Assembly: GCA_016802835.1 (NCBI GenBank)
Contig: JAEVHO010000001.1
Location: 1 to 60,623, forward strand
DNA: 60,623 bases
DNA from: Micromonospora sp. ATA32
GTDB taxonomy: Bacteria > Actinomycetota > Actinomycetes > Mycobacteriales > Micromonosporaceae
Direction of reading: 5' to 3'
Part shown: positions 1-60,623 of the stretch, one piece after another
Position numbering within the stretch: the stretch's first letter is position 1
Layout of the letters: every line of letters begins with the position of its first letter
Notes under the pieces: generated by a model
Told to the model about the DNA's origin: nothing
The model's database searches: none
The model's input: only the letters and a program-made list of their open reading frames with translations
Made by a program: the position numbers and the translations under genes

Positions 1-301
1 CGGCGAGGGCGCGGACCGCGGCGACGCCGAGCGGCGCCGGCCCGTCCAGCCGGTCGGCCCCGGGCAACCAACGGGGAAACATCGTGATGGCCGCGGCGTC
101 CAATTCGTCGAGGATGTTGACGACCAGATCGGACATCGGGGCACCGGCGGCCGGTCGGTAGCGGACGACGACCGGCGCCGCTGCCGGCGGCGGGTCGAGG
201 GCGACCCAGAGCAGTTCCGGGTCGACGTCCGACAGGTGACTGACCTGGTGTCGCGGCGGAACGGCCCACCAACGCAGCGGAAGGTCCGGATCGGTCGCCA
301 T
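1..301 (-). CDS. Partial hypothetical protein (N-terminal 100 residues)
   Basis: An open frame on the minus strand starts with ATG at 301 (MATDPDLPLRWWAV) and runs off the left edge. It reads about 100 residues with good coding composition and no stop. It is rich in Trp and Pro at the start and has no signal peptide or membrane segment. I do not recognise the family. It is divergent from the DUF4173 gene, with about 200 bases between the two starts, which should hold both promoters. Confidence 0.55.
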   Translation of the reverse strand, partial: MATDPDLPLRWWAVPPRHQVSHLSDVDPELLWVALDPPPAAAPVVVRYRPAAGAPMSDLVVNILDELDAAAITMFPRWLPGADRLDGPAPLGVAAVRALA

Positions 302-504
302 GGCCGATGACGGTACCGAGCGATGCCGGTCACCGCCTCGGCGTTGTGGCTGGCCGGGAAGAGCGACCGCACCGGCGGGTAGTTCGCGCTGTCGCGGGGC
401 GAAGTCTCACGCCGTGCGATCAGGCCTTGCCTGGCAGCGACGGGGCGGCGGCTGGCGGCCCGCCGGCCGTACAGTGTGCGCACCATTCGATCAAGGAGGG
501 TGCT

Positions 505-2543
505 GTGACCGAGCCGCCACCGGCACCGGGTTCCCCGAAAGACGCTGTCGCGCCCGAGACCGCGGGCGGCGAGGGAACACCCTACCTGCTCGTCATGCCC
601 GCCACCGACGGGGGCGCCGCCCACCGTGGAGTGGCCCGGGACGGACGGGGGGGCCCGCGTGGGCCATCCCGGTCACCATCCCGGCCGGCACCCGCGGGTA
701 CGCCGTGTTCGTCCCGATGCTGCCGTCCGCCGCGACGGCGCGCCGGTGCAGGCGGGCCCGGCAGCGGCACCAGCAGCGGCGGTCGAGGCGAAGCCGCCGA
801 CGGCCGAGCAGCCCCCGGCGGCCCAACCCCGGCCCGACAGCACGTCGGGCGGCCGTGACGCCCCCGGTCAGCACGGCGCCCGAGGCCCCCGTCGCGGCAG
901 CCGCGCCAACCGCCGCCCCGGCACCCACCAGCACGCCGCCGCCCGTCACCTCCACACCGACGGGACGGCACCAACCCTGGTGGCAGGAGCCGGTGCCCCC
1001 GGCGCAGCACCGCGGCTACCAGCCCCGACCGGTCCCGCCGTCGTTCCTGCAGACGCGGTGGGCCGGGACCGGCGCCGACGCGGGGTCGGGCCGTGCGGCC
1101 GCGGTCCTCGCGGGTGCGCTGGGGCTGGCGTTCTTCGTCCCGCTCAGCCGCACCGGCATCGGGTGGTTCCTCGGCTGGCTCGCCCTGACCGCCGGCGTGG
1201 TCGTCGCGGTCCGGCGGACCACCGCCGAGTTGCCCCGGGTCGAACGGCTGACCCGCGCCGGCTGGGCGGGGGCGGCGCTGGCGCTGCTCGCCGTGCTGGC
1301 CTTCCGCAACGCCTGGTGGCTGGTGACGTTCTGCGTCCTCGGCGCGCTCGGTTGCGCGGCGCTGGCGATCGTGGGCGGCCGGCTCGTCCGCTCGATCCTG
1401 TTCAGCATCGTGGCGGCGCCGTTCGCGGCGTTCCGGGGGCTGCCGTGGGTACGCCGCCACGTCCAGGCCCCCGCGGATCCGGGACTGGTCCGGCGGATCG
1501 TCGGGTCGGTCGCGGCCACCGTGGCCGTGCTGATCGTCTTCGGCGCGCTCCTCTCGTCGGCCGACGTCGCCTTCTCCGTGGTCCTCGGCAAGCTCGTGCC
1601 GGAGGTCAACGTCAGCACGGTGTTCCGGTGGATCTTCCTCGCGGCCGTGGGTGGGCTGACCGCCGTCGCCGCCGTCTACACGCTGGCCGCCCCGCCGGAC
1701 CTGTCCACCGTAGACAAGCCGAGCATGCGTCGGCTCGGCGTCGTGGAGTGGGCGCCGGCGATCGCCGCGTTGACGCTGCTCTTCGGCGGGTTCGTCGCGG
1801 TGCAGTTCACCGTGCTCTTCGGCGGCCAGACGCACGTGCTGCGCACCGCGGGTCTCAGCTACGCCGAGTACGCGCGCAGCGGCTTCTGGCAGCTGCTCAC
1901 CGTCACGCTGCTGACCGTGGCGGTGCTGGGCGGCGTGACCCGCTGGGCCCGGCGCGACCGGCCGGTCGAGCGCAACCTGCTGCGGGCGTTACTGGGCCTG
2001 ATCAGCGTGCTCAGCATCGTCATCGTGATCTCGGCGCTGTCCCGGATGTACACCTACCAGAAGGTCTACAGCTTCACCGGTGAGCGGATCTTCGTGATGG
2101 CGTTCGAGCTGCTGCTCGGCGCCGTCTTCCTGATGATCCTGGCGGCGGGGATCCGGTGGCGCGGGACCTGGATCCCCACCCTGACCGTGGGGCTCGCCGT
2201 GGTCATGCTGCTGAGCCTGGCCGTGCTGAACCCGGAGGACTACGCGGCCCACCGCAACATCACCCGGTACAAGCAGACCGGCAAGATCGATGCCTGGTAC
2301 CTGCGGGCGCTCTCCGCCGACGCGACGCCGGCGCTGGCCGGCCTGCCCGATCCGGTCCGCCGCTGCACGCTCAGCTGGATCGCCGACGACCTCGCCGAGC
2401 CAGATCCCTGGTACGCCTGGAACCTGGGGCGGGTGCGGGCGCGCAAGGCGCTCGACCGGAGCGGCCAGGGCGCGGTCGGCGGTCCTCAGGACTGCAAGGC
2501 GGCCGACCAGTTCGACCTGCCGAAGACCCGGCAGCCACGCTGA
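505..2543 (+). CDS. DUF4173 multi-pass membrane protein, frame-disrupted N-terminus
   Basis: The body (about 860 to 2543) is one open frame coding for a polytopic membrane protein with roughly ten hydrophobic segments. Its soluble C-terminus has the DUF4173 pattern (DAWYLRALSADATPAL, then a Trp-rich tail). Function is unknown for the family. The start is probably GTG at 505, behind a good AAGGAGGG site (493-500). The first 120 codons do not stay in one frame: reading VTEPPPAPGSPKD in frame 1, then TVEWPGTDG in frame 2, then AWAIPVTIPAGTRGY in frame 3, then an Ala/Pro-rich linker in frame 2, and finally frame 3 again. One switch is at a run of seven G (647-653). Either the sequence has several indels here or the gene is decaying. 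Downstream gene is on the opposite strand. Confidence 0.75.
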
Positions 2544-2579
2544 CCGACCCCGACGCCCGATCCGGCAGCCTGCCGTCGG

Positions 2580-2981
2580 TCAACTCACCCGCGCGCCGGC
2601 CCGGCGCCGACGGACCAGTCGGGCGCCGACACTCACCACAAGGGTCCCAACGGCCGTCCCGACCAGGACCAGGGCCGCGCCCACCGCCCAGAGCCCGGTG
2701 TCGTCGGTCGACGCGGCGTGCCGCGCCCAGGCGATGGTGAAGGCGGCTGTCATCACCGGCGCGACCAGCCACGGGCTGAGCCACCAGCCGGCGACGGCGG
2801 CGACCAGGGCCAGGGTGAGCACGCAGCCGACGACCTGCCACGCCGCGTACGGGCCGCTGGTCGCGCCGGTCTCCGGGTTGACGGCGTACCCGGTCTCCCA
2901 GCCCAGCCAGGCCCACCAGACCCCGACCGTCACCGCCGCGAGGATCAGGCCACCGAGCAAACCACGCGTCCGCGTCGTCAT
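2580..2981 (-). CDS. Small four-helix membrane protein
   Basis: Predicted product is 133 residues with four hydrophobic helices (starting near LLGGLILAAVTVG, VVGCVLTLALVAAVAG, WLVAPVMTAAFTIAWA and AVGAALVLVGTAVGTLVV) and an Arg-rich cytoplasmic tail (RRRRAG). ATG at 2981 is chosen because the conserved-looking hydrophobic protein begins there; GTG two codons upstream (2987) is an equally possible start, and the longer open frame to 3146 has shadow-like composition. Family not recognised; no function assigned. It is convergent with the DUF4173 gene, ending 36 bases away. Confidence 0.7.
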   Translation of the reverse strand: MTTRTRGLLGGLILAAVTVGVWWAWLGWETGYAVNPETGATSGPYAAWQVVGCVLTLALVAAVAGWWLSPWLVAPVMTAAFTIAWARHAASTDDTGLWAVGAALVLVGTAVGTLVVSVGARLVRRRRAGARVS

Positions 2982-3144
2982 GTCCACGGCTTCATCTTTC
3001 CCGACCCGGTCGTACGGTGGAATGAGCATCCGTACCCAAGATCGTCGCGCAGGTGCGCCATTCCGCGGATGGCGACCACAGCGGTCCCGGCGGCCGGGGA
3101 AGACCCCTGGGCCCGGCGCTGGCCCGCCGGTAGATTCATTGCCC

Positions 3145-3696
3145 ATGACCTATTCGGACGAGCAGGGTCGCCCGGAACCTCCCGTCGCGGGCGACGAGAC
3201 CGCCACCCTCCTGGGCTCCCTGGAGCGCCAGCGCGCGTACCTGGCGTGGAAGTGCGGGGGACTGGACGCGGCCGGCCTGCAGGCGACGGTCGGCGCGTCG
3301 TCCGTGACCCTGGGCGGGCTGCTGAAGCACCTGGCCGCCGTCGAGGACCACCACTTCTTCCGGAAGCTGCTCGGGCGGGAGCCGGGCCCCCCGTGGGACA
3401 AGGTGGACTGGGACGCCGACCCCGACTGGGAGTGGCACTCGGCCGCCGAGGACACCCCCGAGCAGCTCCTGACGCTGTGGCAGGACGCCGTGGCCCGCTC
3501 CCGTTCCGTGGTCACCGAGGCGCTGGCCGACGGCGGCCTGGATCAGCTGGGCCGGTTCACCTCGCCCGATGGTCGGTCACCCAGCCTGCGGCGTCTCCTG
3601 ATCGACCTGATCGAGGAGTACGCGCGGCACGTCGGCCATGCCGACCTCATCCGGGAGTCGGTGGACGGACTCGTCGGGGAGGACCCGCCGGGCTGA
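3145..3696 (+). CDS. DinB-family (DUF664-like) protein
   Basis: The 183-residue product has the DinB/DUF664 four-helix pattern: an early ERQRAYLAWKCGGLD helix, the GGLLKHLAAVEDHHFF segment with metal-type His residues, and the terminal helix LIEEYARHVGHADLIRE, where the last His belongs to the usual three-His metal site. Members of this superfamily are metal-dependent, often thiol-linked transferases of unknown substrate in actinobacteria; a specific reaction cannot be given. ATG at 3145 gives the usual family length. The next gene starts 49 bases downstream on the same strand, so co-transcription is likely. Confidence 0.85.
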   Translation: MTYSDEQGRPEPPVAGDETATLLGSLERQRAYLAWKCGGLDAAGLQATVGASSVTLGGLLKHLAAVEDHHFFRKLLGREPGPPWDKVDWDADPDWEWHSAAEDTPEQLLTLWQDAVARSRSVVTEALADGGLDQLGRFTSPDGRSPSLRRLLIDLIEEYARHVGHADLIRESVDGLVGEDPPG

Positions 3697-3745
3697 CGGC
3701 GGTGCGCCATCCTCGGGTGCCTGCCCGCGGGGTTACGTTGAGGGC

Positions 3746-4396
3746 ATGACCGAGCGGATCACGGCGCGGCAGTTCCACGAGGCCGCCGGCGTCGAGGACT
3801 GGCGGGTGCTGTTCGAGGGTGCCTGCGCGCACTTTCGCACCGGGTCGTTCGCGGTGGGCGTCGCACTGGTGGACGCGATCGGCAGGCTGGCCGACGCCGC
3901 GAACCATCACCCCGATGTCGACCTGCGGTACGGCGGCGTGACGGTACGTCTGCGGACGCACGACGTCGACGGGCTTAGCGAGCGCGACGTGACGCTGGCC
4001 CGGCAGATCTCCGCAGCAGCGCGCGAGCTTGGCGTCCCCGCCGATCCGGCCGCCGTACAGACGGTCCACGTCGCCATCGACAGGCTCGTCGGCCCCGCGG
4101 TGCAGCCGTTCTGGCGCGCCCTGCTCGGATACCGGGAGCAGGGAGCCGAGGACCTGGTCGACCCGCACGGCCGCGGGCCGTCGCTCGGGTTCCAGCAGAT
4201 GGACGCACCGCGCCCGCAGCGCAATCGCATCCACGTCGACGTCTCCGTGCCACACGACCAGGCCGAAGCGCGGGTCGCGGCGGCGATCGCCGCTGGCGGC
4301 CACCTCGTGACCGACCAGAACGCGCCGGCGTGGTGGGTGCTGGCCGACGCCGAAGGCAACGAGGCCTGCGTGGCCACCTGGATGGGCCGCGACTGA
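3746..4396 (+). CDS. Pterin-4a-carbinolamine dehydratase-like / VOC domain fusion
   Basis: Product is 216 residues with two domains. Residues 1-95 look like the 4a-hydroxytetrahydrobiopterin dehydratase fold, with the family signature AANHHPDVDLRYGGVTVRL including the His-His-Pro-Asp active-site segment. Residues 105-216 are a glyoxalase-like VOC domain ending in VLADAEGNEACVATW. The fusion is known in actinobacteria; the substrate of the VOC half is unknown. Whether the protein really recycles pterin is uncertain because many actinobacterial members act outside aromatic amino acid hydroxylation. The start follows a weak purine stretch. Confidence 0.85.
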   Translation: MTERITARQFHEAAGVEDWRVLFEGACAHFRTGSFAVGVALVDAIGRLADAANHHPDVDLRYGGVTVRLRTHDVDGLSERDVTLARQISAAARELGVPADPAAVQTVHVAIDRLVGPAVQPFWRALLGYREQGAEDLVDPHGRGPSLGFQQMDAPRPQRNRIHVDVSVPHDQAEARVAAAIAAGGHLVTDQNAPAWWVLADAEGNEACVATWMGRD

Positions 4397-4616
4397 CCGA
4401 ACCGCTCCCCTGCGACCGTCCGCCTCGGCCAGGTCTGCGAGCAGTGCGGACGGACCGGATGGGTGTCCCGTCACGGGACGTGCTTGACAGCGCGTCCCAC
4501 CAGATGCTTGAGATGATCGCGTGGTCAGCACAACTGCGGATGTCCGACAGCGGGCTATAGCCACGCCGGCGCTTGATCGGCCCTCGGTCGGCGCCCGTGG
4601 GGATACCTTCTCAGTC

Positions 4617-5375
4617 ATGAGCTTCAACGTCACTGCAGACGCGTATGACCGGTTCATGGGTCGATTCTCTGAGCCGTTGGCAGCCCGGTTCGCGGAACTG
4701 GCCGAGGTGCAGGCGGGCCAGCGGGCGCTGGACGTCGGGTGCGGACCGGGAGGACTGACCGCACAGCTGGTGGACCGCCTGGGCGCAGACGCCGTCTCGG
4801 CGGTCGACCCATCCGCCCCGTTCGTGGCGGCCGTCCGCGCGCGCCTGCCCGGGGTCGACGTGCGCTCCGCCGTGGCTGAACGCCTTCCCTTTCCTGACGA
4901 CAGCTTCGACCTCGCCCTTGCCCAGCTGGTCGTGCACTTCATGGCCGATCCGGTGTCCGGGCTGTCAGAGATGGCCCGGGTCACCCGTCCCGGCGGCCTG
5001 GTCGCCGCCTGCGTGTGGGATCACGCCGGAGGCAGCGGTCCGCTCGCCACGTTCTGGCGGGCCGTGCACGACGTCGATCCACATGTGCGCGACGAGTCGG
5101 AGCTGGCCGGGGCTCGCGACGGTCACCTGGCCGAGCTTTGCGAAGCAGCACGCTTGAAGGACATCGAGCCCATCTCGCTGACCGTCACCGGCCGGTTCGC
5201 CACCTTCGACGACTGGTGGGAGCCGTTCACCCTCGGCGTCGGGCCGGCCGGTGCCTATGTCGCGCGGCTGGACGAGGCGCAGCGCGATGGGCTGCGCAGC
5301 CGGTGTCTGCAGCTCCTGCCACCGTCACCGTTCGAGATCGCTGCCTCAGCCTGGTGCGTGCGGGCTCGCGCCTGA
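4617..5375 (+). CDS. Class I SAM-dependent methyltransferase
   Basis: The 252-residue protein contains the SAM-binding motif I ALDVGCGPGGLTAQL near residue 40, followed by the acidic post-I segment (SAVDPS) and the methyltransferase type 11 core (LPFPDDSFDLALAQLVVHF), then RVTRPGGLVAACVWD. These place it in the UbiE/type 11 group acting on a small molecule. The substrate cannot be read from sequence. ATG at 4617 gives a typical N-terminus (MSFNVTADAYDRFMGRFS); a longer open frame to 4521 is unlikely to be used. Confidence 0.9.
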   Translation: MSFNVTADAYDRFMGRFSEPLAARFAELAEVQAGQRALDVGCGPGGLTAQLVDRLGADAVSAVDPSAPFVAAVRARLPGVDVRSAVAERLPFPDDSFDLALAQLVVHFMADPVSGLSEMARVTRPGGLVAACVWDHAGGSGPLATFWRAVHDVDPHVRDESELAGARDGHLAELCEAARLKDIEPISLTVTGRFATFDDWWEPFTLGVGPAGAYVARLDEAQRDGLRSRCLQLLPPSPFEIAASAWCVRARA

Positions 5376-5503
5376 CCGCGGTCCAGCGCGGGTCGCTTAC
5401 TCCCAGCCTCTTGTGTCACCGCCGTTCAGTCACCGGCGCAACCGCACCACCTGGGCATGAGAGTGCGAGCAGGGCGCCGCTGCGGGTCTCTGTGATTCGA
5501 CCG

Positions 5504-5797
5504 TCACGCGACGCAGAACTCGTTGCCTTCCGGGTCAAGCATCACCACATGGCCAAGGTGCTCACCGTAGGACACCTCGCGGACAGTTGTGGCCCCAGCG
5601 GTGACCAGTTCGGCAGCCTTCGCACGGATGAGCTGCTCGCGCTCGGCCATGTCCCATGGCGGCTCGCCTACCACGCGGATGTCGATGTGCATGTCGTCGT
5701 AACCCGGCTCAGCCACATACCCGAGCGCGATCGCCCAGAACGCGGCAATCCCATGCGGGTCGGCCGCGTCGCAGCCGAGCGTCCAATGTGTCGTCAT
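5504..5797 (-). CDS. Short glyoxalase-like VOC protein
   Basis: This 97-residue product is a single VOC (glyoxalase-like) module: it opens with WTLGCDAADPHGIAAFWAIA and closes with MLDPEGNEFCVA, the usual end strand. It is 15-25 residues shorter than most family members, the loss being in the middle. Members often act as antibiotic-resistance or small-molecule-binding proteins; no substrate can be inferred. Transcribed against its neighbours and apparently a single-gene unit. Confidence 0.75.
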   Translation of the reverse strand: MTTHWTLGCDAADPHGIAAFWAIALGYVAEPGYDDMHIDIRVVGEPPWDMAEREQLIRAKAAELVTAGATTVREVSYGEHLGHVVMLDPEGNEFCVA

Positions 5798-6032
5798 GCC
5801 CGCGCGGTACCCCCGTGCGATGACGGTGGACGTCTACGCGGACCTGTTTGAGGCGACCTGGGCGGGGTCGCGGACCGCCTCGACCGCGCGGCGGCTCGTG
5901 CTGGTGCGAACTGTAGGCGCAGGTCCGGCTCTTGACGTGACTGGTCCAAGTCGCCGTCACTATGGCTGACCAGCGGCTTTCGTGGTGCACGGCTATGGGA
6001 TTGGCAAACTGGACGTAAGTAAGATCCTGCGC

Positions 6033-6509
6033 GTGAACGTGTCTCGCGTCCGGCTGCTTGCCTGCCTTGTCATGCCGTTCCTGGCAGCCTGCGGCGCCGA
6101 GCCCTCCGGCCAGGTGGCGGCCGAGCCGGTGACGTACACCTGCTGTGAGGCCGGCGATGTCGACCGGCTGTACCAGCCTGGGCAGACCTTGACTGTGCAC
6201 TGGACTGTCGAGTCCCCGGACCCGGGCGCGACCCCACCGCAGGTCGAGTTGACCGCACGCCTGACCGGTCCGTTCGCGACCATTGATGACCTCAAGGCCG
6301 CAGCGGAAGACACCCATGCCGTCTCGGGGCTGGCCACCTTCGCGGCCGCACCGGTTCGACCTTCCGGCACGCCCGACGAACGACCCGTCAGCACCATCGT
6401 GATTGGTCCCGAGGCCAAGCCGGGGTACTACAACCTGATCACCTCCGTCATCGGCGACGACGACACGGCGAGCGGGGCAAGCATCGTGCGGGTGGTGCCC
6501 AGGACCTGA
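6033..6509 (+). CDS. Secreted lipoprotein of unknown function
   Basis: With GTG at 6033 the product is 158 residues and begins with a lipoprotein signal peptide (VNVSRVRLLACLVMPFLAAC): basic N-region, hydrophobic core and a lipobox LAAC, so the mature protein would start at the Cys and be anchored outside the membrane. The rest resembles an immunoglobulin-like beta domain (LTVHWTVESPDPGATPPQVE). An in-frame ATG at 5982 would add an untypical extension before the signal and is rejected. Family not recognised. Confidence 0.7.
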   Translation: MNVSRVRLLACLVMPFLAACGAEPSGQVAAEPVTYTCCEAGDVDRLYQPGQTLTVHWTVESPDPGATPPQVELTARLTGPFATIDDLKAAAEDTHAVSGLATFAAAPVRPSGTPDERPVSTIVIGPEAKPGYYNLITSVIGDDDTASGASIVRVVPRT

Positions 6510-6601
6510 AACCTCGGGGCTCGTGTCCTCCCTGGTCAGGCCGACCGGCTCGGTGCGCGGCACAGCCGGACGCCGGGGTCCTGGGACGGCAGGCCGGCGG
6601 G

Positions 6602-6928
6602 CTAGATTCTGATCCAGTAACGCCTCGCGGCGCCGAGTTCGGTGTCCCGGACATCCTCGAGGACGCCGCCGTGGTGCTCGATCGTCTTCGCCGAGGCGAT
6701 GTTGTTCACTTGGCAGGTGATCAGCACTCGGTCGAGGCCGAGCACCCGCGCCTCGCCGAGCATCCGGCCCAGTGCCCAGGTGGCCAGCCCGCGCCCACGC
6801 GCGGACGGCCGGATGCCGTAGCCGACCTGGCCGCCCACCCGCAGCAGGAAGTCGTTGAGCTCGTGCCGTAGCCGGCTACAGACAGCGAGCGCCGCCTGGC
6901 GGGGCAGGATATTCGTCGATGCCGGCAC
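6602..6928 (-). pseudogene. 5'-truncated GNAT acetyltransferase remnant
   Basis: The frame codes for the C-terminal part of a GNAT N-acetyltransferase: HELNDFLLRVGGQVGYGI, the acetyl-CoA loop RPSARGRGLATWAL, and NNIASAKTIEHHGG followed by the end strand. The first half of a normal GNAT protein (about 60-80 residues) is missing and replaced by an unrelated leader (MPASTNILPRQ). No upstream frame supplies the missing part. This is most simply a truncated gene left by a deletion. Confidence 0.65.
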
Positions 6929-7245
6929 GGTTGGTTCACCGCGTAGCCGGAAGAAAGAATCGAATCGTTCGGTGGTCGTCTCAGCGGCGTGAGCCGACGG
7001 AGGCGAGCACGGCGCGGGTCATGCCCGCGCTCGGCTGCAGGATCGAGTCGCGGAACCCTCGCCCCATGGCGGCGACGATCCGGTACGCGGGCAGCCCGAA
7101 CATGCCTGGATCAACCAGCCAACCCCACAGACACAACCGTCCTAGCTTGTCTTGATGACTGCCGCACGTGCAGTCAGCGTGCGGCTGCTTTTGTCGCACA
7201 GCCACGGGTCGGCGGGGTGCATCCGCGGCGGTCAGACGTTGAGGG
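6929..7245. other. Gene-poor stretch, possible gene fragment
   Basis: No convincing complete gene. On the minus strand, 6981 to about 7105 reads WLVDPGMFGLPAYRIVAAM and ends RAVLASVGSRR with normal-looking composition but no start codon of its own. It may be the tail of a lost gene, consistent with the neighbouring truncated acetyltransferase. Confidence 0.3.
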
Positions 7246-8682
7246 CTATCGCGGCAGGTCGGCGCGGTCGAGGGCGGCGAGGAGATTGCGGCGGCGGGAG
7301 TTGGCCGCGCGTACGGCGCGGACGTGGTCGGCGAAGTCCGCGGACGTGCCGAGCCGGTCGTGGTAGGCCCACAACTCGGTGAGCAGGCCGGCGGCGCGGT
7401 CATAGGCGTCGCGTTTGCCGGAGGCGATGACCGCGTCGATGTGATGGCGCAGCACGCCCACCGCATCGGCCGGGTGCTGTTCGGCTCGACGGCGCGCCAG
7501 TACCAGCCACAGGCCTTCGGCGCACCCGCCGTCCTGGGCCGCGCGCCACGCCGCATCGACGTCGTCCTCCCAGAGGAACACGTGCACCAGGGTGGAGTGC
7601 CCGGCCGGGGTGTACGGTCCGACTGTCGGCTTGTTCTCGTCGAGGCGGGGTTGGGCACGCAACACGGCCAGCGCCTTGTCCCGCCGTTGCGGCCACGTTC
7701 CGTCGGCCTGCGCGTGCCGGTGCAACCGCTGGTAGGCGTCCAGCGCCGGACGCGCCTCGAAGTCCCGCCAGGCCAACTCGGCGGCGTCGTGCCCGCGGCC
7801 CAACGTCGCGTACAGGTCGATGGTGAGCTGGCGCAGCTCGGCCAGGCCATGATCGACTCGACCGGTGCCGCACTCGGACAGTCCGCGCTCGGCCCATCCC
7901 ACGGCTTGCTCGGGCCGACCTGCCTCGACCAGTTCGCGGCAGATCCGGGTGAACGCCCGCGCCGAGGTCAGGGTGTAGGAGAGCACGTCGACGACCGCGT
8001 CCACGCCGTCCGCCCGGGCGACACGTTCGGCGAGCTTCAGCACGCTGTAGCGATGCTCGCCCCCAGCGGTCTCGTCGGGACTCATGCGCGGTAGCCGACC
8101 CAGTTCCTCGCCGATCAGCTTGCGCAGCCGGTCGCGCCCGACACTGCCCAGCGGTTCGGCGTAGTCGCCCACTGCGTCGGCGAACACCCCCCAATCGTCG
8201 GCGACCGCCCGAGCGAACAAGCGCTCGGCCAACTTCGCCGGGTCGGGGCGCGCGGCGGTCACCGCCCGCACGTGAATCTGCACAGCCCAGCGCAGGCTTT
8301 CCTGCGCCTCCCCCTCGCCCTGGACCTTCTCCACGGCGTCGGCGAGCAGGTCGACCGCGTGCTCCGCCAGCTCCACCGTCTCGTCGGTGGCACCGTCGGT
8401 GATCAGCTTGTCGAGTAGGCCCAGTGCCCGATCCACGCCGGCGACGTAGGTCGGTGCGTCCTCCTCGTCGACGTAGTCGGCCACCCATAGCGCCCGGTCC
8501 AGTTCTTGGCGCACGTGATCCACGCCGACCCCGCCCGACGCGGCGGCCTGCAACTCCGCCCGCAGCACCGGATCGCTCCCCGCCGCCGTCACCAGCCGCT
8601 CGGCCAGCCACAACGGTGATCGGGTGACCAGGAACCCCTGAAGATCCGCATCGGTGATCCAGGTACGCGTCATGGCGACCAT
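7246..8682 (-). CDS. DUF6880-like helical-repeat protein
   Basis: The 478-residue product is almost entirely alpha-helical, with TPR-like repeats in the second half (e.g. EAGRPEQAVGWAERGLSEC). The N-terminal third (DPVLRAELQAA, EDAPTYVAGVDRALGLLD) resembles the DUF6880 family of actinobacteria, whose function is unknown. Two starts are possible: MVAMTRTW at 8682 or MTRTW at 8673. The gene is divergent from the 581-residue protein gene, sharing a 100-base promoter region. Family assignment is by pattern only. Confidence 0.7.
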   Translation of the reverse strand: MVAMTRTWITDADLQGFLVTRSPLWLAERLVTAAGSDPVLRAELQAAASGGVGVDHVRQELDRALWVADYVDEEDAPTYVAGVDRALGLLDKLITDGATDETVELAEHAVDLLADAVEKVQGEGEAQESLRWAVQIHVRAVTAARPDPAKLAERLFARAVADDWGVFADAVGDYAEPLGSVGRDRLRKLIGEELGRLPRMSPDETAGGEHRYSVLKLAERVARADGVDAVVDVLSYTLTSARAFTRICRELVEAGRPEQAVGWAERGLSECGTGRVDHGLAELRQLTIDLYATLGRGHDAAELAWRDFEARPALDAYQRLHRHAQADGTWPQRRDKALAVLRAQPRLDENKPTVGPYTPAGHSTLVHVFLWEDDVDAAWRAAQDGGCAEGLWLVLARRRAEQHPADAVGVLRHHIDAVIASGKRDAYDRAAGLLTELWAYHDRLGTSADFADHVRAVRAANSRRRNLLAALDRADLPR

Positions 8683-8784
8683 CCTGCATCATCCAACCAC
8701 CGGCAGTGTTCTCGATGTACCCCTCTCGGGTCCGCCACCCCATCCGGGAGGAACAACCGGTTTGCCGCATGAGATCCTCGCCGG

Positions 8785-10530
8785 ATGGGTGGAAAGAGTC
8801 GCGGCCGGGGCACGCGTAGACAAGGCACACCGGCTCGCCGATCCCCGGGCCGAGGCGGGACCCGCCAGGTGCTGCGCCTGCGCGGCCTGGGTGAGGTGTA
8901 CGACGCCGTGATCGCCGGCTGCGCCGACCTGGTGAAGGCTGCCGATGCCCTGGACGCCGAACTGTGGCTGGCAGTCAACGTGTGCGCCATCCGGGCCAAG
9001 GCGTCCGACGACGATGCGTTCTCCCGGGCGATGCTCGACCTGATTGACAAGGCCGAACGCGACGGGCGACCGCAGTGTCTGGTCCTGCTGCGCGCGATGG
9101 CGGCGGTCGGCCCGCTGGGGTCGGCCGAGCAGGCTCACCAGGCGGCGCTCCGCCTTATCGACCGGCCGGATACATCCGCCGACGCGGTAGTGTTGCCGGG
9201 TTGGCTCGACGATCTTGGTGTGACCGCCGTGGTCGGCGACTGTGCCATGTGGACCGAGGTCTTCGGCGAGTTCACTCAGGTGTACTGCGAGTATGTGCAC
9301 ACCGTCGGGGGCAGGCGGCACGGGCTGTTGTTCACCATTGACCCGGCCTTTCGTGGGGTGCTGAAGAAGATCGACGTGGTCGTCACGCCCGGGGAGATCG
9401 ACCGGGTGGCACCGGACATGGCCCGCGACGCGCGGCGTGACGGCGGACGATTCGAGCGGATCCCGCCCGCCGACGCCGCCGGGTTGCTACGGGCGGCGTT
9501 TCTCGCCTCGGCCGACGTGTCGCTGCCCCCACTGCGCACCGCGGCCCGTGACGAAGACGCATTGTACGCGCTGCTGCCCTTGGCCGTGCGCCGGGTGATG
9601 ACGATGCCGGACGGCGGGTCGGCCGTGCCCACGGGCGTTCACGTCGCCGAAGCATGGCCGCCCCAGCGGCGTCATGCGTTGGCCGAGGAGTTCCTCAAGG
9701 CGCACCCCGATGAGTGGGGTGACCCCGACCTGGCACGGATGTTCGTGGCACGCATCATCGACGCCAGCGTCGACGTGCTCGGGACCCGGCCGGATCGGAT
9801 CGGGCCCGCCGTTGTGGCCCGCTTGTTCGGCGAGGTGCTGCCCGCCACGTTGATCACCCCGCCCGCCCTGCTGGAGCAGGCGCAGCAGGTCGCCTACGCG
9901 TGGGTGCGGTGGCTCGCCGATTCCCGGGATCTGCCCCGCGCCGCCCGCAGGCAGGTACGCAAGGCCACGGCCGCTGTGCTCACCGCGTTCCCGGTGCTGT
10001 GCGGTGATCGACTGTTCAACCCGCTCGCGCCCTACATCGCAGATGTGTCCGGGGCCCATGCGGACGGGCCCACGTTGCAGGAGATCGTGAGCCGTCGTGC
10101 TTTCGCCGTCCCGCTGCCCGGCCATCGCGGCGACGGGATGATCGAGCTTCCCGAGCCCGCGAACGGCCTGCCCCCCGGGCGGACCCACGTCGACGGCCTC
10201 GACGCAGCCGATCCGAGTCACCGCGACGTGATCACCGCGATCGAGCAGTCCGCACACGGTACCGACACCCGCCGAATGCCCGCCTACGCCGCGGTGGTCG
10301 AGCAGCTGTGGCACGACCAACCGCCCGCCGCGTGGCAGACGGTCCGGCGACTACAGGCGGCCAGACTGCCCCGCCAGCAGATCATCGACCGGCTCGCGCG
10401 GGCCTGGCAGCGCTACGGCTCGGACGCCTCCGCCGGGCCGATACCGGGCTCCGTCACCGATCCCGGGTTCACCGAGAGTTACATTGGCGAATTGGATGCG
10501 CTTGGTGTTGCCACCCAGCGACGACGCTGA
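8785..10530 (+). CDS. Hypothetical 581-residue protein
   Basis: A long clean frame starting at ATG 8785 with a basic Arg/Gly-rich leader (MGGKSRGRGTRRQG), then a helical protein with no membrane segment, no Walker motif and no cluster of catalytic residues I can name. The C-terminal part has a recognisable helical region ending PRQQIIDRLARAWQ. Composition and codon use match the neighbours. It is divergent from the DUF6880-like gene, and the two may share one control region. I do not recognise the family. Confidence 0.75.
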   Translation: MGGKSRGRGTRRQGTPARRSPGRGGTRQVLRLRGLGEVYDAVIAGCADLVKAADALDAELWLAVNVCAIRAKASDDDAFSRAMLDLIDKAERDGRPQCLVLLRAMAAVGPLGSAEQAHQAALRLIDRPDTSADAVVLPGWLDDLGVTAVVGDCAMWTEVFGEFTQVYCEYVHTVGGRRHGLLFTIDPAFRGVLKKIDVVVTPGEIDRVAPDMARDARRDGGRFERIPPADAAGLLRAAFLASADVSLPPLRTAARDEDALYALLPLAVRRVMTMPDGGSAVPTGVHVAEAWPPQRRHALAEEFLKAHPDEWGDPDLARMFVARIIDASVDVLGTRPDRIGPAVVARLFGEVLPATLITPPALLEQAQQVAYAWVRWLADSRDLPRAARRQVRKATAAVLTAFPVLCGDRLFNPLAPYIADVSGAHADGPTLQEIVSRRAFAVPLPGHRGDGMIELPEPANGLPPGRTHVDGLDAADPSHRDVITAIEQSAHGTDTRRMPAYAAVVEQLWHDQPPAAWQTVRRLQAARLPRQQIIDRLARAWQRYGSDASAGPIPGSVTDPGFTESYIGELDALGVATQRRR

Positions 10531-10572
10531 CCGGCCGATCAAAGGTTGAACTCACCCCACCGCGTGCCGCCG

Positions 10573-10896
10573 ATGAAACACCGCGCAATCGACCTGACCA
10601 CTGGGAGGCCGACAGACACGACGGTCACGCTGGCACCGTTGGTTCAGGCCGCGATGAAGGACTTGAACCTACTGGTCAACCACGCCAACGGCCTGGCCGG
10701 CTCGCACGACGAAGGGCTGGCCATCCAGACGCTCACCGAGCCCGTACGCCACGGGCATCGCTTCGTGGTGGAAGACCTGTGCGCCTGGGCCGCAGCCAAC
10801 GAATTCACCGGCAGCGAGGTGGGAAGAATGCGCCGAAGTCGCAGAATCCGCGCTACTCCGCGTCGGGAGCGCCGAGCTGGCTGCGGCGGCGGATGA
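10573..10896 (+). CDS. Small hypothetical protein, probably 3'-damaged
   Basis: ATG at 10573 opens MKHRAIDLTTGRPTDTTVTL and gives 107 residues. The first 80 look like a soluble helical protein; the last 25 turn into an Arg-rich tail (RRSRRIRATPRRERRAG) that overlaps the end of the sigma-factor gene on the other strand. In the next frame the same place reads EECAEVAESALLRVG, a more natural continuation, so a frame break near 10830 is likely. Function unknown. Confidence 0.45.
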   Translation: MKHRAIDLTTGRPTDTTVTLAPLVQAAMKDLNLLVNHANGLAGSHDEGLAIQTLTEPVRHGHRFVVEDLCAWAAANEFTGSEVGRMRRSRRIRATPRRERRAGCGGG

Positions 10897-12119
10897 GGTA
10901 GGCGGACTCGGCGGTGTTGCCGGCGAGTCCGATGGCGAGGTCGTAGGCCTCGCGGGCCTCCTCGCTGCGGCCCAAGCGGCGCAGCATCTCCGCGCGGGTC
11001 GCATGGAAGGCGTGATAGCCCTCGAGCGGCAGGCGGTCGACCAACGCGAGCGCTACGTCGGGTCCGTCGAGCTCGGCGACGGCGACCGCGCGGTTGAGAG
11101 CGACCACAGGCGAGGGATCGATACGCATGAGCCGGTCGTAGAGGGCGACGACCTGCGACCAGTCGGTGTTGCGTGCGTCGCGGGCGTCGGTATGGACGGC
11201 GTTGATCGCAGCGAGCAGCTGGTAACGGCCCGGGGCCGGACCGCCGGCGGCCACCGCGGCGAGGCGCTCGCGCACCAGACGGTGGCCCTCCTCGATCAGG
11301 TCGCGGTCCCAGGCGCCGCGGTCCTGCTCGTTGAGAGTGACGAGCTCGCCCGTTGCCGAGATCCGGGCGGGACGGCGGGCCTCGGTCAGCAGCATGAGCG
11401 CCAGCAGTCCCGATACCTCGCCACCCCCACCTCGGAGGTCCGGCAGCAGTTCGTGCACCAGGCGGGTGAGCCGGATCGCCTCAGTGGTGAGGTCGTGGCG
11501 GACGGGCTCCGTCTCGGCTCCGGTAGCGAGGTAGCCCTCGTTGAAAACCAGGAACAGCACGGTGAGGACGCCGCCGAGCCGCGCAGGCAGCTCTGCCGCG
11601 GTCGGGACCCGGTAAGGGATGCCGGCAGCCTTGATCTTGGCCTTCGCGCGGGTGATGCGCTGGCCCACCGTAGCTTCGTGGACCAGGAAAGCGCGAGCGA
11701 TCTCGGGGACGGTCAGCCCGCCTACCATCCGGAGCGTCAGCGCGATCCGTGCCTCCGGCGAGAGCGCCGGATGGCAGCAGGTGAAGATCAGCCGGAGCCG
11801 GTCGTCGTCGATAGCGCCCAGCGGCTCGGGGGGATCGTCGTCGAACAGCAACTGAGCCTCCTGGTGCTTCTCGTCGCGGCCCGACTCCCGGCGGAGGCGA
11901 TCGATAGCCTTGCGGGTGGCGGTGGTAGTGAGCCACGCGCCCGGGTTCGGGGGGGACGCCGTCGTGGGACCAACGTTCGACGGCGGTCGCGAACGCCTCG
12001 GCGGCGGCGTCCTCCGCGGCGTCGAGGTCGCCGAAGCGCCGGGCCAGGGTGGCGACCACCCGGGCCCACTCCCCGCGGTGAGCCTGGGCGATCGCCTCCG
12101 CGACGGCGAGCTCGGTCAC
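10853..12119 (-). CDS. ECF42-type RNA polymerase sigma factor, frameshifted
   Basis: Start GTG at 12119 gives sigma region 2 (AQAHRGEWARVVATLARRFG). The frame then breaks at a run of seven G on the plus strand (11949-11955). Removing one base joins VPPNPGAWLTTTATRKAIDR to the second frame, which continues through LRLIFTCCHPALSPEARIAL, region 4 (GGLTVPEIARAFLVHEATV) and the long C-terminal DUF6596/TPR-like extension typical of ECF42 sigma factors. The start codon overlaps the stop of the YCII gene upstream, so translation is coupled. ECF42 genes are known to sit beside DGPF/YCII genes, as here. A sequencing indel is the simplest explanation for the break. Confidence 0.85.
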
Positions 12120-12502
12120 GACTCGAGCAGCGCCTTGAAGGACTTCTCGGTCTGGAAGGGCCGCACCTCGACCTTGCCGCGGCAGGCCTTCGAGCCCTCC
12201 GCGGCGAGCCGCAGCGCGACGTCCAGGTCGTGAGCCTCGATGATCCAGAAACCGCCGATGTACTCCTTGGACTCCAGGTACGGCCCGTCCGTGAACACCG
12301 GCTCGTCGCCCTGACCGTCAACGACCGTGGCGGTGGTGGCCTGCTCCAGCCCGTCGGCGAAGACGAAGTAGCCCTCGGCCGCGAGCTTCTCGTTGAACGC
12401 CCCGGTGTCCTTGAACGCCTGGAGCATGTCCTCCTTGGTGGGGTAGTCGCCGAACTCGTTGCGCTCGGCGGGTCCGTAGACGGACAGCAGGTATCTGGGC
12501 AT
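12116..12502 (-). CDS. YCII/DGPF-domain protein
   Basis: With ATG at 12502 behind AAGGAG the product is 128 residues and starts with the family pattern MPRYLLSVYGPAERNEFG. It has the diagnostic FTDGPYLESKEYIGGFWIIE segment (DGP box) of YCII-related DGPF proteins. These small proteins accompany ECF42 sigma factors; their biochemical role is unsettled. The gene ends inside the start codon of the sigma gene. Confidence 0.9.
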   Translation of the reverse strand: MPRYLLSVYGPAERNEFGDYPTKEDMLQAFKDTGAFNEKLAAEGYFVFADGLEQATTATVVDGQGDEPVFTDGPYLESKEYIGGFWIIEAHDLDVALRLAAEGSKACRGKVEVRPFQTEKSFKALLES

Positions 12503-12522
12503 CTCAGAATCTCCTTGGTCGC

Positions 12523-12882
12523 TCAGCGCGCGAGCCACTCGTCGACGCTCGGGTCGGGCATGAACTCGCGGACCTCCTGCGCACACCGGCACGCGACTGC
12601 GATCTTGGCGGCCCACTCGATGGCGTCGGCCCGAGTGGGGACGTCGATGACCGCGAAGCCGCCGACCTGTTCCTTGGTCTCGGGGTAGGGGCCGTCGGTG
12701 ACCGTCCCGTCGACGGCGACGAGCGTGGTCGTCTCATCGTCGGCGATCCCTCCGCCGAAGACGAAGGCCCTGGCGTCCTTGGCCTCCTGGATCACCGCAT
12801 GGGCCGCCTTGGCCACGTCGGGCAGGTCCTCCTCGGGGAAGGTCATCCACCCCCGGTCGAACGAGATCAGGTATCGCGCCAT
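12523..12882 (-). CDS. YCII/DGPF-domain protein, second copy
   Basis: The 119-residue product starts at ATG 12882 behind AAGGAG and reads MARYLISFDRGWMTFPEEDL, with the DGP box VTDGPYPETKEQVGGFAVID. It is a diverged paralogue of the next gene and is the first gene of a three-gene operon (YCII, YCII, ECF42 sigma). Two DGPF proteins per ECF42 locus is a common arrangement. Confidence 0.9.
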   Translation of the reverse strand: MARYLISFDRGWMTFPEEDLPDVAKAAHAVIQEAKDARAFVFGGGIADDETTTLVAVDGTVTDGPYPETKEQVGGFAVIDVPTRADAIEWAAKIAVACRCAQEVREFMPDPSVDEWLAR

Positions 12883-13250
12883 CTCTGACTCCTTGATCCG
12901 GCGGCCACGGTGGCCGCCTCTCACCCTTGCTACGAACGGCTCCGCCTCGATCCGACACCGTCACGGACACTTCTTTCAAGGAGTTCGCGTGTGCAATCTG
13001 TCGAGCGTCGCCGATCCAAGATCATGACAGACAGCGCTGACACCGCTTGGTCGTAGTACTCCAGGGTCACGGGCACCGTCTTCGGCTCCCGCAGCCTGAC
13101 CGGTGTCGTCCGACGTTTCGTGTCCATGCGATCTCAACGATCGTCGGCGCCGACAGCTATCGACGGACAGTTCTGCGGTTGGGGTGCGTCTGGGTCCGCG
13201 TCAGGGGTGCGTTTGGGAGCACGCAGGCGGTTCGCGTACTCCCACGTAAG
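12883..13250. other. Intergenic flank of the prophage
   Basis: No gene I can support. A 65-codon minus-strand frame (12930-13127, MDTKRRTTPVRLREPKTVPV) has fair composition but no ribosome site and no recognised family. The region lies between the host operon's promoter side and the attachment site. Confidence 0.4.
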
Positions 13251-13295
13251 TGGGGCGGGCGGGACTCGAACCCGCGACCGAGGGATTATGAGTCC
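13251..13295 (-). other. attL core: 3' half of a CAT-anticodon tRNA
   Basis: Read on the minus strand this contains the anticodon loop CTCATAA, the T arm GCGGG-TTCGAGT-CCCGC and the acceptor strand CCGCCCC plus A. The 5' half (D arm, 5' acceptor strand) is absent: the bases to the right do not fold into a tRNA. A bare 3' half next to an integrase gene is the expected left attachment core of an element that integrates into a tRNA 3' end. The complete tRNA should be restored at the other end, outside this window. CAT could be elongator Met or Ile2. Confidence 0.75.
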
Positions 13296-13440
13296 AGCAC
13301 TGCACTATGCGGTGACCTGCGGAGCAGCCGGTTTACCTGCGGGAACGCCTTACGATCATGGACGGGATCGCGCGCAATCGCACGCGACTTCACGGCATCG
13401 GTGCACCCATCGGTGCACCGGAACCGCTACCGTGCTCGGC

Positions 13441-14748
13441 ATGGCGTCGATCGAGCAGACCTCCACCGGCTTCGCCGTGAAGTGGCGCATCGGGGGCAAG
13501 CGGAGCGGCGCCCCGCAAACCCTGTCCTTCCGCATCCCGCCCGGGCAGAAGCCCACCGCCACCCGCAAGCTCGCCGAAGCGGCCAAGCAGCTCGCCGAGT
13601 CCCGAGCCCACAACATCACCCGCGACGAGGTCCGGGCCGCCGTCATCGGCGACACTCCCTCCGCCCCGGTCGGTGTCCCCACCTTCGAGCAGTGGGTCGA
13701 CACGTACCTGGAGAAGCGGGCACTCACGGGCGAGGTCCAGCCGGACACGCTCGAACGCTACGCCACGATCCTGCGCAAGCGCGCCGTGCCGTACCTCGGC
13801 GCCCGCTATGTCGTCGACGATCAGATGACACCCGACCTCATCAAGGACTGGGTGGCGTGGATGACCACCACCGGGCGCACCCCGCACGGCAAGCCGCTGC
13901 ACCCGGAAACTATCCGGCGAGCGCACGCCATCCTGCACGGCTGCCTCGGCGCGGCCGTCCCTCGCTACCTCTCAGCGAACCCGGCCGCCCGGCCGGCGGG
14001 CGCCCGTAAGCACATCTCCGGGCTGCCGAAGGCGACCCCGTTCCACGGCGTCTTCCTGGAGCCGTGGGAGCTCGGCACGATCCAGGCCAACTGCTCCGAG
14101 GCGGTCCACGACCTGGTGTACGTGGACGTGCGCACCGGGCTGCGGCTCGGGGAGATCCTCGTGCTGCGGCCGGACGACGTCGTGCCTGACGGGAAACGGC
14201 CGCACATCAAGGTGACCCGCGCGTTGAAGGACAACGGCGAGATCGGGCCGCCGAAGTCGGCGAAGTCGCACCGGGACGTGACCATCTCGGAGGAGGTCGC
14301 GGAGGTGCTGGTGGCCCGCATGGCGGGGAAGCGCCGCGGTCAGCTGTTGTTCCCGGCGCCGAAGGGCGGCCTGTGGAACGAGAACAACCTGCGACAGCGG
14401 CACTGGCTGCCCGCGGTCGCCGCTTCCCAGCGGTGCGAGGAGCACCCGCCGGAGCTGCCGCCGAAGCCTGCTCGGGGTCCGCGCCGCAAGCTCAGGGTAG
14501 ACGAGGTGTCAACCTGCATGTGCGCTGGCCGGGTGAAGCGGACCCCCCGGTTCCACGACCTGCGGCACACGCACGTCAGCCTGCTGGTGGAGGCGGGCTG
14601 GTCGCCCAAGCGGGTGCAACTTCGGGTGGGGCACGCCAACTACCAGATCACGATGGACATCTACGGGCACCTGTGGGAGGGCGACGACTCGGACCGCCTC
14701 GACAGTGTGGAGAAGCTGCTACTGATGGCGGCCGACGAGCGGGCCTAG
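13441..14748 (+). CDS. int: Phage tyrosine integrase
   Basis: The 435-residue protein is a tyrosine recombinase. It has an N-terminal arm-binding part, a core-binding domain (residues 80-180, TFEQWVDTYLEKRAL) and a catalytic domain with the box I arginine in RTGLRLGEILVL (about R235), the HxxR box in FHDLRHTHVSLL (about H373/R376), the box II histidine in VGHANYQ and the nucleophile in MDIYGHLW (about Y408). A Cys-bearing insert (CEEHPPEL to STCMCAGRVKR) may bind zinc. ATG at 13441 is 146 bases from the attachment core. The gene ends in a TAG shared with the stop of the convergent repressor gene. Confidence 0.95.
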   Translation: MASIEQTSTGFAVKWRIGGKRSGAPQTLSFRIPPGQKPTATRKLAEAAKQLAESRAHNITRDEVRAAVIGDTPSAPVGVPTFEQWVDTYLEKRALTGEVQPDTLERYATILRKRAVPYLGARYVVDDQMTPDLIKDWVAWMTTTGRTPHGKPLHPETIRRAHAILHGCLGAAVPRYLSANPAARPAGARKHISGLPKATPFHGVFLEPWELGTIQANCSEAVHDLVYVDVRTGLRLGEILVLRPDDVVPDGKRPHIKVTRALKDNGEIGPPKSAKSHRDVTISEEVAEVLVARMAGKRRGQLLFPAPKGGLWNENNLRQRHWLPAVAASQRCEEHPPELPPKPARGPRRKLRVDEVSTCMCAGRVKRTPRFHDLRHTHVSLLVEAGWSPKRVQLRVGHANYQITMDIYGHLWEGDDSDRLDSVEKLLLMAADERA

Positions 14749-15179
14749 CCGGCTGCGTTTCGCCTGCTTTCGGCTTGGTCGGCGGCGCGGATGGCCACGA
14801 GCTGTTCCAGTTGGGCGGCGGCTGTCGCCCGCAGCAAGGGTGATCGGTTCTCGTTGTCGCGGATGGACTTGTAGAGGGCTTCGGCGGCGGCGTACTGGGT
14901 GTCGCTGAGGCGGGGCGCTGATCGGCCCGGTGGGGCTTCCTCTGGGTTGTGCCCGTTGAGGATGGCGGCGATACTGCCCGGCCTCCAGCCGAGTGCGCGC
15001 TCGATGCTGCCGTAGGTGTAGTCCTCTGTGTCGCGTTCCCCGCGTTCGACGGCGCTCCACGTGTTGCGGTTGATGCCGGCTGCGCGCGCCGCGGTGCTGA
15101 TGCTCATGCGCAGCTCCGTGCGGCGTGCCTTGATCTTCTCTCCGAGCATGCGGCGGTCTCGCTCCCCAGCAGTAACCAC
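14745..15179 (-). CDS. XRE-family repressor-like regulator
   Basis: 144 residues from GTG 15179 (ATG 15149 is an alternative). A helix-turn-helix of the XRE type lies near residues 22-60 (LRMSISTAARAAGINRNTWS), followed by a helical C-terminal part. It is the only leftward gene in the lysogeny region, divergent from a cro-like gene and separated by repeated operator-like motifs, so it is the likely lysogenic repressor. Its stop overlaps the integrase stop, so the two genes are exactly back to back. Confidence 0.8.
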   Translation of the reverse strand: MVTAGERDRRMLGEKIKARRTELRMSISTAARAAGINRNTWSAVERGERDTEDYTYGSIERALGWRPGSIAAILNGHNPEEAPPGRSAPRLSDTQYAAAEALYKSIRDNENRSPLLRATAAAQLEQLVAIRAADQAESRRNAAG

Positions 15180-15320
15180 ACATCGACTCTCGCACGTTTA
15201 AAGCTGCTACAAGTAGCCACGGGTTGCCCGATCGACCACCATGCGTCATCTTCGTGCATCTTTTGGCAGGTGGCAAACCTCGTGTTGCTACAAGCTGCTT
15301 AAAGCTGCTACTTTGATGGC
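15180..15320. promoter_or_regulatory. Divergent control region with repeated operator motifs
   Basis: The gap between the two regulators holds a perfect inverted repeat GCTAC-AA-GTAGC (15206-15217), embedded in TAAAGCTGCTACAAG. The same words recur beside the rightward gene: GTTGCTACAAGCTGC (15284-15298) and AAAGCTGCTAC (15301-15311). The element AAAGCTGCTAC thus occurs on both sides of the gap, about 100 bases apart. Such spacing suits cooperative repressor binding over two divergent promoters. Promoter boxes themselves are not clear. Confidence 0.6.
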
Positions 15321-15566
15321 ATGGCTCACCAACACGCGAGCCCCGAGATCGACGGTCATCGCATCCGGGAGCTGCGCAAACAGTCCGGGCTCTCCGTCAC
15401 CGCCCTCGCCGCCCGCATCGGCATCACTCCCCAGTACCTCAGCCAGATCGAGCGCGGCCACCGCCCCACGGTCAGCCCCAGCACCTTCAACAGGATCGTC
15501 GACGCGATGGGCGTGGAGAACCACACGACCCTGCGGCGCGCCACCGAACTGGCGGACGTCGCATGA
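15321..15566 (+). CDS. Cro-like XRE regulator
   Basis: 81 residues, essentially one XRE helix-turn-helix (RIRELRKQSGLSVTALAARI, then GITPQYLSQIERGHRPTVSP). It is the first rightward gene after the operator region, as expected for a Cro-type switch or early regulator. Its stop overlaps the next start (ATGA). Confidence 0.8.
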   Translation: MAHQHASPEIDGHRIRELRKQSGLSVTALAARIGITPQYLSQIERGHRPTVSPSTFNRIVDAMGVENHTTLRRATELADVA

Positions 15567-15871
15567 CCGCCCCCCAACCGTCCGCGGACTTCGCCGACTA
15601 CCTGGTCATCCCCATCGCCGAGGTCGTCAAGCGCACCCCCTGGTCCGAGCGGTCCCTGCTCGAAGACTGCCGTGCCGGCGTGATCGACCACATCAACCGC
15701 AAGGGAACCATCGGCTTCACCCACGAGCAGCTCGACGCGCTGCTGGCCCGCTACACCCGCAAGGGCGCCGGTGAGGAGCCGTCGGCGGCGGAGCGGGAGG
15801 AAGACGAACTCGCCCAGGCGCGTGCCTACAACGCGCAGATGCAGGCTCGCGGCGGAAGGCGGGCGGCATGA
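15563..15871 (+). CDS. Helix-turn-helix protein, possible excisionase
   Basis: 102 residues. Residues 14-65 (YLVIPIAEVVKRTPWSERSL, then IDHINRKGTIGFTHEQLDAL) have the shape of a MerR/excisionase-type winged helix-turn-helix, followed by a basic-acidic helical tail. Position directly after the cro-like gene suggests an early regulatory or excision role. The specific assignment as excisionase is inference. Confidence 0.6.
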   Translation: MTAPQPSADFADYLVIPIAEVVKRTPWSERSLLEDCRAGVIDHINRKGTIGFTHEQLDALLARYTRKGAGEEPSAAEREEDELAQARAYNAQMQARGGRRAA

Positions 15872-16362
15872 CCCGCCGCACCCTGCGCATCGCGGCCGTC
15901 GTGGACTACTGGCAGACCGCCGCACCGGCGGTCTTCCCGAACCTGCACTCCGCTGCGATCGGGTGGGGGGAGCCGTTCTGTTTCCGCTGCGGGTGGCTCG
16001 CCCCCGTACCGGCGGACTGCGACGACGACCTGTGGGTCGTCGCGCGGAGCTGGCTGGAGCTGGCGCACCTGCACAACCACGCGGCCGGCGGATCTGGCGA
16101 CCCGTCGAATGTCGTGCCGCTCTGCGCCCTGTGCCACCGGGCGATGCCGCCGTCGATGAACGGCAACGACCGGGCGATCGCCTGGGTCAACGCCCTGGGG
16201 CTGGTCGGCTGCGACCCGTGGTGGCAGTTGGCGACCGATGCGGGGTGGGGCGGTGACGAGTTCCGGCCCTACCCGGGTTGGGACGAGTTCTTCGCCTACC
16301 AACTGCACGTCCAGGAGGTCGTGCGGCGTCGCGCCCGCGCCACCGCCTCCTCTACTGGCTGA
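15868..16362 (+). CDS. HNH-type endonuclease
   Basis: 164 residues with the HNH pattern: CysxxCys (FCFRCGWLAP), then WLELAHLHNHAAGGSGDPSN (His-Leu-His, Asn), then VPLCALCHRAMP carrying the second Cys pair and His. The layout suits a zinc-stabilised HNH nuclease domain. It overlaps the preceding gene by ATGA. Whether it is a homing nuclease or serves the phage is not visible. Confidence 0.7.
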   Translation: MTRRTLRIAAVVDYWQTAAPAVFPNLHSAAIGWGEPFCFRCGWLAPVPADCDDDLWVVARSWLELAHLHNHAAGGSGDPSNVVPLCALCHRAMPPSMNGNDRAIAWVNALGLVGCDPWWQLATDAGWGGDEFRPYPGWDEFFAYQLHVQEVVRRRARATASSTG

Positions 16363-16453
16363 CCCTTCCGGCGCCGATCCGGCCCCGGAAACGACCAGCG
16401 CTCCGCATCCCGGCAAGGACGTAGCGGAGCGCCAGACAGAAAGAAGGTACCCG

Positions 16454-16732
16454 ATGAGCGGGACCACCAACCTCATCGACCTGAGCTGCAGCACCGGCGA
16501 CGGCGGGCCGCAGATGCCCCAGCCGACGCCGGACAACCCGTTCCCCGCCCCGTGGCCGGGCGGCCCGACGTACGACGAGTTCCACCTACTCGGTGAGGTG
16601 GTGGCCCGCTTCGAGTTGCAGGGCCAGCTGCCGCCGGAGTCGGTGCCGAAGGACATCGAGGGCGCCGTGGCGGCGTGCCGTCAACTGCTGCGGGCGCTCG
16701 GCATGCGGCCGGTGTCGGCGGTGGCGGCGTGA
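16454..16732 (+). CDS. Small hypothetical phage protein
   Basis: 92 residues from ATG 16454, preceded by an AGAAAGAAGG ribosome site. Pro-rich N-terminus, then a helical part (HLLGEVVARFELQGQLPPES). No family recognised. It opens a tight run of four genes linked by GTGA overlaps. Confidence 0.6.
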   Translation: MSGTTNLIDLSCSTGDGGPQMPQPTPDNPFPAPWPGGPTYDEFHLLGEVVARFELQGQLPPESVPKDIEGAVAACRQLLRALGMRPVSAVAA

Positions 16733-17013
16733 GCGCGCCGACGCTGCCCGCAGAGCGGCTGCTGCCGTCTCCGACAGACCCGGCGTGGTCCGACCCGTCC
16801 ACAGTCACCGCGATCACCTACTGGTCCGACACAGTCAACCCCGCCGCGCACACGCTGGCGCACCCGCAGCCGGTGCAGGGCTGCCCGGGATGCCCGCCGG
16901 CCGCCGCGTGCGGCTGGTGCGGCCTGCCGCCGGGGCTGTGCGCCGACCTGGCGGGGCACCGCCGGGTGGCGACCTCCGGCGAGGCGTCGCTGCTTGTCGG
17001 GGTGTCGCGGTGA
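16729..17013 (+). CDS. Small Cys-rich hypothetical protein
   Basis: 94 residues from GTG 16729, overlapping the previous stop. The centre has closely spaced cysteines (GCPGCPPAAACGWCGLPPGL) that could hold a zinc ion. Unknown function. Confidence 0.6.
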   Translation: MSAPTLPAERLLPSPTDPAWSDPSTVTAITYWSDTVNPAAHTLAHPQPVQGCPGCPPAAACGWCGLPPGLCADLAGHRRVATSGEASLLVGVSR

Positions 17014-17180
17014 GCGCGAACTGGCGTGACCAGGTGCCGTCCTGGACGGAGACGGAGCAGCGCGCCACCGACGAGGGTGAGGCGCAGCGTGACCGAGTCC
17101 TGGACGTGCTGCTGCTCGTGACCGTCGTCGTGCTGCTGCTGACCGGCGCGATCGCAGTCCTGCGCGGTGATCTGTCGTGA
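17010..17180 (+). CDS. Small single-pass membrane protein
   Basis: 56 residues from GTG 17010. A soluble N-terminal half (VSANWRDQVPSWTETEQRAT) is followed by one clear transmembrane helix (VLLLVTVVVLLLTGAIAVL). Overlaps both neighbours by GTGA. Function unknown. Confidence 0.6.
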   Translation: MSANWRDQVPSWTETEQRATDEGEAQRDRVLDVLLLVTVVVLLLTGAIAVLRGDLS

Positions 17181-17542
17181 TCACTCTCTTCGTCGAGCTG
17201 TCCTGCGACGAGCAGGACTGCGACCTCGCCTACCCGCCGGCCGTCACCGAGGTGACCGACATCCGGGCGTCCCGCGCCGGCGCGAAGGCCGCCGGCTGGA
17301 CCCGCCGGGACGGCAAGGACTACTGCCCCAAGCACAGCAGCAATGAGCAGACCGCGCTGGTCGCCGTCGTGGAGGGTCTTGCGGCGAAGGGCCGCACCGA
17401 CAGCGAGATCGCCGACGGGCTGGAGTGGCCGCGCTGGAAGGTGCAGCAGTTCCGGGCGCGGCACGGCATCAGGGCCGGTGTCACCCCCGGCCGCCGGCCG
17501 AACGTGCGCCGTCAGCCTCGGCAGGAAGGGCAGCCGTCGTGA
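17177..17542 (+). CDS. Zinc-finger/helix-turn-helix small protein
   Basis: 121 residues from GTG 17177. The N-terminal half has a possible zinc site (LSCDEQDCDLAY and DYCPKHSS). The C-terminal half is a helix-turn-helix (GRTDSEIADGLEWPRWKVQQ). Likely DNA-binding; target unknown. Overlaps the helicase start. Confidence 0.6.
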   Translation: MITLFVELSCDEQDCDLAYPPAVTEVTDIRASRAGAKAAGWTRRDGKDYCPKHSSNEQTALVAVVEGLAAKGRTDSEIADGLEWPRWKVQQFRARHGIRAGVTPGRRPNVRRQPRQEGQPS

Positions 17543-18276
17543 CGTCCTACCTCGACTTCCTCACCGCCAAGACGCCCGTCGCCGCGACCACCGGACTGCA
17601 CGTCGACCCCGGCGAGGTCCACCCGATCCTCAAACCGCACCAGCGGGACATCGTCACCTGGGCGGTACGCGGCGGCCGGCGGGCGATCTTCGCCGCGTTC
17701 GGCCTCGGCAAGTCCGTCATCCAGTTGGAGATCCTGCGCCTGGTCCTGTCCCGCACCGGCGGCCGGGCGCTGATCGTGTGCCCGCTGGGGGTGCGGCAGG
17801 AGTTCGTCCGCGACGCGGCGATGCTCGGTCTCACCGTCACGTTCACCCGCACCTCGGGCGGGGTGGACGGGCCGGGGATCTACCTCACCAACTACGAGTC
17901 GGTGCGGGACGGGAAGCTCGACCCGAACCTCTTCAACGCGGTCAGCCTCGACGAGGCGTCGATCCTGCGCAGCTTCGGCAGCAAGACCTACCAGACGTTC
18001 CTGCCGCTGTTCGACGGCGTGAAGTACCGCTTCGCCGCCACGGCTACGCCGAGCCCGAACCGGTACAAGGAGCTCATCCACTACGCCGGGTTCCTCGGCG
18101 TGATGGACACCGGAAATGCGCTCACCAGGTTCTTCCAGCGGGACTCCACAAAGGCCAACAACCTCACCCTGTACCCGCACAAGGAGCGCGAGTTCTGGCT
18201 GTGGCTGAACACGTGGGCGGTGTTCCTGCAGCGCCCGTCCGATGTCTGTGGATGTGGTTGCCATGCCGCGTCCTAG
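17539..18276 (+). CDS. Superfamily 2 helicase, N-terminal half (split gene)
   Basis: 245 residues from GTG 17539. This is the first RecA-like domain of a Snf2-type helicase: ILKPHQRDIVTWAV (Q-like motif), Walker A in FAAFGLGKSVIQLE, the Walker B variant AVSLDEASILRS, and motif III FAATATPSPN. The frame then reaches RPSD (to 18243) and reads a foreign Cys-rich tail to a stop at 18276. The second RecA domain begins after the inserted HNH gene. In related phages helicase and methyltransferase form one polypeptide, so this is half of a split protein that may have to assemble with the other half. Confidence 0.85.
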   Translation: MTSYLDFLTAKTPVAATTGLHVDPGEVHPILKPHQRDIVTWAVRGGRRAIFAAFGLGKSVIQLEILRLVLSRTGGRALIVCPLGVRQEFVRDAAMLGLTVTFTRTSGGVDGPGIYLTNYESVRDGKLDPNLFNAVSLDEASILRSFGSKTYQTFLPLFDGVKYRFAATATPSPNRYKELIHYAGFLGVMDTGNALTRFFQRDSTKANNLTLYPHKEREFWLWLNTWAVFLQRPSDVCGCGCHAAS

Positions 18277-18877
18277 GCCCGTTGATGGCAAACGGTGTGC
18301 CGGCTGCGAGATCCTCAAGAAGCCGGACGAGTTCTACCAGGGCGAGAAGTATGACGGCGGCCTGTCAAACCGGTGCAAGGAGTGCAGTCGCGCCGACCTT
18401 CGTGCGCGTCGTGCTGCCAACCCCGACAAGGCTCGGGATCAGTCACGAGCGAGCTACCAGCGAAACAAGCATCGGCATACCGCCCGGGTCTCAGAGTACG
18501 GCCGGCGGCGACGTGAAGAGCTGAAGCTGACCAATCCGGCTGGACATCGGGCCAAGAAGTTCTTCGACGGCCATCGGCGGGAGATCGGACCCGACGTCAC
18601 CCGCGAGTACCTTGAGCACCTTTTTCGCACCGTCACGCACTGCCAGTGCTGCGGCAAGAGATTGCGTCTGGAGTACGTCGAGCGCGAGACGCGGGGGCAT
18701 CGCGCGGACGCCGATGCGCCATCGATCGATCGCGTCAACAACGACAAGGGCTACGTCCGCTCGAACATCGCCGTCATCTGCTGGGAGTGCAACTTCCGGA
18801 AGACGGACCTGACCCTGGCCGACCTGCAGATGTTCGCCAAATACATTGAGAGCTTCGGAGACTTTGATGTCGTGTGA
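18242..18877 (+). CDS. HNH homing-type endonuclease splitting the helicase
   Basis: 211 residues. The N-terminal zinc finger (KRCAGCEILKKPDEFYQGEK, then NRCKECSRADLRARR) and basic linker are followed by an HNH core: CQCCGKRLRLEY, APSIDRVNNDKGYVRSNIAV and ICWECNFRKTDLTL. This layout is typical of mobile HNH nucleases in actinophages. The start ATG overlaps the helicase reading frame and the stop overlaps the restart of the second half. The insert is almost wholly coding, leaving no room for a self-splicing intron. GC content is somewhat below that of its neighbours. Confidence 0.85.
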   Translation: MSVDVVAMPRPRPVDGKRCAGCEILKKPDEFYQGEKYDGGLSNRCKECSRADLRARRAANPDKARDQSRASYQRNKHRHTARVSEYGRRRREELKLTNPAGHRAKKFFDGHRREIGPDVTREYLEHLFRTVTHCQCCGKRLRLEYVERETRGHRADADAPSIDRVNNDKGYVRSNIAVICWECNFRKTDLTLADLQMFAKYIESFGDFDVV

Positions 18878-21691
18878 CCGCTGCCGCTGCGACGACGGGT
18901 ACGACCTGCCGGAGCTGGAAGTCGTCTACCACGAGGTGGCCGTCGACCACAGCCTGGCCACCGTCGACCGGGACGGCCAGGCGCACCTGTTCCGCGGTGG
19001 CGCGCTCGGTGTCATCGACGCCGCCCGGGAGAAGCGGGACACGCTGGACGCCCGCGTCGCCAGGGCAGCCGAGATCGTCAACGCCTCCCCCGATGACCAC
19101 TTCATCCTGTGGCACGACCTGGAGGACGAGCGCCGCGCCATCAAGCGGGCCCTGCCCGAGGCGGTCGAGGTGTACGGCTCTCTCGACCTTGAGGTGCGGG
19201 AGCAGCGGGTCATCGACTTCTCGGAGGGCCGTGTCCGGCTGTTGGCGACGAAGCCGGAGCTGAGCGGTAGCGGCTGCAACTTCCAGCGGCACTGCCATCG
19301 GGCGGTGTTCGTGGGGGTCGGGTTTTCCTTCAACGACTTCATTCAGGCGATCCACCGGATCCAGCGGTTCCAGCAGCCGCACCGGGTGCGCATCGACATC
19401 ATCCACGCCGAGTCCGAGCGGGAGGTCGTGCGACTCCTGCGGACCAAGTGGGCGCAGCACAAGGAGCTGACCTCGAAGATGACCACTGTTATCCGTCAGC
19501 ACGGCTTGGACCAGGGCAGCCTCAGCGCCGAGATGGGCCGGTCCATGGGGGTGGAGCGGGTTGAGGCGTCCGGGGACGGGTGGCTAGTCGCGAACAACGA
19601 CTGCGTGATGGAGACGCAGGCGATGGACAGCGACTCGGTCGACCTGATCCTGACGTCGATCCCGTTCTCCAACCACTACGAGTACACGCCGTCGTACAAC
19701 GACTTCGGCCACACCGACGACAACGACCACTTCTGGTCGCAGATGGACCACCTCACGCCGCAGCTGCTGCGGGTGCTGAGGCCGGGGCGGATCTACGCCT
19801 GCCACGTGAAGGACCGGATCCTGTTCGGCAACGTCACCGGCGCCGGCGTGCCGACGGTGTCGCCGTTCCACGCCGAGGCGATTTTCCACGCCCGCCGGCA
19901 CGGCTTCGACTACCTCGGGATGATCACGGTCGTCACGGACGTGGTGCGGGAGAACAACCAGACGTACCGGCTCGGCTGGTCGGAGCAGTGCAAGGACGGC
20001 ACCAAGATGGGTGTCGGCTCCCCGGAGTACATCCTGCTGTTCCGCAAGCCTCAGTCGGACCGGACGCGCAGCTACGCAGACGTGCCGGTCGTGAAGGACA
20101 AGGCCGACTACACGCGGGCCAGGTGGCAGGTGGATGCGCACGCCTTCTGGCGTCGTCCGGCGACCGGCACATCACCCCGGAGGAGCTGGCCGCGTTGCCG
20201 GCCGACCAGATGTCGCGGCTGTTCACCGAGCAGACGTTGCGGACGGTCTACGACTACGAGGCCCACATCGCAGCCGGTGAGCAGCTGGAGGCGAAGGGCG
20301 CGCTGCCGGCGACGTTCATGTCCCTCGCGCCCGGGTCGCACGACCCCGGGGTGTGGCACGACGTGAACCGGATGTTGACGCTCAACACGGAGCAGTCCCG
20401 CCGGGCCCAGCAGATGCACGTGTGTCTGGCACGGGACTCCCTGGTGCTCACCCGCGGCGGCTACAAGCCGATCCAGCAGGTACAGGCCGGAGAGCTGGTC
20501 CTGACGCACAAGGGCCGGTGGCGCCCGGTCCTCGCGGTACAGAACACGGGGGTCCGGCCGGTGGTCAACCTCCGCGCGCAGGGTGTCCCCGGCCTCGTAC
20601 TCACCCCCGACCACAAGGTGTGGGCGCGCAAGACCGATTGGGCTCGGGCCCGTGACGGCGCGGAGCGCGCCGAGCCCGGTTGGGTGCCCGCGAGCGAATC
20701 CGTCGGCGGGTACGTCAACCTCAAGCTCCCGCCCGCCGAGACTCCGTCGACCGCCGACCTCCGCTACTGGTGGATCGTCGGGCGCTGGCTCGCCGATGGC
20801 CACATCGACCAGCGCGGCTGTGCCGTCATCTCCTACGGCAGGCACGAGGCGGACTCGCTGCTGCCAGCCCTTGGGGAGTTCGGCGGCAACCAGCCCCGGG
20901 ACACGGGCACCTCGATGCAGATCGCGCTTCGCGACCCCGGGCACGAGCTGCGACGCACGCTCAAGGCCTGCGGCACTGGCGCGGCCGGCAAGCACCTCCC
21001 GCCGGAGGCGTACACGCTTCCGGTCGAGCAGGCCGGGGCGCTGCTGGACGGGTATCTGTCCGGCGACGGCCACCACCTGGCGTCGCGAAACCGTTGGATG
21101 GCCAGCAGCGTGTCGAAGGAGCTGCTGCTCGGCATCGCCATGCTCGCCCAGCGGGTGCACGGTGCGATCGCCAGCGTCTACGCGGGCCGGGGCGAGCGCA
21201 CCGGCGTGATCCAGGGCAGGACCGTCTCGATGGCCGCGGACTGGATCCTGTGCTTCGACATCCCGGACCCGCGCCGACGTACGCGCCCGTTCGTGCTCGA
21301 CGACGGCGCGTGGAAGAAGGTCCGCTCGGCTGATCCGGTCGGCGAGGTGGAGACGTGGAACCTGCGCGTCGAGGAGGACGAGAGCTACACCGCCGAGGGC
21401 TGCGTGGTGAAGAACTGCCCGCTGCAGTTCGACATCGTGGACCGGCTCATCAACCGGTACAGCAACCCGGGTGAGCTGGTGTACGACCCGTTCGGTGGCC
21501 TGTTCACCGTGCCTGTGCGGGCGCTGCGGCTGGGCCGGCGCGGTCGGGCGGCGGAGTTGAACTCCGGCTACTTCGCCGACGGGGTGCGGTATCTGCGCGC
21601 CGAGGAGGCGCGGGTGGCCATGCCGACCTTGTTCGACCTCGACGACGTCGCCGGTGAGTCGACGCCGGAGCTGGCGGCGGTGACCCGGTGA
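18867..21691 (+). CDS. Helicase C-terminal half fused to DNA methyltransferase, with intein and frame break
   Basis: Restart at ATG 18867 (MSCDRCRCDDGYDLPELEV). Residues 1-220 are the second RecA domain with motif VI (QAIHRIQRFQQPHRVRID). A permuted (beta-type) N4/N6 methyltransferase follows: catalytic box in LILTSIPFSNHYEYTP, and the SAM motif near the end in VYDPFGGLFTVPVRAL. The catalytic SIPF is a variant of the usual (D/N/S)PP(Y/F). The frame breaks at about 20151-20155: FW in one frame must continue as SSGDRHITPEELAALPADQM in another. No slippery heptamer is present there. After QQMHV an intein (20423-21415) interrupts the methyltransferase, which resumes at CPLQFDIVDRL. If the break is real, no full methyltransferase is made. 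Confidence 0.85.
20423..21415 (+). mobile_element. Intein in the methyltransferase, LAGLIDADG-type
   Basis: 331 residues. Block A starts at Cys1 (CLARDSLVLTRGGYKPI); block B is GLVLTPDHKVWAR with the TxxH residues; two dodecapeptide-like endonuclease motifs follow (YWWIVGRWLADGHID and LLDGYLSGDGHH); block F is VETWNLRVEEDESYTAEG; the C-terminal junction is GCVVKN followed by Cys+1 of the extein. The residue before the terminal Asn is Lys instead of the usual His, known in a minority of inteins. The insertion point is directly before the conserved SAM-motif region, a typical intein site. Confidence 0.9.
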
Positions 21692-21740
21692 CCGCGCGAC
21701 CGCATACCGGCCGGTCGGCCCGCTCGCCATCCGGATCACC

Positions 21741-21968
21741 GTGGTGCAGCCCCTGCCGGCCATGGTGCTGGCGGCGGCCGCCCGTGGGGCGGATGTGCCG
21801 CTGCGCGTCGGGGAGCCGGAGCAGGTGCGGCATTGCGTGCCGCTCGGCAGCGGCGACTACGAGCATGCCCTGGCCCTGCTGCGCCGCCTGACCGGGTCGT
21901 CGCCGGCGATCCAGGCGGGCCGGTGGCGGGCGGCGATCGTGCCGGCCACGGGGCGGGTGGCGTCGTGA
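21741..21968 (+). CDS. Small hypothetical phage protein
   Basis: 75 residues from GTG 21741. Helical, with an ALALLRRLTGSSPAIQAGRW segment. In-frame sequence before the start (YRPVGPLAIRI) looks coding but has no start codon back to the stop at 21681, so the true N-terminus is uncertain and a small indel is possible. Unknown function. Confidence 0.5.
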   Translation: MVQPLPAMVLAAAARGADVPLRVGEPEQVRHCVPLGSGDYEHALALLRRLTGSSPAIQAGRWRAAIVPATGRVAS

Positions 21969-22111
21969 CCGGCCTCGCCCGCGGCCTGGCCGTCGCCGCC
22001 CACACCCTCACCGCCTTCATCACCTGCGCAACCGCCGGCTGCGGCCGGTGGGGGCGCACCTGCCGCGGCTGCCAACCGGCGCCGCTACTCCCCCACGATC
22101 CTCCGAGCTAG
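21965..22111 (+). CDS. Very small Cys-containing protein
   Basis: 48 residues from GTG 21965, overlapping the previous stop. Hydrophobic first half (LAVAAHTLTAFITCATAGCG) and a Cys pair (CRGC). Could be a small membrane or zinc-binding peptide. Low certainty. Confidence 0.4.
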   Translation: MTGLARGLAVAAHTLTAFITCATAGCGRWGRTCRGCQPAPLLPHDPPS

Positions 22112-22306
22112 GTGGTGACCGCCATGCCCACCCCATACGCCCAACTGCCCGCCGGCACCGACCGGAACATCCCCCGCGTCACCGACGCCGACATGGCCGA
22201 GGCCGCCGCCCGACACCTGGAGGCGGTCGACCGGCGGCCCTACGCCAGCCCCCTCCCGGGCCTCGTCCACCGGTCGCGAACAGCCAGCAAGGGAGGCACG
22301 CGATGA
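22112..22306 (+). CDS. Small hypothetical phage protein
   Basis: 64 residues from GTG 22112, or 60 from ATG 22124. Soluble, with a short acidic-helical stretch (DADMAEAAARHLEAVDRRPY). Overlaps the next start by ATGA. Function unknown. Confidence 0.5.
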   Translation: MVTAMPTPYAQLPAGTDRNIPRVTDADMAEAAARHLEAVDRRPYASPLPGLVHRSRTASKGGTR

Positions 22307-22818
22307 CTGCCACGCACGCGACAGTGACGATCACCGTCCCCTGGTGGGCGTACGGCGCGTTCAGCGCGTCAGTCCTCGGTCTCATCGCCGCCGGCTACAT
22401 GGCGGGCCGCCTCGACCGGCGTGACGCCCGGCAGGTCGCCGCGATCAACAGGGAGTTCGCCCCCACCATCAGGCGGTGGCAGGCCCTGGATGAGGCCCGC
22501 ACCCGCATGGACGCGGCCGGGGAACGGGACCACGCCGACGTCGAGGGGGCGACGGCGTGGCCCATCAACCACGGTCGGCCCGCATGGGCGACAGCCCTGG
22601 AGGTGTGGGGACAGCCGCGTCTCCCGGCCGGCTACCCCCGGCCGCCGGCGCTGACCCCCGGGCCGGACCCGCGCACCGTCGGCCACGCGCCGGTCGCGGA
22701 CGTGGCGCCGCTCGACTTCGGGGAGCAGGTCAGCGCGCTCAACGTCGCCCTGGGTGGCCCGATCCGGTGGGCGGCGGACTCCGAAGAGACCGGCTGGATT
22801 CCGGCGGTGCGGGCATGA
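22303..22818 (+). CDS. Membrane-anchored hypothetical phage protein
   Basis: 171 residues from ATG 22303 behind GGGAGG. One transmembrane helix near the N-terminus (WWAYGAFSASVLGLIAAGYM) followed by a basic stretch (GRLDRRDARQ) and a soluble helical domain, suggesting an N-out anchor with a cytoplasmic domain. Function unknown. First of two adjacent anchored proteins. Confidence 0.6.
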   Translation: MTATHATVTITVPWWAYGAFSASVLGLIAAGYMAGRLDRRDARQVAAINREFAPTIRRWQALDEARTRMDAAGERDHADVEGATAWPINHGRPAWATALEVWGQPRLPAGYPRPPALTPGPDPRTVGHAPVADVAPLDFGEQVSALNVALGGPIRWAADSEETGWIPAVRA

Positions 22819-23123
22819 GCATCCTGCTGGACTTGCTGCTCGCCGGGTCACGGATCGCCACCGTTGTCGGCGTCGCGCTGATCGCTGGCGCGGTGGCCGC
22901 GCTGGTGTGGCTGTGGACCTCAGCCCGCCGGCCCGGCCAGGAGATGAGCGTCGAGGGGGGTGAGGCGCGCGGTCGGGTGCGGGTGCCGCAGGGCTACTGG
23001 CATCCGTCGATGGGCCCGGATCGTCGGCCGGAGCCGGTCACCGAGCTGCTGCCCCGCTGCGCCGACGACCCCGACGCCACCGTCCTTGTGCGGATTCCCC
23101 GGCAGCGGGAGGCCAGCCGATGA
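22815..23123 (+). CDS. Membrane-anchored hypothetical phage protein
   Basis: 102 residues from ATG 22815. N-terminal hydrophobic helix (SRIATVVGVALIAGAVAALV) then a soluble Pro-rich domain with WHPSMGPDRRPEPVTEL. Overlaps both neighbours by ATGA. Function unknown. Confidence 0.6.
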   Translation: MSILLDLLLAGSRIATVVGVALIAGAVAALVWLWTSARRPGQEMSVEGGEARGRVRVPQGYWHPSMGPDRRPEPVTELLPRCADDPDATVLVRIPRQREASR

Positions 23124-23416
23124 GCCGGGCGCGCAGCACCGCCGACGTCGACCTGGTCGCCGCCGTCGTCACCCGACACGTCACCCGCCGCCGCGGTGAC
23201 GAGACGTCGCCGTACAGCTGGGGCACCGCGCCGCTGGTCGCGCCCGGCCACGCCCGGGACACCGCTGCCGCCGTGCTTGGCGCGCTGGCCCGATCCGGCC
23301 GTCTGGTGACCGCCGGGCGGCTGGCCGAGTGGGGGCGCGCCGGGTGGGCGTGGGGCTGGCCGGTCGGCGCGCTGTTCGCGATGTGCGCCGAGCGGGTCAC
23401 GGGCCGTGGTGGGTGA
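23120..23416 (+). CDS. Small hypothetical phage protein
   Basis: 98 residues. Helical, with DTAAAVLGALARSGRLVTAG resembling the winged-helix segments of small phage regulators. Ends with a GTGA overlap into the next gene. Function unknown. Confidence 0.55.
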   Translation: MSRARSTADVDLVAAVVTRHVTRRRGDETSPYSWGTAPLVAPGHARDTAAAVLGALARSGRLVTAGRLAEWGRAGWAWGWPVGALFAMCAERVTGRGG

Positions 23417-23514
23417 CCCTGCCCGTCGGACCGGTGTCGTTCTACGGGGGCCTGCTGGTGATCGGCTGGGTGGCTCGCCGGGCTGCCGGCCCGGACGGGG
23501 GCCGTCGTGGCTAG
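23413..23514 (+). CDS. Very small hydrophobic protein
   Basis: 33 residues from GTG 23413 with one hydrophobic stretch (VSFYGGLLVIGWVARRAAG). The start overlaps the upstream stop and its end overlaps the next start, which supports translation despite the size. Confidence 0.4.
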   Translation: MTLPVGPVSFYGGLLVIGWVARRAAGPDGGRRG

Positions 23515-23887
23515 CCCGGGAACCCGCAACGACGCCCGCCTGTGGGCGCTGCTCGTCGACCAGTTCCGGGAGGCTGGCGCCGCATACCCGGACGAGGCGC
23601 TGCGCCGTGCCCGGATCGCCGTCGCGATCGTCCGCCGCGAGCGAGCCACCACCACAGCCCGTACCTGGGCGCCGGGCGAGCCGATCCCGTACGACGTGGC
23701 CAAGGTGTACGACCTCGACGGCGACGTGTGGGTGCGGCAGTCCACCGACCCGAACAGCAGCATGCGGGACTCGTGGAAGATGCGCGGCTTCGATCCCGAC
23801 CAGCACGAGTCGAGTTGCGGCGGTGTTCAGCTCACTCCGTTCCTGCTAGACGAGTGGGGTCCGCTGACGGAGGTGCGCCGTGGGTAG
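23507..23887 (+). CDS. Hypothetical phage protein
   Basis: 126 residues from GTG 23507. The first half is helical (ARLWALLVDQFREAGAAYPD); the second half is strand-rich with VYDLDGDVWVRQSTDPNSSM. No family recognised. Overlaps the following GTG start. Confidence 0.6.
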   Translation: MASPGTRNDARLWALLVDQFREAGAAYPDEALRRARIAVAIVRRERATTTARTWAPGEPIPYDVAKVYDLDGDVWVRQSTDPNSSMRDSWKMRGFDPDQHESSCGGVQLTPFLLDEWGPLTEVRRG

Positions 23888-24095
23888 CAGCCACGACAGC
23901 GCGGAGCACCGCGTCCAACTCGTTGTCGAGCACTTCGACCACCAGACCCGCTACTACCCGGCCAACCGCGGCTGGCGCATCGACGCCGCCAGCCGCTGCA
24001 TCGTCATCGGCCGCGACCTGCCCCGCACGTACATCCCGCTGGACAACGTCGCCGCCTTCCACATCGAGCGCGTGGCGGGCGGTGTTGCCGAGTGA
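23880..24095 (+). CDS. Small hypothetical phage protein
   Basis: 71 residues from GTG 23880. Strand-rich: RVQLVVEHFDHQTRYYPANR, then RCIVIGRDLPRTYIPLDNVA. Possibly a small beta-barrel. Overlaps the next gene by GTGA. Function unknown. Confidence 0.55.
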   Translation: MGSSHDSAEHRVQLVVEHFDHQTRYYPANRGWRIDAASRCIVIGRDLPRTYIPLDNVAAFHIERVAGGVAE

Positions 24096-24673
24096 GCGCC
24101 TTCGAGCGGTATGCCGTGCAGCGGATCGTCGACCAGGCCGCCGACGCCGGGGTCACCATTCCGCCCGAGCTCAACGCGTTCCTCGAATGCGGCGGCGGCT
24201 CGTATGCGGCCCGGGCGTGGGCCGACGCCCACCCCGGCGAGTACGGACTCGGCTGCTGCTGGGGCGAGGTGCACGGCGGCCCGGCGCACTGCATCTGCTG
24301 GAAGCCGATCTACGAGCAGGAGCAGCAGGCACCCCGCCCGCCGGCCGGCCCGCAGGACCTGGCGGCGCAGCCGCGCATGTGCGGCGACTGCGCGTTCCGC
24401 AAGGACAGCCCGGAGCGGGCGGACGAGTGGTCGGAGTCGGCGCTGCTGGAGCTGGCCGCCGAGGGCACGCCGTTCTGGTGTCACGAGGGGATGCGCCGCC
24501 CGGTGCGCTGGGAGCACCCGGACGGGCGGACGGTGGAGGGCAGCCCGGATGACTGGCAGCCGCCGATGGTGGCGGGTGTCCCGTACCGGCTGGATGGTTC
24601 GCCGGGGTTGCTGTGCGCGGGATGGGTTGCTCGGGCCAGCCGGGCAGCGACAGCGAGCGAGGGCGCCCGGTGA
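24092..24673 (+). CDS. Cys-rich hypothetical phage protein
   Basis: 193 residues. Contains a Cys/His-rich centre (GCCWGEVHGGPAHCICW), a second Cys pair (MCGDCAFRKDSPER) and PFWCHEGMRR, so one or two metal sites are likely. The MCGDCAFRKDSPER/FWCHEG layout recurs in phage proteins of unknown role. Convergent with a minus-strand regulator that begins 5 bases beyond its end. Confidence 0.6.
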   Translation: MSAFERYAVQRIVDQAADAGVTIPPELNAFLECGGGSYAARAWADAHPGEYGLGCCWGEVHGGPAHCICWKPIYEQEQQAPRPPAGPQDLAAQPRMCGDCAFRKDSPERADEWSESALLELAAEGTPFWCHEGMRRPVRWEHPDGRTVEGSPDDWQPPMVAGVPYRLDGSPGLLCAGWVARASRAATASEGAR

Positions 24674-24677
24674 GCAG

Positions 24678-24983
24678 CTACTTCCCCCGCGTGCGCATGG
24701 CCACGGTCCGCTCGGTCGACTTGGATGCCGCCTTCAGTGACCTCGCCTTGGGCTTGATGCCCGGCTTGGCCGGCGGGATGTTCGCGTCGCGGGCGAGCTT
24801 GCGGACGTACGCGGCGGTGAAGGGTGACCGGTCCGCGACGACTGTCGGTGGGACGTCGGCTTTGAGCGCGGCGATGACGGCGGCGATGGCGTCTTCCTTC
24901 GCCGCCTCGTGGGCGTCCTTCGTCTGCTCGTACCGCGTCGCGGCGTCGTCGAGGGCCTTGAGCGCCTCGCTCGGATCGGTCAT
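24678..24983 (-). CDS. Leftward small DNA-binding-like protein
   Basis: 101 residues on the minus strand, the only leftward gene between the repressor and the head-gene nuclease. N-terminal coiled-coil helix (EALKALDDAATRYEQTKDAH) then a helix-turn-helix-like part (PFTAAYVRKLARDANIPPAK) and a Lys/Arg-rich end. Its start faces a rightward gene across 92 bases containing symmetric repeats, so it may be an autoregulator of that promoter pair. Confidence 0.65.
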   Translation of the reverse strand: MTDPSEALKALDDAATRYEQTKDAHEAAKEDAIAAVIAALKADVPPTVVADRSPFTAAYVRKLARDANIPPAKPGIKPKARSLKAASKSTERTVAMRTRGK

Positions 24984-25075
24984 GGGCAGAGGTTACCGCA
25001 ACCGTGTTGCGCAAGCCTAGGTGTAACCGCTACAGTAAATCGCAAGCTGAAATCGCAACAGCGGATCGGAGTTAC
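24984..25075. promoter_or_regulatory. Second divergent control region
   Basis: Between the leftward regulator and the rightward gene there is an inverted repeat GCAAC-CGT-GTTGC (24998-25010) and a direct repeat AAATCGCAA at 25037-25045 and 25050-25058, 13 bases apart. A GGTTAC / GTAACC pair flanks them. The A/T content is above that of the surroundings, as expected for promoters. Binding by the leftward protein is inference. Confidence 0.5.
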
Positions 25076-25501
25076 ATGTCTGCACCAAGCGCTACCGCCG
25101 CAAACCCCGCCACGGACTACTCGTGCGGCATCTGCGGCGCGACCATCGGCAAGCCCGGCTTCTGCGCCATGTGCCAGCAGGAACTCGACGACAAGGCCGC
25201 CGCCGAGTCCGCCGCGCAGACCCGCGCTCTGGCCGGCGACCCGATCGCTACCGCCCTCCGCGCCCACCTCGCCACGCTGTCCGACGCCGACCTGCGGGTC
25301 GCCGAGCATCGGGCGCAGATCCGCATCGCCAACGCCGGCCGGGGCCTCGACCGCATCAAGCGGCTGGTCGACCTCGGCACCTTGCTGCAGTCGTCGTACC
25401 TGGCCGCTCAGGACGAGCTGGAGGCGGCCCGCCTGTTCTGCGGGCTGGTGCACGAGACGCAGCAGATCAACCTCGCCAACCGCGAGCCGGCCGGGGAGTG
25501 A
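25076..25501 (+). CDS. Zinc-ribbon phage protein
   Basis: 141 residues from ATG 25076. Starts with a four-Cys zinc ribbon (SCGICGATIGKPGFCAMCQQ) followed by a long helical part (DLRVAEHRAQIRIANAG). First gene of the recombination operon. Function unknown. Confidence 0.6.
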   Translation: MSAPSATAANPATDYSCGICGATIGKPGFCAMCQQELDDKAAAESAAQTRALAGDPIATALRAHLATLSDADLRVAEHRAQIRIANAGRGLDRIKRLVDLGTLLQSSYLAAQDELEAARLFCGLVHETQQINLANREPAGE

Positions 25502-25505
25502 CGAC

Positions 25506-25655
25506 ATGACCGCGACCACCGAGGTGCCCGCCCCACCACAGGCGGCCAGCACACAGCGCAGCTGCCTCGTCTGCGGCCTCCCGTCCGACGCCACCGAGTG
25601 CATCTCCTGTGTCATCGCCGCCGACGTCGCCTTCGAAAGAGCGGCCGACCGGTGA
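25506..25655 (+). CDS. Very small zinc-finger-like protein
   Basis: 49 residues from ATG 25506 with two Cys pairs (CLVCGLPSDATECISC). It overlaps the start of the exonuclease gene. Probably a small zinc protein. Confidence 0.5.
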   Translation: MTATTEVPAPPQAASTQRSCLVCGLPSDATECISCVIAADVAFERAADR

Positions 25656-26635
25656 GCGCCCCGACTATCGCCGGCCCCCGGCCCGTCCTCGGCTGGGAAG
25701 CGCAGCGGCCCGAATGGCTCGCCGCCCGCCGCCACGGCCTCGGCGCATCCGACGTCGCCGCCGTCCTCGGCTTCTCCCACTACACGACCCCATGGCAGGT
25801 GTGGGCCGAGAAGACCGAACACCGCCGGCCCGAAGACCTGCCGTCCGCCGCCGCCGAGCTCGGCATCGCGCTCGAACCGTGGCTGCTCGAACAGGCCGCC
25901 GTGCTGCTCGACCAGCCGGTCGTCCGTACCGACTACCAGCTGTACGCCCACCCGCAGCACGCGTGGCGGCTGTGCTCCCCCGACGGCACCACGCTCACCG
26001 GCGCGCTCGTGCAGTGCAAAACCGGCGGCCTGGCGTCCGGCTGGGGCACCCCGCGCGGCTGGGAGGACGGCGGCACCCCGCTCGGTTACGAGCTGCAAAC
26101 CCGGTGGGAGATGCACGTCATGGACCGGCCCCGGGTCGAAATCATCGCCCTGATCGCCGGTCTCGGGCTGATCCGCCGCACCGTCGTGCGGGACCTCGCC
26201 ATCGAGGCGGATCTGGTCGCACAGGTGTCCGAGTGGTACGAGCGGCACGTCGTCGCCGGGGTGGAGCCGCCGCTCGGCGGCACCGACAACGAGGTGCTGT
26301 CCGTCCTGTACCCGCACACCGACGGCACCGTCGCCGAACTCGACGACACCAACGCCCTCGAACTGTGGTCGTCGTACCGCGACGCCCACGGCCGGGAGAA
26401 GGCCGCGAAGGCAGACAAGGAAGCCGCCAGCGCCGGGCTCAAGGCGCTGATGCGTGACCACCAGTACGGCCGGCTCGACGGCCGCCTCCTATGCACCTGG
26501 GGGGAGAAGCAGGGTGCCGTGGACTGGCCGCGCCTGGTCGGCGACCTGGCGGAGACCGCCGGGGCGCCCGTGCCGAACCCGGATAACTACCGCAAGCCCG
26601 CAACCCGCTCCCTTTCCGTGAAGGACATGAAATGA
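25652..26635 (+). CDS. YqaJ-type viral exonuclease
   Basis: 327 residues from GTG 25652. Matches the YqaJ/lambda-exonuclease fold: RRHGLGASDVAAVLGFSHYT near residue 27, the acidic catalytic segment CSPDGTTLTGALVQCKTGG (Asp and the Q-x-K element), and YELQTRWEMHVMD, the conserved alpha-helix. Such 5'-3' exonucleases work with a RecT annealing protein, whose gene follows with an ATGA overlap. The pair would do phage recombination by single-strand annealing. Confidence 0.9.
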   Translation: MSAPTIAGPRPVLGWEAQRPEWLAARRHGLGASDVAAVLGFSHYTTPWQVWAEKTEHRRPEDLPSAAAELGIALEPWLLEQAAVLLDQPVVRTDYQLYAHPQHAWRLCSPDGTTLTGALVQCKTGGLASGWGTPRGWEDGGTPLGYELQTRWEMHVMDRPRVEIIALIAGLGLIRRTVVRDLAIEADLVAQVSEWYERHVVAGVEPPLGGTDNEVLSVLYPHTDGTVAELDDTNALELWSSYRDAHGREKAAKADKEAASAGLKALMRDHQYGRLDGRLLCTWGEKQGAVDWPRLVGDLAETAGAPVPNPDNYRKPATRSLSVKDMK

Positions 26636-27741
26636 CGATGGCAACCCGCACCGCCCAGCCGGACGCCCGCGCCGCGCTCGCCGCCCGCCGGGAGAACGGC
26701 GGCATGGCCACCAACACCCTCGCCGACCAGATCCGGGGGATGGAGAAGCAGTACCAGGCGGCGATGCCGCGGGGCGCCGAGGCGGCGCAGCTGGTGCGGG
26801 ACGCGCTGACCGCGCTGCGGATGACCCCGAAGCTCGCCGAGTGTGAGCACACCTCGGTGCTCGGCGCGCTGATGACCTGCGCCCAGCTGGGGCTGCGGCC
26901 CGGTGTGCTCGGCCACGCGTGGCTGCTGCCGTTCTGGGACAACAAGACCCGCGGCAACAAGGCGCAGCTGGTCATCGGCTACCAGGGCCTGATCGAACTG
27001 GCGCATCGGTCGGGGAAGATCTCGTCGCTGATCGCCCGCACCGTCTACCGGAACGACGAGTTCGAGGTCGACTACGGCCTGGCGGACTCGCTGGTGCACC
27101 GACCGAACCTGTTCGAGGAGCGGGGCGAGGCGATCGCCTACTACGCGATCGCGAAGTTCACCACTGGCGGGCACGCGTTCATCGTGATGACGCAGAAGGA
27201 GATGATCCGCTACCGGGACCTGCACGCGAAGGCCAAGACCCGCGAGGGCAAGATCTTCGGCCCGTGGGTGGACAACTTCGAGGGCATGGCGCACAAGACG
27301 TGCATCCGCCAGCTTTCGAAGTACATGCCGAAGTCGACGGAGCTGGCGGTCGCGCTGGCCGCCGACGAGGGCGTGCGGGTGGACCTGACGCCGACCGCCG
27401 ATCCGGCGGAGTCGACGGTGCACCCGGACTACATCGACAGCGAGGTGGTGGACACCCCCACGTCGGGCGCGGACGAGCCGGGTGCCGGTGAGCCGCCGCA
27501 GGGCGACGCCGATCAGCCGCAGGCAACGACCGGCGGTGGGCGCCCGTGCACGGCGAAGCAGCAGCAGGAGATCGCGATGCTGTCCGGTGAGCTGGACATG
27601 GACCGCGACGGGAAGCTCGCCTACCTGTCCGACCTCGTGGGCCGCACGGTGGCGTCGTCGAAGGAGCTGACGAACCGGGAGGCGGCGCAGGTCATCGCGA
27701 AGATGCAGGCGTTCAAGGCGCAGCAGGAGCCGTCGGCGTGA
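26632..27741 (+). CDS. recT: RecT-family single-strand annealing protein
   Basis: 369 residues. RecT features in residues 35-250: LTALRMTPKLAECEHTSVLG, CAQLGLRPGVLGHAWLLPFW, LVIGYQGLIELAHRSGKISS and EGMAHKTCIRQLSKYMP. The C-terminal 110 residues are Pro/Gly/Thr-rich with a final helical part. RecT anneals complementary single strands and pairs with the YqaJ exonuclease encoded just upstream. Gene ends in a GTGA overlap with an HNH gene. Confidence 0.95.
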   Translation: MTMATRTAQPDARAALAARRENGGMATNTLADQIRGMEKQYQAAMPRGAEAAQLVRDALTALRMTPKLAECEHTSVLGALMTCAQLGLRPGVLGHAWLLPFWDNKTRGNKAQLVIGYQGLIELAHRSGKISSLIARTVYRNDEFEVDYGLADSLVHRPNLFEERGEAIAYYAIAKFTTGGHAFIVMTQKEMIRYRDLHAKAKTREGKIFGPWVDNFEGMAHKTCIRQLSKYMPKSTELAVALAADEGVRVDLTPTADPAESTVHPDYIDSEVVDTPTSGADEPGAGEPPQGDADQPQATTGGGRPCTAKQQQEIAMLSGELDMDRDGKLAYLSDLVGRTVASSKELTNREAAQVIAKMQAFKAQQEPSA

Positions 27742-28385
27742 GCACCGCACTGATCGACAAGCTGTTCGACCGCATCCGGAAGACCGACGCGTGCTGGGAG
27801 TGGACCGGGACGGTCAATGGTGAGGGTTACGGCTCGTTCACCCTCTACACGCCGGGCGGCAAGGGAGAACACCGCGCGACCCACGCGGCGCATCGCCTGG
27901 TCTACACCGAGCTGGTCGGGCCAATCCCGGACGGTTTGACGCTCGACCACCTCTGCCACAACGTCGACTCGGGGTGCGCTGGCGGCAGGCAGTGTCGCCA
28001 CCGCCGCTGCGTCAACCCTGAGCACCTTGAGCCGGTCGCCTTCGAGGTGAACGTGAGTCGCGGCCTCGGCCCGACAGCCGACAACGCGCGAAAGACCCGC
28101 TGCGTCAGCGGTCACGAGTTCACGCCGGAGAACACCTACGTCCGTCCGGAGGGTGGCCGGGAATGCCGCGAGTGCATCCGCACCCGCAACCGGCAGCGCA
28201 AGTCGGCACTGCGAGCCGCCGCCCAGCCCCGGATCCCGCGCTGCCGCAGGGGCCATGAGTTCACGCCCGAGAACACCATGCGCAGCGCCGGTAGGCGGCG
28301 GTGCAAGGCCTGCCGCGACGCGTGGTGGATGAAGAACCGCGACCGCCTCGCGGTCGCGGATGTCGAGAGCGGAGCGATCGCATGA
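27738..28385 (+). CDS. HNH endonuclease with two tandem zinc repeats
   Basis: 215 residues. An HNH_3-type domain lies in residues 15-100 (CWEWTGTVNGEGYGSF, then GLTLDHLCHNVDSG and CVNPEHLEPV). Two near-identical Cys modules follow: KTRCVSGHEFTPENTY with CRECIRTRN, and PRCRRGHEFTPENTM with CKACRDAWW. The repeats probably bind DNA. The gene is joined to recT and to the exonuclease gene by overlapping start/stop codons at both ends, so it is fully integrated in the operon. Confidence 0.85.
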   Translation: MSTALIDKLFDRIRKTDACWEWTGTVNGEGYGSFTLYTPGGKGEHRATHAAHRLVYTELVGPIPDGLTLDHLCHNVDSGCAGGRQCRHRRCVNPEHLEPVAFEVNVSRGLGPTADNARKTRCVSGHEFTPENTYVRPEGGRECRECIRTRNRQRKSALRAAAQPRIPRCRRGHEFTPENTMRSAGRRRCKACRDAWWMKNRDRLAVADVESGAIA

Positions 28386-29278
28386 GCTGGCACCTCGGGC
28401 CCCTCTGTCCGTTCGACACCGAGAGTTCGGGCGTTGACGTCGAGAACGACCGGATCGTCTCGGCGACCGTCGCCCGCATCCAGCCCGGCGAGCCGACGGC
28501 GGTGAGCTCCCACCTGATCGCTGTCGACGTCGACATCCCCCAGGCAGCCACGGACGTCCACGGGATCAGCACCGAGCACGCCCGCGCCAACGGCAAGCCC
28601 GCCGGCGAGGTCCTCGACGCGGTGGCCGCCGACCTGGCCGACGCGTTGGGGGCCGGGGTACCGGTCGTCGGTGCCAACCTGGCCTACGACTTCACCATTC
28701 TTGACCGGGAGCTGCGACGTCATCATCTGCCGACGTTGGAGGACCGGCTCTGCGGGTGGATCGCCCCGGTCATCGACGTCATGGTGATCGACAAGGCCGT
28801 CGACCGGTACCGGCCGGGCGGTCGGAAGCTGGTCGACCTGTGCGCCCACTACGGGGTGCGGATCGATGGGGCGCACGACGCCGAGTTCGACGCCCTGGCG
28901 GCGGCGCGGGTGGCGTACCGGATCGGGCAGCGGGCGCACATGCCCACCGGGCGGCTGGTGGACCTGTACCGCGACCGGCGGTACCCGTCCCGGCTGGCCG
29001 AGTCGTTCCAGTCGCTGGCCTCCATGTCCCTCGCGGAGCTGCACCCCGCCCAGGTGGGCTGGTACGCCACGCAGGCGGAAGGCCTGGCCGCGTACTGGAT
29101 GAAGCAGGCAAACGAGCTGGAGCACCTCGCGGGGCGGAAGACCGACGACGCGGAGCGGGTGACCATGCTGGCCGACGCGGAGGAGCTGCGTCGGCGCGCC
29201 GAGGGCGTGAGCACGGAGTGGCCGCTCCGCCGGGTGGTCGCCGGTGGCGCCGAGACGGCCGCGCGGGCGGTGGCGTGA
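28382..29278 (+). CDS. DnaQ-like 3'-5' exonuclease
   Basis: 298 residues. DEDD-type exonuclease motifs: Exo I FDTESSGVDVENDRIV, Exo II GANLAYDFTILDRELRR (Asp in YDFT) and Exo III AHDAEFDALAAARV (His and Asp). Residues 180 to the end carry a helical C-terminal extension. Could proofread or process ends in phage recombination or replication. Start overlaps the HNH gene stop. Confidence 0.9.
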   Translation: MSWHLGPLCPFDTESSGVDVENDRIVSATVARIQPGEPTAVSSHLIAVDVDIPQAATDVHGISTEHARANGKPAGEVLDAVAADLADALGAGVPVVGANLAYDFTILDRELRRHHLPTLEDRLCGWIAPVIDVMVIDKAVDRYRPGGRKLVDLCAHYGVRIDGAHDAEFDALAAARVAYRIGQRAHMPTGRLVDLYRDRRYPSRLAESFQSLASMSLAELHPAQVGWYATQAEGLAAYWMKQANELEHLAGRKTDDAERVTMLADAEELRRRAEGVSTEWPLRRVVAGGAETAARAVA

Positions 29279-29793
29279 TGGCTGAGCCGTTCCGCCTGCT
29301 CGTGACTGGCAGCCGCCAGTGGTCGGACACCGCCCTGTTTCGGCGGGAGATGGACACGATCGCCCGGACCGTCGCCGAGGCCGGCCACACCCGGCTGGTC
29401 GTCGTGCATGGCGCCTGCTACCCGCCGCCGTGCCGGCCGTCGGGGATCCGCCCGCACGAGTCGGCGGACTGGCTGGCCCACCTGTGGGTGGCGCTCCTGA
29501 CCCATCCGCTGCCGGTGACGGAGGAGCCGCACCCGGCGAAGTGGACCGCCGAATGCCGGAAGTCGTGCCGCCCCGGTCACCGCCGGGAGCGGCGCTCCGG
29601 CTCGATCTGCCCGGCCGCCGGCAACTACCGCAACCAACTGATGGTCGACCTCGGCGCGGACCAGGGGATCGGGTTCCCGCTGGACCGGTCGGTCGGCACC
29701 CGCGACTGCATCGCCCGCATGAACCAGGCAGGCATCCCCGTGCGCGTGGTCAACCCGCGCGCCACCACCACGACTACCGGAGGAACCCCATGA
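29278..29793 (+). CDS. SLOG/DUF2493-type nucleotide-binding protein
   Basis: 171 residues starting in a TGATG overlap. N-terminal Rossmann-like strand and loop FRLLVTGSRQWSDTALFRRE is typical of SLOG (YspA/DUF2493) proteins, which bind nucleotide-type ligands. The middle has extra His/Cys residues (CYPPPCRPSG, CRKSCRPGHR). C-terminus ends STGTRDC-like (GTRDCIARMNQAGIPVRVV), fitting the family. Substrate unknown. Confidence 0.75.
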   Translation: MAEPFRLLVTGSRQWSDTALFRREMDTIARTVAEAGHTRLVVVHGACYPPPCRPSGIRPHESADWLAHLWVALLTHPLPVTEEPHPAKWTAECRKSCRPGHRRERRSGSICPAAGNYRNQLMVDLGADQGIGFPLDRSVGTRDCIARMNQAGIPVRVVNPRATTTTTGGTP

Positions 29794-30389
29794 TGCTCAA
29801 CCCGAAGACGTTGGAGGCGATGCGCGTCCTGGAGGAGCGCATCCTGCATTCGCTGCTCACCGAGCGGCACGGCCGGGTCGAGGACCCGTACTACGCCGCC
29901 GCGAACGAGCACGCCGACGAGGGCATTGCGCTGGCCGCCCGCGACCTGGTCGACGCGATCAATGCCGGTAGCCCGCAGGACTGGCCGGTCGACTGGGCGT
30001 GCGGCGAGGTGGGTACGGGCTGGCCGAACGGCACCGCCGGTGACCCGGTGCACACCGAGCCGTGCCGGCTGCGGCCCGACCACGACGGCGACCACGACTG
30101 GGCGATCCGGGAGGACGCCGCCGAGGCGGCTCAGCTCCGCGCGGAACTGCGTCGCCTTCAACCGGTCGTCGAGGCGGCCAAGCACACTGTCGCCGCATGG
30201 CGTGCGCTCGACGTCGTCGACCTGGGTGAGCGGGAAGGGCTGCTCGTCAATGTGGTCGGTGAACTGCCCGCCGAGGTCGCGCCGAATGGCTGCGACGACT
30301 GCTCCGTCGAGCCGGGCGAGCGGCACCGCTACTTCCACTGCACCGGCAACCACCGGGTGCTGCTGCGGTCGGAGGTGCGGGCCACATGA
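29790..30389 (+). CDS. Hypothetical phage protein
   Basis: 199 residues from ATG 29790 behind AGGA. Helical N-terminus (ILHSLLTERHGRVEDPYYAA), a central HTEPCRLRPDHDGDHDWAI stretch that is common in phage proteins, and a Cys/His tail (CDDCSVEPGERHRYFHC). Probably metal-binding. No function assigned. Confidence 0.6.
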   Translation: MMLNPKTLEAMRVLEERILHSLLTERHGRVEDPYYAAANEHADEGIALAARDLVDAINAGSPQDWPVDWACGEVGTGWPNGTAGDPVHTEPCRLRPDHDGDHDWAIREDAAEAAQLRAELRRLQPVVEAAKHTVAAWRALDVVDLGEREGLLVNVVGELPAEVAPNGCDDCSVEPGERHRYFHCTGNHRVLLRSEVRAT

Positions 30390-30781
30390 CCGACACGAAG
30401 ATCGCAACCGAGGCCGTCAACGGGCCGTGGGTCGCGTACCTCGCCGACCCGTCCGGCTTCGTGTACCAGAGCGTCGACGACGCCATGGACGACCTCGGCG
30501 GCGACGAAGAGGTCCGCATCGGGGTCGCACGTCGCACGGCCGCCCCGAAGGAGCGCGACGGCGGGCTCCGCCTGCCCGGCACCACCACGTGTGGTGACGA
30601 GGCGTACGAGATCGAGTGCTACCTCGACGGCGATGGCAACCCGGCGGAGAGCGCCGCCGCCCGGTACGCGCAGGCGCAGGCCATGGCCCTCGGCCTGAAC
30701 CGGGTCAGCCAGCACGAGCCGGCGCCGGGCTACCCGTGCGTCAACGAGGCGTGCGGCTGCCGGAAGGCGGTGACCAACTGA
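30386..30781 (+). CDS. Hypothetical phage protein
   Basis: 131 residues. Acidic, with YQSVDDAMDDLGGDEEVRIG and a Cys motif at the end (CVNEACGCRKAVTN). Overlaps the previous gene by ATGA and touches the RusA start. Function unknown. Confidence 0.6.
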   Translation: MTDTKIATEAVNGPWVAYLADPSGFVYQSVDDAMDDLGGDEEVRIGVARRTAAPKERDGGLRLPGTTTCGDEAYEIECYLDGDGNPAESAAARYAQAQAMALGLNRVSQHEPAPGYPCVNEACGCRKAVTN

Positions 30782-31287
30782 TGCAGACGGCCACCCTGCC
30801 CATCCCCGCGGCCGCCGGCACCGCGCCGCTGATCGACATTCACGTCTTCGGCACCCCCCGCCCCAAGGGGTCGCTGCGGCACGTCGGCAACGGGCGCATG
30901 GTCGAGCAGCTCAAGCACTCCCCCGACTGGCGGCGCGCCGTCGTCGAGGACGCCCACAAGGCGATCGCCTGCGTCTGCGGCGACCCGGACTGCCACACCC
31001 TGCTGCCCGGGTACCCCTTCGAGGGGGCGGTCGAGGTGCTCATCTCGCTGTACTTCGCCAAGCCGAAGTCGGCGCCGAAGACCCGGCCGATCCTCCCCAC
31101 CTCCCGCGCCACCGGCGACGCCGACAAGCACGCCCGGAACATCTTCGACGCCCTGCAGGACGCCGGGGTCATCAAGGACGACTCGCAGGTCGTCGACCAC
31201 CACGTGTCGAAGCGGTACTGCCGGCCGGGTGAGACGCCGGGGGCGCGGATCGCGGTGCGTCCGGTGGACCCGGAGGTGGCCCGATGA
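30781..31287 (+). CDS. rusA: RusA-family Holliday junction resolvase
   Basis: 168 residues. RusA signature: an N-terminal strand IDIHVFGTPRPKGSLRHV and the metal-binding acidic core in TGDADKHARNIFDALQDAGV followed by IKDDSQVVDHH. RusA cleaves four-way junctions as a dimer; in a phage it would resolve recombination intermediates made by the YqaJ/RecT pair upstream. The Asp residues of the D-x-D-N-x-x-K/D-x-x-x-D-x-L core are present, so the enzyme looks active. Confidence 0.93.
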   Translation: MQTATLPIPAAAGTAPLIDIHVFGTPRPKGSLRHVGNGRMVEQLKHSPDWRRAVVEDAHKAIACVCGDPDCHTLLPGYPFEGAVEVLISLYFAKPKSAPKTRPILPTSRATGDADKHARNIFDALQDAGVIKDDSQVVDHHVSKRYCRPGETPGARIAVRPVDPEVAR

Positions 31288-31613
31288 GCGGCCGCTGCGA
31301 GATCCCCGGGCACGCCACCATGGCCGCCGAGCTCGCCCAGGTGCGCGGCGAGCACCAGGTCCTCGAGCGGCTCGTCGTGGACACGGTCATCGCCACCCCG
31401 CTGCCAGTGAACGCCGACGCGGTGATCGCCAGCCGTCCGAGCGTGCCGTACCGGTCGCACACGGTCGACGGCCTGTCCGGCGTCACCGTCCGCGAAACCG
31501 ATGGGCAGGTGGTCATCGACGGGCTCGCCCACACCCCCGCCGCGGCGCTCGAACTGTCGGCCGCGATCGCCCGCGCCGTCCGCGAAACCACCACTGGAGC
31601 CTGCCGTGGGTGA
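31284..31613 (+). CDS. Hypothetical phage protein
   Basis: 109 residues. Starts MSGRCEIPGHATMAAELAQV, strand-rich afterwards (VTVRETDGQVVIDGLAHTP). Ends in a GTGGGTGA overlap with the next gene. Function unknown. Confidence 0.55.
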   Translation: MSGRCEIPGHATMAAELAQVRGEHQVLERLVVDTVIATPLPVNADAVIASRPSVPYRSHTVDGLSGVTVRETDGQVVIDGLAHTPAAALELSAAIARAVRETTTGACRG

Positions 31614-32592
31614 CACGAACATCGAGTGGACCCAGCGGCCCGGCACCGTCGGCGCCGTCTGGAACCCCACCACCGGCTGCGACCGGATCTCCGCCGGCTG
31701 CGACCACTGCTACGCGCTCACGATGGCCAAGCGGCTGAAGGGCATGGGGTCGGCGAAGTATCAGACCGACGGCGACCCGCGCACCAGCGGCCCCGGCTTC
31801 GGGGTGGCCATCCACCCGGGCGAGTTGGAGAAGCCACGTAGCTGGCGCAAGCCGCGCACCGTCTTCGTCAACTCCATGTCGGACCTGTTCCACGCCCGTG
31901 TGCCCGGTGAGCACATCGCCCGGGTCTGGCAGACGATGGCGACCACTTCACGGCACACCTACCAGATCCTGACCAAGCGGCCCGAGCGGATGCGCGACTG
32001 GGTCAACCGCTGCAAGGTCAGCCCCAATGGGTGGATCACTCACGACGGCACCGACCCGGGGGGTGCCTACGACGGCACCGGCATCATCGTCGGCTACCCG
32101 GAACCCACCTGGCAGCCCGGCCTCGACCGGGGGCCGCGTGGAGGCAAGCTCCGGGGCAGGGGGCAACCGCGCGCCTACGGGTGGCCGCTGTCGAACGTGT
32201 GGCTCGGCACGTCCATCGAGTCCGACAAGCACGTAGGCCGGGCCGACGCGCTCCGTGCCACCCCGGCCGCAGTGCGGTTCATTTCCGCCGAGCCGCTGCT
32301 CGGCCCGCTCCCGTCGCTCGACCTGACCGGCATCGACTGGCTGATCCTCGGCGGCGAGTCCGGGGCCGGCGCCCGACCGCTCAACGTCGGCTGGTTCCAC
32401 GACCTCGTCGACAAGGCGCAGGACTCCGGCACCGCCGTGTTCGTCAAGCAGCTCGGCGCGGTGTGGGCGCAGGACACCCACGTCGCCGGGCAGCCCGTCG
32501 CCCGCACCGACCCGAAGGGCGGCAAGCTCGAGTACCTGCCGAAGGCGCTGCGGATCCGCGAGTACCCGACCCCTCGCCTGGCGGTGGCGTGA
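31606..32592 (+). CDS. Gp37/Gp68-type DUF5131 protein
   Basis: 328 residues from GTG 31606. Family signature at the start: IEWTQRPGTVGAVWNPTTGC then DRISAGCDHCYALTMAKR, a Cys-x7-Cys-x2-Cys cluster like a radical-SAM iron-sulfur site. FVNSMSDLFHARV, YQILTKRPERM and WLILGGESGAGARP are also family features. The enzymatic role in phages is unknown. Located beside DUF4326 and ParB-like genes, a frequent actinophage arrangement. Confidence 0.88.
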   Translation: MGDTNIEWTQRPGTVGAVWNPTTGCDRISAGCDHCYALTMAKRLKGMGSAKYQTDGDPRTSGPGFGVAIHPGELEKPRSWRKPRTVFVNSMSDLFHARVPGEHIARVWQTMATTSRHTYQILTKRPERMRDWVNRCKVSPNGWITHDGTDPGGAYDGTGIIVGYPEPTWQPGLDRGPRGGKLRGRGQPRAYGWPLSNVWLGTSIESDKHVGRADALRATPAAVRFISAEPLLGPLPSLDLTGIDWLILGGESGAGARPLNVGWFHDLVDKAQDSGTAVFVKQLGAVWAQDTHVAGQPVARTDPKGGKLEYLPKALRIREYPTPRLAVA

Positions 32593-32963
32593 TGGCGAAG
32601 CGGATCCAGCGCAAGCGCACCGCTGGCTGGCGGATGCCCGAGAACACCGTCTACGTCGGCCGACCCACCAAGTTCGGCAACCCCTGGTCGGTCGGCGATG
32701 GCTACCGGGCGTCCGTCGAACCGGCGTGCGACCCGGCGCGCAACAACGGCAGGGTCATCGGACCCGAGGACTGCTTCGTGTCCGCGTTCGTGGAGACCGC
32801 CGAGCAGGCGGTCGCGCTGTACGAGGGGGCATGGCTCACCGAGGACTTGCGCGAGGAAGCCCGCGCCCAGCTGGCCGGCAAGAACCTGGCCTGCTGGTGC
32901 CCGCTCGACCAGCCGTGCCACACGGACGTGCTGCTGGAAATCGCGAACGGGAGCGGGCAGTGA
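32592..32963 (+). CDS. DUF4326 protein
   Basis: 123 residues in a TGATG overlap. The family core is complete: VYVGRPTKFGNPWSVG near the start and NLACWCPLDQPCHTDVLLEI at the end, with conserved Trp, Cys and His. DUF4326 proteins are widespread in phages and of unknown biochemical function. Confidence 0.88.
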   Translation: MAKRIQRKRTAGWRMPENTVYVGRPTKFGNPWSVGDGYRASVEPACDPARNNGRVIGPEDCFVSAFVETAEQAVALYEGAWLTEDLREEARAQLAGKNLACWCPLDQPCHTDVLLEIANGSGQ

Positions 32964-33859
32964 TGGCCGGCCAGGTTGAGGCGATCGACGGCGTCTTCCT
33001 CTGCATCCCCGTCGACCACATCGAGCCCGGCCCGAACGCCCGCGGCAACGTCGGCGACGTCACCGAACTTGCCGCCTCCCTCAAGGCGATCGGCCAGCTC
33101 GTGCCCGTCCTCGTCGAGCCCCTGCCCGAAGGTCGGTACCAGCTGCTCGACGGGCACCGCCGCCACGCCGCCGCCAACGAAGCTGGGATCGCCCACCTGA
33201 CCGCGATCGTGCGGCACACCGACGACAACGCAGTCCGGCGCACCGTCCGGCAGCTGAGCATCCAGTCGCACGCCCGACCGTTCGACCCGATGGCCGAGGC
33301 CCGCGCACTGCACAAGCTGATGTTCGAGCAGAACCTGACCCGGGAGGACATCGCCCGCATGGTCGGCAAGAGCCCCGGCTGGGTGCGGGACCGGGTCAGC
33401 CTCGTGCACCTCGAGCCCGGCGAGCAGCGGGACGTCGAGACCGGCCGCCTGTCGGTGTCGGAGGCGCTGCTGCGGCTGCGGAACCGGCGGGAGATGCGGG
33501 AGGGCCGCCAGCCCACCCAGCATCAGCCGGCACGCCCGTCCACCGGCAGGACGGCGGCCGCCCGGAAGACCGCCGCGCCGGAGGGCCGCCGCGCCCAGGT
33601 CGTGGCGCTGCTCGCTGACGGCGCGAGCCTCGACGACGTCGCCGCGGCGCTGCACATCTCCCCGTCGACCGCGAAGACCCACCTGCAGGACCTGTACCGG
33701 CAGCTCGGCGCCCGCAACGCCGCGCACGCCGTGCACCTGGCCTACCAGCAGGGGCTGCTTCGCGCCGCCGCCGGCTGTGACCGGTGCGCGTCCCGCCCCC
33801 ACCACGACCCGGCCGCCGTGGTGGCCGCCCAGCTCACGGAGGACAACGCCCCATGCTGA
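32963..33859 (+). CDS. ParB-like protein with C-terminal LuxR-type helix-turn-helix
   Basis: 298 residues. ParB/Spo0J N-domain in residues 15-90 (VDHIEPGPNARGNVGDVTEL, then YQLLDGHRRHAAANEAGI with the GxRR-type loop). A KorB-like helix-turn-helix follows (TREDIARMVGKSPGWVRDRV). The C-terminal third adds a LuxR-type helix-turn-helix (DDVAAALHISPSTAKTHLQD). A single-copy prophage needs no partition system, so this may be a regulator rather than a partition protein, or serve a plasmid-like stage. Confidence 0.85.
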   Translation: MAGQVEAIDGVFLCIPVDHIEPGPNARGNVGDVTELAASLKAIGQLVPVLVEPLPEGRYQLLDGHRRHAAANEAGIAHLTAIVRHTDDNAVRRTVRQLSIQSHARPFDPMAEARALHKLMFEQNLTREDIARMVGKSPGWVRDRVSLVHLEPGEQRDVETGRLSVSEALLRLRNRREMREGRQPTQHQPARPSTGRTAAARKTAAPEGRRAQVVALLADGASLDDVAAALHISPSTAKTHLQDLYRQLGARNAAHAVHLAYQQGLLRAAAGCDRCASRPHHDPAAVVAAQLTEDNAPC

Positions 33860-35832
33860 CGAAGCGTCGGAACACTCGGGGCGTCGCCGAGCACCGGCCT
33901 GCCGCCCGCCGCCGCCGGTTTGCCCACGACGACCTGGTCGCGGTCGACCTGTTCTCCGGCTTCGGCGGCCTGACCCGTGGCATCGAGCAGGCCGGGTTCA
34001 CCACGATCATGGCGGCGAACCACAACGCCTACAAGGTCGAGGTCCACGAGGCCAACCACCCGGACGCCGAACACTGGATCGCCGACCTGGTCGACCCCGA
34101 ATCCTCCGACTACCACTCGGCCCGCGACCTTCCAGCCGCCGACATCCTCGTGGCCGGCGTTAGCTGCGTGAACCACTCGCAGGCCAATACGCAGAAGGCG
34201 TACGAGCAGCGGATGAGCCTGTTCGACCTGGACGACCCGGACTTCGACGCGCGGGTGACGCGCAGCGAACGGGACCGGGCGACGGCGAACTGCGTGCTGC
34301 ACTACGCCGCCCAGCACCACCCGCGCATGATCCTCGTCGAATGCACGACCGAGCTGACGTCGTGGGGGCCCGCCATTCCCGGGCGGGCGAAAGTTGGCGA
34401 CGGATCAACGTACCGGTGGTGGCTCAAGCAGTTTGAGAACCTGAACTACCGGCACAAGGTGCTGTACCTGAACTCACAGTTCTTCGGGGTGTCGCAGTCG
34501 CGGGACCGGTACTACTGCGCGTTCTGGGACAAGAGCTTGCCCACTCCAGACCTGGAGCACCGGCCAGCGTCGTGGTGTGGTCGGTGCAGCGAGATCATGC
34601 CCGCGGTGTGGTCGTGGAAGACCGGCATCCCGCCGACTGGGTCGGTGCGCTACGGCAAGCAGTACAACTACCGCTGCCCGCGCTGCCGCAGCGAGGTCGT
34701 CCCGCCGATGAGCCCGTCGCTCAACGCGCTCGACCTCAGCAACCTCGGCACCCGGATCGGCGACCGTGCCAAGCCACTCGCGCCCGCGACGATGGCCCGT
34801 GCCGACCGTTGCCGGCAGCGGTTCGCAGAGTTCCCCGCGATCCTCATGCCCGCCAAGGCCGTGCACGGCACGGAGCGGCACCCCTGGCAGCCGATGGCCA
34901 CCCAGACCAGCCAGCAGGAAACAGCGCTCCTCTCGACCGGCGCGATCATGGCCGCTGCCGGGAACACGTTCGAGCGCCCCGGATCCGACTGCCGCAGCCG
35001 CGACCTGAGCCAGCCGCTGTGGGCGCAGCCCGCCACCAACACGACCGCGCTGCTCGCGCCCCCAGTGGCGCTCACCGGCCAGGTGTTCGCCGCGCACAGG
35101 CACAACGGCGACGGCCAGCACATTGCCCGGCCGATGGACACCGTCACGAGCACGCACGAGAAGGCGGTGCTGCTCGCCGCGGTCAACAACTACCAGGGCG
35201 CCCCGCGCGGCGTGAACGAGCCGCTGTCGACCCAGGGCGGCTCCGAAACACTCAGCCTGCTGTCCGCCGGCGTCGTGCCGTTCCGCAAGAACACGGTGCC
35301 GACCACGCACGCGGAGCCGATGCCGACGACGACGTCCGAGCAGATCCCCGGTCTGCTGACCGCGGCTGGCACGATCAAGAACAACGGTGCGATCGACGAA
35401 GCGAAGTACCGCGCCCACCCGCTCAGCGACCCGCTCGGCACCGTCGTCGGCTCGGCCGTCACGCAGGGCTTGCTGTTCTCCGGCTGGTACAAGCAGAACG
35501 GCTCCGGTGCGGACGCGACCGCCCCTCACCCCGTGTCCGACCCGCTGGGCACTCTCACTGCCCGTGACACGACGGCTGTGCTGACAGCCGAATGGCGTGC
35601 CGCGCTCGCTGACCTGGCGTTGGAGGACTGCTACTTCCGCATGCTCGGCCCGCACGAGGTCGGCCGCGGGTGCGGGTTCGACGTGGACTTCCCCGGCTAC
35701 GAAGGCAGCTTCGTCGTGTGGGGTTCCGCCCGGGACCAGGTGGACGGGTTCGGCAATGCCGTGTCGCCGCAGGTCGGCGAGTGGATCGGCTCGCGACTGC
35801 GGGCTGCGCTGCACCGCGAGGTGGCGGCATGA
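33853..35832 (+). CDS. C5 cytosine methyltransferase-like protein with repeat-rich recognition region
   Basis: 659 residues. Motif I VDLFSGFGGLTRGIEQAG, a motif IV variant LVAGVSCVNHSQAN (Cys kept, but not the usual PPCQ), a motif VI variant LVECTTEL (Glu kept), motif VIII GVSQSRDRYYCAFW and motif X FGNAVSPQVGEWI. Between VIII and X lie a four-Cys zinc knuckle (WCGRCSEIM, RCPRCRSEV) and seven spaced repeats of the form P(L/M)xTxT...LLxA. The changed motif IV means the chemistry may be altered, though a methyl or modified-base transferase is the best guess. Likely protects phage DNA or modifies a regulatory site. Confidence 0.82.
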   Translation: MLTKRRNTRGVAEHRPAARRRRFAHDDLVAVDLFSGFGGLTRGIEQAGFTTIMAANHNAYKVEVHEANHPDAEHWIADLVDPESSDYHSARDLPAADILVAGVSCVNHSQANTQKAYEQRMSLFDLDDPDFDARVTRSERDRATANCVLHYAAQHHPRMILVECTTELTSWGPAIPGRAKVGDGSTYRWWLKQFENLNYRHKVLYLNSQFFGVSQSRDRYYCAFWDKSLPTPDLEHRPASWCGRCSEIMPAVWSWKTGIPPTGSVRYGKQYNYRCPRCRSEVVPPMSPSLNALDLSNLGTRIGDRAKPLAPATMARADRCRQRFAEFPAILMPAKAVHGTERHPWQPMATQTSQQETALLSTGAIMAAAGNTFERPGSDCRSRDLSQPLWAQPATNTTALLAPPVALTGQVFAAHRHNGDGQHIARPMDTVTSTHEKAVLLAAVNNYQGAPRGVNEPLSTQGGSETLSLLSAGVVPFRKNTVPTTHAEPMPTTTSEQIPGLLTAAGTIKNNGAIDEAKYRAHPLSDPLGTVVGSAVTQGLLFSGWYKQNGSGADATAPHPVSDPLGTLTARDTTAVLTAEWRAALADLALEDCYFRMLGPHEVGRGCGFDVDFPGYEGSFVVWGSARDQVDGFGNAVSPQVGEWIGSRLRAALHREVAA

Positions 35833-36548
35833 CCACCACCACCAACCCCCGCCACCGGCCACGCACCGGCGCTCTCCCGCACAGCTGCGACAACCACTCC
35901 GACTACACGGCCGGCTGCACCGACTGCCAAGCCGCCGGCCGCGTCCGCTTCAACACCATCTACCGCGCCAAGGTTTACGGCACCCACCAGCCCGCCCTCG
36001 TGCCCGCCACCGGCGCCGCCCGCCGGCTCCAAGGCCTCGCCGCCGAAGGACACGAAGCGCGACACCTGGCCAACCGGCTCGGCGTGAACTGCACCCTCAT
36101 CGTCCGCTGGCGCACCCCGGCCATCACCGAAATCACCCGCCGCCGACACCACGACATCGCCGAGCTCACCGAGCGACTCGCCTCTACCCCCGGCACGTCA
36201 CGGCTGGCCCGCACCATCGCCCACCGCAACGGCTGGGTGCCGGTGGCGGCGTGGGACGACATCGACGACCCGGACGAGGTGCCACACCTGCGCGACCCCC
36301 GCCACGTCCGCGACCCGCGGGCACTGGTCGACCGGGTCCTCGCCGGGCAGGCGTCGATCGACCTGCTCACCGACGCGGAGCTGATCGCGCTGTGGCGCCG
36401 ATGGGCGGATGACCCGCTGCGCACCTACCGGGACGGGTCGACGACGTTCGCTCGCCAGTTCGACATCAGCAAGTGGCGGGCTTCCCGCATCGCCGCCGCT
36501 GCCCACACCGCGGCCGCCGGCCGCACCATCGAAAGGAACGCAGCATGA
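35829..36548 (+). CDS. Helix-turn-helix phage protein
   Basis: 239 residues. N-terminal His/Cys motif (HSCDNHSDYTAGCTDCQAAG), then a helix-turn-helix (GHEARHLANRLGVNCTLIVR), a helical middle and a second DNA-binding-like segment (FARQFDISKWRASRIAAAAH). Probably a regulator. Overlaps the SSB start. Confidence 0.65.
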   Translation: MTTTTNPRHRPRTGALPHSCDNHSDYTAGCTDCQAAGRVRFNTIYRAKVYGTHQPALVPATGAARRLQGLAAEGHEARHLANRLGVNCTLIVRWRTPAITEITRRRHHDIAELTERLASTPGTSRLARTIAHRNGWVPVAAWDDIDDPDEVPHLRDPRHVRDPRALVDRVLAGQASIDLLTDAELIALWRRWADDPLRTYRDGSTTFARQFDISKWRASRIAAAAHTAAAGRTIERNAA

Positions 36549-37027
36549 GCCTGCCCACCATGAACGGCGTCGGACGCCTCACCGGCGACGCCGAACTCCG
36601 CTTCGCCCCGTCCGGCACCCCCGTCGCCAAGATCCCCCTCGCGTTCAACCAGCGGAAGAAGGACGAGAGCGGCAACTGGGTCGACGGGGACGTCTTCTTC
36701 GTCACCGGAACCCTGTTCAAGCAGGCGGCCGAGAACGCCGCCGAGACCTACACCAAGGGCATGGAGGTCGTCGTCTCCGGCCGGCTCAAGACCCGCCAGT
36801 GGGAAGACAACGACGGGCAGAAGCGGTCCATGCCGGAGCTGCTCATCGACGCCATCGGCCCGTCGACCAGCTTCGCGACCGCCAAGGTCGAGAAGAACGC
36901 CCGCGACAACAACGGCGGCGGTGCGCGGACCGCAGCGCCCGACGATCCGTGGGCGGCCGCCGCGGCGCCGGCCGGTGCCCGCAGCGGCGGCCGCAGCAGC
37001 AATTTCGACGAAGAGCCTCCGTTCTAA
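36545..37027 (+). CDS. ssb: Single-stranded DNA-binding protein
   Basis: 160 residues. OB-fold pattern: MNGVGRLTGDAELRFAPSGT, then VAKIPLAFNQRKKD, VFFVTGTLFKQAAENAAETY and KGMEVVVSGRLKTRQWED. The tail is disordered and ends in the acidic tip DEEPPF, the standard contact for other replication proteins. A dedicated phage SSB, sitting just before the clamp-like and helicase genes. Confidence 0.95.
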   Translation: MSLPTMNGVGRLTGDAELRFAPSGTPVAKIPLAFNQRKKDESGNWVDGDVFFVTGTLFKQAAENAAETYTKGMEVVVSGRLKTRQWEDNDGQKRSMPELLIDAIGPSTSFATAKVEKNARDNNGGGARTAAPDDPWAAAAAPAGARSGGRSSNFDEEPPF

Positions 37028-37342
37028 ATGGACCGCCCCCCACCAGTGCGCTGCACCGGCCGCGCCCTCGACGGGCGTGGCCGGGCAGCCGGCGAGCAGT
37101 GCGGACGCACCTTCACCGCCAAACCCCGCACCGTCATCGCCGGCGACGGTGATCCCCGCTTCGACGTGTGGGGCGTCCGCCCGCCGACCCCCACCGAGCA
37201 GGACACCGACGCCCGCGCCGCCGGCTGGCGCATCGGCCCCACCAACGCCGACGGCACCCGCCACGCCATGTGCCCCCGCTGCTCCCGACCCGACCCGACC
37301 ACCGCGGCCCTCTGCCGCGACCTCGACAGGAGCCACACGTGA
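37028..37342 (+). CDS. Small Cys-containing phage protein
   Basis: 104 residues from ATG 37028, right after the SSB stop. Cys residues at CTGRALDGRGRAAGEQCGRT and MCPRCSRPD suggest a zinc site. Function unknown. Overlaps the next GTG start. Confidence 0.55.
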   Translation: MDRPPPVRCTGRALDGRGRAAGEQCGRTFTAKPRTVIAGDGDPRFDVWGVRPPTPTEQDTDARAAGWRIGPTNADGTRHAMCPRCSRPDPTTAALCRDLDRSHT

Positions 37343-38000
37343 TCACCATCCCCACCGGCGACCTGGTCGGCGTCCTCGCCGACGTCATTCCGTTCGCCTT
37401 CCCCGAAGACGACCTGCCGCACGTCAACTGCGTCCGCCTCGAATGGGACGGCGAGATGCTGCACGCCGAAGCAACCGACACCCTCCACGCCGCCCGCTCC
37501 AGCTGGCACCCCGACGACGACCGGGACGGCAACACCAGCCAGGCCACCCTCACCAACCCGCTCGGCGCGCCGACGACCGGTGGGCGCTCATCGTCGCGTA
37601 CGCCGACGCGAAGGAGGTCGTCAAGGACTACAAGCTGCCCGCCAAGGAGTCCGGCTGCCCGCTGATCCTCGACTACGACGGTGGCGCGCTGACCATCCGC
37701 CGCTCCCGGGACACCGGGCACACCGCCAAGAAAATCACCCTCGAAGGGCGGATGGTCGACTTCCCGCCCGTCGGCCGGATCCTGGACGAAGCGCCCCCGG
37801 AGTACCCGACCGGCAGGGTGCGGTACGCCGGCGCGTCCTTCGCCCGCGTCGGCCAGGTCCGGCAGCGCGGGCTGATGGAGCTGACGCACGGCCGGAAGCG
37901 CACGCACGTGACGATCGGCGAGCGGTTCGTGGCCAGCCTGTCCCCCGACCGGTCGGGTGAGCCCAGGCAGCCCCATCTCGACCTGCCCGCCGCGGCGTGA
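37339..38000 (+). CDS. Sliding-clamp-like (DnaN-related) protein, frameshifted
   Basis: Two frames join near 37565-37570. The first (GTG 37339) reads VITIPTGDLVGVLADVIPFA and VRLEWDGEMLHAEATDTLHA, typical of a clamp N-terminal domain. The second continues DDRWALIVAYADAKEVVKDY to a stop at 38000 (LDLPAAA). Removing one GC from the run gives PLGADDRWALIV, so an extra GC dinucleotide is the likely cause. Total about 219 residues, shorter than bacterial DnaN (about 370), so a phage clamp-like protein. Family call is moderate; the role would be replication processivity. Confidence 0.6.
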
Positions 38001-38118
38001 ACCCACCCGGCCCGGCCGCGCGCAGCCCACCACCGCCGCCCAAGACGTAAGCCGGCGCGGTCGTCCACCCTCACCCGGGCGGCCGCGCCACCCCCACCCA
38101 GAACCGACGGAGGCCACC

Positions 38119-38370
38119 ATGACCGGCCCGCGCATCACCGACACCGACCTGCCGCTGGTCGCCAGCGTCATCGACGCGATCGACGCCGCGGCCACCGGCG
38201 ACCTCCTGCCCGCCGCCGACCTGGCCGAACAGCTCACCCCCGAGCAGGCGACCTACGCGATCGCGCTGCTCGTCGGCATCGCCGCCGGCGCCGTCAACCA
38301 GCTCGGCGGCATGTCCGGGGTGCCCCGCGACGTGCTCATCCGGCACATCCGGCAGCGGGCGGCGTCCTGA
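38119..38370 (+). CDS. Small helical phage protein
   Basis: 83 residues, start ATG 38119 behind GGAGG. Three helices predicted (LVASVIDAIDAAATGDLLPA, AEQLTPEQATYAIALLVGIA). Ends in a TGATG overlap. Function unknown. Confidence 0.6.
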   Translation: MTGPRITDTDLPLVASVIDAIDAAATGDLLPAADLAEQLTPEQATYAIALLVGIAAGAVNQLGGMSGVPRDVLIRHIRQRAAS

Positions 38371-38579
38371 TGGACCTGCCCGTCTACTGCGCCCGCGGCC
38401 GCACCCCCCACCTCGCCGCCTACCTGGTCACCGCGCCCGGCCGCCAAGAAGTCGTCTGCGCCGACCACCTCGAGGCGTCCACCGCCTGGGTTGGCGCCGC
38501 CGCTCAGGTCCACCCCGTGCAACAGCCGGCCGGCACGGCACCCGCCGAACCGGCCGCCCAGCAGCAGGCCCTCTTCTAG
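38370..38579 (+). CDS. Small hypothetical phage protein
   Basis: 69 residues. A short zinc-type motif (PVYCARGRTPHLAAYLV, VVCADHLEAS) then a Pro/Gln tail (PAEPAAQQQALF). The next gene begins three bases later. Confidence 0.55.
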   Translation: MDLPVYCARGRTPHLAAYLVTAPGRQEVVCADHLEASTAWVGAAAQVHPVQQPAGTAPAEPAAQQQALF

Positions 38580-38582
38580 CCC

Positions 38583-40034
38583 ATGAGCGAGACCCGGAGC
38601 ACCCAGGTGACGATCCCCAACACCGAACACCGGCCACGCCGCGACCTGAACGACGTCCAGGTCCAGCCGCGCCAGCCGGCCCAAGGTGCCCACATCCCGG
38701 CACAGCCAACCGACGGGCCGAACACGGCAACGCCGCCCAACGACCAAGCCGCCGAGCAAGCCGTCCTCGGCGGCATGCTGTGGTCCAAGGACGCCATCGG
38801 CGACGTCATCGACATCCTCGCCGGTCGCCACTTCTACCGGCCCGTCCACGCCACGATCTTCGACGCCATCCTCGACCTGTACGGCCGCGGGGAACCCACC
38901 GACGCCGTCACCGTCGGCCGGCGCCTGTTCGAACAGCGTGAACTCAACCGGGTCGGCGGCGCCGCCTACCTCACCAAGCTCATCGAGGAAGTACCGCACG
39001 TCGCCAGCGCCGGCTACTACGCCCGCATCGTCAAGCAGGCCGCAGACGACCGGCAGCTCATCGAAATCGGCATGAAGATCACCCGGATCGGCTGCGAAGG
39101 CCGCCGCGACCCCGACGACGACCCCCTCGACCGGGCCGGGCAGTTGTTCTTCGACGCCGTCGGCGACACCGACAACCGCACCGCCAGCATCTCCGACCTG
39201 GTCCGCGACACCCTCGACCAGATCGACGCCGCCGGCAAGGGCGCGGACCCCGGCCTGTCCACCGGCCTACCCGACCTCGACGACCTCCTCAACGGCGGCC
39301 TCCGCGGCGGACAACTCGTGCTCATCGCCGGCAGGCCCGGCATGGGCAAGAGCGTCTTCACCATGGACGTCGCCCGCCACAACGCCCTCCGGCAGGGCAA
39401 GTACGTCGCCGTGTTCAACCTGGAGATGACCGGCACCGAAGTGCTGACACGCGTCATCTCCGCTGAAACGAGGATCCCCTTCACCCACCTGCGACGCGGC
39501 AACCTGTCCGACGACGAGTGGTTGAAGGTCACCCGGCTGTCCTCCGACGTTGCCGGCTCCGGCCTGCACATCGACGACTTCGCCAACCAGACCCTTACCA
39601 GCATCCGCGCCCGCGCTCGACGACTCAAGCAGCGCGGCAAGCTCGACTTGATCGTCGTCGACTACCTGCAACTACTCAGCACCGGCAAGAGAGCCGAGTC
39701 CCGCCAGCAGGAGATCTCCGAAATCTCCCGCGGGCTCAAGCTCCTGGCCAAGGAGCTCGACGTTCCGGTGATCGCCGCCGCCCAGCTCAAGCGGGAAACC
39801 GACCAACGCTCCACGAAGCGCCCGCAGCTGTCCGACCTGCGCGAGTCCGGATCGCAGGAACAAGACGCCGACATCGTCATCCTCCTGCACCGCGACGACT
39901 ACTACGACAAGGAGTCACCCCGGTCAGGCGAAGCAGACCTAATCGTTGCGAAGCACCGCGGCGGACCCACCGACACCGTCAGCGTGGCGGCTCAACTGCA
40001 CGTGATGCAGTTCGTGTCGCTCGCTCTCAACTAG
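38583..40034 (+). CDS. dnaB: Replicative DNA helicase DnaB
   Basis: 483 residues. N-terminal DnaB domain (QAAEQAVLGGMLWSKDAIGD) and RecA-like motor with Walker A in LIAGRPGMGKSVFTMDVA, Walker B-type DLIVVDYLQLLS, the Q-loop VIAAAQLKRETDQRS and the Arg-finger region SGEADLIVAKHRGGPT. Full length for the family. It is followed by an initiator-like gene, so the two probably build the phage replisome. Confidence 0.96.
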   Translation: MSETRSTQVTIPNTEHRPRRDLNDVQVQPRQPAQGAHIPAQPTDGPNTATPPNDQAAEQAVLGGMLWSKDAIGDVIDILAGRHFYRPVHATIFDAILDLYGRGEPTDAVTVGRRLFEQRELNRVGGAAYLTKLIEEVPHVASAGYYARIVKQAADDRQLIEIGMKITRIGCEGRRDPDDDPLDRAGQLFFDAVGDTDNRTASISDLVRDTLDQIDAAGKGADPGLSTGLPDLDDLLNGGLRGGQLVLIAGRPGMGKSVFTMDVARHNALRQGKYVAVFNLEMTGTEVLTRVISAETRIPFTHLRRGNLSDDEWLKVTRLSSDVAGSGLHIDDFANQTLTSIRARARRLKQRGKLDLIVVDYLQLLSTGKRAESRQQEISEISRGLKLLAKELDVPVIAAAQLKRETDQRSTKRPQLSDLRESGSQEQDADIVILLHRDDYYDKESPRSGEADLIVAKHRGGPTDTVSVAAQLHVMQFVSLALN

Positions 40035-40062
40035 CCAGCACCACCCGATAGAGGAGCACACC

Positions 40063-40998
40063 ATGTGGTTCAAGGTTGACGACGGCTTCCACAAGCATCG
40101 CAAGCGGGTACGCGCCGGAGTCTCCATGGAAGGCTTCGCCGCGATCGGCCTCTGGGCTGTCGCCGGCTCATGGTCCTCCGACGAACCGAGCGGCGGGTTC
40201 ATCCCGGACGATGTGGTGGAGTACCTCGCGCCCGGGTTGGGTGAGCTGCTCGCCAAGCGTCTGGTCGCTGCTGGTCTGTGGGATCAGGTGGACGGCGGAT
40301 ACCAGTACCACGACTGGAAGGGCTACAACCCGTCGCTTGAGGAAGCGGTCGCCGCGCAGGTGAAGATGGCGACTGGCGGGGCGATCGGCAACCACCGCCG
40401 CTGGCACGTTCAGGCGGGCCGGGTCGACCCTCACTGCCGGTACTGCCAGGAGAACACGAATCGGCCCCGATCGGGTGGGCGATCGGGTACCCGATCCGCA
40501 TCGGGTATTACAAACCCCGATACAAACCCGATGCCCGATACGCGCAATTCCGGCCGTCGACCCGATAGAAACGATCAAGCCCTTGACCAGGGCAACCATC
40601 GGGGACCCGATCGGGGTGCCATCGGGGTACCCGAATCACACCCGAGTCCTCCCGACCCGTCCCGACCCGATAACTCCTCTCTCTCCGCGCGCACGTTGCT
40701 TACCGCCCACTGCGGGCTGAGCGAGAGAGAGACGACGAAGCTCCTAGAACTGATCCACGCATCCCGCAACGTCGGCAACGAAGACGCCTTCGTCCGCACC
40801 CTTGTCGCCAACGGCACCATCGACGGCTGGATCAACAAAGCCCGCGCCGCCGTCGTCGACGACGTTCCCCGCCACCGCCTCCCGGTCCACGACTTCGAAC
40901 CCGACAAGACCGGCATCAGCTGCGCCCACACCGGCTGCCACATGCAGCGCTCCCACGCCAACCACAAGGTCGGCGACCGCGCCGGAGCGAGCGCATGA
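40063..40998 (+). CDS. Phage replication initiator-like protein
   Basis: 311 residues from ATG 40063 behind AGAGGAG. Residues 1-100 resemble replisome-organiser winged-helix proteins (MWFKVDDGFHKHRKRVRAGV, FAAIGLWAVAGSWSSDE, YQYHDWKGYNPSLEEAVAAQ). Residues 130-215 are a low-complexity linker encoded by CCCGAT/ATCGGG repeats. The C-terminal part has a Cys/His motif (GISCAHTGCHMQRSH) that may bind zinc. The layout, DNA-binding domain, repeat-coded linker, partner-binding end, parallels lambda O, whose origin also lies inside the gene. Confidence 0.7.
   Translation: MWFKVDDGFHKHRKRVRAGVSMEGFAAIGLWAVAGSWSSDEPSGGFIPDDVVEYLAPGLGELLAKRLVAAGLWDQVDGGYQYHDWKGYNPSLEEAVAAQVKMATGGAIGNHRRWHVQAGRVDPHCRYCQENTNRPRSGGRSGTRSASGITNPDTNPMPDTRNSGRRPDRNDQALDQGNHRGPDRGAIGVPESHPSPPDPSRPDNSSLSARTLLTAHCGLSERETTKLLELIHASRNVGNEDAFVRTLVANGTIDGWINKARAAVVDDVPRHRLPVHDFEPDKTGISCAHTGCHMQRSHANHKVGDRAGASA
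40465..40672. repeat. CCCGAT/ATCGGG iteron cluster, candidate replication origin
   Basis: Fourteen copies of CCCGAT or its complement ATCGGG fall in about 207 bases inside the initiator gene, several arranged as palindromes (ATCGGG-TA-CCCGAT at 40482-40495 and ATCGGG-GA-CCCGAT at 40598-40611). The stretch also has AT-richer spacers (GTATTACAAA, ATACAAA) unlike the surroundings. Iterons inside the initiator gene are how lambdoid phages place their origin. Function here is inference. Confidence 0.55.
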
Positions 40999-41788
40999 GC
41001 GACCCCATGAGCACGCCGGCGCCCAAGGGCTCCCCGAACGGGGCGCGCAAGTGCGGCGACGCCGGCCACCGCAACAAGGGCGGCAAGCGGTGCGCGGCCA
41101 ACGCGATCGCCGGAACGGACGCGTGCCGCAACCACGCGGGGAAGCCCCTCGCCCAGGCGAAGGCGGAGGGCGCGATCCGCTTGGAGGTGCGGCAGTGGAT
41201 GCTCGACCACCACAACGGCTCCCAGGTGGACCCGCGGTCGATGCTGTTGAACCTGATCGCGTTCTGGCGGTGGAAGACGAACCGGTACGGGCAGTTGCTG
41301 GGTGAGGCGTATGAGGCGGCGGAGCGGCTGCGGGAGGCGCACGGCGCCGGCGCGCTGCTGGTCGCCCCCGATGGTGGGGACGCCGACGGGGATGGCAGCG
41401 AGCATCCGGCGGTGCAGGCGGCGCGCGCGACCTGGAGCGCGTGTTCACCACCGGCGGCGTGGCCGCGCTGGTGGGGAACCGGTATGACGCGGACCGGGAT
41501 GGCCGGGTGTACGCGGTGGATGAGGGCATCCGGGCGTTGGTGAAGCTCGAGGGTGAAGCGTCGGATCGGGTGGCGAGGTATTGCGCCTTGGCGATTCAGG
41601 CGAAGGTGGCCGAGGCGCGGATCGAGTTGGCGCAGCAGGTGGGCGCGATGATCGCGACGGTGATCGTCGGTGTGCTGGGTGATTTGGGTGTGCCGGCGGA
41701 TGAGCGGGTGATGGGTCTGGTGGCGCAGCACATGGATTTGGTGGGTGGCGGCGGGTCGTCGCGGGTGATTGAGGGGCGGCCGTTGTGA
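40995..41788 (+). CDS. Hypothetical phage protein, frameshifted
   Basis: Start ATG 40995 (MSDPMSTPAPKGSPNGARKC). The first 140 residues contain Cys/His and GKRCAANAIAGTDACRNHAG; the frame then breaks in a GC run (41421-41430). Removing one GC rejoins to DLERVFTTGGVAALVGNRYD and the frame continues through a helical C-terminus to 41788. Total about 263 residues if repaired. The conserved GARKCGDAGHRNKGGKRC pattern is common in actinophages; function unknown. Confidence 0.65.
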
Positions 41789-42042
41789 GCGTCAAACCCG
41801 CTGAGAGCCCCGTGGAGCGGTTGACCCTGTCCGTACCCCTAGCTGACCGCTTCTCGCCCGGCACGCGTCCGCTGACGGGCCGCGCGGTGGCTTCTGGCCC
41901 GCCTCTTGACCCCGCCGGAACCGATCCGTCCGTGCGGGCGGCGTTCCTGCGGTACGCGGTGCCGCACGTCATCCGCAGTTTGCGAACCCGACCGTTGCGG
42001 GCCGCGCTGCTCGCTGACCTGATCCGCCGGAGGAACCGATGA
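41785..42042 (+). CDS. Small basic hypothetical phage protein
   Basis: 85 residues from GTG 41785. Arg-rich C-terminus (LRTRPLRAALLADLIRRRNR) preceded by AAFLRYAVPHVI. Overlaps its neighbours by GTGA and ATGA. Function unknown. Confidence 0.5.
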   Translation: MSVKPAESPVERLTLSVPLADRFSPGTRPLTGRAVASGPPLDPAGTDPSVRAAFLRYAVPHVIRSLRTRPLRAALLADLIRRRNR

Positions 42043-42842
42043 CCGACAAGCCGTACACCGACGCCGACGTCAAGCTGGTCGCCCGCGCGCTCGTCGACGC
42101 CGAAGACACGCCACGGTGGGTGCCCGACGACGCCGACCCGGACGAGGCCGAGCGAGGGCACTATGCCCATGCCGTGCTGGCGGCGCTGGCCGTCGCTGGC
42201 CGGCTCGCCACGAACGGCCGTTGCGGCGACATCGCCCCCAGCCTCTCCCTGCTGGCCAGCCGCATCCGGCAGACGTGCCGCCTCACCGCCGGCCACGCCG
42301 GCTGGCACCGAGGCGACGACGGCAGCGAGTGGGTCGAGCACGGCCCGGCTGACGCCGCCCGCCAGCAGCACCACGTGATCGCGTTCACCGGCGACGGCAC
42401 CTGGTCGCTGGAGCACCCCCCGAGTTGCGCCGCCGTCGGTCGCTGCCGCGTCGCAGTGCTCGCCCACCTCGACGTCACCGCCAGCGTCGCGCGTCCCCTG
42501 GCCGGCGGCCGGTACGCCTGCGCTGCCAATGACCTCGACGACCTGTTCCAGCTCGGCGACCGCCTCCACGACGACCAGTGCACGCCGCCGGTGTGCGCGG
42601 CCTGCTGCACCGACTCCGACGTGGCGCACCTGACCGCGACAGTCCGCGTCCTCATCGGTTGGCCCATCTCTGCTGGCGAGGCCGCCACGATCGTCACCGC
42701 CGTCCTGCAAGAGCTGGCCGAGATGGGCCGCTTGACCGCCGCCGAGCCGGTCAACGACATCGAGGCCACCGGCCGGTGCTGTTGCGCGGGCTGCGTCGGC
42801 ATGGGTCCGTGCGACCGGGACTTGGGGAGTGCGCGTGACTGA
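42039..42842 (+). CDS. Cys-rich accessory phage protein (possibly DUF6085)
   Basis: 267 residues. N-terminus MTDKPYTDADVKLVARALVD recurs in a gene 2 kb downstream. The middle has GDGTWSLEHPPSCAA and the C-terminal third many Cys (CTPPVCAACCTDSD, CCCAGCVGMGPCD), so metal binding is likely. Family naming is tentative. Its 3' end overlaps the next gene by 14 bases. Confidence 0.6.
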   Translation: MTDKPYTDADVKLVARALVDAEDTPRWVPDDADPDEAERGHYAHAVLAALAVAGRLATNGRCGDIAPSLSLLASRIRQTCRLTAGHAGWHRGDDGSEWVEHGPADAARQQHHVIAFTGDGTWSLEHPPSCAAVGRCRVAVLAHLDVTASVARPLAGGRYACAANDLDDLFQLGDRLHDDQCTPPVCAACCTDSDVAHLTATVRVLIGWPISAGEAATIVTAVLQELAEMGRLTAAEPVNDIEATGRCCCAGCVGMGPCDRDLGSARD

Positions 42843-43104
42843 CCTCGCCGCCGTGCCGCAGCCGGGCGACCACGAGACCCGGCGAATCTGGACCTACCGC
42901 CGGGACACCTGGGACCCGGCCTGGCACCACAAGCTCGGCGTCCCGTACCGGGGCGGCGACGAATGGGGCCGCCGGACCGTCGTCGTCGGACTGTGGTTCG
43001 TCGGCTACGTGGTGTGGGCGTGGCGGACGTGCTGGTGCCGGGAGTGCCACGAGGTACGCGAGCAGACCTACCGCCACGCCGCACCCACCAACCCGACCAC
43101 CTGA
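42829..43104 (+). CDS. Small phage membrane-type protein with AVPQPGD leader
   Basis: 91 residues from GTG 42829 (GTG 42835 possible). Leader VTDLAAVPQPGDHETRRIWT, a hydrophobic helix (RTVVVGLWFVGYVVWAW) and a Cys-His end (CWCRECHEVREQ). The peptide AVPQPGD appears again in the gene at 43332, suggesting shared modules. Confidence 0.55.
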   Translation: MRVTDLAAVPQPGDHETRRIWTYRRDTWDPAWHHKLGVPYRGGDEWGRRTVVVGLWFVGYVVWAWRTCWCRECHEVREQTYRHAAPTNPTT

Positions 43105-43134
43105 CCGTCCCACGAACCAGAAAGAGAGATCGAG

Positions 43135-43335
43135 ATGAAGTTGCCCTGGGAAAACTCCGACTACCGGCGAGCCGCCGTCGCCCAGCACACCTGCTGCTAC
43201 CACGTGGCCGCAGCCAAGGCCGTGCTCGCCGATCGGGAGCGGGAGCTGCTTGACCTCAAGGGGCCGTGCAGCACCACCGGATGCCCGTTGCACTACGCCC
43301 ACTCCGGCCCGTGTCACCCCGTGGCCCAGCCGTGA
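43135..43335 (+). CDS. Small Cys/His-rich phage protein
   Basis: 66 residues behind AAAGAGAG. Cys and His residues are clustered (QHTCCYHVAAAKAV, GPCSTTGCPLHYAHSGPCH), a likely small zinc-binding protein. Overlaps the next gene's GTG start. Confidence 0.5.
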   Translation: MKLPWENSDYRRAAVAQHTCCYHVAAAKAVLADRERELLDLKGPCSTTGCPLHYAHSGPCHPVAQP

Positions 43336-44090
43336 CCGTTCTCGCCGCCGTGCCGCAGCCGAACCCGATGTACGACCCTGCATGCGACCGGTCCAAGCCG
43401 ATCCCCGGCGCGGGCTGCGCGCGCGGAATGTTCACCTGCCGCTACCCGGAGTGCACCTTTCCCGATGCCGCCCCATCGCAGCGACCGACCGTCGCCGTGC
43501 CGCAGCCGGGCGACCGCCTCGCCCGGTTCGGCCAACGGGTCCGCGCTCTCCGCGAAGCCGCCGGACTCAGGCAGGCGGACCTCGCCGCCAAGGTCGGGCT
43601 CGCCCGGACGAGCATCGCCAACATCGAGGCGGGCCGTCAGGACACCACCGTCACCGTGCTCCTGGCGCTCGCGGACACGCTCGACACCACCGTCGGTGCT
43701 CTGCTCGGTGACGAGCCCGGGCAGCCGACCGTGCCGATCTCGCTGCTGAGCCGGATCGCCGGCCAGCAGCGGCGCATCGCCGGGACGCTCGCCGAGGCGG
43801 GCGAGCTGGTGCTGCGGCTGTCTCAGGACGCCGATGAGATGCGTGCCCGCATGGACGCGCTCGGAAAGGACCAGCCGCGCACCCCGACCCCGTGGGAGCG
43901 CCGGGCTGCCGCGACCGGTGGCGGTCCCTGCTCGACCTGCGGGGAGCCGTTCTACACCCACGTGTGTCTGACGTGCTCCCCGGACAGCCAGACGCCCGGA
44001 CCTGGGTGCCACAACTGCCGCCGCACCGGCATGGACCAGACGCCCTGCCTGCCGCCCAAGACTGCACCTGCCGAAAGGGCACCGAGATGA
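43332..44090 (+). CDS. XRE regulator with zinc-finger end
   Basis: 252 residues. After a Cys-bearing leader (AVPQPNPMYDPACDRSKPIP) the XRE helix-turn-helix is at residues 60-115 (ALREAAGLRQADLAAKVGLA, RTSIANIEAGRQDTTVTVLL). A helical linker follows, and the C-terminus has a Cys pair module (CSTCGEPFYTHVCLTCSPDS, CHNCRRTG). Probably a DNA-binding regulator of the late or accessory region. Confidence 0.75.
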   Translation: MTVLAAVPQPNPMYDPACDRSKPIPGAGCARGMFTCRYPECTFPDAAPSQRPTVAVPQPGDRLARFGQRVRALREAAGLRQADLAAKVGLARTSIANIEAGRQDTTVTVLLALADTLDTTVGALLGDEPGQPTVPISLLSRIAGQQRRIAGTLAEAGELVLRLSQDADEMRARMDALGKDQPRTPTPWERRAAATGGGPCSTCGEPFYTHVCLTCSPDSQTPGPGCHNCRRTGMDQTPCLPPKTAPAERAPR

Positions 44091-44275
44091 GCGACGACCA
44101 GACCCCGCCGAAGTTTGAGATCGGCGACACCGTGGACATCACCTTTCGCGAGGCCGTCGTGACCAACGTCGCCAAGAACGGAGCGATCGAGGTTCAGAAC
44201 GCCGGCCCGTCGTTCTGGGTCCACCCGAACGACAAGGACACCCAGATCGAAAAGCTTTGGTCGGAGAAGCCGTGA
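44087..44275 (+). CDS. Small hypothetical phage protein
   Basis: 62 residues. Strand-rich small barrel-like sequence (FEIGDTVDITFREAVVTNVA, IEVQNAGPSFWVHPN), similar to short KOW/SH3-type domains. Overlaps the next GTG. Confidence 0.5.
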   Translation: MSDDQTPPKFEIGDTVDITFREAVVTNVAKNGAIEVQNAGPSFWVHPNDKDTQIEKLWSEKP

Positions 44276-44670
44276 CGAGCGACAAGGCGTACACCGACGC
44301 CGACGTCGAGCTGGTCGCCCGGTGGTTCCGACGCTGGCTCGGCGCGTCGACCATTCGCCAGCGTGACCGCGACTGCGCCGTCGAGATCCTGTCCGCCCTC
44401 GCCGTCGCCGGCCGGATACTGCCCGGCGACGGCGCGGTCGCGATCGAGTGCGACATCGACTGGATCGATGTGCGGGGCGACGGCCGACACGCGCAGGCGA
44501 AGTCTTACGCCTGGAAGCCGGAGGAGTACGACCGTCTGCTGGCCAAGGAGATCCACGCGGCCGCACAGTTCCACCGTGCGCCGGTGAAGATCCGGAAGCG
44601 CTCGGTGGCGGCGTTCGGGGACGGGTCGAAGCTGGTCGGGCCGTGGCAGCCGGTTGAGGTGCCGCTGTGA
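44272..44670 (+). CDS. Accessory phage protein, paralogous N-terminus
   Basis: 132 residues from GTG 44272. Starts DKAYTDADVELVARWFRRWL, closely like the start of the 267-residue protein at 42039. The rest differs (SALAVAGRILPGDGAVAIEC). Unknown function; the shared N-terminal module is probably a small recruited domain. Confidence 0.55.
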   Translation: MTSDKAYTDADVELVARWFRRWLGASTIRQRDRDCAVEILSALAVAGRILPGDGAVAIECDIDWIDVRGDGRHAQAKSYAWKPEEYDRLLAKEIHAAAQFHRAPVKIRKRSVAAFGDGSKLVGPWQPVEVPL

Positions 44671-44900
44671 GCCGCGAGTACCTGACCGCGGCGGAGGTCG
44701 CCGCCATCACCGGCCTCGACCCGCGCTCCGTGGCCGAGTGGGCGCGCGCCCACCACATCCGCCCCACCACCGTCGGCGGCCAGGTGCTCTACCCGGCCGC
44801 CCTGACCCGACACCAGCACGCCCGTGACGTCCGGATCGCCCGGGCTGCCGCCGAGGCCCTGCGGCTGCGCCGCTGGGTCGCCCGAGCCCTGATCGCCTGA
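44667..44900 (+). CDS. MerR/excisionase-type helix-turn-helix protein
   Basis: 77 residues. The first 45 form a helix-turn-helix of the MerR/excisionase type (LTAAEVAAITGLDPRSVAEW then ARAHHIRPTTVGGQVLY). Overlaps the previous gene by GTGA. A regulator is likely. Confidence 0.65.
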   Translation: MSREYLTAAEVAAITGLDPRSVAEWARAHHIRPTTVGGQVLYPAALTRHQHARDVRIARAAAEALRLRRWVARALIA

Positions 44901-44908
44901 GGAGCACC

Positions 44909-45115
44909 ATGACCCAGCCCATCGAGTACGACCCAAACCGGCATGACCCGCCGCCAGTGCTGGACGTGCACCGCGCCGCGCTGCAGGAGATCGACCGGGT
45001 CGTCGGCAACAAGCTGACGCTCGACGAGGACGACACCACCCGGCTGCGCGGCATCCTGTTCGCCGCCCTGTCCGAGGCTCACCTTCGCAAGCAGAACCCA
45101 CCCGCACAGCCCTGA
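44909..45115 (+). CDS. Small hypothetical phage protein
   Basis: 68 residues behind the ribosome site TGAGGAGCAC, the same word that precedes the next gene. Helical, acidic (LQEIDRVVGNKLTLDEDDTT). Function unknown. Confidence 0.5.
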   Translation: MTQPIEYDPNRHDPPPVLDVHRAALQEIDRVVGNKLTLDEDDTTRLRGILFAALSEAHLRKQNPPAQP

Positions 45116-45124
45116 GGAGCACGC

Positions 45125-45439
45125 ATGCCCACAACCACCACCGCGCGGATACTCCGCTTCGAGGTGCCCGTGGATGACCGCTGGCACATCCTCACCCTGC
45201 CCGGCCCGATCGTCCACATCGCCACCCGTCGGCCCGATGTGGTGGAGGTGTGGGCCACCACCGACGGGTGCTACCCGCAGGAGCACGACCTGCGCGTCTA
45301 CGGCACCGGCGAGCCGTACCCAGCGGACTGCGGGAACGTCTGCCATGTCGGGACGGCGATCGCGCCGGGCGGCGCGCTGGTGTGGCACCTGATGCAGCGC
45401 GGACCCAACCGACCCGCCGACACGAAGGAGACCCTGTGA
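45125..45439 (+). CDS. DUF7352-like phage protein
   Basis: 104 residues. Family-like sequence RILRFEVPVDDRWHILTLPG, then VVEVWATTDGCYPQEHDLRV and GTGEPYPADCGNVCHVGTAI. DUF7352 proteins are small phage proteins of unknown role. Preceded by TGAGGAGCAC. Overlaps the next GTG. Confidence 0.7.
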   Translation: MPTTTTARILRFEVPVDDRWHILTLPGPIVHIATRRPDVVEVWATTDGCYPQEHDLRVYGTGEPYPADCGNVCHVGTAIAPGGALVWHLMQRGPNRPADTKETL

Positions 45440-45732
45440 TCGTCACCGTCACCCCGACCATCGGCGACGGCACCGTCGTCCGCTGGTACCACGACAGCGC
45501 GCCACTCGACGCGCTTTCCCACATCGCCACGGTCAGCGCATCCCGCAACGGGGTGCTGATCAGCGGCTACCTGCACGAGGTGCCCGACGACGTGATGGCC
45601 GCCGCCAAGGAGGTGTGGCAGCAGCTGCAACGCGACCACAACGCCGACGTGCAGCACCTGGCCACCCACCGGAAGCGGCGCATGTTCGGCCCGTACGAGC
45701 CGATCACCGAGGCGCAGGAGACTCGAGGATGA
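45436..45732 (+). CDS. Small hypothetical phage protein
   Basis: 98 residues from GTG 45436. Strand-rich first half (IVTVTPTIGDGTVVRWYHDS), helical second half (VMAAAKEVWQQLQRDHNADV). Overlaps the next gene by ATGA. Unknown. Confidence 0.5.
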   Translation: MIVTVTPTIGDGTVVRWYHDSAPLDALSHIATVSASRNGVLISGYLHEVPDDVMAAAKEVWQQLQRDHNADVQHLATHRKRRMFGPYEPITEAQETRG

Positions 45733-46028
45733 CGACCAACGTGAACGCGGCGACCGAGCGGGAGCCCGGCGAGGCCGAGATCCGCACCTGGGAGGACCTG
45801 CGCGCCAGCGGCCTGCTGTGGCTGATCAACCGGCAGGTGTTCCACCCCCGCGGATTCTCCCTCGCCTTCGTCCAGTGCGATGGGCAGATCGCCGGCTGGC
45901 GGCTGCTCGGGCACGGCCGGGAGCCGTGGGCGTTCGGCGGATCAGAGGATGAGTGGTTCGCAGCGGCCCAGGCAACGCTCGCGGCGCTTCCGGTGCCGCC
46001 ATCCCACCCCGGTGGGGGTGCCAGATGA
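45729..46028 (+). CDS. Small hypothetical phage protein
   Basis: 99 residues from ATG 45729. Contains IRTWEDLRASGLLWLINRQV and QIAGWRLLGHGREPWAFG, a pattern seen in several actinophage accessory proteins. Overlaps the next gene. Function unknown. Confidence 0.5.
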   Translation: MTTNVNAATEREPGEAEIRTWEDLRASGLLWLINRQVFHPRGFSLAFVQCDGQIAGWRLLGHGREPWAFGGSEDEWFAAAQATLAALPVPPSHPGGGAR

Positions 46029-46444
46029 GCACGCGACGCTTCGAACTGCACCGCGACCACGACGTGTCCGGGGTGTCCGGCACCGGTGTGGTCGCCGACG
46101 GCGTGCGGTGGCCCGACGGGTCGGTGTCGATCCGCTGGCGCGGCGAGCGGCCGTCGATCGTGTTCTGGCACTCCCTCGCCGACGCCGAGCAGGTGCACGG
46201 GCACGGCGGGGCGACCCGGTTCATGTGGCTCGACGACGGACCAGCGAACGACGACGCCGAGGCGCGCGGCTACGCCCGTGCAGTCGCAGTGCTGCGCGAC
46301 GACGAGCGGTACGACCACTGGTGGACGCGGATGACACCCGACCACCCGGAGTACGGCTACTGGCAGATTGGCCGCCGACACATGGCCGACTACCTGGAAA
46401 CGATCGCACGGGACGTGACGACGCCGGAGGCCGACCATGGTTGA
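46025..46444 (+). CDS. Hypothetical phage protein
   Basis: 139 residues. Trp/His-rich, with SIRWRGERPSIVFWHSLADA and YWQIGRRHMADYLETIARDV. Small globular protein of unknown role. Confidence 0.5.
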   Translation: MSTRRFELHRDHDVSGVSGTGVVADGVRWPDGSVSIRWRGERPSIVFWHSLADAEQVHGHGGATRFMWLDDGPANDDAEARGYARAVAVLRDDERYDHWWTRMTPDHPEYGYWQIGRRHMADYLETIARDVTTPEADHG

Positions 46445-46754
46445 CCTGCTCGCGTGGTGGCGGCGCCTGCTCGCTGAGCGCCGGAAGCCGGAGCGGTTCA
46501 CCGCGCCCGGCCCGCACGAGGTGGACCAACTGCGCCGGAAGCGTCTCTGCGAGTGGGTGCGCGCGAACGGCCTCGACCCGGACGACATCCCCGCCGACGC
46601 CGAGTTCGTCATTCACGACGGGCAGATCACCGTCGACGTCGTGGTCCGCGACGCCGACGGCAACACCATCCCGAGCAGCAGCGCACGCAACTCGGTGATG
46701 AAGACGAAGCGCACGGTCCCGCTGCTGGTGCCGTTCCCCAAGGAGTGGACGTGA
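46437..46754 (+). CDS. Small phage protein sharing a module with a later gene
   Basis: 105 residues. A basic N-terminus (LAWWRRLLAERRKPERF) and a WVRANGLDPDDIPADAEFVI segment that matches FLRANGIDPDTVLAHPAPNV in the 156-residue protein at 46977, both followed by a beta strand. The shared module is probably a small binding domain. Confidence 0.5.
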   Translation: MVDLLAWWRRLLAERRKPERFTAPGPHEVDQLRRKRLCEWVRANGLDPDDIPADAEFVIHDGQITVDVVVRDADGNTIPSSSARNSVMKTKRTVPLLVPFPKEWT

Positions 46755-46987
46755 GCGGACAGACGTTCGAGGAGTGGCGGGTCACCGGCGACCCGGGCGG
46801 CGGCTACCCGCCGTACGAGTTCACCTGGTCGCCTATGCGCAACCCGCACCTCGGCGACCCGGAGCGGGGCGCCCGAGGGTTTCTCGCCGCGATCGAATCG
46901 GTGGGCGGGAGATGGGCTGACGGCCCGCACCTGAGCCGCCGGACAGTGACGGTAACCGACTGGGAGGAAGTCACCAATGGCCAGTGA
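46751..46987 (+). CDS. Small hypothetical phage protein
   Basis: 78 residues from GTG 46751. Globular with EWRVTGDPGGGYPPYEFTWS. Overlaps both neighbours. Function unknown. Confidence 0.45.
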   Translation: MSGQTFEEWRVTGDPGGGYPPYEFTWSPMRNPHLGDPERGARGFLAAIESVGGRWADGPHLSRRTVTVTDWEEVTNGQ

Positions 46988-47447
46988 CCCGAAGGCTGAG
47001 CTGCGCGACATGATCGCCGAGAAGATCGACGAGAAGATGCGCACTGAGCGCATGGATGACCACTTCGACGGACAGGACTACGCCGACGCCGTGATGAGCC
47101 TGTTCACCGTCGACGAGGACTACCAGTCGATCGAAGACCAACGGCTCGGCAGCCCGACCACCACCACGATGTGGCATCGGCGGCTGATCGCCGCCACCGA
47201 CTGGCAGCCCACCACCGTCGAGCCGCCCGAGGTCCAAGCGCGCCGAGACGAGCGGGAGCGGGAGCGGTTCATGGCGTTCCTGCGCGCCAACGGCATCGAC
47301 CCCGACACGGTGCTCGCGCACCCGGCGCCGAACGTCGACATCGAGGCACGCCGGATCACCGTCACGCATTTCATCCTGAACGGCACCTACGTCGGCGGGT
47401 TCGAACGCACCTACCCGATGAAGGTCATGCCCGACACCGCGCCCTGA
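46977..47447 (+). CDS. Hypothetical phage protein
   Basis: 156 residues starting in the tail of the previous gene. Acidic helical N-terminus (LRDMIAEKIDEKMRTERMDD), then the shared FLRANGIDPDTVLAHPAPNV module and ARRITVTHFILNGTYV. End of the accessory cluster; an inverted repeat follows. Confidence 0.5.
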   Translation: MASDPKAELRDMIAEKIDEKMRTERMDDHFDGQDYADAVMSLFTVDEDYQSIEDQRLGSPTTTTMWHRRLIAATDWQPTTVEPPEVQARRDERERERFMAFLRANGIDPDTVLAHPAPNVDIEARRITVTHFILNGTYVGGFERTYPMKVMPDTAP

Positions 47448-47455
47448 ACGGCGAC

Positions 47456-47487
47456 GGTCCGGCACCCCCTCCCCGGGACGCCGGACC
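47456..47487 (+). terminator. Stem-loop after the accessory cluster
   Basis: An eight-base inverted repeat, GGTCCGGC (47456-47463) and GCCGGACC (47480-47487), with a 16-base C-rich loop, lies nine bases after the stop. No U-run follows, which is common for actinobacterial terminators. Function inferred. Confidence 0.4.
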
Positions 47488-47567
47488 GCCAACACCACCA
47501 CCGGCCGCAGCAAGCCACGGTGATCACCCGCAAGCGTACCGCCACAGCGCGAACGGAGATCCACCAC

Positions 47568-48601
47568 ATGGACAGCACCACCCACCCCGCGGACTGCGCC
47601 GTCTGCCACAAACGCGACCGCGAAACCGGCCTCGTCTGCGAACCATGCCGCCGCTGGCTACCCACCGCGCTGCGCAACATCCCCCAACTCGCCGACCGGC
47701 TCCGCGCCGAACTCGTGCCCACCCTCGACACCGACGAATGGGCACGCGACCCCATCGCCTGCCGGTTCGGCCTCGCCGCCGGCCCCGCCCCGTCCATCGC
47801 CCCCGACATGATCGTCACCGGCGCGACGGTGAAGCCCCCGCCCCCATCGACCTGCACATCCACGACCTGCTCGGCGACGTCATCCGAGACGGAGGCCGCC
47901 CCATCGACGTCACCGGCGACAACTGGATCCCCGCCAGCCGGCTCACCCCGGTCAACGTCAACCACGACCGGTTCCGGGTCACCGAATGGCTTGAGGAGAG
48001 CGACGACGGGACCACCACCATCCGCCGCGAAGGCCGCCACGTCAGGCAACGCCTCACCGTCATGGACCGGCAGGCACGCCGCGACGCCAACGGCCGCGCC
48101 GTGATGATCCCCGCCGGTGACCAGATCGGCGTGGTGCCCGTCGCCCAAGTCCTCGACCAGGAGGTGCGGGCGTGGATCGACGCCGGCGCGCCGGGCTCCC
48201 GCTACCGGCCCACCCCCACCATCCCCCACCTCGTGGACTGGCTGGACAAACGCCTCGACTGGGCGTGCGACCACTATGCCGGCATCGACGTGTTCGCCGA
48301 CGCCGTGCAGCGGGTGCGCGGGCAGATGATGGGCGCGCTGGGTGAGTTCGACGTTGAGGCCGAGCAGTGCGAGGGGGTGCCGTGCAGCCGCTGCGACCTG
48401 CGGATGCTGTTCCGCCGGCAGGACGGCACCGGGGATGTGGAGTGCCAGAACCCGGACTGCCTGAAGGTGTTCACGGTCGAGCAGTACCGGGACCTGGTCG
48501 CGTACGAGGCTGCGGAGGAACGCGCCCAGCGGGACCCCACCGAGGTGGCGGAGTTGATGCGGCTGCGGCCCCGCCGAACGGCTGATCTTCGGGCCGTGTG
48601 A
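47568..48601 (+). CDS. Cys-rich accessory phage protein, frameshifted
   Basis: ATG 47568 (GTG 47520 possible) begins with a zinc finger (DCAVCHKRDRETGLVCEPCR, W). The frame breaks near 47835-47845 at C runs; adding one C or removing two joins to PIDLHIHDLLGDVIRDGGRP and continues to a stop at 48601. The C-terminal domain has a second finger (CEGVPCSRCDLRMLFRRQDG, DVECQNPDCLKVF). About 340 residues if repaired. Probably a DNA- or metal-binding phage protein. Confidence 0.65.
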
Positions 48602-48675
48602 TCGTCCGCACTGGCGGAATCGCAGATCAGCATTTACGGTGGGCCGTGGCAGAGTCTGCCCACTGAACGTGACGG

Positions 48676-48704
48676 AGCCCCGCAGCCGACCTCGGCGCGG
48701 GGCT
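48676..48704 (+). terminator. GC-rich stem-loop before the structural genes
   Basis: AGCCCCGC (48676-48683) pairs with GCGGGGCT (48697-48704) around a 13-base loop and is followed by TTC. It lies in the 130-base gap between the accessory cluster and the packaging genes, a suitable place to separate transcription units. Confidence 0.5.
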
Positions 48705-48732
48705 TCGCCGTATCCAGCGCGGGGGTGACGGC

Positions 48733-49026
48733 GTGCGGCCGACGGCGGACCCGAACGCGAAGCTCACCGCCAAGGAGCTCGCTGTGGCGCTCGGTGTGTC
48801 CCCGCAGCTGGTGAACCGCTGGCACACCGACGGCTACCTCAACCGCGACGGGGAGCGGGTGTTCCTGTCGGAGGCGGGACGCAGCTGGCGGGGGCATCGG
48901 CTGTTCCGCTACCTCGACGGGGCGAAGGCCGAAGGGGCAACCCGCCGCTCACCGAAGTCGTTCCGCAAGCCGCGCGACTGGGCGGCGTTGGACCGGAAGC
49001 CCGCCAGCGAGCTGGCGACGCGATGA
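48733..49026 (+). CDS. Helix-turn-helix protein, possible small terminase subunit
   Basis: 97 residues from GTG 48733. The first 45 residues are a helix-turn-helix (NAKLTAKELAVALGVSPQLV, NRWHTDGYLN). The remainder is basic (RRSPKSFRKPRDW). Position directly before the large terminase fits a DNA-recognition subunit, but it is shorter than typical small terminases. Confidence 0.55.
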   Translation: MRPTADPNAKLTAKELAVALGVSPQLVNRWHTDGYLNRDGERVFLSEAGRSWRGHRLFRYLDGAKAEGATRRSPKSFRKPRDWAALDRKPASELATR

Positions 49027-49250
49027 CCACGTTCATCCCGAGGCCCATTAACCCGGAACGGGCGGCCCGCATCCGCGAGCACGCCATGCGGTGGTACGGC
49101 ATCAGCGAGCGGGAGGCGGGGCACATGCAGCGACCGGTGAAGGCGCGGCTCATCACCAACCTCGCCGCGCACTTCAAGGGCGCCCGGCAGGCGACCGTCG
49201 AGACGCGACGGATGGACGACGACAACGGGCCGACGCAGCCAGGGCGGTGA
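49023..49250 (+). CDS. Small hypothetical packaging-region protein
   Basis: 75 residues overlapping the previous gene by ATGA. Helical, basic (NPERAARIREHAMRWYGISE). Function unknown; sits between the helix-turn-helix gene and the terminase. Confidence 0.5.
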   Translation: MTTFIPRPINPERAARIREHAMRWYGISEREAGHMQRPVKARLITNLAAHFKGARQATVETRRMDDDNGPTQPGR

Positions 49251-49262
49251 TCGACGGCGGGG

Positions 49263-50783
49263 GTGAGCATGACCCTGCTCGACATTCGCATGGCGTGGGC
49301 CGAAGCCACCGACCGGTTCAAGCCGAAGCCACCCTCCCCCTACCTCGCCGACCCCGTCGGCTGGTGCCAGAACCGGCTTGGTGAACACCTGTGGTCCAAG
49401 CAGCGGGAGATCGCCGAGTCCGTGCGGGATCACCGGCGCACGGCCGTCAAGTCCTGCCACAACGCTGGCAAAAGCTGGATCGCCTCCCGGATTGCCGCGT
49501 GGTGGCTCGACACCCACCCGCCCGGCGAGGCGATCGTCGTGTCCACGGCGCCCACCTACAAGCAGGTCCACGCGATCCTGTGGGAGGAGATCCGCGCCGC
49601 CGCGAAGAAGGCCGCCGGCCGCGGCGACCCGCTACCCGGCCGGGTGTTGCAGTCGGACGAGTGGAAGCTCGACGACGGCACGTTGATCGGCTTCGGCCGC
49701 AAGCCGGCCGACACAGACGAGCACGGCTTCCAGGGCATCCACCGCCGGTACGTCCTCGTGATCCTCGACGAGGCGTGCGGCATCCCCGCGCAGCTGTGGA
49801 CCGCCGTCGAGGCGATCACCACGAACGCCGACTGTCGCATCCTCGCCATCGGCAACCCCGACGACCCGTCCACCGAGTTCAACGAGGTGTGCAAGCCCGG
49901 CTCCGGCTGGAAGATCATCGGCATCTCCGGCCTGGAGACGCCGAACATGACCGCCGAGCGGATCGCCGCGCAGCCCGGCCTGCCAGAGCTGTTCGAACGG
50001 CTGGGGTTGGGCCCGTCGACAGAGTTCGTGCCCGAGCAGCTGCGCCCGCTGATGCTGGACCCCGAGTGGGTGGCGGACAAGATGCGCCGCTGGGGTGTCC
50101 AGTCGCCCCGCTTCACCTCGAAGGTCCTCGGCGAGTTCCCGGAAATCGGCGAGGATGTTCTCATCCCGCCGGCGTGGATCCTCGCCGCGCAGGAACGCGA
50201 ATCCGAGCCCGGGCCGTGGGCGATCCTCGGTGTCGACGTCGCCCGCTACGGCTCCGACCGCACGATCCTGCTGCTGCGCCGCGGCCCGGTCGCCCGGATC
50301 GTCGGCGACCACGCCATGCAGGCCACCACCGACACCACTAGCAAGGTCATCCTGGCGAAGGATGAGCACCAGGTGGACGAGATCCGCGTGGACGGTGTCG
50401 GTGTGGGCGGCGGCGTCGTCGACCAGCTGCTGCAGCTCGGCCACGACGTGATCGACATGCAAGCCGGCAGCGGGGCGGTCGACTCGGAGCACTTCCTGAA
50501 CGCCCGCGCCGAGTGGTATTGGGCGCTGCGGGAACGGTTCGAGGCCGGCGACATCGACATCGACCCGGACGATGATGAGCTGGCCGCCCAGCTCGGGGCG
50601 ATCAAGTACAAGTACACGGCCCGGCAGCAGATCCAGATCGAGTCGAAGCCGGACATGAAGAAGCGTGGCCTGCCGTCTCCAGACAAGGCGGACGCGCTGA
50701 TGCTGACCGCCGCAGCGACGCCGCTGCCGGAGCAGATCGTCGAGGACGAAGACCAGGCTGACTTCCGCATCTCGACGTACTGA
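49263..50783 (+). CDS. terL: Phage terminase large subunit
   Basis: 506 residues. ATPase: Walker A in VKSCHNAGKSWIASR, Walker B in YVLVILDEACGIP, coupling segment CRILAIGNPDDPSTEF. Nuclease: RNase-H-like first strand AILGVDVARYGSDRTI with the catalytic Asp, and later acidic positions (VDEIRVDGVGVGGG). The motor cuts and pumps DNA into the prohead. The GTG start is followed two codons later by an ATG. Full length for the family. Confidence 0.95.
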   Translation: MSMTLLDIRMAWAEATDRFKPKPPSPYLADPVGWCQNRLGEHLWSKQREIAESVRDHRRTAVKSCHNAGKSWIASRIAAWWLDTHPPGEAIVVSTAPTYKQVHAILWEEIRAAAKKAAGRGDPLPGRVLQSDEWKLDDGTLIGFGRKPADTDEHGFQGIHRRYVLVILDEACGIPAQLWTAVEAITTNADCRILAIGNPDDPSTEFNEVCKPGSGWKIIGISGLETPNMTAERIAAQPGLPELFERLGLGPSTEFVPEQLRPLMLDPEWVADKMRRWGVQSPRFTSKVLGEFPEIGEDVLIPPAWILAAQERESEPGPWAILGVDVARYGSDRTILLLRRGPVARIVGDHAMQATTDTTSKVILAKDEHQVDEIRVDGVGVGGGVVDQLLQLGHDVIDMQAGSGAVDSEHFLNARAEWYWALRERFEAGDIDIDPDDDELAAQLGAIKYKYTARQQIQIESKPDMKKRGLPSPDKADALMLTAAATPLPEQIVEDEDQADFRISTY

Positions 50784-50806
50784 CGTTTGCAGGGGGGTGC
50801 AGGGCC

Positions 50807-52489
50807 ATGGCCGTCGGCACCACCATCGCGAAGCGTCTCGGGTTCGTGCCCGCCGCCGAGGTTGACGAGTTGCGCCGTGACGTGGCGGTCGCGAACGCGA
50901 ACACGGGCCTTGTCGCGGAGTCGCTGACGGACCTTGAGCGGCAGATGGCCGAGCCGGGCTGGGTGCGGTTCGCGCACCTGACCGAGATGGAGTTCTCGGC
51001 GACCGGCCTGATCCAGATGCGGGCGATCTGCCGCCTGATGTCGATCGCGAACCCCCTGGTGAAACGCGGGCTGAATCTGCGCAGCGCGTACGTGTGGGGC
51101 CAGGGCGTGGAGATCACCGCCCGGGCGAACGGGCAGGGCAGCGACGGCGAGCAGGACGTGCAGGCGGTCGTCTCCGCGTTCCTCAACGACGACGGCAACA
51201 TGCGCGCCGTGACCGGTGCCGCCGCCCGTGACCGGCTGGAGCACGCCCTCGGCACCGACGGGGACCTGTTCATCGCGCACTTCACGCGCCCGCTGACGGG
51301 GCAGGTGCAGGTGCGGGTGATCGCCGCTGACGAGATTACCGAGGTGATCAGCAACCCGGAGGACTCGTCCGAGCCGTGGTTCTACCGGCGGGTGTGGCAC
51401 GTCAACGCCATCGACCAGCAGTCGGGCATCGTGTCGCCGCAGCAGCAGGAGCGGCTGTACCCGTGCGTGGACTACCGGCCGCGGGTGCGGCCCCGCAAGC
51501 TGGGGCTGGTCGACATCGCATGGGACACGCCGCTGCTGCACGTCGACGTGAACCGGCCGCAGGGCTGGAAGCGGGGCGTCCCCGACGCGTACGCGGCCAT
51601 CCCGTGGGCGCGCGCGTACAAGGAGTTCTTGGAGTCGTGGGCCGGGCTGATGCACTCCCTGGCCCGGTTCGCGTGGCGGCTGACCGCGAAGGGCAACACG
51701 AAGGCGCAGGCGCAGGCCCGGCTGGCGCAGGCCCCGCAGCGGGACCCGGCCACCGGGCGGGCCCTGGATGTCGGCGCGACGGCGATCACCCCCACCGACG
51801 CGACCCTCGAGGCGATCCCCAAGTCCGGGGCGACGATCGACGCCGAGTCGGGTCGGCCTCTCGCCATGATGGTCGCCGCCGCGCTGGACGTGCCGGTGAC
51901 GATGCTGCTGTCCGACCCCGGTCAGACGGGGGCGCGGGCCGTCGCGGAAACCCTCGACCAGCCGACCGAGCTGGCGATGGGCCAGCGCCGGGACCTGTGG
52001 GCGGCCGCGTACCAGCGGATCCTCCGCTACGTGATCACGGAGGCGGTGCGGGCACCGCAGGGTCCGTTGCAGGGTGTCATCAAGCGCGACCCGTGGACGG
52101 GGCAGGAGACGGTGACCCTGGCCGGGGACACCGACCAGACGATCGACGTCGTGTTCCCGGACCTGGACGACGCGGACGTCGCCAAGGTGGTCCAGGCGAT
52201 CAAGGCGGCGGCGGACACGGGCACGGTGCCGCCTGAGGTGGTGCTGCGGCTGCTGCTGACGGCGCTGGGTGTGCGGGACGCCGACACGATCGTGGAGGCG
52301 ATGGTCGAGGACGGCGACTTCCAATGGCCGACGGGTCCACCCCTCGGCGGTGGGCAGTCCGCGGCGGACCTGCAGCGCGCCGGGCAGGACCCGGCCGGCG
52401 CGGGCCCGGGGCCGATGACCCCGGACGACCCGGCCGACGACGGCGACCCGAACGCCAACGACGGGAACCCGGACCAACCGAAGGAGTAG
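50807..52489 (+). CDS. Phage portal protein
   Basis: 560 residues from ATG 50807. Portal pattern: RAICRLMSIANPLVKRGLNL (clip/wing), the stem region with VLPF-like VDIAWDTPLLHVDVNRPQGW, and a long C-terminal crown rich in Gln/Asp. The disordered end (PDDPADDGDPNANDGNPD) is usual. Forms the dodecameric DNA channel of the head. Follows the terminase by 23 bases with its own ribosome site. Confidence 0.9.
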   Translation: MAVGTTIAKRLGFVPAAEVDELRRDVAVANANTGLVAESLTDLERQMAEPGWVRFAHLTEMEFSATGLIQMRAICRLMSIANPLVKRGLNLRSAYVWGQGVEITARANGQGSDGEQDVQAVVSAFLNDDGNMRAVTGAAARDRLEHALGTDGDLFIAHFTRPLTGQVQVRVIAADEITEVISNPEDSSEPWFYRRVWHVNAIDQQSGIVSPQQQERLYPCVDYRPRVRPRKLGLVDIAWDTPLLHVDVNRPQGWKRGVPDAYAAIPWARAYKEFLESWAGLMHSLARFAWRLTAKGNTKAQAQARLAQAPQRDPATGRALDVGATAITPTDATLEAIPKSGATIDAESGRPLAMMVAAALDVPVTMLLSDPGQTGARAVAETLDQPTELAMGQRRDLWAAAYQRILRYVITEAVRAPQGPLQGVIKRDPWTGQETVTLAGDTDQTIDVVFPDLDDADVAKVVQAIKAAADTGTVPPEVVLRLLLTALGVRDADTIVEAMVEDGDFQWPTGPPLGGGQSAADLQRAGQDPAGAGPGPMTPDDPADDGDPNANDGNPDQPKE

Positions 52490-52492
52490 GCG

Positions 52493-52912
52493 ATGGGCAA
52501 GTACGACGACATGACGGCGGACAAGCTGCGCGAGCAGGCCAGCAAGCGGGACCTGCCGACGTCGGGCACTAAGCCGGAGCTGGTGGCTCGCCTCGATGCC
52601 GCCGACGCCGAGCAGGCCACCACCGACACGGCGAAGGCGAACCCGCTGCTGGCCGACGACCGCACCATCAACGTCGACGAGACGCTGGCGTTCGCCGGCC
52701 GGGTCCGCGCGCTGGCCGACGAGATCGGCGAGCAGCTGACCAAGGAGGTCGTGGAGCCGCTCACCGACTTCGAGGCGACCGTCTCCGACCCCCGCTCGGG
52801 CGTGGTCACCGCGTCGACGCGCCGGGTGCGCGGGACGGTGGACGACCTGCAGCGGGACCTGCGGATCCTGGCCGCCGCGGCGGGCGCGATGGGCCAGGAC
52901 GCCCTGCGGTGA
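52493..52912 (+). CDS. SAP-domain phage protein
   Basis: 139 residues. Residues 6-40 form a SAP-like helix-extended loop-helix DNA-binding motif (DDMTADKLREQASKRDLPTS, TKPELVARLDAADAEQ). The rest is coiled-coil. Role near the portal is unknown; could contact packaged DNA. Confidence 0.65.
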   Translation: MGKYDDMTADKLREQASKRDLPTSGTKPELVARLDAADAEQATTDTAKANPLLADDRTINVDETLAFAGRVRALADEIGEQLTKEVVEPLTDFEATVSDPRSGVVTASTRRVRGTVDDLQRDLRILAAAAGAMGQDALR

Positions 52913-53136
52913 CGGTCGACAGCCCAGGCTTCCACGCCCGCGACAACTGGTTCTTCCGGCGGGAGGACGACGGTTCGGTGCGCATCATGGCACCGGACAG
53001 CCTCGGCCCGGGCGCGCACCAGGTGGTGGTGCTGGACCCATCGACGTGGGCGTCCGTCGTCGCGTCGGTGAGCGCGGCGGGCGAGAGTGGCGACACGTAC
53101 CGGCAGGCGCTCGCCTTCCATGAGACGAAGGGCTGA
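52909..53136 (+). CDS. Small hypothetical structural-region protein
   Basis: 75 residues in a GTGA overlap. Globular (WFFRREDDGSVRIMAPDSLG). Unknown function. Confidence 0.5.
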   Translation: MTVDSPGFHARDNWFFRREDDGSVRIMAPDSLGPGAHQVVVLDPSTWASVVASVSAAGESGDTYRQALAFHETKG

Positions 53137-53139
53137 ACC

Positions 53140-53328
53140 ATGACCACCGCCTACCCGATCGTCAGCTACGGGCGGTTCACCCGCCGCAGCCTGTTCGGCT
53201 GGCACCTCGAGGCCGGCCGCTACACCGACTGGCGCGCCAGCGAAGGTCGCCGGGTCGGCTTCGGCCACGCCGCGAAGTACGTGCAGCTGCGGGTCGGCCC
53301 CAGGTACGTCAAGGCCTTCCGCCGATGA
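53140..53328 (+). CDS. Small basic hypothetical protein
   Basis: 62 residues, basic and aromatic (YGRFTRRSLFGWHLEAGRYT). Overlaps the next ATG. Unknown function. Confidence 0.5.
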   Translation: MTTAYPIVSYGRFTRRSLFGWHLEAGRYTDWRASEGRRVGFGHAAKYVQLRVGPRYVKAFRR

Positions 53329-54002
53329 CCGCGCCGACCCCGACCTACTGGCTGGAGCCGACCGAACAGGTCGCCGCCGGCCTGCGCCGCTACACCCGAC
53401 GCGACACCGACGGCGGGTGGACATGCGCCGAGGGCTGGCACGAGGCGCTGGTGTTCACCGGCACCGAGCCCGCCGAGTCCCGCAACACCGACCACGGGCG
53501 AGTCCTCGCCCACCGGCCGGACGTGGCACACGACGACCCCCGCTGGCCCGCCGAGTGCGCGCGCGGCTGCGGCTACCAGTTCACCGACGGCGACGTGTGG
53601 CAGGAGTGGCAGGAGCAGCTCTACCGCCGCGCCGACACCGGCGAGGTTGTGACCCTGCGGCCCCGCAGGGACTACGACCCGCCGGGTGCGCCGACGCCAG
53701 CGCCGCCCGGCGCGATGTGGAACGCCTGGTGGATGCCGGACACGCCCGCATGGCGCGGACCGGATGGCATGGCGCTGATGGTGCGCCTACCGGACGGCCA
53801 CGACTGGCACGTCGACGGGGAGGCCAGCAACTGCACCCGCAAGGGCGACCACACGCACAAGTGCTGGGTACGCCAGGGCGACCCCCGCACCGGGAGCGTC
53901 ACGGCCGGCAAGGACGGCGACACGTGCGCCGCAGGGGCCGGGTCAATCGCCTCCACCGGGTACCACGGTTTCCTTCGTGACGGAGTCCTCACCGCCGGCT
54001 GA
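53325..54002 (+). CDS. Cys/Trp-rich hypothetical structural-region protein
   Basis: 225 residues. Trp/His-rich with CARGCGYQFTDGDVWQEWQE and GDHTHKCWVRQGDPRTG. Similar proteins occur beside portal genes in actinophages. Possibly a minor head protein. No catalytic motif. Confidence 0.55.
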   Translation: MTAPTPTYWLEPTEQVAAGLRRYTRRDTDGGWTCAEGWHEALVFTGTEPAESRNTDHGRVLAHRPDVAHDDPRWPAECARGCGYQFTDGDVWQEWQEQLYRRADTGEVVTLRPRRDYDPPGAPTPAPPGAMWNAWWMPDTPAWRGPDGMALMVRLPDGHDWHVDGEASNCTRKGDHTHKCWVRQGDPRTGSVTAGKDGDTCAAGAGSIASTGYHGFLRDGVLTAG

Positions 54003-54017
54003 GATCGTGGGAGGCGG

Positions 54018-56279
54018 GTGACCGTGGCGATCACCCGGGAGACGCTGCGGCAGCTCCGTCAGCTCGCCACCACCGTCGGCGGACACGCCGACGACACCAC
54101 CCGGCAGCTCACCGCCGCCTGGGTGCGGGCGTGGGACGAACTCGCCCCCGCCTGGCAGCAGGCCATCGCCGACCTCATCGCCAAGGCTGCAGCCGACGGG
54201 CACTGGCCGCCGCCGTGGCAGCTGGCCCGCATGGAGCGGCTCGCCGCCGCGGTGGTGGCCACCTCCACCGCCCTCGACGGCCTGGCCGCGCAGTCCGGCA
54301 TCACCATGGCCGCCGGGACCGGCCCGATCGTGGCCGCCACCGCCACCGCCGAACCGTTGCTCATCGCCTCGCAGCTACCCGCCAGCCTGGCGGCGGCCGC
54401 GGCCGGCGAGTACGCGGCGAAGCTCACCCCCACCGCCCTCGACGTGATCGTGCGGCGCACCGGGGAGCAGATCACCGCCCGCACCCGGCCCCTGTCGGCC
54501 GCCGCGACCGAGGCGATGCGCCGCTCCCTGATCCGGGGTGTGGCGGTCGGCGACAACCCCAACGCGGTGGCGCGGGACATGGTGCGGCGGGTCGAGGGCG
54601 ACTTTTCGGGCGGTCTCGGCCGGGCGATTGTGGTGGCCAGGACCGAGATGTTGGACGCATATCGAGAGGTGTCGAGATACGCGCACTCGGCGAATGCGGA
54701 CGTGCTCGACGGCTGGACCTGGCACAGTGCGCTAGACCGCAGATCATGCCCGGCCTGCTGGTCAATGCACGGGCGCGAGTTCCCGATCGAAACGCCAGGG
54801 CCCCTCGGGCACCAACAATGCGTACTGCCTGGCGCCGTGGTTGAGGGGCCCCGTCCCGTCGCGTCAACGGCGCGTTGGTATGCGGGAGAGGTCGTCGATG
54901 TCGAGACCGACGGCGGGCACTTCCTTTCCGTCACTCCAAACCACCCGATACTGACCCCGAATGGTTGGGTCGCTGCTGGCGACCTCCATGAAGGAAGCTA
55001 CGTAGTCTGCGGCAGCGGGCTTAAGGGGCGCCTTCCGGCCGATCACCCAGACGACTACCAGGTTCCAGCCCTGATCGAGGATGTAGCGCAGACGCTCGGG
55101 GGCGCGGCGCCGATGGTTGCCGTAGGCGTGCCAACCGCCGCCGAAGATTTCCACGGCGACGGCGCCGGCAGCGAAGTCCACGTTGTACGGGCCGATGGCC
55201 TTCTGCGGAATCGCGTCCACGCCGCGCTCGCTCAGCCAGGTCAGGGACTGGCGCTCTGCGACCGACACGTTCGCGAGGTTCCAGCGAGCACTGCGTTCCC
55301 GCGACTCAGCGTTGTTGACCTTGTGCTCCCACGTCAGGGGTACGCCCCGGGTGGCCGCCTGGGCTGCGCGCATGATGACAGCGTTCTGTTCGGGAGTTCG
55401 CTGGTCGACCATCAGCCGGTTCGCGTCGGCCACGGAACGACGCGCAACCCCGGCGTCCTTCAGCCGCCGTTGAATGACGGTGCGGGAGACGCCGAAACTC
55501 TTGGCCAGGGCGTTCTCGGATTCGCCGGCCCCGTAGCGGCGCGCCAGCTCGTCGATGGGGACGTCGGTTTTGCTCATGGCGATGCGGGCGGACTTTTCGG
55601 CGGCAAGCCGTCGCGACTGCCCTTTGGTTCGCCAGAGTTCGCGCTCGATGAGGATGTCGCGCAGGCGGGCTTGGCTGGTGTGATGGCGAGCGGCGGCGGT
55701 TTCGCAACTCTCGCCGGCAGCGTAGTCGGCAACGGCCCGTTCGATGGCATCAGGGGGGCAGCGACGCTTCAAGCCGCGCAGTTCGCCGGGCGCGCGCAAG
55801 AGGTGGCGAGCGACCAACTCTCGCTTGAGTCGGACGTCCCATACCCCGTGCCGTCGAGAGGCGGCCTGGAGGCTTTCGCCGGCAACGTAGTCAGTTATCG
55901 CGTCCTCAAGATTTCCCGACGCGGTTGGTCCGGTCACGTCTACAACCTCCAGACGACCGAGGGTTGGTACCTGGCAAACGGCATCGTGACGCACAACTGC
56001 CGTTGCACCAGACTACCAAAGGTCAAGTCGTGGCAAGAGCTGGGGATCAACCTCACCGAGCCGGCCGATCAGACACCCGACGCCCGCGCCCGGTTCGATG
56101 CGCTGCCCGAGGAACGGCAGCTGACCATCCTCGGCCCCACCCGCCTGGCCCTGCTGAAAGCCGGGCGCATCCAGTGGGCGGACCTGGCGACCCGCCGTGA
56201 CACCCCCGGCTGGCGGCCCTCGTACGCGCCCACCCCGGTGGCCGACCTGCAGCGCATCGTCGACCGGGCCGCCGCCTGA
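54018..56279 (+). CDS. Phage head-morphogenesis protein (Mu gpF/SPP1 gp7-like) interrupted by an intein
   Basis: 753 codons from GTG 54018 in one uninterrupted frame. Extein part 1 (residues 1-267) is helical and ends with the zinc-type head motif CPACWSMHGREFPIETPG, LGHQQ. Extein part 2 resumes at CRCTRLPKVKSWQELGINL, so after splicing the protein reads GHQQ-CRCTRLP, the family signature. The mature extein would be about 360 residues. The intein (54819-55997) is canonical at both ends, but its middle is antisense to a nuclease gene. Without splicing the protein would carry a 393-residue foreign segment. Confidence 0.9.
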   Translation: MTVAITRETLRQLRQLATTVGGHADDTTRQLTAAWVRAWDELAPAWQQAIADLIAKAAADGHWPPPWQLARMERLAAAVVATSTALDGLAAQSGITMAAGTGPIVAATATAEPLLIASQLPASLAAAAAGEYAAKLTPTALDVIVRRTGEQITARTRPLSAAATEAMRRSLIRGVAVGDNPNAVARDMVRRVEGDFSGGLGRAIVVARTEMLDAYREVSRYAHSANADVLDGWTWHSALDRRSCPACWSMHGREFPIETPGPLGHQQCVLPGAVVEGPRPVASTARWYAGEVVDVETDGGHFLSVTPNHPILTPNGWVAAGDLHEGSYVVCGSGLKGRLPADHPDDYQVPALIEDVAQTLGGAAPMVAVGVPTAAEDFHGDGAGSEVHVVRADGLLRNRVHAALAQPGQGLALCDRHVREVPASTAFPRLSVVDLVLPRQGYAPGGRLGCAHDDSVLFGSSLVDHQPVRVGHGTTRNPGVLQPPLNDGAGDAETLGQGVLGFAGPVAARQLVDGDVGFAHGDAGGLFGGKPSRLPFGSPEFALDEDVAQAGLAGVMASGGGFATLAGSVVGNGPFDGIRGAATLQAAQFAGRAQEVASDQLSLESDVPYPVPSRGGLEAFAGNVVSYRVLKISRRGWSGHVYNLQTTEGWYLANGIVTHNCRCTRLPKVKSWQELGINLTEPADQTPDARARFDALPEERQLTILGPTRLALLKAGRIQWADLATRRDTPGWRPSYAPTPVADLQRIVDRAAA
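54819..55997 (+). mobile_element. Intein in the head protein, with antisense nuclease gene inside
   Basis: 393 residues. Block A from Cys1 (CVLPGAVVEGPRPVAS), block B HFLSVTPNHPILTPNGW with the TxxH residues, block F GHVYNLQTTEGWYLANG and the C-terminal junction IVTHN followed by Cys+1. All splicing residues are canonical, so splicing should work. Between the blocks about 280 codons read as Gly/Val/His-rich nonsense (e.g. AETLGQGVLGFAGPVAA), the mark of an antisense shadow. That stretch codes, on the other strand, for the nuclease at 54864-55937. Confidence 0.9.
54864..55937 (-). CDS. Vsr/DUF559-like homing endonuclease, antisense inside the intein
   Basis: 357 residues on the minus strand from GTG 55937, with a good GGAGG site at 55946-55950 (8-base spacing); a longer frame to 55994 exists. 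Three helix-turn-helix repeats share the word Y-x-A-G-E-S: AITDYVAGESLQAASRRHGV (13-32), AVADYAAGESCETAAARHHT (68-87) and ARRYGAGESENALAKSFGVS (132-151). The nuclease domain is at 215-310: helix VAERQSLTWLSERGVD with Glu228, AIGPYNVDFAAGAVAVEI with Asp254 and Glu263, and FGGGWHAYGNH with His270. That is the E-D-x-E-GG-H layout of Vsr/DUF559 (EDxHD) nucleases. It lies wholly inside the intein, read codon-for-codon opposite it. Confidence 0.85.
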   Translation of the reverse strand: MTGPTASGNLEDAITDYVAGESLQAASRRHGVWDVRLKRELVARHLLRAPGELRGLKRRCPPDAIERAVADYAAGESCETAAARHHTSQARLRDILIERELWRTKGQSRRLAAEKSARIAMSKTDVPIDELARRYGAGESENALAKSFGVSRTVIQRRLKDAGVARRSVADANRLMVDQRTPEQNAVIMRAAQAATRGVPLTWEHKVNNAESRERSARWNLANVSVAERQSLTWLSERGVDAIPQKAIGPYNVDFAAGAVAVEIFGGGWHAYGNHRRRAPERLRYILDQGWNLVVVWVIGRKAPLKPAAADYVASFMEVASSDPTIRGQYRVVWSDGKEVPAVGLDIDDLSRIPTRR

Positions 56280-56321
56280 CCGTCACCGCACACCCTCGCG
56301 CCCGAACCGGGAGGCCCGATC

Positions 56322-58204
56322 ATGTCCAGACGGCGAACACCGCCGCCCCCCGCCCACCGCGGCGGACGTCGGCCGCGCCCTGGTCCGCTACACCCCGCGC
56401 AGCCGGCAGGTCCTGGCCGAGATCGCCGAGTCCGCCGCGTCGGCCACCCTCGACCGGCCGGCCGAGCGGGTCGCGGTCGTCGAAACGCCTGCCGTTCTCG
56501 AAGCACCCAAGGGGCGGCCAGGACGGCTGTCGATCAGACTCATAAGGGCCGGCTGGAGCCTCAACGGGAACTTCTATCCCGCGGAGGTGCTGCGCAGGGA
56601 CGGACCGGCGGCATGGCCCAAAGGCACGCTGGCCTTCGTCGATCACGCGACCGACGAAGAGGACGACGCCCGGCCCGCCGGCAGCATCAAGAACCTCGCC
56701 GCGGCGCTCACCACCGACGCCCGGTGGGACGAACGCGAGCAGGCGCTCATGGCCGAGGTGCGGCTGTTCGCCCCCTGGCGGGAGCCGATCACCGACATGG
56801 CCGAGCACATCGGCATGTCCATCCGGGCGTGGGTGTACGGGGAACACGGTGAGGCCGACGGCCGGCACGGGTTCATCGTCTCCGGCATCCCCGAAGGCCG
56901 CTCCGTCGACTTCGTGACCACACCGGCGGCAGGGGGTGGCATCGTGTCCGTCCTCGAATCGGTCGGCGCCCGCGCCCTGTCGGAGGCCCGGAACGTCGGC
57001 GCGTGGCTGGAATCCCGGCTGCACCTCGCGCTCACCCAGCTCGGCGACGACATGTACGGGCAGGGCCGGCTCACCCGCGACGAGCGGATCACACTCTCGT
57101 CGGCGATCGGCGACGCCCTGCAGGCGTGGACGGCGCGGGTCGAGCAGGACGCGCCGCAGCTCTTTCAGCGGGATCTCTGGGATGACCCCGAGTCGGGCGA
57201 GCAGACGGCCGCCGAGGCCCGCCGCGCCCGCGAGCGCCGGTGGAGCAGATCCGCGCCGCCCTGCAGGCGGCCGTGCAGAAGACCCACGGCGGCAAGGACA
57301 CGTACGCGTGGGTGCGCGACTTCGACCCCGACCGGGCGCTCGTCTGGTTCGACGTGAACAACCGCGACGGGTCGAAGACGTGGCAGCAGCCGTACACGGT
57401 CAACGCCGACGGCGTGGCCGGCCTGACCGGCGACCCCCTCGAGGTGATGGCCCGGGTCGTCTACGACCCGGTCGGCGCGGCCGAAGCCACCACCCCCACC
57501 CCCCAGGACATGGCCGCTGCGGCGGTTCGTGAACACGTGACGGACGGCGCCCCGCCGGCCGCACCCAACCCACCCAACAAGGAGGAGCCCGAGATGTCGG
57601 GAACCCAGGCCGGCGGTCAGTCGCCGGGCGAGGCGGGGACGGCCACCACCGAGGCCCGCACCGCCACCACCGAGGCCGCCGCGGAGGCGCGGCTGCCCAT
57701 CGTCGAGGCCGAGCGGGACCAGCTGCGCGCCCGTAACACGGCGATGAGCGAGCAGCTCGCCGAGGCGCAGGCCGAGAGCCGTCGGGCGCGCGCCGAGGCG
57801 CAGGAGGCCGTCGCCGAGCGGCGTCGGCTGACCGCCAACGAGGCCGGCCGCAGCACCATCGACCGGATGCTCACCGCCGACGAGGCGGGCGTTCCCGCCG
57901 ACATGCAGCCGCTGATCGGCCCGCGCGTGCACGCGCAGATCCTCAACCACGTGCCGCTCACCGACGCCGGTGACGTCGACCAGCCGGCCCTCGAGGCGGC
58001 GGTCACGGCGGCGATCCGCGCCGAGCGGGTCCACGCCGCGTCGCTGCTGGAGGCGCAGGGCGTCGGCCGGTCGCCGGCCTCGGCGCCGACGGCGACCCGA
58101 ACACCCGGATGACCCGGGAGCAGTTCGAGGGCGGCATGGCCGACGTGTTCAAGACCATCGGCCTCGACGACAGCGTGGCCAAGCTCGCCGCGAAGGGGCG
58201 ATGA
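56322..58204 (+). CDS. Prohead protease / scaffold-like protein, three frame breaks
   Basis: Start ATG 56322 (MSRRRTPPPP). The frame breaks at a run of six C (56346-56351), then reads TAADVGRALVRYTPRSRQVL and a capsid protease domain (GRLSIRLIRAGWSLNGNFYP, TLAFVDHATDEEDD, IGMSIRAWVYGEH, SVDFVTTPAAGG). A second break near 57240 leads to VEQIRAALQAAVQKTHGGKD and a long coiled-coil scaffold region (ERDQLRARNTAMSEQLAEAQ). A third break near 58070-58090 leads to DGDPNTRMTREQFEGGMADV and the stop at 58204. Protease plus scaffold in one polypeptide is usual in such phages. The breaks are probably sequence errors. Confidence 0.7.
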
Positions 58205-58207
58205 GAC

Positions 58208-58573
58208 ATGGCGAAGAACCAGGTTTTCGACGACGGTGACCAGTTCGCCGTCGCATGCTCCGACCCGGCCGTGCCGGTGTCGGGTGACCCGGTCGTCTAC
58301 GGGCAGCTGCCCGGTGTGGCCCTCATCAACGAGGAGCCCGACGGCAAGACCACCATCAAGACCAACGGGGTGTACAGCTTCCCCGTCAAGGGCGTCACCA
58401 CCGCTGCGGCGGCCGCGGCGATCGCGGAGGGCGACCTCATCTACTACGTGGCGGCCAACACGCCGAAGCTGTCCAAGGCGAGCGGTGACGCGGGCGCGGT
58501 CCGCTTCGGCTACGCGCTCGCCGCGGTCGGCGGCGGTGCGACCGCCACCATCCCCGTGAAAATCGGCTACTGA
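58208..58573 (+). CDS. Capsid decoration protein (DUF2190-like)
   Basis: 121 residues. Small beta-rich protein with GDQFAVACSDPAVPVSGDPV, GVYSFPVKGVTT and VRFGYALAAVGGGATATIPV, typical of head-decoration/DUF2190 proteins that stud the capsid surface. It lies between protease and major capsid genes, the usual position. Starts three bases after the protease stop. Confidence 0.85.
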   Translation: MAKNQVFDDGDQFAVACSDPAVPVSGDPVVYGQLPGVALINEEPDGKTTIKTNGVYSFPVKGVTTAAAAAAIAEGDLIYYVAANTPKLSKASGDAGAVRFGYALAAVGGGATATIPVKIGY

Positions 58574-58588
58574 GGAGATATCGCGCCG

Positions 58589-59785
58589 ATGACTACCAAC
58601 GTTCTCGACGTGCTCCCCGAGGTGGCCAGTTGGTCCGCGCGGGAAGCGTCCACCGACACCATCTACGCCGGGGAGGGTCGCAGCCTCACGGCCGCCGCCC
58701 GCCGGCAGCGCGCCTCCGAAAGCGCCGTCTACCAGCGGCGCCTCATGGAAGCCGCGCAGCTGTACGCCCGGGTCGTCAACGGCAGCCGCCGGGCCGCCCT
58801 GGACTTCCAGGAGGCCATGACCACCTCCGACTTCCAGCTGCTGTTCGGCGACATCCTCGACCGGCAGATCCTGGCCAACTACCAGCAGCAGCCGGTGGTG
58901 TGGGACCGGGTGGCCCGCCGCGGCCGCGTCCGCGACTTCCGCACCGTCAAGCGGTTCACGCTCGACGGCGGGGAGGCGATCCTCGCCGACGTGAAGCAGC
59001 AGTCCGAGTACCCGGCCGCCAGCCTCACCGACGGCAAGTACGAGTACGCGGTGACGAAGAAGGGTCGGCGGATCCCGCTGTCGTGGGAGACGCTCATCAA
59101 CGACGACCTGGACGCGTTCGCCGACATCCCCCGCCGGCTGGGCAACGCCGCCCGCCGGTCGGAGGAGCGGTTCTGGACGGCGCTGTTCGCCTCGACGGGC
59201 GGCCCCAACAGCACGTTCTTCAGCTCCGGCAACAAGAACCTGCTGGCGTCGGGCGGGGCGTCCGCCCTGTCGGTGAGCGCCCTGCAGGCCGCGTACACGC
59301 TGCTTGGTCAGCAGGTCGACACCGACGGGTCGCCGATCTACATCGAGTCGGTGGTGCTGGTCGTGCCGCCGGCGCTGAAGGTGATCGCGAACAACATCAT
59401 CAACGCGACGGAGATCCTCGCGGCGACCGGTGGTGGGACGGGTACCGGCCAGGACCAGCTGCGGGCGGCGAACTGGCTGCGCAACGACGTCGAGGTCGTC
59501 GTTGACCCGTGGCTGCCGATCATCGACACCACGCGGGGCAACACCGCCTGGTACCTGTTCGCGAACCCGCAGGTGGGTCGGCCGGCGATGGAGATCGGTT
59601 TCCTGATCGGCCACGAGAGCCCGGAGCTGTTCCAGAAGACCCCGAACGCGGTGCGGGTGGGGGGCGGCCCGATCGACCCGACGGACGGAGATTTCGAGAC
59701 AGACAGTGTAGAATGGAAGCTAAGGCACGTATACGGCGGAACGCTCATGGACCCCAAATCGGGCGTCGCTTCGCCGGGAGCCTGA
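58589..59785 (+). CDS. Major capsid protein
   Basis: 398 residues behind GAGGAGATAT. HK97-type major head protein: helical N-arm, FQLLFGDILDRQILANYQQQ, IPLSWETLINDDLDAF (A-domain/E-loop), TEILAATGGGTGTGQDQLRA and PWLPIIDTTRGNTAWYLFAN, ending SVEWKLRHVYGGTLMDPKSG. The last 30 codons are noticeably lower in GC (GTA, CTA, AGG) than the rest, starting near 59690. The gene is complete despite the HNH gene behind it. Confidence 0.92.
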   Translation: MTTNVLDVLPEVASWSAREASTDTIYAGEGRSLTAAARRQRASESAVYQRRLMEAAQLYARVVNGSRRAALDFQEAMTTSDFQLLFGDILDRQILANYQQQPVVWDRVARRGRVRDFRTVKRFTLDGGEAILADVKQQSEYPAASLTDGKYEYAVTKKGRRIPLSWETLINDDLDAFADIPRRLGNAARRSEERFWTALFASTGGPNSTFFSSGNKNLLASGGASALSVSALQAAYTLLGQQVDTDGSPIYIESVVLVVPPALKVIANNIINATEILAATGGGTGTGQDQLRAANWLRNDVEVVVDPWLPIIDTTRGNTAWYLFANPQVGRPAMEIGFLIGHESPELFQKTPNAVRVGGGPIDPTDGDFETDSVEWKLRHVYGGTLMDPKSGVASPGA

Positions 59786-59802
59786 TTCCCAGCCACTGTG
59801 GA

Positions 59803-59858
59803 CTCTCTGAGATAATCGGAGAGACGGACCAGGGCAGGTGCGCGAACACCTGCCCTGG
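59803..59858 (+). other. Two strong RNA hairpins before the HNH gene
   Basis: In the gap between the capsid stop and the HNH start there are two perfect stem-loops: CTCTCTGA (59803-59810) with TCGGAGAG (59816-59823) around GATAA, one pair being a wobble; and CCAGGGCAGGTG (59829-59840) with CACCTGCCCTGG (59847-59858) around CGCGAA. They could end capsid transcription, control translation of the HNH gene, or be part of a small structured mobile RNA. Confidence 0.6.
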
Positions 59859-59889
59859 CAAATGCCGACGCTATGAAGGAGCGCCGACA

Positions 59890-60519
59890 ATGCAGGAGCG
59901 TACCTGCTCGAAGTGTGATGTCAGCAAGCCGGAGACCGAAGAGTTCTTCCGCAAGCGCGGGACGAAGGACCGAGGCGGGCTGCGGCCCGACTGCCGGGAC
60001 TGCACGAAGGCCCGCGACCGGGCGTACTACGAGGCCAACCGCGAACGGTACAAGGCATATCAGGCCGCGAACGCTGAGCGGATCCGGGCCTACATGCTGG
60101 AGTACAAGCGGGCGTACTACCGGACCGAGACCGGAAAGGCTGCCATCCAGCGGGCGAACCGCAGGTGGAACCAGTCGCCGGAAGGCAAGGCCCGCCTCAC
60201 TCTCTTGCAGCAGCGACGCCGGGCGCGTGTGGCGGGGTTGGAGTCGGCATTCGCTACCGAGGACTGGACGCTCTGCCTGGAATGGTTCGGTCAGCGGTGC
60301 GCGTACTGCGGCGGATCGGCGGAGACGCTCCATCAGGAGCATGTGATTCCGGTCGAGTCCGGTGGCCCGTACGTTCCGTGGAACATCGTGCCAGCGTGCG
60401 GCTCTTGCAACAGCAGTAAGACGACCAAGCCGCTCGACGAGTGGTTTCCGGGTCAACCGTTCTACGCCGAGGAGCGTATGGCGATGATTGCCGACTACTT
60501 CGCTTTGGTGTCGCCGTGA
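59890..60519 (+). CDS. HNH homing-type endonuclease after the capsid gene
   Basis: 209 residues behind AAGGAG. N-terminal Cys finger (TCSKCDVSKPETEEFF, PDCRDCTKARDRAYYEANRE), a basic helical linker (RAYMLEYKRAYYRTETGKAA) and an HNH core (CAYCGGSAETLHQEHVIPVE, VPACGSCNSSKTTKPLDEW). Same architecture as the HNH in the helicase but only distantly similar. Lower GC than its neighbours. Sits between capsid and the next structural gene, a common homing site. Confidence 0.85.
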   Translation: MQERTCSKCDVSKPETEEFFRKRGTKDRGGLRPDCRDCTKARDRAYYEANRERYKAYQAANAERIRAYMLEYKRAYYRTETGKAAIQRANRRWNQSPEGKARLTLLQQRRRARVAGLESAFATEDWTLCLEWFGQRCAYCGGSAETLHQEHVIPVESGGPYVPWNIVPACGSCNSSKTTKPLDEWFPGQPFYAEERMAMIADYFALVSP

Positions 60520-60623
60520 CGGGGCCCGTCCGCACGCGATCACTCCGAACGACCAACTGCTCGCCCTGCTCCTCGACGAGGTGGTGGCGCAGGGCGAGGT
60601 GCTGCGACGGATCCTGGATCGGC
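60488..60623 (+). CDS. Partial structural-region gene, start unclear
   Basis: From about 60518 a frame reads DGARPHAITPNDQLLALLLD, then EVVAQGEVLRRILDR, to the window edge, with normal coding bias. It overlaps the end of the HNH gene. No ATG or GTG lies in this frame after the stop at 60485; TTG 60488 is possible. The N-terminus may have been displaced by the HNH insertion. Confidence 0.35.
   Translation, partial: MPTTSLWCRRDGARPHAITPNDQLLALLLDEVVAQGEVLRRILDR

Follow-up and report, generated by a model that had tools for sequence, protein, structure and literature searches.

A phage head-gene intein with a predicted Vsr-type nuclease encoded in codon register on its opposite strand

In canonical inteins containing a homing endonuclease (HEN), such as the PI-type LAGLIDADG inteins and the Mtu RecA intein, the nuclease is encoded in frame and is part of the same polypeptide. 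Vsr-like HENs were reportedly described by Dassa et al. in 2009 for fractured genes with split inteins, where the nuclease is said to be encoded by a freestanding gene between the intein halves. A 2025 preprint by Gosselin, Arsenault and Gogarten on actinobacteriophage inteins may deal with minor capsid inteins of Gordonia phages and with a 'non-canonical architecture'. The titles and abstract openings searched describe no antisense endonuclease in an intein, although this preprint might do so. Cases of long antisense gene pairs with demonstrable selection on both frames are rare and disputed.

The intein examined here interrupts a phage minor head gene in a 60,623-nt stretch of DNA from Micromonospora sp. 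ATA32 (contig JAEVHO010000001.1), called the window in the following. It shares with canonical HEN-containing inteins a Hint domain, the C1, TxxH and HN/C motifs and an insertion site at a conserved codon, but its putative nuclease is a separate protein read from the opposite strand. The link between an intein and a Vsr-like HEN is common to the split inteins mentioned above as well, whereas here the nuclease lies antisense within one intein. The I-Bth0305I/EDxHD homing endonucleases are multi-domain proteins with DNA-binding units and the Vsr-like fold also predicted here (PMC3943268); I-Bth0305I is designated as a mobile intron protein, while the nuclease of the window is located antisense inside an intein and carries three HTH units. 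A further likeness exists to the ShiLan element, an insertion in a phage DNA methylase in which an out-of-frame HNH nuclease is concealed and the host reading frame likewise remains uninterrupted (PMC11855218). The ShiLan nuclease occupies the same gene's 'third frame', with no splicing domain found and no RBS, in contrast to the opposite strand, the Vsr-type nuclease, the Hint domain and the clear Shine-Dalgarno sequence of the present locus. An assignment to the ShiLan type was rejected on the first three of these differences. The DNA methylase gene of the window (33784-35832) contained no hidden insert according to Pfam and inspection by eye. The features of the locus are as follows.

54018-56279, plus strand: MuF-like minor head protein gene with intein (ORF, 753-aa precursor)
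54819-55997, plus strand: intein of 393 codons, C1 ... HN/C (junction motifs read directly)
54819-55013, plus strand: N-terminal half of the predicted Hint domain, blocks A-B (AF2, sense-type conservation and substitution pattern)
55014-55880, plus strand: sense centre, an insert predicted to be mostly disordered, open opposite the nuclease (AF2, conservation)
55146-55163, plus strand: sense block DFHGDG, conserved opposite the nuclease catalytic strand VAVEI
55881-55997, plus strand: C-terminal half of the predicted Hint domain, blocks F-G (AF2, conserved GHVYNLQT..HN)
54864-55937, minus strand: antisense nuclease gene, 357 aa plus stop, GTG start (ORF, start signals, AF2)
55946-55950, minus strand: Shine-Dalgarno sequence GGAGG, 8 nt before the GTG, opposite block F codons (start survey)
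55935-55937, minus strand: nuclease start codon GTG, the reverse complement of the block-F His codon CAC (start survey)
55809-55910, minus strand: HTH unit 1, residues 10-43 (AF2 helices)
55644-55754, minus strand: HTH unit 2, residues 62-98 (AF2 helices; weak HTH_23 match, 0.016)
55455-55556, minus strand: HTH unit 3, residues 128-161 (AF2 helices; HTH_58)
54936-55262, minus strand: Vsr/MTES_1575-type nuclease domain, residues 226-334, with E228, D254, E263 and H270 (Pfam, fold comparison, conservation)

The sense ORF matches Phage_Mu_F over the Pfam cut-off (2e-7) as well as a PHROG head protein (5.7e-28), and terminase and portal genes are located nearby. Direct reading revealed the splicing motifs Cys1, block B TPNH and THN/C, the intein starting with Cys at 54819 and ending with Asn at 55995-55997, followed by Cys at 55998. 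The Pfam model Intein_splicing matched below its cut-off of 35.8 bits both on the whole sense ORF (1.9e-7, 31.4 bits) and on the intein (3.3e-8), and it matched 36 of 37 aligned inteins. C1, T39, H42 and N393 are invariant in this 37-row alignment, the rows of which had been selected by intein junctions; automatic placement of both junctions succeeded in 57 of the 83 nonredundant loci compared, with some C-junctions lying a few residues early. AF2 yielded pLDDT values of 89-98 for residues 1-60, 76 for residues 61-70 and 90-98 from residue 361 onwards, and Foldseek searches with the model were topped by the Mtu RecA mini-intein (best E 3e-4). With both halves at about 90 pLDDT or more, the sense element is thus modelled with a Hint fold, and predicted self-excision of the intein would restore an intact head protein. 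No in-frame endonuclease was found in the sense ORF by Pfam, which sets the element apart from canonical HEN-bearing inteins and agrees with the preliminary description of this DNA, in which an intein with all splicing blocks and no nuclease in its own frame had been reported.

The same description had assigned a complete Vsr/DUF559-like nuclease with three HTH repeats to the minus strand, and the fold and homology searches it had proposed corroborate this. The minus-strand frame is open up to 55994, with its stop codon at 54864-54866. AF2 modelled the 357-aa protein as three three-helix HTH units plus a nuclease domain (mean pLDDT 89.2), and comparison of this model gave Z-scores of 10.4 to Vsr and 9.1 to I-Bth0305I, the latter being also the best Foldseek match (3r3p, E 0.017). 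A 42-row nuclease profile returned I-Bth0305I at 5.7e-4, while a 34-row profile did not return it at E 0.005; the Pfam matches to MTES_1575 (2.6e-4) and HTH_58 (3e-4) were both below the curated cut-offs. E228, D254, E263 and H270 are invariant in the 34-row alignment. In the wider 42-row alignment this holds for D254 and E263, with E228 at 90% or more and H270 not listed; the histidine is common, though not universal, being found in 89% of 83 sequences. Both glutamates match in the alignment with 3r3p, which has an alanine opposite D254. On the model, the minus-strand protein has a Vsr-type catalytic fold.

The intein and nuclease frames share their codon boundaries exactly, and since the nuclease gene lies on the opposite strand in this register, each base in the overlap contributes to two different proteins. 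That the sense frame has to stay open, as had been claimed, is reflected in the absence of any in-register sense stop from 107 loci (window included; 83 nonredundant), the frames being open across locus GC values of 0.35-0.71. For the 79 of the 83 nonredundant loci that offered sufficient codon data, codon usage predicts 368.5 sense stops; the only one observed terminates a head gene itself and lies outside the overlap. It could be argued that the minus-strand ORF is a chance open frame, arising in register opposite a GC-rich gene, and that only the sense strand codes. High GC can in fact keep an in-register antisense frame open: among 20 control inteins (loci with a PF14890 match spanning at least 600 nt), which together carry 134 in-register opposite stops in 6498 codons, three are stop-free, all of GC 0.58 or above. 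However, the six control inteins of GC below 0.46 contain 15-21 such stops each, whereas the frames considered here are open at locus GC 0.35-0.49 as well. A chance frame is furthermore difficult to reconcile with the confident nuclease fold prediction, with the start signals, the antisense wobble pattern and the freestanding nuclease relative described below, and with the predicted disorder of the sense centre. We therefore rejected this explanation, the probability of which appears negligible.

The codon-level comparison of both frames in 26 close pairs with shared members revealed a substitution pattern that flips along the intein. In the centre, 769/478/1344 differences fall on nuclease codon positions 1/2/3, compared to 330/78/247 opposite the N-splicing domain; substitutions are nuclease-like in the former and intein-like in the latter. 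Antisense identity with the sense fixed was 0.354 (0.188 shuffled), and sense identity with the antisense fixed was 0.277 (0.201 shuffled). Excess identity amounted to 0.019-0.052 at the overlap versus 0.003-0.008 in the flanking-gene control, in which 1500 of the 3153 nuclease pairs were sampled and compared with 161 flanking-gene pairs, neither set being independent. The freestanding relative (L009), two matches to the HTH part only (L017 and L018) and a duplicate of the window (L001) were left out of the identity and conservation tests. The preliminary description had ascribed a shadow composition to the sense centre. This applies to most of the centre, where pLDDT values are below 50 for residues 115-306 and sense conservation exceeds the shadow only little, and it fails for the DFHGDG block, whose column identities of 0.59-0.95 are well above the 0.22-0.50 expected from the nuclease constraint. 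H112 and D114 of this block are invariant in the 37-row alignment and reach 90% and 97%, respectively, in 83 sequences. The sense centre is hence not a pure shadow.

The start of the nuclease gene is embedded in splicing codons as well. The block F pattern was found in 62 of the 83 loci, in all of which a nuclease start codon, ATG in 47 and GTG in 15, lies opposite the block-F His, and 49 of them contain a Shine-Dalgarno sequence at this start, compared to 14.4 expected. A scan of 55700-56500 limited to sigma-70-like promoters yielded none; the nuclease gene would presumably be transcribed antisense. Given a sense centre that mostly follows the shadow of the nuclease, only the nuclease might matter, with the sense centre or the entire intein not being translated into a working intein and the antisense gene either having broken the head gene or residing in an RNA intron. 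This is at odds with the invariant splicing residues, the absence of sense stops, the sense-type substitutions over the splicing domain and the fact that many host ORFs match a head-protein family together with the intein model. The intron variant was rejected, as no group I or II intron was matched in Rfam up to E 1 on either strand of 54600-56300. We regard the nuclease-only explanation as very improbable.

The arrangement is not restricted to the window. Relatives of the nuclease were identified in 130 phage records and as 374 confirmed matches in viral_contigs, with the acidic residues conserved. A scan from the sense side likewise revealed an antisense nuclease with a stop-free body in 80 of the 80 loci best matching the whole intein (35 already in the nuclease-side set; 69 distinct), and because only these best matches were kept, nuclease-free mini-inteins are under-sampled; inteins with a conserved sense strand and a broken antisense frame, named beforehand as evidence to the contrary, were not among the 80. 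The same layout with other nucleases is found in Vibrio phages (DUF559) and Gordonia phages (LAGLIDADG-like). The antisense-nuclease layout is therefore general and not a one-off. A class-wide genome search for the nuclease gave matches in 186 of 394 genomes; among the matches listed, three places, one of them the window, score as a whole nuclease, and the others are weak and mostly concern the HTH part. PF14890 matched in 111 of 296 genomes of the phylum, and the 30 loci returned by this search contained no ORF matching the antisense nuclease family. In Acinetobacter, a freestanding relative of the nuclease adjoins an intein-less head gene and, over the part that was scored, has 10 stops in the opposite frame. 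The deep branches of a quick nuclease tree are weak, and this gene may be either ancestral or an escape.

Intein-less head genes, also sought at the suggestion of the preliminary description, are present in three genomes of the same genus, two of them with Gly in place of the first Cys. Kagunavirus phages without an intein at the same site exist too, and the E. coli phages Snoke (Kagunavirus, intein-plus) and Shashou (intein-minus) constitute a natural pair. These empty sites represent a presence/absence pattern and are not proof of active homing. In T4-like phages, homing nucleases can play a part in competition between phages, and the conservation of the nuclease over a wide range of phages would fit a real antisense nuclease now serving in another role, e.g., the exclusion of rival phages, homing having become secondary or been lost. 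Against this stands that the nuclease resides within an intein, that the insertion occupies a conserved codon site and that relatives with an empty site exist, a combination usually indicative of homing, and one role need not exclude the other. We consider a shift to such a role unlikely.

We favour, with a probability of roughly 0.85, a mobile intein whose splicing and nuclease functions are distributed over the two DNA strands. In the forward direction, as part of the head gene, the element would give a Hint splicing domain that harbours a long and for the most part disordered insert, and the precursor would excise the intein to yield intact head protein. Read in reverse from its own Shine-Dalgarno sequence and start within the block F codons, it would give a three-HTH endonuclease of the Vsr/I-Bth0305I type. 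This nuclease would probably cut intein-less head genes at a site of the HPN/CRC type upon co-infection or prophage exchange, after which repair would copy the element into the empty head gene, so that the nuclease probably spreads the intein. It is also likely, albeit somewhat less so, that inteins with antisense, codon-register nucleases form a separate, recurring class of mobile inteins, for which at least two unrelated folds (Vsr-like and LAGLIDADG-like) and a third, DUF559 line were recruited in phage minor head genes. In its largest family, the same DNA would encode the catalytic Glu strand and a nearly invariant sense motif, the nuclease RBS and start would lie inside the block F codons, and the nuclease would be barred from using TTA, CTA and TCA codons, a ban lifted outside the intein.

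Such a large natural family, together with a freestanding relative as built-in control, could make the cost of dual coding measurable codon by codon. The layout would make the intein nuclease independent of the expression and folding of the host protein, and it points to a way in which homing nucleases may invade splicing elements. Annotation tends to miss the antisense frame, which is annotated in one of 17 embedded phage records, that of PK1.

The head gene of the window is interrupted by an intein, and a second reading frame stays open on the opposite strand.

54018-56279, plus strand: head gene with intein (Pfam Phage_Mu_F)
54819-55997, plus strand: intein of 393 codons with Cys1, TPNH and THN|C
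55994 down to the stop at 54864, minus strand: antisense open frame, in register with the sense codons
55946-55950, minus strand: Shine-Dalgarno sequence GGAGG upstream of the nuclease start
55146-55163, plus strand: sense motif DFHGDG, opposite the invariant catalytic E263 of the nuclease

Since terminase, portal and head genes lie in the neighbourhood and the source assembly comprises 6.1 Mb in 891 contigs, the stretch probably represents a prophage or phage contig. Further PF14890 intein matches occur elsewhere in this assembly (contigs C150:4907-5686 and C317:2402-3648). The splicing blocks are complete, as the preliminary description had stated, and AF2 predicts both Hint halves with a pLDDT of about 90 or more, with Mtu RecA mini-inteins as top structural matches. 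Pfam recognized Intein_splicing in the head gene, but under its cut-off, and found no nuclease in frame, in agreement with the earlier reading. The centre of the sense intein (residues 115-306) was modeled with a pLDDT under 50.

For the minus strand, a Vsr/DUF559-like nuclease with three helix-turn-helix (HTH) repeats had been proposed. This is supported by the AF2 model of the 357-residue protein (mean pLDDT 89.2, 34-row alignment), which predicts three three-helix HTH units followed by an alpha/beta nuclease domain. Renewed comparison of the best 1000 Foldseek chains placed Vsr (1cw0) first, with Z 10.4 over 113 residues at 2.5 A, and I-Bth0305I third, with Z 9.1 over 94 residues at 2.6 A; Foldseek alone ranked I-Bth0305I first (E 0.017). 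The 34-row nuclease profile did not match I-Bth0305I at 0.005, the 42-row profile did at 5.7e-4, and 31 of the 42 aligned nucleases matched MTES_1575. Relatives of the protein were found as well: all rows of the 34-row alignment share E228, D254, E263 and H270, and with 42 rows D254 and E263 remain invariant, E228 is kept at 90% or more and H270 is no longer among the conserved positions, being kept in 89% of 83 nuclease sequences. Judged from the AF2 models of both proteins, a folded nuclease on one strand is predicted to lie opposite a mostly disordered insert on the other.

The element is widespread. At E 1e-5, the sense intein matched 111 phage records, and the antisense protein matched 130. 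Three nucleases used as scan queries detected 13 loci in genome contigs, from Actinomycetota, Pseudomonadota, Bacillota, Chloroflexota, Cyanobacteriota, Gemmatimonadota and one PVC bacterium, together with 374 confirmed viral-contig matches, of which 80 loci were kept. Host ORFs, scanned for 71 of the 82 nonredundant loci besides the window, matched Intein_splicing (63), Phage_Mu_F (45), Phage_min_cap2 (7), VG15 (3) and dCMP deaminase (1), and the usual junctions, where placed, read HPN|C ... HN|CRC or near variants. In Salmonella phage PK1 (L006, 2938-3747, plus strand) the antisense frame is annotated as a hypothetical protein. A sense centre conserved over a broken antisense frame was not encountered: when the sense-intein alignment served as query, all of the best 80 of at least 540 confirmed loci (35 already in the nuclease-side set, 69 distinct) contained the antisense nuclease with a body free of stops. 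Antisense stops in these best 80 were confined to about the first 20 or last 28 codons of the match, and so lie ahead of the nuclease start or at its end.

The codon boundaries of both frames coincide in the window, and therefore a sense stop is possible only opposite an antisense TTA, CTA or TCA codon. Across 107 loci, including the window and some near-duplicates, no in-register opposite-frame stop was present in the stretch that was scored (at most 700 nt), and the other two opposite frames contained 3 to 43 stops. For 79 of the 83 nonredundant nucleases, codon usage in neighbouring frames predicts 368.5 TTA/CTA/TCA codons vs. one seen, which is the own stop codon of a head gene beyond the overlap; for the 16 loci under 50% GC, 141.4 were expected and none seen. 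Twenty control PF14890 inteins, with matches spanning 600 nt or more, had 134 in-register opposite stops in 6498 codons, and the three without such stops all had a GC content of 0.58 or more. A freestanding relative in Acinetobacter phages contains 13 such codons, 10 of them within the scored stretch.

Substitutions were counted in 26 close pairs and are descriptive, because the pairs share members: differences at nuclease codon positions 1/2/3 numbered 769/478/1344 in the centre and 330/78/247 opposite the N-splicing domain, and codons with a single change altered only the sense residue in 793 and only the antisense residue in 259 cases in the centre, vs. 131 and 212 in the splicing domain. 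The accumulation at the third nuclease position is in line with the earlier view that the antisense strand is the true coding strand in the centre.

In addition, synonymous codons of one strand were permuted and the remaining identity on the other was measured in 83 sequences, giving 0.354 vs. 0.188 permuted for antisense and 0.277 vs. 0.201 for sense. As shared descent inflates such an excess, flanking genes served as control; at matched identity their opposite-strand excess was 0.003-0.008, vs. 0.019-0.052 for the nuclease centre. Mean excess by zone was distributed as follows.

55323-55770: antisense 0.149, sense 0.017
55176-55322: antisense 0.215, sense 0.009
55140-55175 (containing DFHGDG): antisense 0.260, sense 0.291
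54867-55004 (opposite the N-splicing domain): antisense 0.090, sense 0.250

In the first two zones the sense excess was over 0.15 in only 1 of 171 columns, so the shadow composition ascribed to the sense centre holds there; it does not for 55140-55175, where both strands are high and 8 of 12 sense columns exceed 0.15. DFHGDG is conserved at 75, 91, 90, 90, 97 and 86%, respectively. Opposite its last Gly (codon 55161, 86%) the nuclease has P, S, A or T, so that the sense third base changes while the amino acid stays, suggesting that the sense strand is constrained at the protein level. The conservation of the motif comes close to that of the splicing residues, although it lies in the part that AF2 folds without confidence.

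The start signals of the nuclease also fall within the intein. The His codon of block F, in the C-terminal half of the splicing domain, is the reverse complement of ATG in 47 and of GTG in 15 of the 62 loci (out of 83) where the block-F pattern was found; of 500 His codons elsewhere in the same ORFs, 162 are CAT. A Shine-Dalgarno sequence 4-12 nt upstream was present in 49 of these 62, vs. 14.4 expected when synonymous sense codons were redrawn (sd 3.3, at most 30 in any of 200 draws).

Intein-less homologues of the head gene exist. A search of 201 genomes turned up three congeneric ones, not counting that of the window, whose head gene lacks the intein at this site; the joined exteins are 54-65% identical, and in two of the three Gly replaces the first Cys. 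At the position where Snoke and Salmonella phage PK1 have the intein, the Kagunavirus phages fFiEco03 and Shashou have the sequence PAHPN|CRST, and KMB36 carries one of the window kind at a second site of this head gene (L008, 2614-4605, minus strand). In virus Rctr197k it lies in a gene other than the head gene, a dCMP deaminase-like one (L015, 619-2025, minus strand), recognized by sequence as the host ORF with the dCMP deaminase match. These are patterns of presence and absence, with homing as a putative process behind them. The nuclease stands as a gene of its own in Acinetobacter phages IME285 and BUCT629. It converges with a head gene that lacks the intein and still has a CKC motif near its end (gene pair at L111, 3833-4726, plus strand, and 4720-5433, minus strand); this freestanding form may be either ancestral or escaped from an intein.

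The same layout was read in two further intein types.

L148, 1634-2368, minus strand: in-register antisense DUF559 nuclease in a Vibrio phage intein (Pfam 1.9e-10), Shine-Dalgarno sequence present
L262, about 1989-2729, plus strand: the same in a second Vibrio phage intein (Pfam 7e-13)
L263 and L264, 2594-3184, minus strand: in-register antisense ORF of 196 aa with LAGLIDADG-like motif in Gordonia phage inteins

The Vibrio layout, read in these two loci, belongs to another Hint intein type, common to phages 1.266.O, 1.082.O and 1.265.O. Gordonia phages Barsten, SchottB, Lennon, Nordenberg, Sitar and Thing3 have a different intein at the head-gene site where Fosterous has a window-type one, the exteins of Fosterous, Barsten and Lennon being 94-98% identical in 600 nt on each side; the layout was read in Barsten and Lennon. 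All PDB matches of the 196-aa ORF are I-MsoI or variants (best 5.4e-4, two stretches, each weak alone), its PHROG family is named 'HNH endonuclease' (2e-15) and Pfam gave no match, and the LAGLIDADG-like label is therefore tentative. No clear Shine-Dalgarno sequence precedes this ORF.

Some group I introns are known to carry homing-endonuclease genes in antisense, and together with the ShiLan element these lead us to rank the antisense-nuclease intein as a variation on a known kind, not as wholly new. The ShiLan element, the closest work found, is an out-of-frame HNH without splicing domain (PMC11855218). A 2025 preprint that treats actinobacteriophage inteins of 'non-canonical architecture' might already note the Gordonia cases.
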